Shown: piece by piece, positions 1-64,000 of the stretch
Layout of the letters: the number at the start of each line of letters is the position of its first letter
Numbering within the stretch: position 1 is the first letter of the stretch
From: Lepiota brunneoincarnata
Lineage: Eukaryota > Basidiomycota > Agaricomycetes > Agaricales > Agaricaceae
Direction of reading: 5' to 3'
NCBI GenBank assembly: GCA_023014365.1
Contig: JAEBUN010000014.1
Location: forward strand, 372,001 to 436,000
Length of the DNA: 64,000 nt
Notes under the pieces: generated by a model
Told to the model about the DNA's origin: nothing
Databases searched by the model: none
The model's input: the letters and a program-made list of their open reading frames with translations, nothing else
Program-made: the position numbers and the translations under genes

Positions 1-2
1 TT

Positions 3-314
3 GTAAATGGAGAAGAAGAATACGAGGTCGAGTCAATACTGCGCCACAGAAAATTCCGGAACAAGTATCAATTCCTAGTCAGATGGAAAGGATACCTTCC
101 CACCGAGGATTCCTGGGAACCAGAAGCAAACCTGGAGAACGCCAAGGAAGTCATTGAAGAATATAAAAGGGCCCACAAACTAGACAACCCCACCAATGAC
201 CCAACCACCCAACACTCGAGCAACCACTCCAGACCTCCCAGAGCCAGACAACGATGGACGCCTTCTCATCCGGGAAAGAATCATATCCCTGGCGAACCGC
301 GTCGAAGGAAATAG
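3..314 (+). CDS. Ty3/gypsy pol C-terminus with chromodomain (partial)
   Basis: This is the last ~100 residues of a gypsy polyprotein whose 5' part lies outside the window. It encodes a chromodomain: YEVESILRHR, then FLVRWKGYLPTEDSWEP, then a helix ending in VIEEYKR. The aromatic cage residues (Y, W, W) are present. In chromoviral integrases this C-terminal module is thought to direct integration to marked chromatin. The frame is open to a TAG at 312-314. It overlaps the start of the zinc-knuckle ORF (196) in another frame. The same domain occurs in gypsy B at about 31818-32039, so the two elements are related but distinct. Confidence 0.85.
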   Translation, partial: VNGEEEYEVESILRHRKFRNKYQFLVRWKGYLPTEDSWEPEANLENAKEVIEEYKRAHKLDNPTNDPTTQHSSNHSRPPRARQRWTPSHPGKNHIPGEPRRRK

Positions 315-1410
315 CCAACCTAACCCTGCCACCGATACCGCTGACGACCAACCAGACAGGACCAACAGTCCTTATATCATCCGGCATACCTTCCTTCCCT
401 CCAACCAACCCGAGATACGATCCATCCTTCTACACGAAGTTCCCTTTCATATTACCGGAACCCGTCTTAAACGCAGTCCAGCGATGGTACCCCTGGTCGA
501 CACCTGCTGGAAGACATTTACTGCTCTTCTGTATCACAAGCGCCTCGTCCACGACCGAGCAACAGAATTCGAAAAACTATGCGCCACTATTCTTTCTAGC
601 GCAACAGAGGAACAGGACCGCGATACCATTTCTGCCATGTTATCAACCGCTCTCACCGAATTCCCGTTCGAGAGTCCGATCCCAAGCCCGAGCAATGGAA
701 GCGGAAGTCAGGACCGCCCTATCCTACCTATCGGGACCACCACCCAACCTTCCAACCCTCCCATGGTGGATACGAGTAACCAACCATCAAGTGTTGTACA
801 AGCTATATCTGCTTCTAATGACGCCCCCGTCGGGACTACCACCACTCACCTATCCACCACCCGAACTCGCTGCAATTGCTGCCGTCGATTCGGCCATATC
901 AAAGCAGGATGCCCGCGCTACCAATGTCGATATTGTCGAAAGATTGCCCCAGGCCATTACGAGAAGCACTGCGAGAGAAACCCTTACCAGCATCAACCCG
1001 CAAGTATGGTACCTGGCCTGTATCGCCGCCCACGAGGAATACCAAGCAGAGCTCGATCCCTCACACGCGAAACCACAAACAACAATATTCGACACATTGT
1101 TGCAAGCACCGAGCAGCGCCCCGCTTCAGCCAGACCCCTCCGCACCCGAATTCAAAATGCCCCCGTCGTCATTCCGACCACCAACGCCACCACCACATCT
1201 GCTAGTGGAAGCCACCGACTTCCTGAATCGATCCTTCGGCACACCCGCCACCATTCACTCCAGAGAACCCATCGTCATCGACCTCACCCAAGACCCGCCA
1301 TCCCCAGACCACCAAGCTACCGAAGCGACTCCCCAGAACCCGACCCATACTTCGACTGGGACCCCATCGCCGAATCAAACATTACAGGAGAGCCTGTCGG
1401 ACTATACTGA
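196..1410 (+). CDS. ORF-A: zinc-knuckle protein downstream of gypsy pol
   Basis: This 404-codon ORF begins inside the chromodomain reading frame. Around residues 228-262 it carries two zinc knuckles: C-x2-C-x4-H-x4-C (CNCCRRFGHIKAGC), then C-x2-C-x6-H-x4-C (CRYCRKIAPGHYEKHC). The N-terminal half has a weakly hydrophobic helical stretch (VDTCWKTFTALLYHKRL), and the C-terminus is Arg/Pro-rich and basic. Zinc knuckles usually bind nucleic acid, as in retroviral Gag, but a normal gypsy gag lies upstream of pol, so this is an extra 3' ORF. Gypsy B carries the counterpart at 32167-33102 with the same knuckle spacing. It overlaps ORF-B (254-1825), in the +1 frame, by 1157 nt. Its function is unknown. 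Confidence 0.65.
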   Translation: MTQPPNTRATTPDLPEPDNDGRLLIRERIISLANRVEGNSQPNPATDTADDQPDRTNSPYIIRHTFLPSNQPEIRSILLHEVPFHITGTRLKRSPAMVPLVDTCWKTFTALLYHKRLVHDRATEFEKLCATILSSATEEQDRDTISAMLSTALTEFPFESPIPSPSNGSGSQDRPILPIGTTTQPSNPPMVDTSNQPSSVVQAISASNDAPVGTTTTHLSTTRTRCNCCRRFGHIKAGCPRYQCRYCRKIAPGHYEKHCERNPYQHQPASMVPGLYRRPRGIPSRARSLTRETTNNNIRHIVASTEQRPASARPLRTRIQNAPVVIPTTNATTTSASGSHRLPESILRHTRHHSLQRTHRHRPHPRPAIPRPPSYRSDSPEPDPYFDWDPIAESNITGEPVGLY

Positions 1411-1825
1411 GGATATGTCTGATGAGGACATCAGACCTTACGAAGGGGATAATGTTATGAACAGTCCAGACCGGGAGGAACAAGAATTACTGTTCGACTT
1501 TACAAGATGGGTACAGGAGACTACAGATCAACTACGGGCACAAGAATACGAAGACGAGGAAGGGGAATACTACGCCGCCATGCAGGACCTGGCGAGAGAA
1601 GCAGGAATGGAGATAACCTTGGAGGATATACTGGAATACCCCGAGGACGAGGAAGATAACCATGGATCAACCGATCCAACCTCCGATACGGATGGAAGCA
1701 CCGAGAGAATGGAGAACGAGAATGGAGAAGACTCCATGGAGATACAATCGGGAGAAGGAGATTATGAGTCAGAGGAAAGCGATGGAACATCGCACAGCAG
1801 TAGCAAGAGTACTGACTCATTGTAA
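254..1825 (+). CDS. ORF-B: long acidic-tailed ORF overlapping ORF-A in the +1 frame
   Basis: This is a 523-codon uninterrupted ORF. It overlaps ORF-A to 1410 and then continues alone for 415 nt, so its C-terminal quarter is the only open frame there. The N-terminal part is Pro/Ser-rich. Near residue 337 lies IVIDLTQD, a good match to a SUMO-interacting motif (hydrophobic core followed by acidic residues). The C-terminal ~120 residues are strongly acidic, with a helical portion (LLFDFTRWVQETTDQLRAQE) and a Ser/Asp/Glu tail. I do not recognise the family. The counterpart in gypsy B (32231-33343) sits in the same relative frame and starts a similar distance after ORF-A. The proteins look poorly conserved, so coding status needs substitution tests. 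Confidence 0.55.
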   Translation: MDAFSSGKESYPWRTASKEIANLTLPPIPLTTNQTGPTVLISSGIPSFPPTNPRYDPSFYTKFPFILPEPVLNAVQRWYPWSTPAGRHLLLFCITSASSTTEQQNSKNYAPLFFLAQQRNRTAIPFLPCYQPLSPNSRSRVRSQARAMEAEVRTALSYLSGPPPNLPTLPWWIRVTNHQVLYKLYLLLMTPPSGLPPLTYPPPELAAIAAVDSAISKQDARATNVDIVERLPQAITRSTARETLTSINPQVWYLACIAAHEEYQAELDPSHAKPQTTIFDTLLQAPSSAPLQPDPSAPEFKMPPSSFRPPTPPPHLLVEATDFLNRSFGTPATIHSREPIVIDLTQDPPSPDHQATEATPQNPTHTSTGTPSPNQTLQESLSDYTEDMSDEDIRPYEGDNVMNSPDREEQELLFDFTRWVQETTDQLRAQEYEDEEGEYYAAMQDLAREAGMEITLEDILEYPEDEEDNHGSTDPTSDTDGSTERMENENGEDSMEIQSGEGDYESEESDGTSHSSSKSTDSL

Positions 1826-1989
1826 TATAAATAACGCTAGGATGCCATCAGCCAGGATGTGCATCATGGTCAGGACTGCGCACGACCAGTAGAACAGCCA
1901 AGTAACCTATAACGAGTATATAGTATCTCATAGGTATATAAGGCCTGTACAAGTAGAGATTAAAGCCTCAAGCTTTAATCTTGTTAACA
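1821..1989 (+). mobile_element. Putative 3' LTR of the first gypsy element
   Basis: It begins TGTAATATAA at the end of ORF-B, contains a TATA-like TATATAAGG at about 1935, and reaches ...TTGTTAACA at 1989, giving TG...CA ends. The 5' LTR is outside the window, so the boundaries and target duplication cannot be tested. The end could instead lie near 2090 (...CTCGGACA). Confidence 0.35.
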
Positions 1990-2712
1990 GCGGTCGTTTA
2001 CCTCTCTGCCTTAACTTGGCGTCTTCCCTCGTTATCTCATTGAGCGCGATCCACTAAGCTCTATAAGGCCAACCGTCTCGGACACCTTGTAGAGTGATTG
2101 AAGGCCGTCTCCAGTTATCCTCGGATACAGAAGGAGCACGGATCATAACAGGATGACAATGGCAATGCCTCTACTGCACGTGCATTCTTGGGTGAGCATA
2201 TGAGTCGCGAAGACAACGCATGTCCAGGTATCTTCGTGAAACCACTACGGCGGTTTATGGACAGAAGGGTGACTTCAGGTAATGCGTTGGTTGTCACGTA
2301 TCACATGACCGTTATGGATCATGGATCATCGATCCAGTCGCGCCCAAATTGAACAGGAATCACGGTCCATTGTACTCTGCTCAATGCACACCAAGTAATC
2401 GTGGGTGCCTTCCATCCGTCAATGTTCAAGCAGCGATGGTCAGGCTTGCGGTTCATAGACAATGCCCGCTGGGGATTCTGCATCCTTAGTGTTAGCAAAC
2501 ATTACACACCGCCCCTCAGCGTTATCAGTGCTGTGCATGGTTACCAATATAGAATATGTCGGGTTCAATGGGAAACTAACCTTACCTTTTTCGTTGAAGA
2601 CGTGCACGCCTTGTGCCACCCCCAGGCTTCCATACACAGCCGGACTCTTCGCTTCGTTGTCTCCCTCTCAAACCTTCACCCCCACCATCATTATCTACAG
2701 TATCGTTCAACA
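1990..2712. other. Intergenic stretch without a recognised gene
   Basis: This stretch lies between the gypsy element and the gene starting near 2713. The short ORFs here have no recognisable motif. It may hold the promoter of the downstream gene, but I saw no convincing TATA box. Confidence 0.5.
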
Positions 2713-5700
2713 ATGGCTACCGACTCAACCCCCTTCCGTTTCTCAAGGGTTTTTGCTATTCGTCGAATTTCACCGAATACTACTGAGAGACCCCCCTCGA
2801 CAATCCGTAAATACTTATCGAAATGGCTGCCCATACCCAAGTCGGACTCCAAGCGCATCACTTCTGGTGCTTGAGAGCCAAGTGCCCCCGACGATTATGA
2901 CTCCCGCGGGTCTCGAGTCCGTGAATATACCACCGTCGCACTCACTACGGTGCTACCTATCACCAAAGCCATCCCAGTTGCGGGGCCTCCCTTGAAAGCA
3001 GCCATCGGCGGCTTGCTAGCAGCCCTCCAAATTATCGACGTGAGTTCTGATAGTTCCCAATTGTCTAGATTGACCAAGAAACTAATCCCAATTTTTAGCG
3101 AATCGATCGGAACAACCGAGATGCCAAGATTCTCGAGACGAGGCTCCGTTGGCTGAACGAACATCTCGCCGCCGTTCCAGGTGTCTCCTCCCAGGAACTC
3201 AATGTCCTTCGCGACGGTTTAACTGCGTACGTCCATAGAGTCTCACCGTTTACATACCTCCTAATAACCCTAGTAAACTGAACGAAACCTTGACAACCCT
3301 GAAGGAGTTGGGGACGAAGCGAAAGGTCCGATACGCAACCATTGCACAGGTGATTCGCCAATGCTCCAAAGAAATCACGTTTTATATGTCGGAGTGTACC
3401 ATAAGGGTTTTTCTGCGAATCCAGATCGAGAATATTATTCTGAAAACACTTGTCTGCCAGCTCGTGAGTAACATGTATATCGCAGCGAATATCGAGGTGT
3501 TTGCCCCTCCGGCACCACGACCCGCAGCTGGTTGGGCAACGGGAATCACCTTGGTGGATGCAACCTGGAAGGAGTGGCCATTGCCTGCATTCCTTGCGGT
3601 GTCGCACGAGGTATGTGTTCAAGGTGTATCAATGGACTCGGGTGGCCTGGTGATTCGCTGACCGGATTGAAACAGGTCTTTTTGGGGGCCATTTCCGCAC
3701 TCATGAAAACGGACAAATTGGAAGTACGTGTGCAGCGGCCATATGTGGAAAGGGGCATGTATGACCTCTGCATCGACGAGGGTGGTAAGGTTGTCCCAAT
3801 TACGGGAGAGAGTGATTGGTCCAGGGTTCAGCCCGGGACAAGGATTGTCATGAGTGCAATTCTTGTGCGGCGACAATTCACTGGCAATAAAAGGTATAAA
3901 TGTCCCTGGTGCAAGGCCTGGAATGATGCTGGTGGCTATGAAGGTGTATCAATTGACTGGTAAGTCCAATTACCTCCTTGGTATTGATTTTAAAACAATA
4001 GATTATGTTTTAGCAAGAAATGTGATGGTTGGTTCCAGATGTCAGAAGCAGATACTGCACCAGGGCAGAGAATAAGCTATCAATCTAATATAGGGGATAC
4101 TCAAGATATAGGCCTATTGCAAAACATCCACCTAAAACAAGTTGTAAGTAGCTGGCCAAATTGAGTAATTGCAATGATTGACATTTTGACTTTGATGAAT
4201 TTTACTCTATTTCTATTTTAGCCAGTAGGTTTTGCATTTTTTGTCAGCTAGACTTGAAACACTGATCTTGTCTGTCTTCATTTTCACATCTCAGGAGGTG
4301 GGTTCTCCAGTTTGTGACCTGTGTTTGAAACACTGACCTTGTCTGTCTTCACTTTCACCTCTCAGTTTGTGGGTTCTCCAGTTTGTGACCTGTGTTTGAA
4401 ACACTGACCGACCTTGTCTGTCTTCACTTTCACCTCTCAGAGAGTGGGTTCTCCAGTTTGTGACCTGTGCTTGAAACACTGACCTTGTCTGTCTTCACTT
4501 TCACCTCTCAGTTTGTGGGTTCTCCAGTTTGTGACCTGTGTTTGAAACACTGACCTTGTCTGTCTTCACTTTCACCTCTCAGAGAGTGGGTTCTCCAGTT
4601 TGTGACCTGTGCTTGAAACACTGACCTTGTCTGTCTTCACTTTCACCTCTCAGGAGGTGGGTTCTCCAGTTTGTGACCTGTGTTTGAAACACTGACCTTG
4701 TCTGTCTTCACTTTCACCTCTCAGCTTGTGGGTTCTCCAGTTTGTGACCTGTGTTTGAAACACTGACCTTGTCTGTCTTCACTTTCACCTCTCAGGAGGT
4801 GGGTTCTCCAGTTTGTGACCTGTGTTTGAAACACTGACCTTGTCTGTCTTCACTTTCACCTCTCAGCTTGTGGGTTCTCCAGTTTGTGACCTGTGCTTGA
4901 AACACTGACCTTGTCTGTCTTCACTTTCACCTTTCAGAGAGTGGGTTCTCCAGTTTGTGACCTGTGTTTGAAACACTGACCTTGTCTGTCTCCACTCTCA
5001 CCCCTCAGGAGGTGGGTTCTCCAATTTGTGTCTTGTGTTTAAAATACTGACCCTGTCTGTCTCCACTCTCACCCCTCAGTTGGTGGGTTCTCCAGTTTGT
5101 GTCTTGTGTTTAAAATACTGACCTTGTCTATCTTCATTCTCACTCCTTAGAGAGTAGGTTCTCCAATTTCATATTCTGCACTTGAAATACTAACCTAGCT
5201 TATATATATCTTTATTTTCTAGAGGGTGGGTGCTTTAGTCTTGTGGGCTATTTTCTAATCACTGGGTTTATATCACCTCTTATTTTTCAGGAGGTCAGTC
5301 CTTCAACTATATGTGAAGCATTGATACATCCATCTTCTACCATCATTTTTAGGATGTTAGTATTTATTGGTCTACTCAATCAACAACTGCTGACCTTTTT
5401 TCATCCCTTTGCCCTGCAGGAAGTTTGTATCCTTATGTTAATGCTATCTAGCTAACCTTTCTAACACCTATTTTTTATTTCTAGAATGTATTTGGTTCTT
5501 TCCCATCACTTTATATGGATGCTTACCTATTTTGTTTTTTATGCCACTCTCCAGAAGGTTTGTATCTTCATTCTGTTTATTGTCTATGGTATTGATCATA
5601 TTTCTGTGGCTTAGGAGGTATCAATACATCTCACCATTACCCCCAAGAGATATTGATTTTCCTTGCCATTTATTCTATAGTTTGTGAGTAATGTTCTTCC

Positions 5701-5837
5701 CTTAACAAATATTTATGTTCACAGGTAATTGGCTCCCCTAGGTTGTGAGTAAACATGCTATTCAAAATACTGTACCTTGTGCTGGTTTTATCTGATGACA
5801 ATTCTTTCTACAGCCTCCCTGGTACTTTGATGACTGA
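2713..5837 (+). CDS. NLR-like helical region, ubiquitin-like domain and zinc ribbon protein with a single-codon-exon tail
   Basis: Exons I can trace: 2713-3039, 3099-3226, 3274-3610, 3676-3959, 4014-4143, then 23 exons of 3 nt, then 5814-5837 (PPWYFDD, stop TGA). The first exons encode a helical region (IPVAGPPLKAAIGGLLAAL) resembling the N-terminal helical domains of basidiomycete NACHT/NLR proteins. Next comes a ubiquitin-like domain of the ULD_2 type (MYDLCIDEGGKVVPIT, then PGTRIVMSAIL). A zinc ribbon follows, with CPWC and CKKC separated by 15 residues and the second pair completed across the intron at 3960-4013. A TGA at 2872-2874 interrupts the first exon in frame; either the start lies further on or the gene is a pseudogene. 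The function is unknown; the architecture suggests a signalling or immune-type adaptor. Confidence 0.6.
4144..5813 (+). other. Train of 24 introns separated by 23 single-codon (3-nt) exons
   Basis: After the phase-0 exon ending at 4143, every intron starts GT and ends AG, and exactly 3 nt separate each AG from the next GT. Micro-exon starts: 4222, 4295, 4366, 4441, 4512, 4583, 4654, 4725, 4796, 4867, 4938, 5009, 5080, 5151, 5223, 5291, 5353, 5420, 5485, 5555, 5615, 5681, 5742. The codons read P, E, F, R, F, R, E, L, E, L for exons 1-10; then R, E, L, R, R, E, D, E, N, K for 11-20; then E, F, V. Intron lengths are 57-78 nt, with ten consecutive ones of exactly 68 nt. Branch-site matches (CTGAC, CTAAC, CTAAT, CTTAC, TTGAC) precede pyrimidine-rich 3' ends in most introns; the weakest (TTGAT) are introns 17, 21 and 22. 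Spliced, the chain stays in phase 0 into the final exon. Splicing has not been tested. Confidence 0.7.
4298..5150 (+). repeat. 71-bp tandem repeat, each unit being one intron plus one codon
   Basis: There are twelve consecutive units, introns 3 to 14 of the train. The period is 71 bp (68-nt intron plus 3-nt exon), except one unit of 75 bp with a 4-bp GACC duplication near 4410. Units are nearly identical from 4298 to about 4940 and diverge towards 5150. The only position that varies systematically is the triplet between CAG and GTGGGT: TTT, AGA, GAG, CTT or TTG. Neighbouring pairs repeat (TTT-AGA twice, GAG-CTT twice), which suggests duplication of two-unit blocks. A typical 68-nt unit contains TGA in all three frames, so retaining it would end translation. 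Confidence 0.9.
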
Positions 5838-6241
5838 GCAATAGTTGGCAACCAGGCAGTGGCAAGATGGACAAGGTAAGTACCAGAGCAGTTTACCAGT
5901 CAGGCTTTGTAGAGCTAATTGAGCAGAACATTCCAAAGGGCAACAGAATTCTTTCAATTTTTTCATGGGAGGTTTTCAGAAATAGGTGGAAATACAACCA
6001 ATAGCACATTTTGTTCTGTAAAGTGAATGGTGTACAGGTGTATATGTAACAGCTTCTCAAAGTCTTCATGCATAAGAGACATATACTATCCAGAGTATAT
6101 GAGAGACTGAGACTAGCATATGTGCGTGAAGCCATCCTCTAGGTCTAGTCAACCACATCAACCATTCGTGTTCATCCTTCGTCATTATCATCATCATTAG
6201 CAACAGCACCATTACAGGTCAACTATAAATCTTTAAACATT
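5838..6241. other. Convergent 3' flanks, no gene recognised
   Basis: This is the stretch between the stop of the micro-exon gene and the stop of the minus-strand DGK1 gene. It probably holds both 3' UTRs. No further domain is visible. Confidence 0.5.
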
Positions 6242-7775
6242 TTACAAGGCATTAGTCATTAACGCAGACCCAATCCACCCCAAAAGTTTAAGAAACCCAA
6301 ATATACACCCTCCCAAAACAATTGGCAGTGTCAGGTTATCATCCAACAACCCAAGATCTAGAAGAAATACAACACCCCATCAACATGAGGCTCCAAGGAC
6401 TAATACAAAACAAACTCACCCATTGCTTCTGCAACACCACTAACCAACCCCGCAACAACACCCAACACACCCAACCCCACCCACCCCTTCACGAATCCAC
6501 CCCCACTCAACCCTACGCCATTGTTACTGCCGGTACTACCTATCTGCACACCCTCATCCCATGCCCAGCTCAACTCATGACCACCTAACCTAATCAGAGC
6601 AACAGTAGACCAGAAGCCAACAGCGATAAGTGTGCCCATGATGCTGGCTGCTACAAACCCCACTAATGACTTGCATGGTGTGAGTGGAATGTGGAGGAAG
6701 GGGAGGCAGAAGGGGAGATGAGGGGAGGAAGGGCCACAGAGACAGCTGATTGTGGATGTGGCTGTGTCAGCCCAGGAGAGGCTGTATTTAGGGAGAGGAG
6801 GGGTGAGTTAGGTATGTTTGAAAAGGAACAAATGTGTACTCACATGAGGATAGTGATGGTCGCAATGTCCCAAGGGTAGAATTAGAAAGCAAAGTTGACA
6901 CCAAGGATGTACCATATCACACCGTTTGTGGAGTTCTATGAGACATGCATGCATGTTAGTTTATTATAATTTATTTTATTTTATGGTTAATGATGGGGGG
7001 AGGGGAGAGCAGGATGGGTGGGGGATGCACAAACACACACCTTTTCACTATTGTGCATAAGAAACCCCATGGCGCACTTGTACAGCCTCTCAAAAGCAGG
7101 CCAGCAGAAATGGAGAATGTCAGCAGGGACAATGATGCATAGAGCCAACCAGAGCACAAGCACAATTTTGGAGACATCACCTTCAGAGATGTAGAGATAC
7201 AGTGTCACAAAGCTCATACATATAACACACATGCCCTCAGTAAACAAAGAAAAAAAAAACCCTAAGTGGGAATTTGGAAGCAAAGGAAAAAACAGACCGA
7301 TAGAGCTGTGTAGCAGTTTTCTTGGGATCTCCCAATCAATTTTTGGTGGTGGAGTGGTGGTGGTGCCATTTACATGACCATTCACAGACTTTAGGATGGT
7401 GGAAGTAGTTGTGTTGTCATGCTCAATGAGGTCCCATTTGACCTTGTGTTTGCCATCACTGACATTGGATGAAGGGGTGTCTGTGTCATCCTCGGGTGTG
7501 ATGAGGTAGAGATTGACCATTTCTATGTGGCCAAAGCCCTCAAGTCTCCTGATGACCTTTTGTGTAATATTATGGACACCGCTCTTGTCTGAGGAAGGGA
7601 GGGGAGTAGGTGAGAAGGTGACAACAGGTGAATGGGAGGGACGGCAACAGCGTGGAGGGATGGACTGGAGATGAGTTAGGGGGCTTGGTGACTTGGTGGT
7701 ATTCAGGGCAGCTGACATTTGAGTGGTTGTGTGCATGCCAGCAGAATGGACAACCACAGCATTGAGGGGATTCAA
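6242..7775 (-). pseudogene. DGK1: CTP-dependent diacylglycerol kinase (Dgk1-like), with a stop
   Basis: Dgk1 is an ER/nuclear-envelope membrane enzyme that phosphorylates diacylglycerol to phosphatidate using CTP. On the minus strand the exons are 7775-7298, 7212-7041, 6935-6844, 6781-6420 and 6357-6242. Family landmarks in order: IPRKLLHSSI joined across the intron to GFVTLYLYISEGD; LCIIVPADILHF; NSTNGVIWYILGVNF; LSWADTATSTI; CKSLVGFVAASIMGT; VVAGLVSGVAEAMD; and LLDDNLTLPIVLGGC. Splice phases agree at every junction. Defects: TAA at 6882-6884 within the conserved VNFxxxFYP stretch, and the usual G-R-L-x-G after the WADT motif reads SCLCG. The N-terminal ~120 residues are low complexity, so the start (7775 or a later ATG) is uncertain. 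Confidence 0.8.
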
Positions 7776-7851
7776 GCAGGGAGAATGAAGAGGAGAAAGT
7801 GCAGGCCGAGCAATGATCTGCCCTTTTTGGATGATATTCTCATGTATCTAA

Positions 7852-8138
7852 TTAATACATGTAGCCAAGTAGCTTTCCTCCAACATTCTTTTGACATGCC
7901 TCTTTGTGGTCCAGGATGCCAGAAGATGTAGTCTAAGTGTATATGGAATGAGTTACCTGTGCATCACCACACGCGAGAAACATGCACCAGGATAATAATG
8001 CCAAAGCCATGTGCAGGAAGCAACAAGTTGACCCAAGACTCAATCTGGGTCACCTGCACATTGAACCACAGTGAGATTACGCCCATTTTGTTTAACTGCC
8101 CATTGAGCTGGATAACAATCTTTCCAGCATGGTGAAAG
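7852..8138 (-). pseudogene. RPS22: Ribosomal protein uS8 (S15a/S22), C-terminal half only
   Basis: Two minus-strand exons (about 8138-7988 and 7932-7852) encode HHAGKIVIQLNGQLNKMGVI, a middle segment, then WVNLLLPAHGFGIIIL. Across a phase-0 intron this joins TTSSGILDHKEACQKN and ends VGGKLLGYMY plus TAA. uS8 is a core 40S subunit protein; its last ~70 residues are recognisable here and the first half is absent upstream. The intron is retained, so this is a DNA-level fragment and not a processed copy. Several otherwise invariant positions differ (for example DDHRAGK reads AFHHAGK), consistent with decay. Confidence 0.75.
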
Positions 8139-9178
8139 GCCAGACAACTTAGAGATTCGATAAAATTAACAGCAGAGTAAAATACACAGGTGACCGGAAA
8201 ACGAACCCTGCTTGTCCAATGCATCCGGGGAACAGGAAGTTCATGTTGGAGGCCCTGGCACACAATTTTAGTGGATTGACATATACCACTACTCCTATCG
8301 ACTAGATCTCAAACTCTTCCTTTCCCTATTAATGGACTCTGCCCAGTCAGTGTCTCATGCATTTCTTTGGCAACCCTCAAGCTTCCTTTAGTCATCCTGT
8401 CATATACCTTACAGAATTTGGTGCAAACAGTCTCGATTACAATCATTGGACACCACAAATTATCTGCTGCAGCATCCAGTTTGATGCTAGCATTTGTAAC
8501 CGGCACGTGCTGTTGTTGTGGCTGGTGTTGAGCTGGCATCTGACATAGATTGTATCATTTTTCAGGATGGTAAGTGGCATTGGGTGGTACTACTTCTCTG
8601 GATATGCTTGGATCACAGGCTTTCACTGGCAGAAATGATCCAACTGACCTCTCAGTGAGGGAACGTAACAGTGGTTCGAAAAACCCTGTTGAAAACTTTC
8701 AGGTTCACCTGCAACATTGCATTTTCTTGCTATGGATCCCTTCCCATTCCTACAAAGATGGCACCTGGTATCATTTTCAACAGCTTGTTTGTGGAAAGAG
8801 TGCCATTGTTTGTATTCCCTATGCAGGTGTGAAAATATTGGAAGTCCTGTGGGGATTGGATGCAGGGACATTGGATCCAGGTCGATGGCTGGTCTTGTGT
8901 GATGAGAAGGAACAGAAAGGGGAAGAAGTTAAGGGCTACCAATGAAAGGGCGCCGTTGGCGGGCAACCTCACTAAAGGGGGAGTGACCAGAGAATGAGCG
9001 GGATGAGAGATAGTATTTGAAGGTCAAGGAAGAATTACCTATTTACATGAGCTTGCCACTATTTATACTACCTACTTGATGAAGTAAGCCAGCCGGCTTA
9101 CAACTGACGTCTACTGACTTTTTCCTATAGCCCAAGAATGTGTCCAGCACAAGGCTTAGCCCTGGTGGAAGGTAGGAA
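8139..9178. other. No recognised gene
   Basis: Short ORFs on both strands have no motif I can place. The uS8 N-terminal half is not found here. The stretch ends at the left terminus of hAT element 1. Confidence 0.45.
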
Positions 9179-10013
9179 TAGGGGTGCTGAAGTTTGGTTC
9201 AGAACTTTGGTTTGAACCTGAACCCCCTGAACTAAACCCAAAGGTTCAGTCCAGTTTGGGTTCAGGTTTAGGCATAGGCCTGTCGACTTGGTTCAAGGTT
9301 CAGCCTTGTGGCCAGCCTACCTGAACGCATTTGAACACATGAGTTGAGGGCCATCGGTGGTGAGGGCTGCAGTGGCAGTGGCAGTGCTTGCCAAACATCA
9401 ACAAAGTTCCAACTTCGTTGATTTTTCACTCACTCTTTCCCCCATGCTATCAACACTGCCAAATCCCACGTGTCCTGTGCTTATCATGTCTGAAGACAAC
9501 TGTACACTAAATCTGGACAGTTCACTCAAGGAGGCCTCCAAGATCAATTGAAATTACTCACTGAGTGCTGAAACAATGCCCTTCCCTCCTGCAAGTGATA
9601 CCCTCAAGCCAACCCATGAATCTCAAGGACTCAAGGGTAAACAGCCAGTATGGCATGTCACTAGTCAACGTCTCCCCAGTCAACACACCTCCAAACCAAC
9701 ATGGAAGGCTCAAGGGGATCCAGACCCAGGTCTGGTCACTCTCACTGCTTTTTTTCCCTCTCAAAAAGGTCTGGCCCCTGTCCTCCATGTTTTAATCAAT
9801 ATCTGATATGTCTTACAGCCGTGAAGCAAGACAACACACCCCTGAAAGAGTCAGTGGAGGCAGTTGGTCCTCCTGAAGAAGATCAGGCAGCCACTTCACA
9901 GGCTTCAAATATTACTGATAATGAAGGTAAGCATACCTACCTCTATCCTATTTCCCATGCTGATGAAATACCTCCATTAATTGCCCACCACCCATATAAC
10001 TCCATATTCACTC

Positions 10014-10445
10014 GAAAATCAATATTATGGCTCCACGTTCACTCGAAAATCAATATCATGGCCTCCTCAACTTGTAAAATGATACCCTGGCTCCACATTG
10101 ACTTGTAAATTGATATCCTGGCCCTTGTTGACTCATAAATTGATGCCCTGGCTCCACGTTGACTTGTCAATTGATACCCTGGCCCTTGTTGACTTGTAAA
10201 TTGATATCTTGGCTCCACGTTGACTTGTAAATTGATACCCTGGCCCTCATTGACTTGTAAATTGATACCCTGGCTCCACATTGACTTGTAAATTGATACT
10301 TTGGCTCCACATTGACTTGTAAATTGATACCCTGGCTCTCATTGACTTGTAAATTGATACTCTGGCTCCATGTTGACTCACAAATTGATACTATGGCTCT
10401 ATGTTGACTCATAATCAATACTATGGCCTCTTTGACTTGTATGGC
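10014..10445 (+). repeat. Minisatellite of ~31-33 bp inside the hAT gene
   Basis: About 13 diverged units are built on TTGACTTGTAAATTGATACC followed by CTGGCTCCAC or CTGGCCCTTG. It lies between two candidate N-terminal exons of the hAT transposase, so it is probably intronic. Confidence 0.8.
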
Positions 10446-10800
10446 TCCACATTGAACATCAAGATGAACAAATAGAGGAAACTACTACTATATATGTACA
10501 TTCTGTTGAAGGTGAGGTTTGGGCTACAGAGTTCTTGCTTGTTCTAACTGCTATTTATAGGACAAACAAAATGAAAGTGCTCAGCTACAGAGTCAGGGAG
10601 AGTTCGAAAGAAGCCAGCTGTTGTTGTCAGTGATGAAGAGGAAGAAGGAGTAAATGATGAGGATGGAAAGACAGAGGAACTTACTCAGGAAGATGATAAA
10701 GAAATAGATACTATCCCACTGGTAAGTTAGATTTAATATGTTTAATAGCTTATTGGCATACTAATATTTTTTTTTCCAGCAAAAACATGCTCATCGTGGC

Positions 10801-11185
10801 TGTTATCAAAAGTCTAATCAGAAGAACAGTTATTTTCAGCTTATATTCCCATGTCACTATGAAACCATCAGTAGTGTACATCAGAAGGACTATTCTTAGT
10901 ATACGCCTCATGTTTCTTAGCTCTGACTCATAGTTACTCTGGTCTGGACTATTATAGTAGGAGTACAGCCACACTTCGAAGTATATAAAGATACAGTACA
11001 ATACCTTGTATCCTTATCTTAGTGTTATAAAGTTCTTGCCTCCTATACCCCTTTGCCCTTAAACCAGCTGGACTATAGTGCTCTGTCATCTCCAAGTCAC
11101 GCCTAGTAGGACAGGACTAAGTCTGTATAGACATCCTGCCACAAATGCCATGCTACTCAAGAGCAAACCCCTAACCTGGGTAACA
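10801..11185 (+). mobile_element. Solo LTR 1 with 5-bp TSD GTGGC
   Basis: It starts TGTTATCAAAAG and ends CTGGGTAACA. It is flanked by GTGGC at 10796-10800 and 11186-11190. It shares its body with two other solo LTRs in the window (54657-55040 reversed; 60259-60684). Without it and one TSD copy, the hAT exon upstream of the BED finger is continuous. Confidence 0.9.
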
Positions 11186-14100
11186 GTGGCTGCAATGAGC
11201 AAACCAAAGACATTTGGGCATGCTGGTGGATGGAAGAACATTTAAAAGATGGTGTTCAGATAAAGGGGTGGTGGTGTGAGATCTGCTGGTAAGTAAACTT
11301 GTTCTTGTATTACTTCACTTCTAACATATGTGGATCCTGTAGTCATCTTGCAAAACAAAAAGGGTGTGATCCTGATAAGAGTATTTGGATGACTGGGAGT
11401 GTAACAACTTGTCGTAAACATATTGGGTGGTATGTAAAGTTGTTTCTAAAATCTATACTCTTTTTTCATTGGTTTATCAGGAATTGGAAGACACATGGTG
11501 AATTTTATATGATGTGAGCCCAGGAGTTGGATTTTGTGCCTCATCCTGTCACACTTGCTGAATCTGAGAGGTCTGGTGTATTTAAACTAACTGACAAGGA
11601 GAGTGTGACTGCCCAGAAAACACTTGATACATTCATAGTGCCAACTGTGAAGTGGACAAAGGAAGGGCTTATTGAGCATTTAACTCATTGGCTAGTTGAG
11701 GATGATCAGGTAAGGTTCCATATTCATTCTTGATGATTTGGAGCTAATTATTTCTTCAGCCATTCACAGCTGTAGATCAGCCATCATTCTGCAAGCTTCT
11801 TATTTATCAGTGACCATCAACAAGGGAAAGTGATATTCCTCACCATACCAAGATGTCAGAAGAGGTGAAACACAAAGCAAAGATTGTGGTCCACTGTCTT
11901 TCAAAAGTCCTTCAGGTATATTTTTTTGACATATCTTCTAGTATTGGTACTGACTATATCTCAGAATCAACCAGGACAAATATCTTCCACATTTGATGGG
12001 TGGACTACAGAAGTTATGAAACCTTTTCTTGCCATTACTGTTCAATACATTGCTTCTCCTCCTGATCAACCACATATCTGGAGGCTGAAGTCACACCTTA
12101 TAGGTTTTCCTGAGATTGAAGGCAACCATGGTGGTGAGAATTTGGCAGCAGTTGTTCTTGGTGTTTTCAATGAGTACAAAATTCAATCCAAAGTATTGAT
12201 TTATGATTTATAGATTGGTTGGATTACTACTGATAATGCTTCAGTAAATGACAAAGCTCTCAAGGTGCTTCAACATACACTTGACACACCTTCAAACAGG
12301 TGGATTGCTGGTAAGTGGCGTATTAGGTGAGTGATTTTTGATTTGGTTTATATTTTATTCTGATATGTTTTAAATTGAAGATGCATTGAGTATACTATTC
12401 ATCTTGGTGCTAAGGCTTTTATTGAAGCTATCTGCCCTACTCATTTTACAGCTAAAGCAGTCTCATCTGATGAGGATGAAATTGACTGGGATCAATTGGG
12501 TGAAGTTGAGGATGATGAAGATGTAGATAATGCTGTTTCATTTGATGCAGGAGATGTTCTTGGAAAGGTCTTAGCATTTATTACTCAGGTATTTCTCTTT
12601 CCCAAAGCAATACCAAATATTAACTTATAAATTATATATCTTTTAAGGTCCACTTATCACCTCAGGCAAAGAAGTACTTTTCAATTTGCTGTGCTGAGGA
12701 ATCAGTACCTGAACTTGAGCTTGTCAAATGGGTTTGTACTCGCTGGAGTTCAATGTATAATCTCCTTGAACGATTACTCCTATTGAAGAAGGTATGTTTT
12801 TTTTAATATTTAAATTGAGTGTATTCTGAATCCTGGAACAGGGAGTTTGTAAATTTATCAAAAATGCAGATGACTCTGGATCTGTTCCTAAGTTAAAAGG
12901 CAAGATGTATTTGGATTATTACTTGGTTGAGGAGGAGTGGAAGCTTCTTGAGCTCATGCAAGATACTTTGGCAGTAAGTAATATTTAATCTACTCATACA
13001 AAGTTTTCTCATTTCTATTAGGTTCCTGCCAGTGTTCAGTCATCATTTTCATCTGCTACTCATTCATCCATCACTCATGCTCTCCCTGAGCTTGAATATG
13101 TGATTGAAAAGTGGGAGCATTTGATATTTCATCCAAGGTTTGCACAGGTTAAGGATGGTATTCAAGCAGGGATAGATAAGCTCAAAAAATGGCATACAAC
13201 AATTGCTGATACTGATGCTTATTTTATTTCTCTTGGTATGATTTTATTCCTATTCTTGACCTTCTGCTAATAATTATACTAGTGCTTGATCCAAGCTGCA
13301 AAATGGAGCATTTTGAAGAAAAGTGGGCTCCAGCTGATTGTCAAAAAGCAAAAGATCAATTCCGAGAAGTGGTGTGTAATATTTGTTGATTTATCTTGAC
13401 TTTTCTAATGGCTTGGTTCAGTTTAAGGCATATTATAAGGAACCCAAGCCACAGTTCCAACACTCATCAAATATTTTTTCAGAAGTGGGAACTTCTGCAC
13501 AAGCTCAAGCAATGCAACAACAATTATCCCAGGCATCCTCATTTACTCATGATATGTTTCATGAGTTGGATGAGTATTTAGGTGCTAGTATTGAGCTAGT
13601 AGAAGTTATTATAGCATGGTGGGGAGTGAGTTATATCTATTTTTTGGCATTAAATCTTTTTCTGATTTCTTACCTAGATCAACCATACAAAGTATTCAAC
13701 CTTGGGTACTATGGCTAGAGACTATCTAGCCATTCCTGGCTCTTCAGTGTCATCTGAATGGGCTTTCTCTAGTAGCAAACATACTGATACCCTTCCCCAC
13801 AATTCACTTGAAGGTCCCACCTTTACAGCTTTACAAATTACAAAAGATGGGTATAAAACTGGACTTCTAGATGGGGGAGTAGAAGCAAAGGAATGGGAGC
13901 TCAAGGAATGGAACTTTGATTAGTTTATTGCCAATATAAACATGTTTATGACATAGTACCAAAAGGTTCAAGTTTGAACCTGTTCAAACCCTGAACTGAA
14001 CCTCCTGAACCAAGTTCGGGGGGTTCAGTTCAGGTTCAGGTTCAGGTTCAGGCTGAGAGGGTGCTGAACCAAACTGAACTGAACTTTGGCACCCCTAGGA

Positions 14101-14339
14101 GAGATCGTGAAGTTTTCACGACTATGTTAACAGGGAATTGGGAAAACAGAATAGAAAAGATGGAAGGGGTGGTATGCACAGCTCAGAGGAGTCTATATAT
14201 GGGGAGAAAACTTATGCTATGGTTCAAGTTTAGGGAAAGGAATAGAAAAGTAGTGAAAATTTATATGTTAGGGAATGTAAGAGGTTTCAAGTGAAAGGGA
14301 TATGTTGCAAAATGATAATGGCTTCGTTCAGCTAGGCAC

Positions 14340-16206
14340 TGAAATGCGGATTACTTTACGAGATTGAAAACAAAGTTTGTTAACAGGTTCACTAATTCTG
14401 ACTTTATAAGTTTGTGGGGGAGAGGTTGTCACAGATCTCCAGAAATATATTCAATTCTAGTGTTTTTAGGGTTTTGGTACATTATTCTCTTAGTCTCCAA
14501 CTAGACAGACAGTTGTTCTATCTGAATACAATGGGAACTTTGATGGTTATTACTATATAATATGTTAACTAATATCTTCACGATTCGATAAGTCAGGCAA
14601 AACGCAAGCTTTCACAATCAGTGAACCTCTGGAGACCTAGCAGACAACGTGTTCTAACGGGCCCTAGCGTACTACGTCCTTTTCTCTTGACAATACTGTA
14701 AATTTACACTACCCAGCGAGACAGGCTTTTGACAAGCTCCTGCAGTAAGTGTCTTTAAGCTAGTAGGCCTAGTGGACAGCGTTATCCAATGGGCCCTAGT
14801 GCACTACAGCTTCTGAACAAGGCAATAAAACTTTTATACTACTCAGCAAGACAGGCTGCTAGCGAGCTCCTGCAGTAAGTATCTTTAGACTAGATAGACC
14901 TAGTGGACAGCGTTTTCAACGGGCCCTAGTGTACTATGTTTGCTTCTCAATTAAACAGCTCTACAATTCAATGGTATACTTCTGAGGCAAGGCCTCTAAG
15001 AGGAACCCAAAGAAACGGAAGTTAGTGAACTTTCTACTTAAGAACAGAAGAGGTGTAGCAACTTGTATTCAGTTCTTGAGTCAAGCAGAAGGGTCTGTCA
15101 ATATCTCAATCGTTTCACAGGGTCTGGTTTTAAAGAGTATAACTCTTTAAGTCTCTGGTGGTCTTATGACCGAAGAAAATTGCGTAAAATTGCTTTATAT
15201 TCCTATCCTAATCGACCATACAATCAGGGGGGGAAATAGGCAAGCGGTTTTCTTCCCTCCCATGTAATTTACAGACAAGTTTTTATAACAATATACAATT
15301 AACTTATGGGTATACCTGAAACAAGCCTTCAGCTTCATCATTTTATTGTCCCCTCATCATTTAGGAGCATCATTCTAGGAGTTCCGATATCAGCAACATC
15401 AATTTGCTCTCAGGGACTTGCTCCCTAGGTGCCTGGCTATTTATATCACAGCCAGCCAGGTTAGCAAGTTTCCTCACTAATCTTTATCTATTGGTTTTTA
15501 TTTTATTCTCGGACTCTCCACACCTGAGCTTTTCAACCCTAATGTTCTAAAGTCCACTTCCATAGTCTTCAGGTAGTAGACTAACACTAGAATTAATTAC
15601 CTTATTCTATTCTTATCAATCTTCATTTTCTAGTTCATCATTTCTGATCTCTTTTTGTTTCTATGAGGGGGCATCCTTCCCTGAGTACCCTCTGGGATAC
15701 CCCCATTCAATCCCTTAGGTTTCAATATCATCAGAACTGTTTCAAAGGGGACATTCTTGTCAGGGCATTCAGCTAATCCCTACATTCTTTTGTCAAGATT
15801 CACTCCCGGACCTGTTATTATGACTAGGTACCATCCGGATGACATAGGTGTTGCGACTCATCCGCTTTCTAGGGCAGAGGTGAAGAAATGGGTCTTTTTG
15901 TGCAGTCATGAGTATCTTAACTAATATCTTAGTTAACATGGTATCGGATACAATGCTCGGGTACATTCATACCAGAGTCATTCTTCCATAGCCTTGTCAC
16001 CCATAAGTTAGTTAACATCACTTTTACTTGTCTGGGTGTTCTGGTTCTGTTTCTGAGATGTCCACCTTCACATATTTTAGATAGTATTCTAAATCTCTCG
16101 CACCCAGTGTCTGACCATGGCCATATACTGATATTCTTCAGTAATGGAGAGTTAGTTACTTTATTAGCTAGTGATTTCACAAATGAACTGATTTTGCAGC
16201 ACAACA
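14340..16206 (+). mobile_element. 1867-bp LTR-like element, copy 1
   Basis: The ends are TGAAATGC...CAACA. The flanks are GCAC (14336-14339) and GCGC (16207-16210), a 4-bp target duplication with one CpG transition. It matches 29879-31745, also 1867 bp, nearly base for base. Inside are three tandem ~130-bp modules, each with a GGGCCCTAG core (14659, 14791, 14921). I read it as a very long solo LTR. An alternative is a shorter internal LTR (TGTTAACT near 14563 to AGTTAACA near 15941, followed by TGGTATCGGATAC, which resembles an initiator-tRNA primer site) carrying the tail of a copia pol and a leader on either side. Confidence 0.75.
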
Positions 16207-16645
16207 GCGCTCTGAGTTTCTTGATCTGAGTTTGGATTTCGGGTTCCAAGTTTGGGTTCGGAGTCCTACGAGAGGTGGCATAGGGCAGCCTTTGCAGGTG
16301 TAGCCGCTTGCCCACCTCTACACTGTGATGCATCTTGTGTGGATGATCGCCTTTGAATGTGGGTTTTGAGTGTTTCATGGAACTGAGCAGATCTGGTGCC
16401 CTCATCCTGAAGATGCTCATCTTGAACCTGTGCAGCAAGTTCTGAGTGTTCAGTAATTCTTCGGTAGCAACCGATTCCATAGGCGAGTGGGAAATCATTC
16501 CAAAAGCACTGAAAAGGTGCTCACAAGATGCAGAATTAGCAGATATGTGAAGGTTGTGATATTGTATGTGTGCTTTATGTTCATCGGGTATTCCTGCTTC
16601 ATGAGCAGTTTGTGAGCAGTTCATGAAGCGCGTTGATGAACACAT
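16207..16645 (-). pseudogene. hAT transposase dimerisation-domain remnant
   Basis: On the minus strand the segment ISANSASCEHLFSAFG, followed by LLNTQNLLHRFKM, matches the hAT C-terminal dimerisation domain (consensus NSASCERLFS). The rest of the transposase is not visible. The 1867-bp element copy 1 is inserted directly at its lower-coordinate end. Confidence 0.65.
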
Positions 16646-18690
16646 GTGTTACTCATCAGCAGCACAACCTGCTCCTCTGGCGTTACTTGAGAACTCCTGG
16701 ACACCATGGCTTACACTAGACAAGGTTAATCCTTTGACATGCCACCATGCATACCTCATGGGATGCTGTAGGCATTAGGGGAATGCTTCCTTCCTGGACA
16801 GTCATTGACTGGAGCCCTTACAGAAGTGCCTATTCTCGCCGACCCTGCATAATGGGACCTATATGCACTTATGTCCAAACCCATGTCACACGAGATATCG
16901 GTGCCATACAAATTCCTGTTGTAGAAGTATTATGGTGCAATTGGAATGATTGTCAAGCGCCATCGATATTTAACAGGCATACCCCCATGATGAATGAGAC
17001 CAACTTATCGCTCCTTTCAAATACAAGCACAGCTACCTCATGCCTTCTCTTGTTCTGTAAGGTGTATCTTTGTGATGAATGCGCCATTGATGTCATGAAT
17101 ACACGAGAGTAGCTGTTCAGACAGTGTCTTGGTGGGTCAGAGGGGTCATGGTTTGGACAAACGGTGCTTGATTAAGATCTATCATGATGCATTGATACAA
17201 CACAGGACTGGCAGTACAACTTCTGGTATATTTATAGCACAGGGATCTGTAGTATCGACCAATTCTGCCTATAATGAATGGGTCGAAGGCTGACCAAAAC
17301 CACACCAGTTGTGTCCAGAAGTCTGTGGCCCAACAACAGAATTGAGGTTTGGATACAGGGATGCGGGATGCTGAAATTTGTCCCCACAAGGTTCGAAAGG
17401 AGTCGAGCATGAGCATCTATCAATAACAGGATTTAGTGAGGCACAAAGAGGATACCTCATTGCACTACTGGACAGGGCTCATCTTGGCCCCAAGTTTTGG
17501 GTGTGATAGGTGAAGGATTGGGCACAGGGCATGAGAATTTGGAGATGAAAAGAGTGCACAGGACATCCCCGAACTTAAGTGCACATCAATTTTTGGCCTG
17601 TAATGGATGAATTAAACCATGGTTCTGCCTTGCAGGTTCTACCCCCCTACAATGCTCATATGAGGGAGAGCAAATGTTATACAAGCAATGCAAATGCACA
17701 CAGTGGTAGTTGCCACACCACAAATGAGAAAATTGAATTACGGGGGCACCAGCAGGTAGTTATCCTTTCCTCCTTCCAGCTCGTTAGGTTTGGGGTCTGG
17801 GCTGCAGGCTTCAGCCCCCACAGAACTTCTCTTGGCATATGTAACTCATCTTCAATCCCCATCCTGGGAGACACCCAGAAGACCATGCATTATCTACATG
17901 TTGGTGTGAAGTGACATTGGCCCCTGATTGCCTAGATCACTGCCTTTTATGTTGCTTCGTTTGTATTGAGAAGATACCAATGGAGTATTTCTTCATGTCT
18001 ATCTATAGTCTCTTGTGACTGAAAGCTCAATTTAACCCACTTGAACCTGTATTCTGGCCAATCACCCACAAGTGAGCAAATGATCTGCAGGGGGGCCTCC
18101 AGCAGCGATGGTAAACACCATGGAAAGGCCATGGGGAATCCCATGGGATTCCCAGTAGCGTTAGATGGATGGATAACTCAATATAACACCCTTGAAGCAG
18201 GCAGACCTCACACACTTGGTACGTCCATAGCAGATATATGGTGACGGTCCTAAGTTTCTGAGAGCCACAAATTACCTTATATAAGGCCTAACTTCTTCGG
18301 TAAGCCTGTCAAGAACATCTTACATTTGACTCCCCTTGCTTTGCATAGACATGACAACAAGCTTTGGCTTCAGTGGCACTAAAATCAGTATGATATTTAT
18401 GTCTAGTTTTACTTCCATCAACCTGACCAATTGTAGGGGATGATGAGAAGACCAGCTCAGGCACTGCTGGATATTCTGGCATGATTTCCTCAACAGCTCA
18501 AACGAGTGAGATCCTGTCTGGGACCACATTTCGCTTAGTTATCAACATTAACCCTTACCACCACTGCAGCCAGCAGAGACAGTACAGGACTCTTTCACTC
18601 CTGTTTCAGTGAACCTCTGGGCATAGTATAGGTAGGAAGAGTAACTGTTGAGGGTGCATGCAATAAGAGACACAAGCCATGTTTTTATTG
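16646..18690. other. 2 kb without a recognised gene
   Basis: Short ORFs on both strands have no domain. It may contain further decayed parts of the neighbouring hAT remnant. The first exon I can connect to the GTPase gene appears near 18700. Confidence 0.45.
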
Positions 18691-19179
18691 TGGCATTTAT
18701 GTGATCACGCTGCTCTAGGAAGATCCACAGACAATGTTGATTCCAATCTCGCACAAGCCACTCGAAAGGATGAAGCTAGGTCTCGTGTTCCGGTTGACAG
18801 GCCTGCAGGTAACATAAGATCCAATTATGCCTTGGGCATAAAAACAGTATTTGCTCGGAATGTATAGGTTAAGCAACACAAATTATGTCCTACTTTGTAT
18901 GTGGAGGGTTAACTCTTAGCATAGCAGCTAACAGAGGTGATAGACAACCCGATCACCCTAGCCTCAAAAGACCCACAAGCAAAACCAGTCCTGACAACAC
19001 ACCAGCTGTTAGAGAGGATGGAGCTGCATCTGGCATCCCGCTTGGTGGGCCCAAATGCTACATGAGGTCCAGTACCGTGCTTGTTCAAGAAGTGCTGTGT
19101 AAGTCACAGATCATTTCTCAAATTTAGTCATGCAACGCTCAACTCCGATATCCTGTCACAGCAGCTGATGTAGGGAGTA

Positions 19180-20425
19180 CAGTAGGGTAGCAAAAGTTTT
19201 GCGAAAATCTGTCACATGACCTCGTTTAACAATAAACGAAAAATATTCCCACTGATCAACAACTCCACCCTACATGCCAAAAATAGCTGGACAAAAGAAT
19301 ACTGTCCCTGAACTACGCTCCCTGATATGTGCAAGGCATCAGGAGGGTATTCCTGCTCGCGAAATTGCCAATTTCTTTGGAGTCCATATTTCCACTGTCT
19401 ATCGGGTTATCCATAGGCACAAAGAGCAGGGTCATCATGAGGATGCTCCCAGGTCTGGGAGACCTTCCTTATTGGATGACAGGGCAATGCGACACATCAA
19501 AATTGTGCTGGAGAGAAATAGATGCCAAACTCTCCGCGAGATCACCCACACAATAAACACATTTCTCGACTCCCCTGCTCATCCCCACACTATCCGGCGT
19601 GCCATTAGGTATCAATTGGGTCTTAGCCAACACATTTCTGCAAAGAAACCATTTCTTAAGCCTTCCCATGTCAAAGCCAGGATGGTATGGGCAAGAGAAT
19701 ATCGGAGGTGGATGGAGGAGGACTGGAGACATGTGATTTGGACAGATGAGGCTTCTGTGGAGATTGGAAAGAGTTCAAAGGTGGTTTGGGTATGGAGGAG
19801 ACCTGGTGAGAGGTACACAGAAAGGTGTTTAACCCCTACTTTCAAGTCTGGAAGACAGAGTCTTATGATATGGGGGTGCATGGCACATGGAAAACTCGGT
19901 CCACTGGTTCGTATACCCAAGGGTGCAAGGACGGCTGCAGATTATATTAGCCTCATCCTTAGTGGACCATTATGGGATTTTTATGGGAATTTATCAGAGG
20001 AGAGGGGGCAGGTAGCGGTGATGGAAGATGGAGCTCCAGTCCACCAGGCAAAGATCACCCGACAATTCCGCAAATCCCATCTCATCAATGAGCTTCCACA
20101 CCCAGCTCAGTCACCAGACCTCAATCCCATCGAACATGTATGGAGATACCTCAAAGTCAGAATAAATGACTGAGCAGAAATCCCCCAAAACCTTGACAAA
20201 CTTTGGGAGGCAATTCAGGAGGAGTGGAGGATGATTGATATAAATTATATTAATGACCTGGTCAAGAGCATGCCCGATCGTGCTCAGGCAGTCTATGAGG
20301 CCAAGGGCCACCATACAAAATATTAACATAATTTTAGATGCAGTTGTGGTAGTGTAGTGAATATTTTTAACGATTAATGCATTATTTGTCTTTGTTGTTT
20401 TCGCAAAACTTTTGTTACTGTACTG
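19180..20425 (+). mobile_element. Tc1/mariner element 1 (1246 bp), TA target duplication
   Basis: The inverted repeats are about 28 bp, CAGTAGGGTAGCAAAAGTTT at the left and the complement of CAGTACAGTAACAAAAGTTT at the right; they share the next eight bases TGCGAAAA. TA lies at 19178-19179 and 20426-20427. One transposase gene fills the element. Confidence 0.95.
19274..20326 (+). pseudogene. Tc1/mariner DD34E transposase, one stop
   Basis: It begins MPKIAGQKNT, with a helix-turn-helix (REIANFFGVHISTVYRVI) and a GRP-type linker (RSGRPSLLDD). The catalytic triad is intact: VIWTDEAS, AVMEDGAPVH and QSPDLNPIEHVW, with 34 residues between the second D and the E. A single TGA at 20171-20173 follows RIND; the frame then continues AEIPQNLDKLWEAIQEEW and MPDRAQAVYEAKGHHTKY to TAA at 20324-20326. 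The total is 350 codons, normal length for the family. This is the best-preserved transposase in the window. Confidence 0.93.
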
Positions 20426-21139
20426 TACAGGAGCCCCCTCCATTGTGGGCGGAGATGGAGTTGTACCACAATCCCCAAACAATGCAGGTGATCTCTTGGG
20501 TAGAGATGATGAACAATCTGTGAAGTAGCCACTGTCTACATTGTCATTAACCTGCATTTATTAACCGATAACCCCAGCACCGCTTGGGACTTGGGACAAG
20601 GCAATGTAAGAACTACCAACGGAAGGAATGAGTTCACCATCTTGCTCATGGGTGAGTCACAACTCTACATCCAACTATAAGCTCGAACACCAAAGTGGCT
20701 CACAAAGGTGAAACTGGGACTGGCAAAACTACTATGTTGACACTGCTCATGAATGTCCTGGCTGGACATGGTCCGAACCAGTACCAAAAGTTCCACGATC
20801 AGTCAAACAAGGCTGGTGGCCCCGCTGGCAGTAGTCAAACAAATTCAGCGAAGGTGTCCGAGTTTGTCAGCCATATGGTGTGACTCTTCGGATCCTCAAT
20901 ACTCCAGGACTTGCAGACACTCATGTCTTGGTTCGATTCCAAGGCCTTGCACTTTTGCAGCTTGCTGCCCTATCTTCAGAGATGGCCAGCCTGATGCTTA
21001 AGTAAGGATCTGGCTAAGGAATTACACACAGACAGACAGACAAAAAAGCCGTAGTGTAAAAGACTATGCAGTGGGCCAGCCTCTCATCAGGTAATATTGC
21101 CATGAGGGGTCCCAAGTGGGAGGGATGCCCCAGGCCCAG

Positions 21140-21607
21140 TGTGAGGGAGGAAACACACTTGCAAGTGGAACTTCATGCATCCTCCCTCCCCACCATTGTG
21201 CTATTGATCCCAACATGTCTCGACTCCTGAGGCATTGTGCGTCCCAGTGGCACAATGCGACTCTTATCCTCTAGCATAGTTCTCATCTCTGCTTCCGTAG
21301 ATACTCATTCTTCTCCCTTTGCGACATATTCTAGTAGTCATAGCTAATTGTCTTCTAGGTAGTATAAAGCTCAGGTGCTTGTGCATCTGAGGTAGTTAGT
21401 TCGGGGGGACCCACTTCATGTCTCAACTTTTCTTTCTTTTCTTTGGCTCTTTCATATCTTGATCCCACTGTCCTTATGCACCAAATTATCACTCTCATTT
21501 ATCCCTTCCCCTTCTGCTCTTGATGGACTTGAGCCCTGGCAACCATTTTATTGGTCCCACTCGTCCTTTTCTGTACCTTAGTTGCAAATGTGACTTGTTG
21601 ATCTTCA
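21140..21607 (+). repeat. Gypsy A 5' LTR
   Basis: 468 bp, TG...CA. Only 8 nt (ACTGGAGC) separate its end from the left terminus of hAT element 2, so any primer-binding site is truncated. Confidence 0.9.
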
Positions 21608-22804
21608 ACTGGAGCTAGGGGTGCCGAAGTTCAGTTCAGTCCAGTTCAGGTTCAGGTTCAGCCCCTGGCCTGTTGGTTTGGTTCATGGTTCAGGCTCAAA
21701 AATGATGGGCCTGAACGCGTCTGAACGCGTTTGAACGCATTCGAACCGATAAGTTAGAGCCTCGCAGTAAATGCAACAATTTACAACAATTTTCCCAGTA
21801 GAAATGGGAAGATTGATGTATATCTCGGGGACGACTGCAGGGATCAGCAAGCGGTTTTTGCTGTTCGATAGCCCCTGCTGACACCTCTTGAACGCGCCAC
21901 ACCATGCCCCAATTGACCCACCCCTTCCCTCGTCATCGCTGTCAACATTGCCTAGATTCATTCCTCATTTCGTAATCTCACACTGCACCATTCCTTCTAT
22001 TACTACCACCGTTTGATGCGCATCTTTAAGGGCTTTCCAACGCCATATTGCACATCCTGGGAAACACTCTTTCAGTGAAGTAAAACACATTTTCCTGGCT
22101 GATCACCATCCCCACACAGATGTCTCTGTTCTGGGGCCATTTCTCAACGCCTTGGGATACAGTAACTTACATCTGGAGGATCTCTCCTGTGCCTTTCCAA
22201 CAAGCTCACTCACATCCGGTTGCGCTTGGCGGTTGTCTCGCAAATTGAGGATCTTTGTTGTCTCATCACTTTCCCTCCTTGCAGGGCTTCTGGGCCCACT
22301 GCCTTGCTTCAACATGCTTGGGCTTATCTTTTTTATGTTGGAAATAAAAACCAATTGTGAGTGTCATGGTGCACAGGGGGTCCAACCATTGTCCCTATGA
22401 TCACCCACCTCCCTGTGGTTTGGCTCCTGAGCATTTTATTTCTCTCATCCTCTATGTAAAAGGTAGCCAGCATGCCAGGATAGTTATCTACTCATTCTAT
22501 TGTTCTGGCTTTACTTTAAATACCATAGCAAGAATCCCCTGCAGTCTCAATTCTCACAGAATCACACATACAAGTTTCTGAGGCTGTAAGTAGTCTTTAT
22601 CACTTTCCTCTCATGACTATTACTTGTGTTGTCTGTAGAACAATTACTTGTCTTCTAACAGGTATAGAATACATCAGTTCTTGCATATATGAGTTTCTGA
22701 GGCTAATAATCACTCATATTCTAACATTTTACTCTTATTCACCCTTCCTACCCTTCTTTGGTTATTTATACCTGTTTTTTTCTTTTTTTGGAGGGGCTAA
22801 TATA

Positions 22805-24406
22805 CAGTAAGGGACAAAACCCTTCCAATGATTTTTATACTTCAACAAATATGTTAATAACTGCCCACCTACTAAAGGTGAAACCTTCATATTTTAATTG
22901 GGAATACCTATATGGCTCATGTATCATCCTGCCAAACATCATTACGTCATATGCCATTTTTGGAAGTCGGTGAATTAAACAATCATTTAAGGTCATTGGA
23001 AGGGTTTTGTCCATCTCTACTCTAATCACATGATTTTGTTTATTACAGCCAAATAAGTGCAGATAAATGTCATGTGACTGATTGGAATAATGTATAAATA
23101 TAGCTGCTCACTCCCCTAGCTCACACCACCCCCCCAACCTCATTTTGCTAACATGTGATCTCTCTCTATAACTTAACACAACCATATTCTTTCCCTTTTG
23201 GACAAAGGCCACTCTGCTACCCATATTGCTTTTACCACTGGTCTTGGCCTCAGCACTATATCTTGTCTTTGCTCCAAACATTGTTCAACACTTTTTAAGT
23301 CACTTGGTGGCCACCCAACCAAGCTTTCTATTGGCAATATCAAATATGCCACTTATCTTATCATATCCCACAAGGCTGAAAATGCCTCCCAAATCACCAG
23401 AACCCTTCGTACTATCATTGACAAACCTCTATCCTCCAAACAGTTTGCAGAGCACTCAAAAAAGCTGAAATGAAGGCTGTAGTCAAGCAGAAAAGGCCTA
23501 AACTCTCTGTTATGCACAAGAGGAAAAGATTGGAGTAGGCAGAGGCACATGCAGACTGGACCCTGGAAGGCTGGAAGAGGGTGGTTTGGTCAGATGAGAC
23601 CAAAATCAATCACTTAGGGTCAGCTGGCAGGGTTTGGGTCTGGAAGAGAGCAGGGGAGAGGCTTAGTGATAGGCTGGTGCAGGGAACCACAAAGTTTGGA
23701 GGAGGTTCTATCATGGTATGGGGCTGTATGCTGTGGGAGGGTCTAGGGTTGGCAGCCAAGATTAATGGTAAGATGGATGGTGATCTATTTATCACCATTT
23801 TGGAGGATGAACTCAAGGGGAGCCTGGAGTGGTATGACAAAGAGGTGGAGGATATTGTCTTTCAATAAGATAATGATCCCAAACATAGGTGCATCAAGGC
23901 TCAAAAATGGTTCAAAGCAGCTGAAATGGAGGTTATGGTGTGGCCCCCACAATCTCCAGACCTTAATCCAATTGAACATTTGTGGACTCACCTTAAAATC
24001 AAGTTAGGGAAGTATGACACTTTACCTCAGGGGATGGAAGAATTATGGAATGAGACACAAAAGGAATGGGATCAGATTCCAGCAGAAGTGTGTCAGAATC
24101 TGATAGAGAGTATGCCTGATAGGGTTCAGGGTGTGTTGGATGCCAGGGGAGGGTATACAAAGTACTAAAAGTGTAATTATTGGTAATTTCTTAGAGATGG
24201 ACAAAACCCTTCCAATGACCTTAAATGATTGTTTAATTCACTGACTTCCCAAAATGGCATATGACACAATGATACTTAGCAGGATGGTATATGAGTCATA
24301 TAGGTATTCCCAATTAATATATGAAGGTTTCATCCTTAGTAGGTGGGCAGTTATTAACATATTTGTTGAAGTATAAAAATCATTGGAAGGGTTTTGTCCC
24401 TTACTG
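22805..24406 (+). mobile_element. Tc1/mariner element 2 (1602 bp) with 214-bp inverted repeats
   Basis: TA lies on both sides (22803-22804; 24407-24408). The terminal inverted repeats span 22805-23018 and 24193-24406, 214 bp each. The outer 20-mer GGGACAAAACCCTTCCAATG recurs in inverted orientation at the inner end of each repeat, so the element has four copies of the putative transposase site. Confidence 0.95.
23198..24168 (+). pseudogene. Tc1/mariner DD34E transposase, frameshifted
   Basis: N-terminal part to 23473: a degenerate helix-turn-helix region (GLGLSTISCLCSKHCS) and GGHPTKLS. A frameshift near 23465 moves to the frame reading MKAVVKQKRPKLS. Then come VVWSDETKINH (first D), GGGSIMVWGCML, IVFQ with TAA at 23866-23868 in place of the usual second Q, DNDPKH (second D) and QSPDLNPIEHLW (E), with 34 residues between D and E. 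It ends RGGYTKY. A second stop, TAG, lies near 23536. It is more distant from mariner 1 than two copies of one family would be. Confidence 0.88.
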
Positions 24407-24477
24407 TATGTGTATGGAAAAGATGGTTACAAAACTGGACTTCTAGATGGAGGAGCAGAAGCAAAGGAATGGGAGCT

Positions 24478-24829
24478 TGTTACCATTTTTCTTCTTACGC
24501 ACCCACCCGTCTATTTTCGCTTATCACATGTCACCACCCGCTGTCAGTGCTCAGTTATATTTACTTATCACATGCTGCTGCTCGTCTATAGTTAGTTCAC
24601 CTTTGGCTTGTGATTTCCGTTCATTCACATGTGATTCTCACCTTTATCACATGCCAATCGCCCCAGTAGTATATATAGACCTAGATATTACTTGTAATCT
24701 CTAGCTTTGTCTTATTATACACAGTATTTGTTCCTGCTCTTTGGCATCGCCTTAGACTTGCTCGCACTACTCAACGGTTAACTTGTCATTAATCGCATTG
24801 AGCCTTGCAGATGCCTAACCAGCATAACA
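24478..24829 (+). repeat. Gypsy B 5' LTR
   Basis: 352 bp, TGTTACC...CATAACA, with a TATA-like TATATAGACC near 24670. Confidence 0.93.
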
Positions 24830-25108
24830 AAAGACAAAGCTACTCGTTGCCTCTTTTCTCTCTTCTTGCCCTCCTTGGTTTGCACAGTACCATTAACTGT
24901 GAGGTCTAGACAGAACCGTAATCTGTTGAGGATCATCACTTGTCTATTCGAGCGTCTGACACGGTCCTCACCCCAAAGAACTCCGGCTGTTGTTCTTCTG
25001 AACCTTCGCACCCCAGCATCTCTATAGGTTCTCAGATTCCTTGTTCGCCTTGTCGAACGTCTTAGTGGATCTTAAATTCTTGGAGGTTCCTCTTTACCAG
25101 AAAAGACA

Positions 25109-26746
25109 TTGTTGCCCATCACAGGTAGTTATTTCAAAGCCAGGACAGACCATCCTAACTCTCGCATTTCCCAAACTGGTTCTGGATCTCCAGGACCCTC
25201 TCAACCATCTGTTACCCCACATGCCATTCCATCTACTCCTCACCCTACTCCTTCTTTTTGCATGCCTTCATCTTCTCCTGAGTCCGACCAACCCATATAC
25301 ACAACCCCGCCCGAACCAGTGGATACCACCCTTCAGGTAGCCACCCAGATTACTGAACCATCACCCGTTGAACCACCCCGACTCCCCTTTGGTCTGCTAG
25401 AAGCAACCACAAATACAGGAGGTCCCTTGCACTTTCCCATCCATCAGATCAAACCCAGACAATACCAACTTCCCTGAAATCTACAACCCTTTCCACCACC
25501 CTCTCCTCCCTCTGAACCCATGTCTGAGACTATGGGAGACCTGCCGGCTAACCAGCCACTGTCAGGACCACCTGGAGGACCACCTGGAGGCCCACCAGGA
25601 CCGCCCGGACTGCCACAAGGTCCACCCCGACCACCATCACCACAACCGCAGCACAATGGCTACAAAGAATTATTGTTCGAAAAACCAACACCGTTCGACG
25701 GCAACCGCAAGAATTTCCAGGAATTCATTAACTCCATAGCACTCTACCTTTATGGTAACGCTGACATCTATAACACCAATGACAAGAAAATCATATTCTT
25801 CTTATCCTTGCTTAAAACCGGTGAAGCCAGTAACTGGAAGAACCAGTACTTTCAGTTGAAGCAAATTTGGGGAGAGTTCACCCCCGGAACATACAACGAA
25901 CTTGTTGAAGAGTTCACCGAAGCATTCTCACCTGTCGACGTCCCATCCCAAGCATTCCACAACCTTAACACCCTCCACCAAGGATCCCGTAATGTCGAAG
26001 ACGTCATTGCAGAGTTCAAGACTCTCGTCCACTGTTCAGGACTCCATGAAGATCGCGCCCTCATAGAGAAGTTCCAAAATGTCATCAATCGGAACCTCGC
26101 TTACAAAATCCTCACCGATCCGAACCTGCCCAATACCATAAACGAATGGTACCACTGCGCTATCCAGATTGACCACAACTGGCACACACTTCTACAATCC
26201 TTAGACCGCATCCAGGATTCCATCCACGCCCCACTCCTGTTAATAACTACTGCCATGTGCAGCAACCATATCGCTGACAACAACAACAATCATCCTATAC
26301 TGGACCAAACCGCCATTACCAATTCCGCCCATCATGTGATCCGAATGCTATGGAGATCAACAATATGTACCTTAACGAAGGTCCCAAATATTACCCTTCT
26401 TGTAATATCCCTGGTGATCCACACCCTGATCAGGAAGAAGCTGAAGAAGACCAACCGGATCATTTCCCCCACAATGACGACATTGATATCAACGCCATCT
26501 TTACACCCGAAGAGAAACATGCCTACAAGAATGGCTTGTGTTTCCGTTGCTTCAAACCCAGGTCACATTTCCCGCATCTGCCCTAACATCGCCCAACCAC
26601 AACCAAAGATTGATAAAGCAACCAACATACAAAACACCTCCCTTAAAATCCGTTCTATCATCAAATCTATTCCTGAAACCGAAGCCATTGAAGTCTACGA
26701 GACTTGGTCCAAAGACCTGACTATGCAACCATTTGCAAATTTTTGA
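25109..26746 (+). pseudogene. Gypsy B gag, broken
   Basis: A Pro-rich N-terminus has an in-frame TGA at 25475-25477; the longest uninterrupted part starts at 25520. The retrotransposon gag domain (TPFDGNRKNFQEFINSIALY, then WGEFTPGTYNELVEEF) is intact to about residue 235. A frameshift between ~26230 and 26350 moves to another frame that reads GLCFRCFKP, and a second near 26555 returns to the first frame with GHISRICPN. Together these are the two halves of one CCHC zinc knuckle. Confidence 0.85.
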
Positions 26747-29700
26747 TTTGGAGGTTCTGTTTGACACCAGCCCCTCCCAGTTCCCCTCTCTCTTGTAATG
26801 TTGTAACTCTCACATCTACTTCAAACAATAAATCCATATATCTTCCTTTAAAGGTGCAGAGCCTGAGAGAACAAAAAGACGTCCCACTTATTGCCCTCCT
26901 TGACTCCGGAGCTCAAGGAAACTTCATATCAGATGACTTCGTCACCGAACATTGTTTATGGAAGCAAGAACTTCCCTGAGCAATTAACATGCATAATTTC
27001 AATGGATCGAACAATCTAAACAGAATGATTACCCATTATTCTACCTTCCACATGATAATTGATGGTCGATTAACTCCCATCACTGCCTACGTCACAGCAA
27101 CAGGATCGAAACCAATGGTCCTTGGTTTCCCGTGGCTTATTGAAGTCAACCCAAAAATCAATTGGAAACGCCGTACATTTCAATGGAGAAAAGAGAAGAA
27201 GTGCAACCACCATCCCAAGTACTTAACATACAACAACCATCTGATTGATATTGCTACTCTCGCCATGGACCAACTAAACGCGTTCAACCCTGAAGGAAAG
27301 TTTTCCTATACTCCACACAAACCGATCTATGAACCTCTCCTCGATGAGGACAACGAAGAGTTCTCTCTAGAGTCCGAGATGCATCAGATCATTAGTATGC
27401 CTGCTGAACTCACTCACATCAAACTTGAGATCAACTGAACTAGCAAGGCTACAGAACTTGCAATTAAACACAGAGACAAAAAGATTGATGACCCCACCAT
27501 TAAGGTTCCCCGCCGATTCCACCAATGGTTGAGTCGTTTCAGCAAGAAGGCTGCTGAACAATTCCCTCCCCGACGATCTTATGACCATGCTATTGAATTA
27601 AAGCCCAAATTCAAACCCATCACGATGAAAGCTTACAAGCTTTCCCCAAACCAAGATAACTCTTTGAAAGAGTTTATTTCTGAAAACCTCTGTAAAGGTT
27701 ACATCCACCCATCAAAATCCCCGATGGCATCCCCATTCTTCTTTGTCAACAAGAAGGATGGCTCACTCCGCCCCTGTCAAGATTACCGCTATGTCAATAA
27801 GCATACAGTCAAGAACACATACCGAATCCCGATGGTTACTGAGATTATGGATAAGCTCAAAGGAGCCTGTATATTTTCCAAACTTGATGTCCATGCTGGA
27901 TACAACAACATTCGCATCAAGAAAGGAGACGAATGGAAAGGTGCATTCAACACCCCGCTTGGACTATTTGAACTGACTGTCATGTTCTTCGGAATGTGCA
28001 ACTCCCCCACAACCTTCCAGGCATTTATGGACGATATCTTAGTGTCCCTGATCTGCAAAGGAGGAATCGTCATTTACATGGATGACATACTCATATTTGC
28101 TCGCAACCAGGAAGAACACGACCGCATTATGGAAGAAGTTCTCAAGTGTTTGGCCCAGAACAACATCTATCTCAAAACTGAGAAATGCGAATTCTACCAC
28201 GACCATATGGAATACCTTGGCATGATCATCACACCCAATAAAATCAAAATGAACCCTGTCAAACTAGCCGGAATTGCCCAATGGCCCATACCGAAATGTA
28301 CCAAAGATGTCCGAAAATTTATAGGATTCTGCAACTTCTACTGGAAATTTATCCACAGCTATTCCACTATCACCCAACCCCTTAATGCCCTTATGTCAAC
28401 CAAATGACTATTCGAGTGGACTGATGAATGCTGCGACTCATTCGATGCTTTGAAACTTCAGTTCTCAAAGCAACCCATGCTTACAATGCCTGATCAATCG
28501 AAACCATTCGAAATCAAATGTGACGCTTCAAAATATGCTACCGGAGCCGTACTTTATCAAACCGACATTAATAATCAATGCCACCCCATGGCTTTCCTAT
28601 CAAAAACCCTTACGCCTGCCAAACAAAATTACGATATTCACAACCACGAGTTACTCGCCATTATCCATGCCCTTGGTGAATGGCGTCATTATCTGGAAGG
28701 AGGACCCTTCCCCGTGAAAGTTTGTACCGATCACCAAAATCTTACTTATTGGAAGAAACCGCAGGATATAAACTGGTGCCAGGCCTGCTGGCATCAATTC
28801 CTCTCCCGCTTTAATCTCCAGATCAAGCATGTACCTGGTACAAAAATACCCGCCGCCAACGCTCTCTCCCAACATCCCGACCATATCCCTGACAAAGATG
28901 AAGACAACAAATCCATAACAGTATTACCCGAGACCATATTCGTCAACACCATTGACCAAGAAACCTGTGACAATATACTTCATCATAACAATTACAACCC
29001 ACATACCACTGAACAGATTACCTGCTCTCATGACTGCCCCATACATTCCAACAGACTTCCGATATTCTGTAACTTGAACCCCAAAAGGTTTAATTGTTAC
29101 CCATGATGGAAGAACCATCCCACTGGAAAACCTCGAACTCCGCTGACGTATCATATGGAAATATCATAATTCCCCCACCGCAGGTCACCCTGGCATTGAT
29201 ACGACCCTTCACGCATTGGAGCATGATTTCTACTGGCCTGGTATGGCCTACCCAAATGTATCATATCCGACCACAACCCACGCTTCACCGCGCATTCATT
29301 CCAGAAACTGTTAGAACGACTTGAAATAACCCCTGCAATGACCACAGCCTACCACCCTGAAGCAGATAGAGCAACTGAATGATCGCATCAGGAGACCCAA
29401 GCATATCTTTCCATTTTCTGCTCGCATCACCCTGAAAATTGGTCACAGGCCCTCCCTCTCCTCAAGTTTGCATACAATAGCTGACTGCATGCTTTACGAA
29501 AACAAACACCGTTCGAAATCATTATGGGAATACAACCGAAGGCACTTCCCACTGTTCTCCTTGAAACCGAATCCCCCACTGTCAACAACCACATGGAACT
29601 AATTGATTTATACCGTCGAAACGCTAAAACCGCACACAAAGCCGCCATGAAACACATGGAAAACTGACACCAATCAAAGTTTACCCTGTTCCACAAAAAT

Positions 29701-32039
29701 CAAATGGTTTGGCTTGACGCCCGGAACTTAAATACCCTGTATGTCATGCGCAAAATGGCCCCCAAACATCTTGGACCATTCTGTATCCTCGACATTTTAT
29801 CCCCTGTTTCATATTGACTCGAACTCCCCAAACGTTGGAAAATCCACCCCATATTCCACACCCAACTCCTCATGCCATTGAAATGCAGATTACTTTACGA
29901 GATTGAAAACGAAGTTCGTTAACAGGTTTGCTAATTCCGACTTTATAAGTTCGTGGGGGAGAGGTTGTCACAGATCTCCAGAAATATATTCAATTCTAGT
30001 GTTTTTAGGGTTTTGGTACATTATTCTCTTAGTCTCCAACTAGACAGACAGTTGTTCTATCTGAATACAATGGGAACTTTTGACAGTCGTTGCTATATAA
30101 TATGTTAACTAATATCTTCACGATTCGATAAGTCAGGCAAAATGCAAGCTTTCGCAATCAGTGAACCTCCATAGACCTAGCAGACAACGTGTTCTAATGG
30201 GCCCTAGCGTACTACGTCCTTTTCTCTTGACAATACTGTAAATTTACACTACCCAGCGAGACAGGCTTTTGACAAGCTCCTGCAGTAAGTGTCTTTAAGC
30301 TAGTAGGCCTAGCGGATGGCGTTATCTAACGGGCCCTAGCGCACTACAGCTTCTGAACAAGGCAATAAAACTTTTATACTACTCAGCGAGACAGGCTTCT
30401 AGTGAGCTCCTGCAGTAAGTATCTTTAAACTAGATAGACCTAGTGGACAGCGTTTTCAACAGGCCCTAGCGTACTATGTTCGCTTCTCAATTAAACAGCT
30501 CTACCATTCAATGGTATACTTCTGAGGCAAGGCCTCTAAGAGGAACCCAAAGAAACGGAAGTTAGTGAACTTTTCTACTTATGAACCGAAGAGGCGTAGC
30601 AACTTGTATTCAGTTCTCGAGTCAAGCAGAAGGGTCTGTCAATATCTCAATCGTTTCACAGGGTCTGGTTTTAAAGAGTATAACTCTTTAAGTCTCTGGT
30701 GGTCTTATGACCGAAGAAAATTGCGTAAAATTGCTTTATATTCCTATCCTAATCGACCATACAATCAGGGGGGGAAATAGGCAAGCGGTTTTCTTCCCTC
30801 CCATGTAATTTACAGACGAGTTTTTATAACAATATACAATTAACTTATGGGTATACCTGAAACAAGCCTTCAGCTTCATCATTTTATTGTCTCCTCATCA
30901 TTTAGGAGCATCATTCTAGGAGTTCCAATATCAGCAACATCAATTTGCTCTCAGGGACTTGCTCCCTAGGTGCCTGGCTATTTATATCACAGCCAGCCGG
31001 GTTAGCGAGTTTCCTCGCTAACATTTATCTATTGGTTTTTATTTTATTCTCGGACTCTCCACACCTGAGCTTTTCAACCCTAATGTTCTAAAGTCCACTT
31101 CCATAGTCTTCAGGTAGTAGACTAACACTAGAATTAATTAGCTTATTCTATTCTTATCAATCTTCATTTTCTAGTTCATCATTTCTGATCTCTTTTTGTT
31201 TCTATGAGGGGGCATCCTTCCCTGAGTACCCTCGGGGATACCCCCATTCGATCCCTTAGGTTTCAATATCATCAGAACCGTTTCAAGGGGACATTCTTGT
31301 CAGGGCATTCAGCTAATCCCTACATTCTTTTGTCAAGATTCACTCCCGGACCTGTTATTATGACTAGGTACCATCCGGATGACATAGGTGTTGCGACTCG
31401 TCCGCTTTCTAGGGCAGAGGCGAAGAAATGGGTCTTTTTGTGCAGTCATAAGTATCTTAACTAATATCTTAGTTAACACGGTATCGGATACAATGCTCGG
31501 GTACATTCATACCAGAGTCATTCTTCCATAGCCTTGTCACCCATAAGTTAGTTAACATCACTTTTACTTGTCTGGGTGTTCTGGTTCTGTTTCTGAGATG
31601 TCCACCTTCACATATTTAGATAGTATTCTAAATCTCTCGCACCCAGTGTCTGACCATGGCCATATACTGATATTATTCAGTAACAGAGAGTTAGTTACTT
31701 TATTAGCTAGTGATTTCACAAATGAAATGATTTTGCGGCGCAACACCGTATACTGAAACCGAAACGTATGGACCCAACTACGTCCGACCTCCACCCCTAA
31801 CAGTTGAAGGCGAACAAGTGTACGAAATTGAAGCCATACTAAACCACCAAAAACAACAAAACCACCTTGAATACCTGGTCAAATGGCTCGGATGGCCTGA
31901 ATCTGAAAATACCTGGGAACCTGAGTCTCACTTTAAATCAGTACCTGATGAAATCAGACCTGAAACTCTGGATGGAAAAGTTATCCCTGAAACAGAAGAT
32001 GAAGGAGATGCAGTAGCATTCCTGATGGAGTATAAGTGA
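26704..32039 (+). pseudogene. Gypsy B pol: protease, RT, RNase H, integrase, chromodomain
   Basis: Protease active site LLDSGAQGNF (about 26905). RT includes SPMASPFFFVNKKDGSLRPC, FSKLDVHAGYNNIR and the catalytic YMDD in IVIYMDDILIFA (about 28070). RNase H includes IKCDASKYATGAVLY. The integrase zinc-binding end (KYHNSPTAGHPG, DFYWPG) is followed by a deletion that removes the first catalytic D, then ISDHNPRFT, TTAYHPEADRATE and FEIIMG. The 1867-bp insertion (29879-31745) splits the conserved LLxPYxETE junction before the chromodomain (VYEIEAILNHQ, YLVKWLGWPESENTWEP). In-frame stops are TGA at 26977, 27436, 28405, 29144, 29380, 29482, 29665 and 29815. At least one frameshift lies between 28950 and 29090. 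Confidence 0.92.
29879..31745 (+). mobile_element. 1867-bp LTR-like element, copy 2, inside gypsy B pol
   Basis: Same ends and length as copy 1 (14340-16206), same orientation. The flanks are CCAT (29875-29878) and CCGT (31746-31749), again a 4-bp duplication differing by one CpG transition. Removing it restores the expected pol junction. It is therefore the youngest layer of the nest. Confidence 0.88.
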
Positions 32040-32166
32040 CTCAAAGGACTCGACCAAAACGACGAAAACACGCCTGTTATTTGTTCTCTTAAAGCCACGA
32101 AGAAACCATGTCATTCTTGCCACCACCCCTACTGTAAATAAATCACACCGCCTCATTAACAGCACA

Positions 32167-33102
32167 ATGCCTTCCTCCGTCCAATCTCTCCCATCCAAAT
32201 CCGCTCTTATTTCTACCCCACCTACATTAGATGGAACAACCAGGTCCTCATCTGCGCAACCTGACTCCAACCACATCCTATACCAATTCCTCGTCGAAAG
32301 CGCTCTCAACACCACTGAAGACACACTGCCCTCACACCACATACCACGACAGACCACTTCCCCCAGTCCTGTTCCACCCGTCGCTGAAACACCAACCGCC
32401 GTCCCTGCTCCCCCACTTGTTGCTACCATTAGCGACTATATTAATGAAGTCAACAGTGCCTCTACCCTTGTCCTTTCACTTCTTATCGCACCAACGCCAG
32501 CAGTATCAACAGAAGTACATGATGGCTTCTTCCAACTCCATGAAAACCTCCTCTGCCTCTGCAGCCTCAAACAAAGTGTTGAAAGAGTCAAGGAAGCAAA
32601 TCAAAACACATTTAACCGCCTGTGGGCCGACCCTACCTTCCACCAAATCTTCACCAAGCATTGCAGCTCCACGACCGGTATACAGGTTGCGCCCACAATC
32701 TCTAGTCCAATTCAACCTACGCCAACTGACAGACCGGCATGACAAGTCCCCGTTCACTCAACCCACCAATGAATTCGACCTGAACAACCTCCAAGCCCTA
32801 CTACCCTGCCTATTATTGTACCCCCCACCTCCGCACCACCACCCCGAACTCAACGACAAACAGTGGACAAATTCACCCAACAAATGGAAGCCCATCAACA
32901 GCAGGAAACCCACCCCTTACCCCAAAGACCCCCTCAACATTGTACCACCCCCACCATCACACCCCAAGCCGCAACAACCCATTCATATGATGTTGGAAGA
33001 AATCGCTGTTTTGAGTGCCATCAAATTGGCCACTGGGCACACAGTTGCCCCCAATACACCTGCCGCCACTGCAACCGCTCTGTGCCTGGACATTGCATGT
33101 GA
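32167..33102 (+). pseudogene. ORF-A of gypsy B: zinc-knuckle protein, with stops
   Basis: Open from ATG 32167 to TGA 32740, then in the same frame to TGA at about 33100. It carries CFECHQIGHWAHSC (C-x2-C-x4-H-x4-C) then CRHCNRSVPGHC, the same double knuckle as ORF-A at 196-1410. The TGA directly after GHCM stands where the other copy continues, consistent with CGA to TGA. It begins 127 nt after the pol stop. The N-terminal half contains a helical segment (LHENLLCLCSLKQSVERV). Confidence 0.65.
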
Positions 33103-33343
33103 ACTTGCCCCATCTATCACCAAAACCAACAAAATGCTGCACTTGAAAGGACAGCGCAACGCTATCCCAATACCTTTGGACGAACATATGATATCATTGG
33201 CGATGGCCAATATAATGACTATGACTATGCCTACAATGGTTACGGCTATGACTAGAAATGACTACTTCTGCAATCCATACCTGATGCCTGTACCCCACCG
33301 CTTGTTGGCTTTGAAACAGAGTTTGAAGATTAGAAGGGGGTAA
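32231..33343 (+). CDS. ORF-B of gypsy B, overlapping ORF-A in the +1 frame
   Basis: 370 codons without a stop, ending directly before the 3' LTR. The translation is rich in Pro, His, Ser and Leu and has no domain I know. The relative frame (+1) and offset of the start (64 nt after ORF-A; 58 nt in the first element) repeat the arrangement at 196-1825. It lacks the acidic tail of the first element's ORF-B. The C-rich, TA-poor composition favours open frames by chance, so coding status is uncertain. Confidence 0.4.
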   Translation: MEQPGPHLRNLTPTTSYTNSSSKALSTPLKTHCPHTTYHDRPLPPVLFHPSLKHQPPSLLPHLLLPLATILMKSTVPLPLSFHFLSHQRQQYQQKYMMASSNSMKTSSASAASNKVLKESRKQIKTHLTACGPTLPSTKSSPSIAAPRPVYRLRPQSLVQFNLRQLTDRHDKSPFTQPTNEFDLNNLQALLPCLLLYPPPPHHHPELNDKQWTNSPNKWKPINSRKPTPYPKDPLNIVPPPPSHPKPQQPIHMMLEEIAVLSAIKLATGHTVAPNTPAATATALCLDIACELAPSITKTNKMLHLKGQRNAIPIPLDEHMISLAMANIMTMTMPTMVTAMTRNDYFCNPYLMPVPHRLLALKQSLKIRRG

Positions 33344-33694
33344 TGTTACTGTTTTTCTTCTTACATGCCCACCTGTCTATTTTCGCTTATCACATGTCAC
33401 CGCCTGCTGTCAGCACTCAGTTATATTTACTTATCACATGCCACCGCTCATCTATAGTTAGTTCACCTTTGGCTTGTGATTTCCGTTCATTCACATGTGA
33501 TTCTCGCCTTTATCACATGCCAATTGCCCCAGTAGTATATATAGACCTAGATATTACTTGTAATCTCTAGCTTTGTCTTATTATACACAGTATTTGTTCC
33601 TGCTCTTTGGCATCGCCTTAGACTTGCTCGCACTACTCAACAGTTAACTTATCGTTAATCACATTGAGCCTTGCAGATGCCTAACCAGCTGACA
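33344..33694 (+). repeat. Gypsy B 3' LTR
   Basis: 351 bp, TGTTACTG...CTGACA; the end differs from the 5' LTR by one deleted base and one transition. Confidence 0.93.
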
Positions 33695-33903
33695 GAGCTC
33701 AAGGAATGGAACTTTGATTATTTTATTGCCAATATAAACACTTTTTATAACATAGTACAAAAAAGTTCAAGTTCGAACCTGTTTGAACCCTGAACTGAAT
33801 CTTCTGAACTGAGCTCAGGAGGTTCAGTTCAGGTTCAGGTTCAGGCTCAGGCTCAGGCTGAGGGGGTGCTGAACTGAACTGAACTGAACTTTGGCACCCC
33901 TAG

Positions 33904-36900
33904 TGGGAAGAGCTGGGCATACCAATGAGATCTGATCATACTATGATTATGGAGTCTGCTAATGCCTCTAAGAACACTACTATAGGCCTCCAAAAGGACC
34001 TCCCAGTCCACATCAACACTTCAACCTTCTATATCCAAGCTCAAGTTGTCAAAAATGCCTCTTATGAGGTTTTGCTTGGTCACCCCTTCCTTACGCTATC
34101 AAACTCAGTCACCCACCACTTCCTGGATAGCAACTCAAGCATTACCCTCACTGACTCCAACACTCTATCTGTTATCACCATCCCCACCTGGCCTCGCATC
34201 CATCCTGCATCAACTGCACAGGGTTTTTGAGTATTGATGATTCACCACTTAGCTGAGGAGATCCGACCACCACTCCAACCCAGTCTTACCATATACCCCC
34301 AATCTCCATCTCCCCTCTTTCATGCTATATGATCTCTCCACTTGCATTCATATCTGCCCCTTTTGAACCTGTCCAGTTGATTAAAGATATTTTCAAACTC
34401 TCCCTTACTGAAATAGAGCCTAATAGTATTACCCCACCAGACATATCTAATTTCACATACAAGAAAGTTGCTAATCACATCAAACCTGTTGCTATAACCC
34501 TACCTGAGAACTTCTGTATAGTTTGACATATCCCCTCTGATCCTCTCACTTCCTTAACAACACTTCCAACTCACCCACCTGATTTCTCACCTGGAGAACA
34601 ATTTACAGAAGAACAAAAGAATGCTATGCAGGTAAACAAGGACAGTTTTTTATGGCCCAAAGAAGAGAAGCTCATACATCACCTTATCAAGCTCCAAAAA
34701 TTTGCATTCACATGGGATGACTCTGAAAAGGGAACATTCTCTGACTATTTTGACCCTATCATAATTCTGACCATCAAGCACATACCCTGGGCTCTCATGA
34801 ACATACCTATTCCCCCTGGTATCTACCATCATGTCATCAAGATCATCAAGACCAAGATAGCAGCAGGGGTTTATGAGCCATCAAGTTCTTCTTACTGCTC
34901 CCACTGGTTCTGTGTTCTTAAGAAGGATGGAAAGTCCCTCCAAATTGTCCATAATCTCCAACCCCTCAATGCTATCACCATCAAAGACAGTGGTCTGCCC
35001 CCCATCATGGAACAGTATGCTGAGTTGTTTGGAGGATGAGGATGTTATGGTGTATTTGACCTATTCATTGGTTATGACCAACAGGCCATTGCTACTGAGT
35101 CCTGAGACCTCACTACCTTCCAGACCCCCCTAGGCACCTTCCAACCCACTTTGCTACCTATGGGTTACATAAATACACTCCAAATTCAACATGGCGACCT
35201 CACATTCCTCCTCCTCCCCAAAATTCCCCACATAGCAGTTCCTTTTGTGGAAGATGTCCCTGTCAAAGGTCCCAAGACTTGTTGTGAGAAAACAGATGGG
35301 GGATACAAGACCATTCCAGAAACTCAGGAATACACAGGTTTGTATGGGAACATTTACTGAATGTAAATAGGGTTATCCAACATGTCAAGCATGCTGGAGG
35401 AACCTTCTCCACCCTCAAATCTCACATTTACATCCCCTCTACACTTGTTGTTGGCCACCTGTGTACCTATAAAGGATGACTCCCCAAAACATCACAAGTT
35501 CAAAAAATCACTGACTGGCCCTTACCAAAATCCCTCTCTGAAGTCAGGGGTTTCCTTGGCACCCTTGGCACCATCCAAATCTTCATCAAAGATTTTGCTA
35601 GGATTGCCTGCTCCCTTGTCAATCTTACAAGGAAAGATGTAGAGTTCATTTTCAGCACAGAACAACAACAGGCCATAGACACCCTCAAGGAACTTGCTTG
35701 TAATTCACCAGCTGTCCACAATATCAACTACACCACCAACTCCAAGGTCATACTAGCTGTGGATACATTGTTCATCGCTGTTGGGTATATCCTGTCACAA
35801 ATGGGTGATAAGGGAAAAAGGTATCCCTCTTGTTTTGGCTTGATCATGCTTCGAGAACAGGAGTCTCACTATTCACAGGCCAAGCTAGAGCTTTTTGGCC
35901 TATCATGAGCTCTCAAGGACATTTGGATCTGGATAGTAGAGGTGAAGAACTTAGTTGTGGAAATTGACATGAAGTACATAAAGAGTATGATTAACAACCT
36001 GAATATACAGCCCAATGCAACAATTAACCAGTGGATTGTGGCTATCCTCCTCTTCAACTTCAAGCTCTGTCATATTCCTGGCAAAGATCATTCTGGCCCT
36101 GATGGCCTCTCACAATGACCCTGCACTCCTGAAGACCCTACTAATAGTGAAGATTTTGAAGAATGGATTGACACTGCCAATGCATTTCCCCTTTCCATCC
36201 TCCTCTCCTTTCCACAACCACACCATCACCACTCCCCACACTCCAAATGGTGGCTGGAGTCTTGTAGTGTGTTTTCTATAAAGATCCTCAACAAAAACTG
36301 TGCAACACTGACCTCAGTCTATTCAATAGGCCTGGATACCCACCCAGCCTTGCTACCAACTGCTGCCTCCCTCACACACCCACACCATGATGCCACGCCA
36401 CTCCTGACTCCCTCTATTCCCAGATTGAAGAAAGCTGAAGTCCATGAGCTCAAAATGCAGCAGATCCGCAATTTTCTCACCAACCCAGCCAGGCCAGACA
36501 ATATGTCAGAAGAGGACTTCAAGAGGCTTATTCAGTCAGCCAGCAACTTCTTCGTTCAAGAGGGGAAGCTGTGGAGAAAGGATAGGAAAGCTAAACATAA
36601 GGTAGTGGTACCAAAAGAATGGCATTATGAGCTGATTTGTCAGGCACATGATGAGATGGGACACAAAGGTCTCTTTACAGTCTGAATTTGACTCCTCAAG
36701 TGATTTTGGTGGCCTTACCTGGAGCAGGATGTCTGCTGGTTCATCCAGACATGCCATGAGTGTCAAACATGACTTCTCTGCCACATCTACATTCCCCCAA
36801 CAGTCTCCACACCTCTCTCTCTCTTCTGAAAACCATATATCAACACCATGTTCATGCCAAAGTCCAATGGGTTCCAGTCCATCATTCATGCCCACTGCTC

Positions 36901-37840
36901 CCTCTCATCTTACCCTGAATGGCAAATGCTTAGACAATAAAATGCTCAAGCCCTTGGCACCTTCATTTTTGAAGATATCCTGTGCTGATGGGGAGTGATT
37001 GAAGAAATCATCACTGACAATGGCCCCACCTTCATCCAAGTAACCAAGTACCTAGCAAACAAGTACAAAATCCACCACATCTGTATCTCCCCCTACAACC
37101 ACCATGCAAATGGCCCTGTTGAACAACATCATTTTGATGTTAGGGAAGCCCTCATCAAAGCTGCTGAAGGAGAAGAATCATGGTGGACCTCTGTAGCTCC
37201 CTCCATATTTTGGGCTGAATGCATTTCTATACAGAAATCCACAGGTTACTCCCCCTATTACATTGCTCATGGACTCAAGCCTCTCCTCCCCTTCAACCTC
37301 GCCAAAGCTACCTATCTCTCCCCTACACTCACTAAACCCATCCCCACTGCCAATCTCATCACCTACAGGGCAATCCAGCTCCAAAAGTGACCACAAGATC
37401 TCAAATGCATGAAGGATCTGGTCATCAAAGCCCACTACAACTCCATCTGGCAATTCAACAAAAGGTTTGCCAATAACATTTGTGATCAAAACTTTGACCC
37501 AGGCACCCTGGTCCTGGTCCAAAATTCATGACTCAATGGCACTCTCAGCAACAAGACACTGCCCTGGTACCTTGGCCCTATGGTAGTCCTAGGACAAACA
37601 CAAGGAGGTAGCTACATACTCTCAGAACTGGACAGATTGATCTCCAAGCTCCAGTTTGCAGCATTTCAGCTTGTCCCCTACCACCCATGTGACATTTGAG
37701 CCATCCCTCTCACCACGATCACAGATGCAACATCACAAGAACTCGATGAGACCACCTATGATACAGATCCAACCACCAACTCATCTACTCAATGCTCCTC
37801 ATCACCGACTCCCTTTGCACCCTCCCACCTCCCCAGCTAG
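33904..37840 (+). pseudogene. Gypsy A pol: protease-like, RT, RNase H, integrase; heavily decayed
   Basis: It starts abruptly at WEELGIPMRSDHTMIMESA (protease-like domain, then YEVLLGHPFLTLSNSV). RT motifs: HIPWALMNIPIPPGIYHHVI, HWFCVLKKDGKSLQIV, GVFDLFIGYDQQ, TTFQTPLGTF; the catalytic box reads FVEDVPVKG where related elements have DDVPVKG. RNase H-like: VILAVDTLFIAVGYILSQ, AKLELFGL, IPGKDHSGPDGLSQ. Integrase: CQAHDEMGHKG, EEIITDNGPTFIQ, GPVEQHHFDVREAL, YSPYYIAHGLKPLLPFNL. It is broken by numerous stops, mostly TGA (for example 34228, 35037, 37388), and by frameshifts. Gag is absent. I recognise this as a gypsy lineage common in Agaricomycetes, different from gypsy B. Confidence 0.85.
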
Positions 37841-37902
37841 CCCCCCCCACACCACTCCGACACTTGATCAACTGGGAAGTCAATATTCAAGTACCCCTTG
37901 GA

Positions 37903-38374
37903 TGTGAGGGAGGAAACATGCTCGCGAGTGGAACTTCACACACACTCCCTCCCCACCATTGTGCTATTGATCCTGACATGTCTCGACTCCTGAGGCATTG
38001 TGCTTCCTGGTGGCACAATGCCCCTTTCATCCTCTAGCATAGTTCTCATCTCTGCTTCCATAGATACTCATTCTTCTCCCTTCACAACGTATTCTAGTAG
38101 TCATAGCTAACTGCCTCCTAGGTAGTATAAAGCTCAGGTGCTCATGCATCTGAGGTATGTAGTTAGTTCAGGGGGACCCGCTTCACGTCTCGACTTTACT
38201 TTCTTTTCTTTGGCTCTTTCGTATCTTGATCCCACTGTCCTTACGCACCAAATTGTCACTCTTGTTTATCCCTTCCCCTTCTGCTCCTGACAGACTTGAG
38301 CCCTGGCGACCATTTTGTCAGTCCCACTTGTCCTTTTCTGTACCTTAGTCACATTCGTGACTTGTTGATCTTCA
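37903..38374 (+). repeat. Gypsy A 3' LTR
   Basis: 472 bp. By eye it is less similar to its 5' partner than the gypsy B LTRs are to each other, in line with gypsy A being the older, outer element. Confidence 0.9.
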
Positions 38375-38595
38375 CCAGCCCCCCTTCCTACCTACCTGTA
38401 CGGGGTCCCAGAGGCACCCCGGCGCACTAGCCAGTCCAGCAGATCAATTAATATATTGATTCATACTCCCCCACAGCCATCCTAAGTTAGGTAGTCTAAT
38501 TCTGTCACTACATGAGCCAAGGCAGGTTAGGGCAGTGGTTAAGCCCTCTGATGAGCCCCTTTGCAAGGGCAAAACCTGCATAAGTCCCCCCAGCA

Positions 38596-39940
38596 TTGCT
38601 CATGACATGAAACACAAGGCCAGTATCGCTGAGGCTATCACAACTCATGTTACAACTGTCGATGCGGTCATCATTCTTGTGAACAGCACTCTTTCGCACC
38701 TGGACGTTGCTATAGACTATGTGCTGTCTGCACTCTCAGCCATGTTTCTGAAAATGCTTGCTCAAAACATCAGTTTTCTTTTTACCAATGTGTCCAATAT
38801 TCTGCAGTGGAACTTTGCAGTGGATTCCCTACCCCAAACACTACGTGGGAATGAAAAGTTCATTATCAACAATCCTGTTGCTCTGCACAAAAACCTTGTT
38901 TGCAATAAGCAGAATATGGGGGTTAAACATGATGATAAGCTTCGAAAAGTGTTAGAAGCTTCTGTGATCAATGCTCACTTGAAGGCCCTGGCCCAGCTTG
39001 CCGAAAATATTTAATTGGGTTGACAAGCTTGAGCCTCAGCCTACCAAGAACATTGCGACGCTCTATGAACAATCACAGAACATCGATAAACAGATCTCTA
39101 GCGCACTTGCGGCAATGGATCAAGTGGCAGAACAAAAACAGAAATTGCTCAGGATAGAAGCAGAGTTGAAGGGTACAGAAATGGTAAGCGATTCTTTTGT
39201 ATGGAGTGGTGCGACAAACTTATCTGCACCACAATTTCTAGATGATGGAACAGTTCTGGGAGTACACATCCACGATCAGCCAGAAGGTCTACAAATATGT
39301 CGACACCCCCAAGCACAATACCTTGTGCAGTTCCCCTGGTTGCTACAGCAATTGTCACGTAGGGTGCTACCTTACCTACTCAATTGACCCCACAAAACTC
39401 AGCAACTGTACTGCATTTTCTCACCCAACTGATAGGTCCAAGTGCATTGAATGTGGCCATTCACATGACCTACATCACCATTACAACTCCATCTGGAAAC
39501 TGGTTGACAGCACACAGACCACGACTGATCACAAGGCCAAAAAACAATACAAGTGTGCAGTAAAGGACAAGAAGGGTAAAGAGGACCTGATAAAATGGTT
39601 TAATCGCCGGCTTGCTCAAATTGATGCCGAGCTGCACCACACAACTCACACAATCTCTAGCCTCATTTGAGAGTACGCCAACCTATCCCTGTCCAGCAGT
39701 TTTGCGGGTCAAGTTCAAAAAATGGTCTTGTTGCTTGAAACAAACCTTGAGCAGTTACGCAACAACAGCACAGCATATACAATTGTCAAATCTGTCAAGA
39801 AGGATCTAAACATGATGAAACAATGCCTTGGAGTGCTTGAGAAAGCACAGAAAGAAGAAGGATTGTGCAAGCTAAGGAACTGTGTTCAGGGACTGCCTGT
39901 AACTGACACCCTTGACTTGGGTGATGGTGTACATACATAA
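38596..39940 (+). pseudogene. AIG1-like GTPase gene, C-terminal part
   Basis: It continues the GTPase chain broken at ~20950: MKHKASIAEAITTHVTTVDA, VIILVNSTLSHLDVAIDYVL, then ISFLFTNVSNILQWNF and NWVDKLEPQPTKNIATLYE, a coiled-coil-like stretch, and after the intron 39184-39241 a Cys/His-rich segment (HNTLCSSPGCYSNCHVGC, CIECGHSHDLHHHY). It ends with a helical tail and a TAA at 39938-39940. Defects: a one-base frameshift near 39005 and a TGA at 39668-39670. The order and content match the C-terminal half of basidiomycete AIG1-type G proteins. The 220 nt between the gypsy A LTR and this part is not recognisable coding sequence. Confidence 0.75.
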
Positions 39941-41436
39941 ACATTCCAGTCGCTTGTCACTATGTGCTGTTTGTAATGATTTGTATCATGTATAGTGAAA
40001 TTGATCTTGCTAAATTCACTCATGCCTGCTGAGACCGTGTATTATACTGGTGTAAGCCAGTACTTCTTGTATTTCCGTGGCATCAAGTGCAACCTGTGTC
40101 GAGGAACATCAGATGCAGCATTTGGCCCTTCCCTTAGGTGATGATCCGAGACACCTCATTAGATAGGGCCCCCTTGACCTCACATGCGCCGCCAGAGCAC
40201 GGTCGGGTCACCCCAAACCGTGTGCCTCTCAACAGCACCTATATTGAGTTTGGAATCGGTAGTTGTGTGACCAAGTAGGACAACCCAACCCACCATTTGA
40301 TTGATCCACCTGCAGCTTACCAATTCTTATATAATAACCAGTGAACCAAATTTTTCTTCACATTCTCTTCAGGACACACATTAGGAATGAGCTCATATTC
40401 TGGTGATTGTCCAGGTTGGGGAACTTGTAGGTGGGGCCAGGGATCTTTGTAAGTGGGCTGTACAGGTCCCTTGGGCCCTTGAAGGACAATATAATTAACT
40501 ACTGGAGTATTCACAAGTCAGAAAGATAACCTGAGCACTGAAGTCTCGTCGGCTTCAAAATTGGCTGCAACCGTAACCTTGAAAGCTCAAGCACCTCACT
40601 TTTTTACTTTTTTTGTAACTGTCTCTCCAAGGTGATTGTTTTTCATAGTATCAGTGATACACTACTCCTGATCAAGTCACTTAGCTCTACCTCAAACAAT
40701 GAGAATGAAGGACAGGGGTTATATGAGACATATGCTTTGAGACTCTGTGGCATGCATCAGTGTGGATACATCAGACATCTGGCTCAACTCTACATTCAGA
40801 CAACAATAAGTCCAAGTATTTTCTTAGGTATCATTCATGATATATATATGCTCTACATCCCACCATCACTTGAGCAACAAATTGGGCCTGGGGAAACAGA
40901 AATAGGCTGATTGCTGCATCACTCCTCCTGGCTTCTAGCTTGATGTTCTTCCAGTTTTGATAGGTGAACGATACTGCTATGAAAGCTCAGTCACATGTTG
41001 TGCATGAGCCCGAGTGTGGGGATGCTCGCTTGACTCGTATTGACTTTATGAGCAGACACCACCAACCTTGTCAGTTGTATCAATTTTCTATAGAACAACC
41101 AAAGAAATCCCACCAAAGCATATGACCAAAGTTCTGGGACCAGAACCCAACAAAGGTGTGGGAACCACGGCATCTAGCTCTACAGCCTAGTCTACAAATG
41201 CGACAGTACCTGCAGGAACAGTGTTATGGTGTTGATTTGATCCATATATAGTTTGGGACAACCCGTTCTTAGTGAGCATTGTACTGCCTCGGGGATGATG
41301 CACCAAATCCTCCTTGAGTCTGCAAAACTGTCTGGAAGATGCTGAGAGGCATCGGGGGAGGCTATATCTATAACAACTCCTTGTGTTTAGCTCTGCTCAT
41401 ATCTCCCATACCTCCAACAGCCCCCCAGATATTGCC
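39941..41436. other. 1.5 kb without a recognised gene
   Basis: This stretch lies between the GTPase remnant and the 7TM gene. The longest ORFs have no motif. Confidence 0.45.
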
Positions 41437-42658
41437 ATGGCTGGTTCAGAAGCTGATTTTCTCATGTTTGTGGGGGCGAATCTCCTTGTCAGGACAACCA
41501 TAGAGGGCATCCTATATGGCTTCATATTTGCACTATACATCTTCTGCGCTTGACTGTCATACCTCCAGCTCAAGGATCCGCACCGACGCAGACATAGTAT
41601 CATCACACTTCTGTCTATGTCCCTCGTTATGGTTTGTGGACTCCTTGGACTTGCGGTGGATGCTTGAGGCTTGCAAATTTCTTTCATCGACCATGCAGAT
41701 TACCTGGGTGGTGGTTTGGTTTACTTTGCAGCTATTTTCACACCACTACCAATTGCCTTCGTGGGGTATGCTGCAGGTATTCTGATTGATTCTATGATGT
41801 TTGGTGTCCAGGTAAGCTGTTTTGTTGATCCACGTGGCTGCTTCTTCTAAGGTGTTACGTTCTTGTTGGTATCAGATCTGGCGCCTATGGGTTATATGGG
41901 GTAATGCATCACGGTATTACATTCCCATTGTGATACTGCCCATTCTGCTGTATCTCGCATGCATGGGTAAGTCATTGGACATTCGACATGATTAGACCAT
42001 TAATAATGCAAATCAGGGAAACAGCAGCCATTGATATCATGCTTGTTGTGGTCATCACCCAACCAGAGGCACACGGACTTGTGTGGCTCTTTATCTTTCA
42101 GAGTTTTGGTTTATCGGTCCCTCTGGTTATTACCATCCTGACCATCGCACGGATTGCTGTAGTCCAGAGGCAACACATAAAAGTCATGGGTATGTTTCGT
42201 TCTGGAAGTTTCAATCAACGCCAACCTTTTTTTCACTTGTGATATACCCATCAGGCCATTCCAACATTGCTAGTCAATACATGTCGATTATATCCATGCT
42301 TGTTGAATCCTTTGCTCTTGAATCTGTGTGGATAATTCTAGGAATAATATTTACAGGCTTGATTTTTTGCGACAGTCCAGATGGTGCAATTCTGGCTTTG
42401 GGTTACTTGTTTACTGCCACTCGGCCCTTTATTCAAGTGAGGTAATCGGCTTTTATCGTAAAGACACAGTCACCTGATCTCTGGAATTTTCAGATACTTG
42501 CCTACCTCCTTGTTGTATATCGCATTGCCATGGGAAGGAGATGGAAGGTGGACACAGAGGAAAAGCTCACTAGTCCACAATTCAACCAGAGTCTGGAGCC
42601 ACAAAGCATGCAGTTCACTAGTCAGGTGTCTGTCCCAATGTCGCATGAAGAGGCGTGA
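41437..42658 (+). pseudogene. Basidiomycete multi-pass (about 7TM) membrane protein with two stops
   Basis: It begins MAGSEADFLMFVGANLL, typical of a large basidiomycete integral membrane family. Successive hydrophobic segments are GILYGFIFALYIFC, ITLLSMSLVMVCGLLGLAV, LVYFAAIFTPLPIAFVGYAA, a segment with YYIPIVILPILLYLACMG, VWLFIFQSFGLSVPLVITIL, MSIISMLVESFALESVW and ILALGYLFTATRPF. At least four introns with GTAAG/GTATG donors fit the phases. The cytoplasmic tail (VYRIAMGRRWKVDTEEKLTS) ends at TGA 42656-42658. Two in-frame TGA codons, after IFCA near 41550 and after VDA near 41667, break it. The ligand or role of the family is unknown. Confidence 0.7.
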
Positions 42659-43892
42659 CGCTTGGGTGTCTGAACAGTGGCAGAGCCAGTGTGATGCCGG
42701 TGAACTGAGGCAGAGGATCCTTGTGAGGAAGCAATGTGGTCATGATGGGGAAACATATGATTGAAGATTTTGGTGGTGGAACTGGGACCTGTCAAACAAA
42801 AAAAGGGGCACGAATCCTTGAGAAGCGTATGTGGGGTGCAAATTCGGACAGGGCTGGCCAAAGTTCACAGGTCCAGGCCTGAGACCTTGTCATTCCAAGT
42901 TGCTTTCTTTCAAATTTTATGCATCATCAACACTCAAACTCTCACCTCCACACAACTTATTGGATGTAAAAAGTTCCACCATCACTTGTGCATTCCTTGC
43001 ATTCTTCAGCAAGGCTTCACTTCATTCTATGTGGCTGGTTCTTTCGTCTGCTTAGGCCACAACAGCACAAGGGGGACTGCTATCTACTTTTGTTTGTGTC
43101 TGTTGCAGTGCCAGACTGGTAAGACCCTTCGTTTTGCAATAATAGAGCCATTCCCTTTTCATGGAAGTCTTCTTAATCTGAAATAGATCCTCCAAGGCTG
43201 CGTTGGCATGTCGAGTATTCATTGTTAACCTAGTAAACCCACTAGTTGCAAGTTTCTGCCGAATTTTCTGGTGAGAGATGAACTATGTGTGTCCATGGCT
43301 CATCTCTCATACTCAATGTACTTGGTACAACTACTTGCCACAGTGTTTTATTGCCACCTGCATCATCATTATCCTTTCACTGGCGCTATGTCCCAAGCAA
43401 TCCTAGTCCTCCTTGCCTCTTTAGTCTGATCAGCGTGAGGGTGTAACTCGGTAAGGCGACACATCTGGTGGGACTAGCATACCAAAAGTTACCTGCATGG
43501 GCCATAAGCAAGAGGTGTATTCGGCATTCCAGTGGGTCAGACCAGGTTGAGCCGAATCAGGGAAATCTGTGGCTGACAAACAGGTGTTTACATCATGCAG
43601 CGACTGCTAATGCATTGCAGGAACTTACAAAGGTTCTCTCTGTCTCAAGCTTTTCCAGGGTGACAAGGGAATCAGACAAGCCATCTAACAAGTTTTCATT
43701 TTCTCTCACCCACTCTCAAGCTATCTACCACCTTCAAAACCAACTATCAACATCTTACTCAATATCTTTCCACCCTCGCGCCTCTGCACGTCTCACCGCA
43801 TCTACAAGCTATCTCGACTCATCCTCCCCACCATCAATAGCAATCCCATACCCAGCACCGCTCAACCATCTTCTCCCAGTAGTTTCCATCAG
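42659..43892. other. No recognised gene
   Basis: An ORF at 43468-43920 has no recognisable domain and runs into the following repeat. Nothing else is supported. Confidence 0.4.
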
Positions 43893-44905
43893 GGTGCCGT
43901 TGTGTTTCCATCCTCCCTAGGCGCAGCCAACCCCTAGCTGAAGGACAAAGAACAGGCATATTCGACCATGTGCCTAACCTGGTCAATGTGTCCAAGTTAT
44001 GTCCGAGTATGGCTTGTAAGATCAAAGGGCAAGTAGATGTCACCGTGTATGCTTCTTTAGGAGGAGTGGGTGATTTTTGACGACGATGGGGATACAGAAC
44101 TTCTGGCTGAAGGATGATGTAAGATAATGCATCTCTCAATTCCAACCAACTCATTTCATTCTAGCCATCCAACAGCTACAGCTCCTCTGACAATAATCAC
44201 CCGACCTGAACCTCGCCCTATGCAGATAGTCTTTTGATCACTTTGCCTGTGCCCTTGGTGGCCATGCGGTTCTTCCTCTGCTTTTTCAGATACTCTGACT
44301 CATCCCCAATCCCCAACTTTGTCGTTCTCTCAACATTTGGGCAACACATACCATCCATGCTGGTGAGATGTGACAGGAGTGCCCAACATGATAGTCCCAT
44401 GGTCATCGCTGACAGTGAGTCATAGTTTTCCATGCTGTTTCTTTATACGCTGAGCTTGAGTTTAGTGCTTGGGGTTCCCCAGGCAATGTATAGTATATGG
44501 CAAAGATGTACAAAGTTGGAGAACAGGTCCTGACCAGGTGTTTTGAGGATCATATACTATGGGTTCAGTGTAACAGCAATTATTTTTGAACCCAGGAAAG
44601 TCATCAAAAAAATATCTTTACTAGCTCAACGTTCAGTACCTCCAGTTGACACAGAAGAGAACAAGATGTGGGCATTGTCACACGACTGGGGTCCTGGCCT
44701 TTCTTCCATGCATGTGGGTCAATTCCAGAAATATAATGGTCATCTTCTCTTCCATTGGAGACTACCGTTGAACTCTTTGCTTAGCCTTCTGCATTCTTTG
44801 GACTTGCTTTTGCTTGGCCATGAGTCATTGTTGATATTTTTCCAGAGACGTGCATACGGGGCACAATATTGTGTCTTTGATTTGACACACCACCCTCATA
44901 GGGCC
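43893..44905 (+). repeat. ~1-kb dispersed repeat, copy A
   Basis: Matches 47627-48575 in the same orientation, with shared blocks such as AAGGACAAAGAACA, AGTCTTTTGATCACTT and GAGTCATTGTTGAT. By eye it is clearly diverged (roughly three quarters identical). No terminal repeats or coding domain were recognised, so its nature is open. Confidence 0.75.
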
Positions 44906-46500
44906 TCTGCATCCCTGTTTAACTGGTATCATCCAGGGCCAGGTGCCAGCAGATGCGTCCAACCCCAGCTACCGGAGGGAAAAAAACTTGAGATCGGATG
45001 GCTTCATCCACTCATTGGATAACATGGGCTTGCAAGGAAGCTGTAGAACAGGATCAATGGAAGCAAGCACAGTGATTTCTCACCTACAGTAGCTAGTGGC
45101 ACATGAGGGCTATAGCTGTTTAGCGTGCAGTGCACAGGAAGTCCCTTGTCTGTTGGGATTTATTTATGGCTAACATGTGCATATGGTACTGTTCTGACTG
45201 TCAAGCCACCCCCCAGAGTGGGTGCTAGGAAATGCTCAATCGCGTCTAGATCCAGGATACCTGGGACTGTTGTGGGTGTGTGACAGATAGTTGATGCAAT
45301 CCTCGGTTGAGCAGGAGCTTACAGGTAGCTTGCTGTTGCTCATGGCATGGTGCTGTTCCCCTTTGAGACCTTCAAATCCAATGCTACGGACTCATATGGA
45401 TTTGAGCTACGATCAGTTGTTTTGTGGTATGCGCATGAAATACAGGGCATTATGTTTCCTCAATATGAAGATTCATTCCAGTGCTTAGTTTTGAACCACT
45501 CAATCTTGCCAGAGAATTTGAGATACCAGGATGAATCAGCACACCAGCGGAATTCTAGCCATCCTCAGATCAGTGGTGTTCTGAAGAGCTATATAGATAT
45601 GGATGTGGAAATGACGGCTAGGTGAGTGGCGACCCTATATCCTTTGACAGTTGTCATAGTGGCTGAATGTTCTGAGCTAGGGGGTGGATTATTAATATAC
45701 TTAATCTCCCAGGAATAATGGTATTTTGGGCTATTTTCCCCAGGGACCACTCTCATCCAATGCCGACTCCTGGGAACATCTTTCATCACTTAACAGGGTC
45801 ACCCCATTCCGTTCAGGTACTGATTCCTAGTTTGGTTGCTACTTTGCTAATTACTATTCTCGTCCACTGCCGACTCCTGGGATTACCACTCACCACTTAA
45901 CCAGTCATCCCATTTCTGTCTGCCACCGACTCCTGAGATTATTGTTCTAGTGTTTCCATCACTAGTATCATCACACGGCATTCTATTTACATGTCATTAA
46001 CTCTCCAAGTGGTAATTTGTTTCTCATCATTAACTGGCCATTAGGACTATGATCTGTGACACAGCAAATGCACTGGAGTCCAACAGCCATCTTCAACATC
46101 AGTGTAGTTTCAAGCTACATGCTTAGAGTCAGCAATTTGCACATGCCTTCGGCTGCAACAATTAGACTAGATTTGAACATGTTCCAAGATGACCTGACAC
46201 CTGTGTGGCGAGACTTGAGAACACAATAATGGAACTGTCATTTTGCTAAGCTGCCACCTTCCATGTGTCCCATCAGTCTAAAGAGAGATGCAAAATTGAC
46301 CAAGAATGAAAGAACACCGGGAAGTCATCAGCACCCACCAGATCCTACAGACATTGATAGATAGAGCAAGTAATCTCGCCTTCCTGAGCCAATAAGGTCT
46401 TCGGATGTTTGGATTCAAGGTGCTCCAATGTACTATGGGTGCGTTCCTGAGCCACATGCACTAGTACCTGAACATTGGAGGAGCAATGCATATGGATTTG
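44906..46500. other. No recognised gene; short diverged repeats near 45740-45950
   Basis: The motif TGCCGACTCCTGGGA and close variants recur three times between 45760 and 45950. An ORF near 45290-45625 is followed by a splice-like donor but cannot be assigned. Confidence 0.4.
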
Positions 46501-46508
46501 TATATAAG
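46501..46508 (+). promoter_or_regulatory. TATA box of the DUF5648 gene
   Basis: TATATAAG, about 100 nt upstream of the ATG at 46603. Confidence 0.5.
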
Positions 46509-46602
46509 AGGGAGACATAGAGTGTCTAAGTCTTTGTCCAGCTCAACACCCAACTCACACAACAGGTCTTTTACCCCTTCGCCCTGTGCATGAACTATTA
46601 TA

Positions 46603-47238
46603 ATGAAGAACATCTTCTTTACCCTTTTCACGGCTCTTCTGCTGAGCCATATCTCAGCCAATTGCAAACCCATTAATATTCCATCTGTGCGTATTAGAGC
46701 TCATTCTTACATGCCCCTTTGTTTATGACACTTACTATGTAATCCTTCAAAGCAGCGTTGAGCCACTGACACTTGTGGAGATCCATCATGGGCATTCACA
46801 ATCTACAGTGCATTCCAAACTGTAGGTGTGGTGCACGGATTAGGCATCCTCCCAGGGTTTGTTGACACAGACATGCGTGTGGACCATTGGGAGATCAACA
46901 AACCTTCCCACAGAGCATGGATCTCTGCTGGACAGCCCAATACCGTCCCCCTTTATGCATACTTCAATCCTACAACCGTAGATTGGATGTACCTAGCCTC
47001 CCAAAATAGAAACCCTCCACCCCCTCCAAGTGGCTTTGGGGCTGGGATACTGCACAGTTACATGTATCCTACGCAGATTTGTGGAAGTGTCCCCCTCTAT
47101 GGAGTGTCTGGGCCAGGGGACCATTGGTACACCACAAACTTGCAGGAACATAATGAATTAGTTAACAGCTTTGGATGGAGCAATGTTGGAATTGTGGTGT
47201 ATGTATTACCTGTGGATGGTATGCTCCCTTCTTTCTAA
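46603..47238 (+). pseudogene. Secreted DUF5648 protein with one in-frame stop
   Basis: Exon 1 (46603-46686) encodes a signal peptide (MKNIFFTLFTALLLSHISAN). Intron 46687-46755 is phase 0. Exon 2 begins CGT TGA, so the frame carries a TGA at 46759-46761, then reads TCGDPSWAFTIYSAFQ, VDHWEINKPSHRAWI, VPLYAYFNPTTVDWMY and the diagnostic repeat PLYGVSGPGDHWYTTNLQEH followed by GWSNVGIVVYV. DUF5648 repeats (PLYRxYNPxxxDHxYTT) occur in secreted fungal proteins; their function is unknown. The TGA again fits CGA to TGA (Arg). Confidence 0.75.
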
Positions 47239-47626
47239 ATGGCTGGCTCGTGCTGAGGCTGCTTTGTCAGATTGCTCCTGCAGTGCTTGAACTGCTGCCC
47301 CTATGAATGTTTTGGACTGAAGTATCTTCTGCCTCCGATGCCTGTACTTCCTTGTTTATGTGAGGTTTCCAATTTATCTATGTCATAGAAAGGAGATATT
47401 TTCACAATCTATTGGAAGATGTTTCTTTTACACATTGATTGATCAGGGGATATATTCCTGTGAGATACCATGGCCAGGAGGCACTGATGTTCGTTGCATG
47501 CACCTAGAATTAAAAGGAATGAATAATAGAGTTGCAGGGCTGCTGAAGCTGAAAGCAGATTAAGACTCCCACATGATCCCAGCTCACATGAGATCATCAC
47601 TGGTGTGACTGTCTCATTCCTCCCCA
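47239..47626. other. Spacer, no gene recognised
   Basis: This is the 3' flank of the DUF5648 gene up to the second copy of the ~1-kb repeat. Confidence 0.4.
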
Positions 47627-48575
47627 TTGTGGCGTTGTATTTCCGCCTTCCTAAGCATGACCAATCCTAACCTTAAGGACAAAGAACAAGCACGCTCAAC
47701 CATGTGCTCAACTGCACTGGAATTCATGCTCAGTCTGTCTGAGACACGTCTGAGTATGGTTCGTGTGAGCGAAGGGCATGGTATATTCCACCGTGTGTGC
47801 TTTGTTAGGAGGAAAGGGTGAACTTTGATGATGATCCACACATTCTGGCTGAAGGAAGATGTAAGACGACGCATTTCCCAATTCCAACCAGCTCATTTCA
47901 TTCTAGCCCTACAATAGCTATGTCTCCTCTGAAAATGACTTGACCTGAACCCCACCTTATACAAATAGTCTTTTGATCACTTGGCCTGTGCTCTCAGGGG
48001 CTGTGCCATTCATCCCCCTCCAACTCATCTCCAATTCCCAACTTTGGCTCTCTCTCAACATTAGGCAGCACATACTATCCATGCTGGTGAGATGATGGTC
48101 CCATGGTCGTCACCGGCAGTGGGCCATCGCTTCTTCTTTATGTGCTGAGCTCAATTTTAGCAATTGGGGTTCCTCAGGAAATGATTGCAGAAATGTACAA
48201 AGGTTGGAGACCAGGTTCTGACTAGAGGTCTCAAAGATCATATGCTATGGGTTCAGTAGGGCAGGAATGACTTTCCGAACCCAGGAAAGCTATCAAAACA
48301 ATATTCTTACTAGCACAACGTTCAGTATAGTTAAGAATGAGATCTGAGGCATTATCACGCCACTGAGGTCCTAGTATTTGTTCCATGCATATGAGTCAAT
48401 TCCAGAAATATAGTGGTCATGTTCTCTTTTGTTTGAGGTTATCGTTGGACCCTTACTGAGCCTTCTGTGCTTTTCTTTCACTTGATCATGAGTCATTGTT
48501 GATCTTTTTCCAGAGACGTACAAGGTATAATATTGTGTCCTCAATTTGAAGCCCACTAATGTCATATGGCCATGC
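47627..48575 (+). repeat. ~1-kb dispersed repeat, copy B
   Basis: Direct copy of 43893-44905, slightly shorter. The DUF5648 gene lies between the two copies. Confidence 0.75.
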
Positions 48576-48771
48576 ACCTGTGTGATGTGCATAATTAATA
48601 GCTAGGAATTATAATTGATCAAGAATGTACAATATTTACAACTCTGGCTAAGGCAGCTAGGTCTTGGTGCCTCCAATCAAAATCGGATTGTATGGATGCA
48701 TGCACAAGATTCTGTCTGACAATCAACTGTGATAAGCATTAGCATTGAAAGTAAAATGAAGAACAACTTAC

Positions 48772-49288
48772 ATGACAATGCAGATAAAGCTGTCTGTCAT
48801 TCCCCAGGCCCATTGCATTCATCAGGCTCATAATGGTGCTGCGGGGGTGAGGGATCTCTTTCACGTTTGTATCCTTGGCCTTCAAGGCATTGCTTTTCTT
48901 CAACTTATCAATCTCTGCTAAACAATGTTAGTTGCATGGATAGTACCCAGGTAACAATGGACTTACCTTCTTGTTTTGTGATCACAGCGAGCAGAGCATT
49001 AGTGGCCAGGTCAGTATCATTCAGGGTTTGGGTCCGTGCCTGGAGTGGTGCTAGTAGCCTGTTCTCTTTTGATGAGGAAGTAGTTGTCTTCCTTGCAGGG
49101 GTGTTCACAGTTTTTGTGGTGGCAGTGGTGGCAGCCTGTAGCGGAGTGTTTGTTTTGTGGGATAGAGTGGTGGGTGTGGGTCTCTGTGATGATGTCTGCT
49201 GAGAGCTTGGTCTTCTACCTGTGCTGTTGATCATCTTCCTAGTGGACTTCTTGGAGGCACCAGTATTTGTCTTCTTGGTGTTGGCCAT
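48772..49288 (-). CDS. Ser/Thr/Lys-rich basidiomycete protein, first two exons
   Basis: Minus-strand exon 1 (49288-48967) starts MANTKKTNTGASKKSTRKMI, a low-complexity basic region rich in Thr, Ser and Lys. It ends TDLATNALLAVITKQE. After the intron 48966-48915, exon 2 (48914-48772) reads EIDKLKKSNALKAKDTNVK and MSLMNAMGLGNDRQLY before a GTAAGT donor. The order (basic Thr/Ser region, short coiled coil, MGL...Y motif) matches an uncharacterised family frequent in Agaricomycetes. The third exon was not found. The reading is 155 codons without a stop. Confidence 0.6.
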
Positions 49289-49971
49289 GTTCGGTAAATG
49301 CACTGTGAATGGAGTGTGGGTGACTGCTGAAGTAGCAATCAGCAACAAAAGTCCTTTAATATTTCTCTGAATCTATAATTGAATACCTCCCAAAGGTACA
49401 TTGGCCATGGTATACATGGAAAGGGCACTTGGGTGAGGGAACTTGCCATTGTCTGGTGGTAAGCTGGGGAGGTCAGGACTGAGGAGGGACATAAGCTGTG
49501 TTTGGTGAAAATGGGCCAAACATACTGGAATGAAATCTATCATCCATTACATCTAATTTCGGTGTGCAGTACCCTAGTGCAATGCATCAGTGACAACGTC
49601 TATGGATAACCAATGCCTGCAGGCCAAAATGATCACATATTCTGCTCTCATTTGTGGTGCCCTGGTGCAATAAATTGTCAGCGGGTCAATGTCCTGGTGG
49701 GTAGCAAGGTGGGAGGGGATCAGAGGTGAACAGCATGCATTTAATATAAGGACGTAAGCAATCAGAAGGCAGTATTCACTCATTGAATCCATTCACTTGG
49801 CTGCAGTGCTGGGTCCTGCTACCACCAATGGTTGTTGCTCGGGGTATATCCGGCTATAGGCCTAGGTACCACTGACTCAGTAAGTCAGTGAGCTGGGTGA
49901 TCTTTTGTCAAGCCCTCCTGCATGGATAAATGAGCAGTATGATGTGTCAGTCATTCAAGTTACTACTCACA
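49289..49971. other. No recognised gene
   Basis: 5' flank of the minus-strand gene and of the plus-strand gene starting near 49972. No promoter element was identified. Confidence 0.35.
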
Positions 49972-51050
49972 ATGGCTCTTTTACCTGACACACATAGCTG
50001 CAAAGCCAGTCCTTGTCAAGGACCTGGAGAAGCTTCGATATTGTCACCTGGGTCGACAACTGAAACTGATTCATCAAACAAATCACATGAACCATCACCT
50101 GGGTTGTCAATCAAAGCTGAATCATTGACCAAATTGCGTGGGCTGACATCTCAGGTATGCAGTTGCAGTAACCAACTTGAGTATTGAGACATGGCAGGTG
50201 TTCCACTTCCCAACCTACCAGAGTTATGCTGACAGACCATGGAGGGTTATCAGAATACCCTCACCCAGGCTGATAACAAAGGTAGAGCACTGAACAATAC
50301 CCTCCATGGCCATAGCTGACAGTCAGGACAAGCCCACATGCTCGCAGGAGAAGGGGGCAACAACAGCCCCGAAATTGCATCAGCCAAAATAGGAGGTGAG
50401 ACAATTCAACTTACAAAGTCCCACTTTGCTGAGAAGCTCTGTAGTTATCACATAGGCATCAGATCATGTTAATGCAAATGTGAATGAGGAGCACACCAAT
50501 ACCACCACTCACAGGAATGCAGCCACCACTGAACCAGGAGGTGATGGTACAATTAAGACTGTAGCAACAGCAAACAAAGGCAATGGTGCCATTGCCGGTA
50601 GCAGAGCATCCACAAATGGTGAAAATGTGTCAGCCAAAACAGGAAGTGAGGCAACTTGACTTACAATGCCCCACTTTGCTGAGAAGCTTTGTAGATATCA
50701 GGCAGGCACCAGATCATGCTATTGCAAGCATGAACGAGGAGTGCACTGATACCACCACACACAGGAATGCAGCCACCATCAAACTGGGAGGTTACAGTAC
50801 AGTCAAGACTGCGGCAGCCATGGACAAAGGCAATGGCACCATTGCCAGTAGTGGAGCATCCACAAACAGTCGCAAGCACAGGTTGGGGGAAAGTGGTGGA
50901 TGGACATCCTGCAAGAAACAAAAAGTGAGTAGATTTCATAGTAGAGTTTTATGGGAGCTAACCTTCAAGAAGATTACAATAACTATTTCCATCAAGGTTC
51001 ACAAGACAATACAGAAATCCAAGAAGTCAAAGAAAGATTGTAAGCAGTAA
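49972..51050 (+). CDS. Thr/Asn/Gly-rich protein built from duplicated exons
   Basis: A candidate first exon from ATG 49972 encodes internally repetitive Ser/Pro/Thr sequence (ILSPGSTTETDSSNKSHE, PSPGLSIKAESLTKLRG). Later come two copies of an exon with the motif EE-x-T-x-TTTHRNAAT and KGNG-x-IA-x-S-x-ASTN, each preceded by a GTGAG...AG intron (50396 and 50646 donors). A last exon, after an intron starting at the GTGAGTAG near 50931, encodes a Lys-rich tail (KTIQKSKKSKKDCKQ) and a TAA at 51048-51050. The exon linkage at the 5' side is uncertain, and no known domain was seen. Confidence 0.4.
50381..50870 (+). repeat. Tandem duplication of a 250-bp intron-plus-exon unit
   Basis: Units start CAGCCAAAA at 50381 and 50631. 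Both contain the same donor (GTGAG), an acceptor (ATAG/GCAG) and a ~185-nt exon. The two exons are in the same frame and differ by substitutions. Confidence 0.8.
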
Positions 51051-51828
51051 AGTGAGAGGAGTGTCCATCAGTCACTAGGCTTTGAGCCTCAAGGAGAGAC
51101 AGAGAGAGAAGAGAGACGAGAGAAGGTAGTGATGTTTTACTGAGTATTTGTTTGATAAATTCTGTCCTATTTTTATTCTACTGGCCTAGGGCATGGTCAG
51201 GGAAGTCTGGTAGAAGAAAATGGGAAACAGACAAGGGTTTTATCAATGGGGTTTAGACCAGGACTGGAAGAGCATGACAAAGGGGGAAGACAGCAAGCAA
51301 GGTAGGAATGAGGGATTTTGCATTGGGTACATCCCTCCATGGTCGTAGAGCTTGGCAGCATACATGTGTGAGTTGCATTGAACGTGAATTGAGTCAGGCC
51401 AGTGTAGTGGTGCAGGCATCATGGTATTAGTCCAAGTATATCGAGGTATGCTTGGCCTGTGTAGCCCACAGACCTGGTTTACACCAGGATTTGCATTTCC
51501 TTGGTGTTTCATCTGTTGGGGGTGGCTGTTTTATGTATATAGTAACTAAGAGGGGTCAAACATCCTCGGTTCCCCCTCAAATAGATGTTGGTCCCATTCA
51601 TTTTGTACCCCTGCAAGTCGACCTTGTCCCTAGTGAGTGCTGCCCCCAAGTGGGCATCCTTATGGCTTGTGCTGGACCTGTGAACAAGAGGGCCATGTAG
51701 TAGATCTGAGGCCATATCCTTATGTATGATGTGGACATATCTTCCCCAAGAAGACAGCTTCTCCATGTGGAAATATAGTAGGCAGATCTGAACTGAACAG
51801 GCAAATGTGAGAACATTGTGAGCGTATC
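51051..51828. other. No recognised gene
   Basis: The 3' flank of the preceding gene, with a GAGAGA-rich stretch near 51100. Minus-strand ORFs here have no domain. Confidence 0.35.
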
Positions 51829-52848
51829 TTTTTTTTTTTTTTTTGAATTCTGCATTTATATACCATAACAAGTAAACTAGTGCTAAGATGCAGTCAGGCC
51901 TAATGCCTGGAAGTCAACAGTGGTGGGTCTGCATAGTAAAGTTTGAGAGGTTGTGTAGAGGTTTCTAGTAGAGATGAAAGTCTGTGGTAAAAATAGTGGA
52001 GGTGAAGGTGGCAGTAATAAAAAAAATGATGGGCAGTTGTAACCTTTTACCCAGAAGTAAAGATAGCCTCTTGTGGCCAGTACCCCAGAGCTGGATCCTG
52101 CCATTGCAATCCCAATGACAAAGCAACTCACAACTCCTAACCCAGGCTGCACATGGTGTTTATATGTTGGTGTAGCCAAAGGGCTCTCACTGCAGTCCAC
52201 AGCAATAGGTGCAACAGGTGGATATGGTGTTGGTTTGACCAAGCAGTCTTCCTGGAGCACCAGCCCAGTCACTGTACCTTTGAGTAGGGAATTGAACCCT
52301 CTCTGCACCTCCAGGACCTTATGAAAAGGTCTCTTGGGGGGCTTGGTCTTGGGCCTCCAATCGGAAATGATGTCCCAGCAGGGAGTTCACAATGATCTAC
52401 ATGTTAATCCACCATCTCAAGGAGTTCAGAGGATGGTTGAGGTTGATAGAGGGGCCATTGGGCTGCAAGAGTGTTGATGGGTTTGTGAACTGTCATGGAC
52501 AGTGGCAACCCAGGTATTATACAGAGGGGCCTTGATATGGGAGTGGTGACTAGGAAGCGACCGACAGTGAGAGACATCGGAATAGGGGATTAGTGTGAGG
52601 TGTTTGGTAAGATACTGGGGGCCCCAGTGCAATTAGTGCTGGGGGATGGCAGTGGTTTGAGATCAAGGTGTGCAGATGTTCCTGAGCATATCAAGAGTTG
52701 TGCCAGAATGGTGTGATGAGGTACAGAAATCCACGGTCTGTTTCCTTGTAATATTGTTGCAATATATATACAGATCATCATCACAAGGCCTGCCAGAGGG
52801 ATAGAAAGGTCTTTGGAGATCCAAGGACCACTCCAACTCCAAAAGCAA
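51829..52848 (-). pseudogene. Possible processed pseudogene on the minus strand with an A16 tail
   Basis: Read on the minus strand, a single frame runs from 52848 to TAG at 51883 with several stops but no frameshift. Segments include LLELEWSLDLQRPFYPSGRP, CRSLPSHHSHIKAPLYNTW, WRPKTKPPKRPFHKVLEV and PGLGVVSCFVIGIAMAG. The sequence 38 nt past the stop ends in 16 A (T16 at 51829-51844 on the plus strand). An intron-free, same-frame decayed coding stretch ending in poly(A) fits a retrotransposed cDNA. No AATAAA and no clear target duplication were found, and the family is unrecognised. Confidence 0.35.
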
Positions 52849-53309
52849 GAGCCAATTGTTGGGTTATTCCATTGATTGAGTCAGGGTTACAGCGAAGGGG
52901 TAAGTTAGAGGTTGGAGGTGCTGTGCACTGTCAGCATCATGCGACTAGAAAATTGCAAAGGTCAGGTGATGCCCCTGATCCATCAATGCTGTGATCTGGA
53001 CTCAGAGTCACAAGCAACCACCACCACCACTGCCCCCAAGTCAGTGATTGCAAACACATGTTAGCATAAGTCAGGAAACCATTCCTTGTTTCATTTGTCT
53101 AATTTCTTAATAGGTATCACACCCTCACCTGATGCCTTAAGCTTTGAGCCCTTGTCTGAGGATCTCCTTGGATGTGCGATTCGAATTCAAGTCAGCACCA
53201 GAACTTTCATCTGAGGATCTCCTTGGATGGAGGGTTTCAAATATTAGTAGCATATCTACCAGAGTTTGTCTGAGGATCTCCTTGGACATTGGCTGGCAGA
53301 ATATCTGCC
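52849..53309. other. Upstream region of the next gene with three near-palindromic motifs
   Basis: Contains TCTGAGGATCTCCTTGGA at 53155, 53210 and 53269. No coding sequence was recognised. Confidence 0.45.
53155..53286 (+). repeat. Three copies of a hairpin motif, TCTGAGGATCTCCTTGGA
   Basis: Copies begin at 53155, 53210 and 53269, spaced 55 and 59 bp, just before ATG 53310. Two more copies lie downstream of the same gene (56968, 57029). Confidence 0.8.
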
Positions 53310-56300
53310 ATGGCAGGACAAGTCACCATTGTGAATGGTGACACCTTCTATTCACCCAACAGTCAGTGTGACTTCACAGTGGTGGAGGATAATACATCTG
53401 AAGGCTTTTGTACATTTGTGCTAGGTGCCTCGATAGCAGACAATTTCCAACAACCATGATGGTGGACTGCCCAAACAGAGTGGTTGAGCTGCATCCCCAC
53501 CATGCCTGTGGCTTATAGCAGTGTATTGGTAGAGTCATTGGCCCATATCCCACAAAAAATTTTGTATACAAATTCAGATGGATTTTTCTTACCAGAACAG
53601 GTTGTTTCGCAGTGGATAGCAATCAAGAAGTGTCTGGATAAAGTCACAGGAATTCTGAAGACTGAGAATGACCTGAGTTTTGTTTGTCCATTTGCCCCTT
53701 CTAGTTTTGGGTATCAAAATAAACACAGCATGGAACTACACACATGGTATCTCACTACCAAAGCATATGACTGGTTTAGTATTTGGTTAGGCTTACTCTA
53801 TTGGCAAATCCACAAGATCATAGATCCTAACTATCATGAGGGAATCACACCTGCAAAATGGGTTGTTCAGGTCACAATGGCACGCAAGTTCAATTAGGTG
53901 TTGCTTGATAGTCTGCAGATGGCACCTCTGTTACAGAGATACTGGGATATAAGCTGGGCAGGTGTGATTCTCCATCTCCCGCCCCAGCTGTTGCAGCCAA
54001 GTCCTGCCTATTTTGTGAATATCAATGTTCCTGTATGGTACCGTTGGAGTCCTACAATGGATCCATCGTATCCTGCACCAAGTGCCCATGAACTTCAACT
54101 GGCCACCACTTGGATTGCAAGGGCACCTTGCTTCCCTGCTACTGACCACTGGCTGCTTGTTGCATTTTCTGACATATCCCATGAACAGCCACTCCAATCC
54201 TCTGAGTTTGATACCAGTGATGAGTTTATGCCATGGGAAACAGATTCTTTTCAAATGCAGCTGCTGGATGATGATTATAACATGCCAATCGATGAGCCCA
54301 TGGGTGGAAACTTGCTGGATGTACACTTCCATCTCTCTAAGGCAGGAATGGTGAGGATGGAGTCCACCAGGTCTGGGAGAAGTGTTTGGGAACCATTCTT
54401 CCAAGAACGTGAAGCCACTATTGCTAAGCTTATAGCAAGAGCAACCCCACTAACTTGTCAAAAATGGGAGAGCCAACAGAGGAACCCACCCACTACTAGT
54501 GCACCTGTCTTTGTCTGGGATTGGGATTTTGATGATCCCACCAAGTTTACGAAACAACTTACAAGGAGAGATGAGTGTGAGAGTACACTTGAAGATTACA
54601 GCCCAGAGCAGAAGCAATATTATGCTGTTTTCAATGAGTGGCACTGTTGCACAGAGTGTTACCCAGGTTAGGGGTTCGCTCTTGAGTAGCACGGGGTTCG
54701 ACACAGGATGTCTATACAGACTTGGTCCTGTCCTACTGAGCGTGACTTGGAGACGACGGAGCACTATAATTCCAGCTGGTTATGGCAAAGAGGTATAGGA
54801 GGCAAGAACTTTATAACACTAAGATAAGGATACAAGGTATTGTACTGTATCCTTATATACTTCTAAGTGTGGCTGTACTCCTACTCTAATAGTCTGGACC
54901 AGGGTAACTATGAGTCAGAGATAAGAAACATGAGGCATGTGGTAAGAATTGTCCTTCTGATGTACACTACTGATAGTTTTATAGTGACATGGGAAATATA
55001 GCTAAAAATAACTGTCCTTCTGATAAGAGTTCTGATAACACAGAGTGGGGGAAAGATACAGAGGATAGCAATGATGAAGACATGCATGAGGACCAGGAGG
55101 TTGCTGTGAGCCCAGTTGAGATGCTTTGGGAAAGGGGAGACCAATGTCAGGCTCCTATGAATGCAGCTGAAATTCCTTGGGAGGAGGTACTGGAAGTCGA
55201 GCAGGCTATGCCACTTGTTCCTGTAACAACACATCCAACAGATAGTGACCAGTTTGTAGCCGACAATTTGCAGTGTGCAACTTTGGAGATCCTTTATACT
55301 CAGTTCAGCTTCACAGTCCCTGCGGACCTGAGCAAGAATGACACAGTAGTCAGATCTGTGAATGGGAGAAGCTTGATTCACACTTTGGGGATTACATGGA
55401 CACCTTTGGAGAGTCTGTTTTTCTCCACACCATTGGGTCAAAGGTGTTTAAAGCTTCTTGCCCACTTTTCTGAGAAGCTTCCCCCACAGCCATGTATCCA
55501 AGAGTGGGACTTAGCTGACTCCAATTCTCACACCCTGATGAACTCACAGCAGTTGAAATATATTTGGGTTGTAGCCAACTCAACTGATCAGATGTACATG
55601 TTTGACTTTGGATTGGAGTCCCCCGTGCCCTGGAAACTTGTGGTATACACTGCAACAGCTGCTCTCTCTGTTTGTAGCATGGGGAGTGATATTAAAGAGA
55701 AAGACATGGCTCTGGAGTTAGTGATGGCTGGGACACATTTCCGCACACTTCAATCTGCTGCTACCTTCAAGGCCCTTGACACAACAGTGCTGCCAAGAAC
55801 AGTGTCAGTTCTGCTCTGTCTGCTAGACCACAAGTTCACTAAGACAGACTATGAATTCTACTGTCAGCAGTGTCAGATCCTTTTGAAACAGCATTGCTGC
55901 ATGGGGGCTTTGTTTGCCAGATTGCCCTCGACACCATTGGTATACAGGATACTCTATCTGGCCCATCAGGTAAATGTCATGATGGTTTGCCCATGTATTC
56001 TGTTATGGATGAGGCAGGGAATGAGTTTTTGGATGATGAGTTGAGCCAGGATGAATTGGACGTAATCTGTGGGCTATATGTCTCATATACAGGTCTGAGT
56101 TCTTATTCCATTTGTATTTAATGTACCACTGACCATGATCTTCAGGTCAGGGAGAGGATAAAAGAAAAATGTCATGGTTTCCCTTGACACACCTCTACAA
56201 GGGATCAGGTGAAGATTTAGGACACTGGTCTGACTGGATAAACAACCTCTACAACAGACAAGTGGCTTGTGCAATGGGAACCTGCAAGGATGAAAAGATG

Positions 56301-56435
56301 GGTTTTCCTTGGACTCCTCCAATTTGGTGCCAGTGGCTGAGAGGTGCCCCTGAAGGACGAAGAGCCATGAAAGTCCTTAAAGAATGGTCCAGGGAGTTTA
56401 TTAACAAGTTTGGTCCCCCTCATGCTTACCAGTAG
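53310..56435 (+). pseudogene. Large basidiomycete protein of unknown function, broken by stops and a solo LTR
   Basis: The frame from ATG 53310 (MAGQVTIVNGDTFYSPNSQ) carries TGA at 53457 and TAG at 53895. It then reads LLQRYWDISWAGVILHLPPQ, PVWYRWSPTMDPSYPAPSAH, EPFFQEREATIAKLI and YYAVFNEWHCCTE, where a solo LTR interrupts. It resumes in frame after the LTR with WGKDTEDSNDEDMHEDQEVA. Further on, a frameshift near 55910 leads to LDDELSQDELDVICGLYVSY; an intron (about 56093-56145) follows, then MSWFPLTHLYKGSGEDLG and HWSDWINNLYNRQVA, ending at TAG 56435. The Trp-rich modules and the closing WPK/WF-type segment match an uncharacterised family I associate with Agaricomycete genomes. Confidence 0.6.
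54657..55040 (-). mobile_element. Solo LTR 2 (reverse orientation), TSD CAGAG
   Basis: On the plus strand it runs TGTTACCCAGG...TCTGATAACA, the reverse complement of solo LTRs 1 and 3. CAGAG lies at 54652-54656 and 55041-55045. It lies antisense to the gene it interrupts. Confidence 0.93.
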
Positions 56436-57311
56436 ATTTGTTACATTGTAATTACATCTTTTGTGTGTTTTCTTTTGTTGGAATGTATCAATGTCATGTA
56501 AATACTGAAGCAACTGAAATTATGAGCCATTTTGTTTATTCCCACCATGCAAGCTAAGTTGAACATGAGTGGACATCTTGAATAGTCTGTGGGGTTACAC
56601 ATATGCTGAAGTCAATGGCTTGACCTATACATTTGTAAGATTGATCCTCCTAGCTCTACAGGCACCTCCTGTGCCATCATTTATGGATCAAGAATGTCGC
56701 ATCTCTTGTTCTGTTCACCCCAGAAACACTCAGTGATCATCAGATCTAGAGTGCATGGGAAAGTAAGTCAGGTGATGTCCTTATTCGTAATCAATCAACC
56801 CATTTCCCTCACATTTCTACCACCATCTCGGTCATGTTCAACTGCCTGGCACCTATTTAATGGACAAGATAAGTATTTACAAGTGTCAAACTCTCACCTA
56901 CTGACATTCAACACAGGTGTCACCTATATCTCAGCCATAGAAACTGGATGCCAATCTGTGGCTACCATCTGAGGATCTCCTCAGATGTAAGCACAGAAAC
57001 TTGTTACTGGGACACCTCTCGGTTACCATCTGAGGATCTCCTCGGAGGATAGCTGAGAGTTCCAAAACTACTGTGTGCGATCATCATGAGCAGTGGCATG
57101 TACCACTCTGGATTAGTGTATGTTAGGCCAGACATCCTATGCTCACATACCAATTCCTTATCCATACCCTCCCATTCTGTAGAAGTGTTCATTGAAATGA
57201 GTAATATATGCTTGTTAACATGTCTTACACATTCTTGTATGAGTCATTTTGCATCAGCAGAAAGGGTCCACCAGGCTGTGCTATCATGCATTTTTTCTCT
57301 CTACTACAGTC
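56436..57311. other. Spacer with two more hairpin motifs
   Basis: TCTGAGGATCTCCTCAGA at 56968-56985 is a perfect inverted repeat of 8-bp arms around TC; TCTGAGGATCTCCTCGGA lies at 57029-57046. No gene was recognised. Confidence 0.45.
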
Positions 57312-57845
57312 ATGCCTGTCCCCTGCACCTGCAGTTGTGGCTTACAAGTGACATATGCTACAAAACAAAACCATTTGAATGGTCATGGAAAGATGTCACT
57401 CAGAGTGGGTGTCTTAGCAGAGCAAGAGCAGCTGGGGCATGCTTTCTTGCTCCCCAACCCCCAACATCCCTGAATTTCACCTCAGGATCATTGGAGAAGA
57501 GACTCCACAAAGCAGTTGCAATCTAGTTCTGACAAGGATGGCAGCCATAAGTGGACTAAACCAGCTCAACCCAAGGCATACCAACCCCCCAAGATTTCTG
57601 TAACCTTTCAAGCTGATACCAATCTCACAGAATCCCTCCCTACCTGAGAATGCAATGATGACAATAATTCTCTCAAGGCATTGCCATCTGTGCATCGGTC
57701 AGACAGGCTTATGGATAGAACCAGGTGTGTGATGGAGCAGTGATGGGGGAATAGCCACCTGCAAGATGCTGGGCCTGCTGGTAGGAATGGTAATGACAGC
57801 AAAGATGAGGGATCCAGTGGAGGTGCTGCAGAAGCTTCCCAGCCT

Positions 57846-57975
57846 GAAGACTGTGAGAGCAATGGAGACTGTGAGAGCAATGAAGACTGTGAGAGCGACA
57901 AAGCCTACAAGAGCAATGAAGCCTGCAAGAGCAATGAAGCCTGTGAGAGCGATGAAGCCTGTGAGAGCAATGAGA
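57846..57975 (+). repeat. 18-bp in-frame rep (ESNEAC-type) in the Tnp2 gene
   Basis: About seven units of GAGAGCAATGAAGCCTGT and variants encode an acidic Glu-Ser-Asn/Asp-Glu-Ala-Cys repeat in the same frame as ATG 57312. Confidence 0.8.
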
Positions 57976-60258
57976 ACAGCAAGGATGGTGAAGATAATGA
58001 TTTGCACATTCACTCTTTGGACATGCTTGATGAAAACTTTGCATGTGAAGCAGCATCCGCAGCCATAGGTTTGTCCTCACCCCATGAATCACCTGCCTCG
58101 CTAACAATACTTTAGATGCGAATGCCTTGGGAGATTCAGACCTTAATCTACTTTGCAGTTATACCCTCAAGGTGGAGGACCACATAACTGAGTGCACTTT
58201 CAGTCGACTCCATAAAGCTTTTCCAGGCAGCAGTCAGGTCAGCCTGAAAATAACCAAAAAGCACATTCAATCACTGTCTGGATTTCAGCCCATATGATAC
58301 AGCTGTTGTATAAATAGTTGCATTTGTTTTGTTGGGCCATATGAAGACCTCACTGGATGCCCCAACTGCAAGGAATTGCAATACATGGCAAATGGAAAGC
58401 CACGCAAGACATTTGAGTACCTTCCCCTCATCCCTCACCTATGGGCTATGTCAATGAACCCCACACACATGAGGGGGGTGTGCTATCCGGGAACATACAT
58501 TCATGAGCCTGGCATCATCAAGGACATTTTCAATGGTTCCCACTATCGGTCCTTGCTCAGTACTCTCATCCCTGATGCAAGCCATCCTATGTTTTTTTTC
58601 TCTGATAAGTGTGACATCGCCCTTGGTCTTTCAATGGATGGTTTTGCCCCATTCAAAGACCATGACAAGATGTGCTGGCCCATCCTCCTTGTCAATTACA
58701 ATCTTCCCCCCGAAATGCATTTCCAGAAACAGTACCACATTCACGCTGGTACAGTCCCAGGTCTGAAAAAACCTTGGGATTGGGATTCATTCTGCTGGCC
58801 ACTCGCTCACAAACTCATCCAACTCAAAATGGGTGTTAAAGCTTTTGACGCGATCAGTCAATCATCATTCTTGCTTCGTGCCTATCTCATCATAGGATTT
58901 GGCAACATTCTGGCCATGACCCTGACAACATGCATGAAAGGGCAGAATGGTATCAGCCTATGCCACATCTGCAACATCAAAGGGGTTCTCTCACCCTCTC
59001 ATACTTACTATGTCCCTCTTTGGTGAGATAAGGTTCCCAAAGCAAATCCTCCCCAGTACAACCCATCTGATCTCCCCATTTGTACTCACAAGGAGTTTTT
59101 AGAGCAAGCTCATGCCATGGATATGGCCCCCAGCAACTCTGTACATGATGTGCTTGCCAAACAGTATGGCATCAAAGGGATACCAATCCTCAGCACCATA
59201 TCCTCACTCTCATTCCCATCTTCATTCCCATTTGACTTCATGCACCTTATCTGGGAAAATTTAATTCCTAACCTCATTCTGTTCTGGACTGGCAAATTCA
59301 AGGACCTAGATCACCAAGACAAAGGCTATGTCATTGCAAAACAAATCTGGAATGAAATTGGTGCTGCCATGGCAGCATGTGGTGCAACAATCCCAGCAGC
59401 TTTTGGGGCTTCAGTACCCAACATTGCAACTAAACAGTCACAAATGACTGCTGAGATGTACTCCAACTGGATGCTATATATTGCTCCAGTTGTGCTTTGT
59501 GGCAGGTTCACAAACATGAAGTACTATGACCATTTCATGCAGCTTGTCAAACTTTTGAAGCTCTGCTTGTTGCTTGAGATCACAGAAGAGGAATTGAAAC
59601 AGATTGATGAGGGTTTCAAGTCCTGGGTTCAGATGTATGAAAAGTGAGTACCTACCTTCTACATTGTGCTCTTATGCTCAAATTAATGTAGGCTGTACTA
59701 TGAAAATGACCCTGCTTGACTCTCCACTTGTCCTTTGACTCTCCACACCCTTCTTCATATTGCATGGGGTATCCAGGTGGCGGGTCCTGTCTGGACATAT
59801 TGGGCATTTCCTATGGAGCGTCATTGCAATACTCTACTTCCATCAATCAGAAGTCAACACCACCCTTACAAATCCATTGACACCTTTGTCACAGCAACTG
59901 CACAATTAAATCAAATATGATTATTGTATGATCTTTATGAGGTGCTATCTTTGGATCCTGACAAGAAGGAAACTGACAAATTTGTCCATGATTTATGTAT
60001 GTTTACTTTGCCATCTCATACCTATTGCTTATTCACCTGCTTGTAAACAGACCCATCCTACATGCTTTCCACCCCCCAATGATGTGAAATCTTACCCCCA
60101 TCAGTATATAACAAAGTTCTAGCTTCTTTAGCAACATGTTTTGATGTCACAAAGAAAACTATTCAATCCATTATAAAACCAGATCAGCTCATTGTCCAGT
60201 ATGGCAGAGTAACTTGTCTTGAAGGAGGTGATGTCATGATTGCCCATGATCTGGTCAG

Positions 60259-60684
60259 TGTTATCAGAAGTCCCCTTAAACCCCCTTATCAGAAGCCTCA
60301 CCAGAAGGAACTCTTATCAGAAGCAACCAGTACATAAATAGATAGAAGAACTGTCACTCTGAAACAATCAGAAGTGCTCATCAGAACAATCTATAATTAG
60401 ATAGATAAGACCTTGACTCAGTATGACTCACCTTACCTGGGTCCAGATATATATAGTAGGAGCATAGCCACACATAGTAGTATATAAAGATACCGTACTG
60501 TACCTTGTATCCTTATCTTAGTGTTATACAGTTCTTGCCTCCTATACCTCTTTGCCCTTAAACCAGCTGGACTATAGTGCTTCGTCGTCTCCAAGTCACG
60601 CTTAGTAGGACAGGACCAAGTCTGTATAGACATCCTGTGTCAAACTCCATGCTACTCAAGAGCGAACCCCTAACCCGGGTAACA
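60259..60684 (+). mobile_element. Solo LTR 3, TSD GTCAG
   Basis: 426 bp, TGTTATCAGAAG...CCGGGTAACA, flanked by GTCAG at 60254-60258 and 60685-60689. It is inserted in the Tnp2 coding sequence; removing it and one TSD rejoins the frame. It is longer than solo LTRs 1 and 2, with extra sequence near its 5' end. Confidence 0.93.
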
Positions 60685-61116
60685 GTCAGGAAGAGAGAGG
60701 ACAGTTGGGATGCATCTTTTGTGCAGGTTGAGTACTATTGCTTCTTCCTGCATATGCTATCTGAATGTTTCTCATTTCAGTATACTCAACTTGTGGATCA
60801 GTATGCTTGCCAAAAGAGAAAATCACCAGAATTCATACCACATGATTTCTTTGGCCAACTGAAGCGTATCCTAGTTTTAGAACTCCCATCCACACCCCAA
60901 ATCAACCTAACCATGCCAACAACTGTTATCCTGGCACTTATTCATGGTGTCAAGGCAACACAAAAAAATGGCATTTACTATTACAGTAGTGGAGGTTGTG
61001 GTGTTGACAAAGTTGTTGATATGAGTACAGTGCAGTGTGTTATTGGAAGGATATTAGACAGGGGTGAGTGGGCCATTGTAGATCGAACACCCAATATGGA
61101 GAGCCAGGTAGACTAA

Positions 61117-61926
61117 GGTTCCAATTGTATTGATTCATAAACTATTCAAGTCTGCTGTTTTGGACCAGTAACTATGTGCTTGGCACCTCTTAGATATCTT
61201 AGATGGGTTCATGAATCCTGATTGGATCACCCCCACTGCTCCCTGTGTGGAGAGCAGACAATGGCTGCTCATGTAGCACCCCTCATCCCCTCTTCCACTA
61301 GTCTGGACAAGAATGATACTGTGGAGACAAGGCTGAGGCCCACACACTCCCAGCTTGGCCACCATGCAAAATGCACCAAGCACAACCCACCAATGTATAT
61401 GGACACATCATGCAAGCAGCGGATTGTGTATGTGGTTCCCCTTCCTTTTTTTAATCTCTTTTCTCTTCCCTTCTATAGAAAAACCCATGTGCTGCTCATC
61501 TCTATCTGAGACTTCACAGCAAGCTTTCTTTCTCTTCACATCCCAAACTACTATTCCCCCATCCAAAATCTAGACACTATCACATTGTTAGTCATTGGCA
61601 CATGCTCCCGGTGGTCTCGTTTGTGTATTGGCAGTGGTTCCTTGAAAATGTGCAGAACAAATGACAGGAGAAGCCTCAGAGGTTCCAACACCAAGGAGTC
61701 AAGGATCAGAGCCAGAGAAGGCAGAAGCACAAGAGATGCTGTCACAGGGAAGGCTGGAGAGGTTCAGGGGGGGTCTGCCATTGCTGATTATGAAGCTCTC
61801 TTTGGAGGCACATGAGTGTGAGGTTTGTGGTAGTGGCAATGACAGCATTTTTGACATGGAGTTCATTCACTGCTTGGACATATTGGATGCAGTTTGTCTT
61901 CCATGTTCTCTGCTTACTCCCAAACA
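61117..61926. other. No recognised gene
   Basis: Contains a short Glu-rich ORF (61661-61930) with two CxxC-like pairs, but no family match. Confidence 0.35.
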
Positions 61927-62754
61927 TTAGAAGCTGATAGCAAACAAATCTGCAGCTATATTTTGAAAACTATATTGGGTTTCTGATTGTTGCAGTGCCA
62001 GTTCAATGATCTCCAGAGTGGGATTACCCAAATAGATGCACCAGAGGGTGTAATGAATAGAAGCGTTGGTAGTTGTCTTGTCCACTTGGTCTTTCTTAAG
62101 CACTTTCATGAACACCAAGTGTACATTGAGAAGTTCTGGTGGAATGATGTCATGGCCAGCAGGATCTGTATAATCCACAAAGTGCTTTGTCATTTCAGTG
62201 TAGAAGGCACATAAGCAGCTCTCGAGGGGACGATCCATCCCCATCTTCATGCCAAACTCCCAGATTGGCACAAGCACTTGATATTGGAGGTTTCCCTCAG
62301 GTCCATCAATGTAGATGAGTGATACCCATTGCAGGAACACCAATGCCCCCTGAAGATGGATTGTTGCCAGCAAGTGGCTTTGCAGTTTGTCAATGGCCCC
62401 CTGTCGGCATGGGAACCTGTCCGGAAGGCTCAATAGCATGGCAAAAATCAGGACAGTGTTTGGGTCCACCCACATACATGGACTGTGCACTGACAGGTGG
62501 ATGGATGTGTTGAGATTGGATAAATGGTACTTGCTACCTGTCCCTATGGCCCTTGTCTGTGTCTGCTCCCATCGGGCCCACAGTGATTTGGGCCTCTCAT
62601 TCCCTTCTTGTAGTTTGGAAATGATGGGTTTAATGGCCAGAGGTATCCCATTGGCAATTTGGACCAATTTTTCAGTGAATTTGTTCATCAGCACCTGAGA
62701 TGTTTGAAATATCAACTTTGCATCCTGAGACCGATCCTTCTCGGTTTGTATTTC
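61927..62754 (-). CDS. Long exon of an unknown protein (minus strand)
   Basis: Starting at a 3' splice site (ATAACAG) at 62755, one uninterrupted reading of 275 codons runs from EIQTEKDRSQDAKLIFQ to NIAADLFAISF and a stop at 61927. It begins with an amphipathic helical stretch (QVLMNKFTEKLVQIANGIP) and contains hydrophobic segments such as WVDPNTVLIFAMLLSLPD and LQGALVFLQWVSLIYIDG. It is one of the few long ORFs in the window without stops. I do not recognise the family, and upstream exons were not found. Confidence 0.45.
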   Translation of the reverse strand, partial: EIQTEKDRSQDAKLIFQTSQVLMNKFTEKLVQIANGIPLAIKPIISKLQEGNERPKSLWARWEQTQTRAIGTGSKYHLSNLNTSIHLSVHSPCMWVDPNTVLIFAMLLSLPDRFPCRQGAIDKLQSHLLATIHLQGALVFLQWVSLIYIDGPEGNLQYQVLVPIWEFGMKMGMDRPLESCLCAFYTEMTKHFVDYTDPAGHDIIPPELLNVHLVFMKVLKKDQVDKTTTNASIHYTLWCIYLGNPTLEIIELALQQSETQYSFQNIAADLFAISF

Positions 62755-64000
62755 CTGTTATATTGTTAGATTAACTTTCAATTTATAGTAAGTTTGTGCA
62801 GTTAGCTGAATGGCACTCAGGGGCTAACAATAAATGTAATGAATATAGCAGTAAAATCCTTCAGTATGTTCAATCACTGGTAGAGCAACTGTGTAGTGTG
62901 ATCAGGTACTGAGAATGGGACATAGGACTTACAACGGATGCACACCATGCTCTGTATTCAATTTTGCAACTTTATCCTGTCTAGTATTGCTCAGAGTACC
63001 ATTAGTTGGAAGCAGTCTATTGAGATATTCATTGGGTGGCACATGCAAGATGGTAAGGATTTTATTTTCAAGCTCATGTACACTCCTAATCCACATTTCA
63101 CCAATGCCAAGTTCAGGTTATATCAAGACACTTCCCCCCAGGTGACCAGACTCCCCCATTTGCAAAAAACTTCACTGGAACAGTCCTCTCATAGATATGG
63201 AACATTACAATGGTGTGCATGCCACAGAACCCCCGGACCGTCCAGTGTTCATCTTTATCTGACTTTGAAGAATGTTTTACTCCCCTTCACATTCTTCAGC
63301 CACCAATCACATCCACTCCATTAATACTCACATTAAAACCCAATCTATTGCCCAACCCATGGCCATTCCAGATACTTCCTTCTTGTGGGTGCTTTTAGCA
63401 ACCTCCAAGGCAGCCCTTGCCTTTCCCCTCTCTTCCCAGGATGGCTTTTTGTACTTGTGTGAGTAGAGGTAAGCATATGACATGTATGCAAGTGAATTTG
63501 GCGATGATGGTGAGAGCAACAGTGGTGCAGCACTTGTTACACTTATCAGGAGCTGCAAGATATGCAAGTATATGCAAGTACAAATGCAAATGCTCAATAC
63601 AACAGCATGGTAAATGTGGCTCCATGGTCCACCATCCCCTATGACTACAAGGGCTGCCACTCTTGTGGCCACACCTCTTGGCCCCAGGAGCAAATACACA
63701 CACTAGGTTTCTGTTTTTTTTGTTCATTTTAATGTCCCAGAGGCCACTCCTTTTGGTGGACGCACCTCTACAGGTTGAGCAAATGCTACTGGGGCCCCAT
63801 TGTCCCTTACTGCACCATGGCACTACATTGCCCTGCACAGAAACGCCATCTGCATGACCACTATCCTCCCCTGCCCTCTGCTTTGTCCTCTGGCTGGGTG
63901 TCACATTCTGTTTTCCACCTTGACAGTAGCCAAACCTCCAGTATATTACTCTATTGTATACTAGTAATTAATATTCATGTTTGCTATTGAAAAACATTCT
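62755..64000. other. End of window, no recognised gene
   Basis: ORFs on both strands overlap each other and show no domain. The stretch may include upstream exons of the minus-strand gene. Confidence 0.35.

Follow-up and report, generated by a model that had tools for sequence, protein, structure and literature searches.

The window analysed here, the whole 64,000-nt stretch of Lepiota brunneoincarnata DNA, corresponds to G000:C8:372001-436000 in a genome of 55.6 Mb. Close to its left end lies a predicted gene whose five ordinary main exons (2713-4143) are separated by introns of 47-65 nt and are followed, on the same strand, by a long train of GT..AG intervals. The following features were delineated, in coordinates of the window:

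2150..8913, forward strand: segment common to the C8 copies of the locus (blastn, 94.6-98.8%), the longest match reaching 8913 in L008 and the right end being limited by the extent of the compared stretches
2713..3039, forward strand: predicted exon 1, with an in-frame TGA at 2872-2874 that is absent from the other three C8 copies
3099..3226, forward strand: predicted exon 2, after intron 3040-3098
3274..3610, forward strand: predicted exon 3, in which the ULD_2 domain begins, after intron 3227-3273
3676..3959, forward strand: predicted exon 4, with the remainder of ULD_2 and the first CxxC, after intron 3611-3675
4014..4143, forward strand: predicted exon 5, with the second zinc-ribbon CxxC and ending in NIHLKQV, after intron 3960-4013
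4144..4294, forward strand: two head introns of 78 and 70 nt with the codon CCA in between
4298..5150, forward strand: homogenised array of 12 near-identical introns, 11 of 68 nt and one of 72, enclosing the hypervariable codons TTT AGA TTT AGA GAG CTT GAG CTT AGA GAG TTG and bordered by GAG before and AGA after
5154..5813, forward strand: diverged tail of 10 introns of 57-69 nt, the first still array-like, with the codons AGG GAG GAT GAA AAT AAG GAG TTT GTT
5814..5837, forward strand: predicted last exon, PPWYFDD and stop

A Pfam scan of the protein predicted from L007, another copy of the gene on C8, returned ULD_2 only (PF22893, E 8.7e-7, 29.5 bits vs a curated cut-off of 24.5); neither a NACHT domain nor ankyrin repeats were found in it. 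The zinc ribbon, with its two CxxC pairs, was recognised by eye. ULD_2 proteins are common in mushroom-type basidiomycetes. A likeness between the N-terminal helices and fungal cell-death domains was entertained, but no result supported it. The sole homologue from three protein searches was P0001 of Agrocybe chaxingu (38% over 87% of the query), two of the searches having scored about 8000 candidates that shared most words, such that distant relatives may escape. Its Pfam scan gave ULD_2 and three weak sub-threshold matches, and its predicted structure has a mean pLDDT of 44.7, too low for a fold search. Similarity to P0001 stops at HLKQ, which is where the train starts in the window gene; the tail of this single homologue from another species does not align, and no train-like tail was found in it. 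P0001 is an automatic prediction, which would presumably miss exons of 3 nt. In a paralogue on C1, too, FHLKQ is followed by an intron in the corresponding position; the 3' exon beyond it is a different one, and a search for a train gave none, the longest chain being 3. The exons after its HLKQ intron (L071 1860-2830) contain repeated ELKQSNQ..W-type stretches, which we take to be heat-shock-factor-like.

A sequence-only reading of the window had described 24 consecutive GT..AG intervals at 4144-5813, spaced by one codon each, and this run was reproduced on the forward strand, with intervals of 57-78 nt and neighbours separated by exactly 3 nt throughout. The 23 triplets between the intervals, when concatenated, read PEFRFRELELRELRREDENKEFV, in which the richness in Glu (7/23) and Arg (5/23) that had been pointed out is borne out; so is the short final exon, which encodes P P W Y F D D and a stop. 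A chance origin of the chain was rejected, as 1000 dinucleotide shuffles of 4144-5813 produced 3-nt-spaced chains of at most 6 intervals as against 24, and the longest such chains in the remainder of the window comprise 4 on the forward and 5 on the minus strand. Chains at other spacings do occur as a by-product of the repeat, with 19 intervals at 7 nt, 11 at 15 nt and 10 at 10 nt in the part that it occupies; they do not exceed 4 within 5226-5813, and elsewhere in the window spacings of 0 and 8 give chains of up to 7. Since the repeat alone yields chains at other spacings, independent evidence has to come from the diverged part: 5226-5813 taken alone holds a 3-nt-spaced chain of 9 vs at most 4 in 1000 shuffles. 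The claim that the spacing is kept independently of the repeat hence holds for these nine introns. It does not extend to the intron at 5154-5222, which is still a recognisable array unit: array similarity runs to 5169, and this intron aligns with array units of the copy on C5.

The splice signals within the intervals had also been remarked upon, and here the outcome was divided. The pyrimidine-rich 3' end is well founded, as evidenced by 127/165 pyrimidine positions in the 11 diverged introns vs a shuffle mean of 108, a value reached by 0/2000 shuffles. A CTNAY motif lies 10-50 nt from the 3' end in 20 of the 24 introns; in the diverged introns, its frequency (8/11 vs a shuffle mean of 5.0, with 126/2000 shuffles reaching 8) is not clearly above that of shuffles. 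A second register, AG-TTT-GT, is found inside 11/24 introns. It was rejected as the true junction because it is absent from all nine introns from 5226 onward, its triplet is constant, and between the putative branch site and its AG there is an earlier AG.

Exon 5 is matched at five places in the genome, four on C8 (G000:C8:177894, 281133, 376014 and 474775) and one on C5. The C8 matches are all in the same orientation and lie at a regular distance of about 95-103 kb, an arrangement of the large-scale duplication type. Similarity among the C8 copies begins at 2150 in L006, L007 and L008 alike; the sequence before it (1-2150) is presumably the 3' end of a Ty3-type retroelement, with a chromodomain-like opening seen by eye. 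The number of train introns is 24 in the window, 35 in L006, 50 in L007 and about 27 in L008 (27 by mechanical chain, with some units broken), giving 23, 34 and 49 predicted 3-nt exons in the first three. In the C5 copy the train is diverged and broken up by a pair of insertions, located at about 4288-5130 and 5386-5797 of the L009 reverse complement; one array unit of this copy has lost its AG, and one junction after an insertion is 1 nt. Inspected by eye, the first insertion seems to carry short inverted ends along with a direct repeat of 6 bp (ACTTCT).

To compare codons with introns, 106 units of the window, L006 and L007 were considered and the 72 with 68-nt introns were used, L008 and C5 being left out. 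The introns of these units differ pairwise by 0.040 per site (4.0%), whereas the triplets between them differ by 0.697 (69.7%), which is near saturation. Entropy amounts to 1.98, 1.76 and 1.53 bits at the three codon positions and to 0.79 at the most variable intron position. As many as 31 introns are identical to the letter, and the triplet that comes next may be TTT, AGA, CTT, GAG or TCG. To connect the six triplet types, at least eight changes must have occurred at three sites, whereas the intron has 21 variable positions among its 68 (Poisson P 6e-6). The same division was seen in C5. Its 17 aligned array introns diverge by 18.5%, indels being present, and have kept GT and AG in 17/17, while the array triplets differ by 60%; 9/70 intron columns there match the least variable codon position in variability. 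In the C8 and C5 arrays, therefore, constant sequence gives way to variable sequence at the predicted splice sites.

Comparison of C8 with C5 allowed 15 introns to be paired, although the partners in three of these pairs, at the edge of the array, may not truly correspond. Across these introns, 111/979 sites are substituted and six indel events have occurred; the spacing is always 3, and none of the 60 splice-dinucleotide positions has changed (binomial P 7e-4). The accompanying codons have changed at 14/45 positions (P 3e-4 against the intron rate). When only the 10 unambiguous tail pairs are taken, codons (4/30) and introns (60/629) change alike. Tail codons are thus not faster than introns, and the signal of diversification rests on the array and its edge. 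As for the residues encoded, 15 of the 18 codon types in the window, L006, L007 and C5 belong to the charged/amide or the aliphatic/aromatic class (by composition, P 0.012-0.016), and no stop is among the 18.

The array also bears marks of turnover. Its junctions measure 3 nt in 13/13 cases in the window, 22/22 in L006, 39/39 in L007 and 12/16 in L008 (Fisher P 7e-4), the odd junctions of the latter being of 1, 2, 2 and 4 nt; sequencing error is possible in the broken L008 array. A four-unit block is repeated in L007, where 14/31 units of 71 nt are identical at lag 4, compared with 2/34, 2/33 and 1/32 at lags 1-3, and this repeat is a block duplication at the level of DNA. The number and order of codons differ strongly among the C8 copies, the other sequence of which is matched at about 95-99%. 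Allowing up to three mismatches, a search with the 26-nt start of the 68-nt intron gave 100 matches, all at five loci on C8 and C5. This confinement speaks against a mobile intron, and a dispersed introner family was rejected on that ground. A search with the tail added one relic of the train on C25, of about 0.26 kb (L079 3364-3620), 72-73% identical and beside unrelated genes; by eye, it has lost one junction and carries a changed AG and a changed GT.

In our interpretation, the triplets are probably genuine one-codon exons carried by a 71-bp minisatellite that supplies one residue per unit. The one-codon-exon reading had been put forward from the window by itself, and it gains support from the spacing and splice dinucleotides that persist in four other copies, one of them diverged, and from the position of the variable/constant boundary. 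Splicing would join the triplets one after another, giving the ULD_2/zinc-ribbon protein a variable C-terminal tail of charged and greasy residues. As an exon of 3 nt is too small for two neighbouring spliceosomes at once, the introns would be recognised individually, with the short introns of 57-78 nt presumably recognised by intron definition and removed in sequence. Every codon being in phase 0, units could be skipped without any frameshift, and a graded series of tail lengths may be possible. At the level of DNA, the intron-plus-codon unit may behave as a minisatellite that gains and loses units by unequal exchange or slippage; the same process would homogenise the introns, and selection on the protein would keep the codons different. 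The observations on which this explanation builds are the chain, its five copies with differing unit numbers, the block duplication of units, the near-identical introns, the near-saturated triplets and the retained splice dinucleotides, and we regard the explanation as a whole (codon-by-codon splicing into a variable tail, minisatellite turnover and selection on codons) with considerable, if not full, confidence. By analogy with the truffle genes discussed below, the function of the tail might be that of a rapidly diversifying recognition surface, which is the least certain step.

The condition of the main exons raises the question of whether the copy in the window is a working one. L007 is open from ATG to stop across its five exons and all 49 codons. 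The window copy has a single in-frame stop, the TGA in exon 1, which is why it may not be a working copy; exon 1 of L008 is frameshifted, L006 contains a stretch that is out of frame and has stops, and internal stops were reported by tblastn in the C5 exons. The main exons are hence disturbed in the window copy and in L006, yet both trains are perfect, which could reflect recent loss, sequencing error or a lack of constraint on the train. Private substitutions of the window copy (2401-4230) fall at CpG in 9/14 cases and are C>T or G>A in 11/14, the pattern expected from methylation decay or a RIP-like process; the corresponding CpG counts are 6/14 in L008, 1/7 in L006 and 0/7 in L007. Together with the stop, this pattern makes it a serious possibility, if one that we place slightly below the opposite view, that the window copy is a dead duplicate whose perfect train is merely recent. 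Such a fate would say nothing about how the train arose, and the train is both perfect and longer in the open copy L007. It is compatible with the one-codon-exon explanation.

The alternative that competes directly with one-codon exons is that the whole train is removed as one long intron, of 1.67 kb in the window and 3.5 kb in L007, or that the transcript ends earlier; the triplets would then be non-coding remnants and the array an intronic minisatellite. The protein would still end in frame under single-intron removal, given that exon 5 and the last exon are both in phase 0, and the disturbance of the main exons in three of the four C8 copies would be in keeping with it. We nevertheless consider it unlikely, in view of the sharp change in variability exactly at the splice sites, the retention of the C5 splice dinucleotides, and the fact that, apart from relics, the spacing is broken in the disturbed L008 array alone; the other introns of the gene, moreover, measure just 47-65 nt. 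More doubtful still is an old contiguous exon into which copies of one intron were inserted, or were overwritten via RNA (reverse splicing and conversion) such that introns alone became homogenised: this would account for different codons beside identical introns without strong selection, but the great variation in codon order and number between copies whose flanks are about 95-99% identical and the repetition of whole intron-plus-codon blocks at lag 4 in L007 point to turnover in blocks of DNA, and the intron is confined to its five loci.

For one-codon exons, there is precedent in fungi. The sequence-only reading had held that no train of this length was described; this must be corrected, since the NACHT-ANK ('nank') genes of Tuber melanosporum are reported to contain tens or dozens of codon-sized 3-bp exons that are alternatively spliced (PMC4986451, PMC3689799, PMC10197012, PMC9815663, all of which cite Iotti et al., 2012, in the passages concerned). 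The wording of these passages ranges from 'multiple' codon-sized exons (PMC4986451) and '3-bp long microexons' (PMC10197012) to 'dozens of 3 bp mini-exons' able to diversify the C-terminal recognition domain (PMC9815663). The kind of train is therefore already known, and its splicing in truffle lends plausibility to the present reading. As far as these passages describe them, the truffle genes resemble ours in having tens of 3-bp exons in series in the C-terminal part of a fungal gene family. They differ in their NACHT and ankyrin domains, neither of which was detected by Pfam in the main exons here, and in their reported alternative splicing, the exons here being predicted from sequence. What is new relative to these passages is the other gene family and the homogenised introns around hypervariable codons.

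Other systems share single aspects of the pattern. Micro-exon genes of Schistosoma likewise have many consecutive, in-frame tiny exons (PMC10526429), although these measure 6-81 bp (3-81 in the abstract) and are separated by introns of 0.1-5 kb, whereas the train exons here are all of 3 nt and the introns of 57-78 nt. In Fusarium CYP621A, a 1-nt exon seen by RNA-seq indicates that fungal splicing can include an exon of less than 4 nt; that exon is isolated and conserved, with neither a train nor variability (PMC12940212). The WD repeats of the fungal NLRs HET-D/E/R are similarly homogenised, change in copy number and have positively selected positions (PMC4986451), but in NLR arrays the repeat itself is coding (WD, ANK, TPR), while 68 of 71 bases are intron in our unit. 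Near-identical introns and tandem intron-exon units are also known from introner-like elements and from intron gain by tandem duplication (PMC4457414, PMC4974935); introner-like elements are found in many unrelated genes, unlike the introns described here, which are not dispersed over genes. Among the open-licence papers searched, we found none on such a train in a ULD_2/zinc-ribbon family or on the combination of homogenised introns with hypervariable codons. A statement in PMC11121469 gives functional microexons as previously undescribed in filamentous fungi, and this is at odds with the truffle reports.

If spliced as predicted, a single gene would contain up to 49 consecutive 3-nt exons, which would put models of exon recognition to a severe test and would present a case of evolution acting on single codons inside otherwise identical introns. 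Gene predictors will miss such one-codon-exon tails. The origin of the train becomes testable, as one genome holds five copies at stages described as intact, disturbed, diverged and relic. The truffle device would be extended to another gene family. As a tentative proposal, which we consider less likely than not, the locus may represent a protein-coding minisatellite, 68 of the 71 bases in each unit being intron, with introns homogenised, codons driven apart and in-frame skipping producing a ladder of tails; a second fungal lineage would then possess this device in a family without NACHT or ankyrin domains, and one-codon cassettes could be a general fungal route to hypervariable recognition surfaces.

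Other tandem repeats were noted in the window. Two 130-bp repeats of nearly the same unit lie 15.5 kb apart at 14703-14936 and 30243-30476, and further tandem arrays, with units of 31 bp and 18 bp, are located at 10000-10441 and 57845-57973, respectively.
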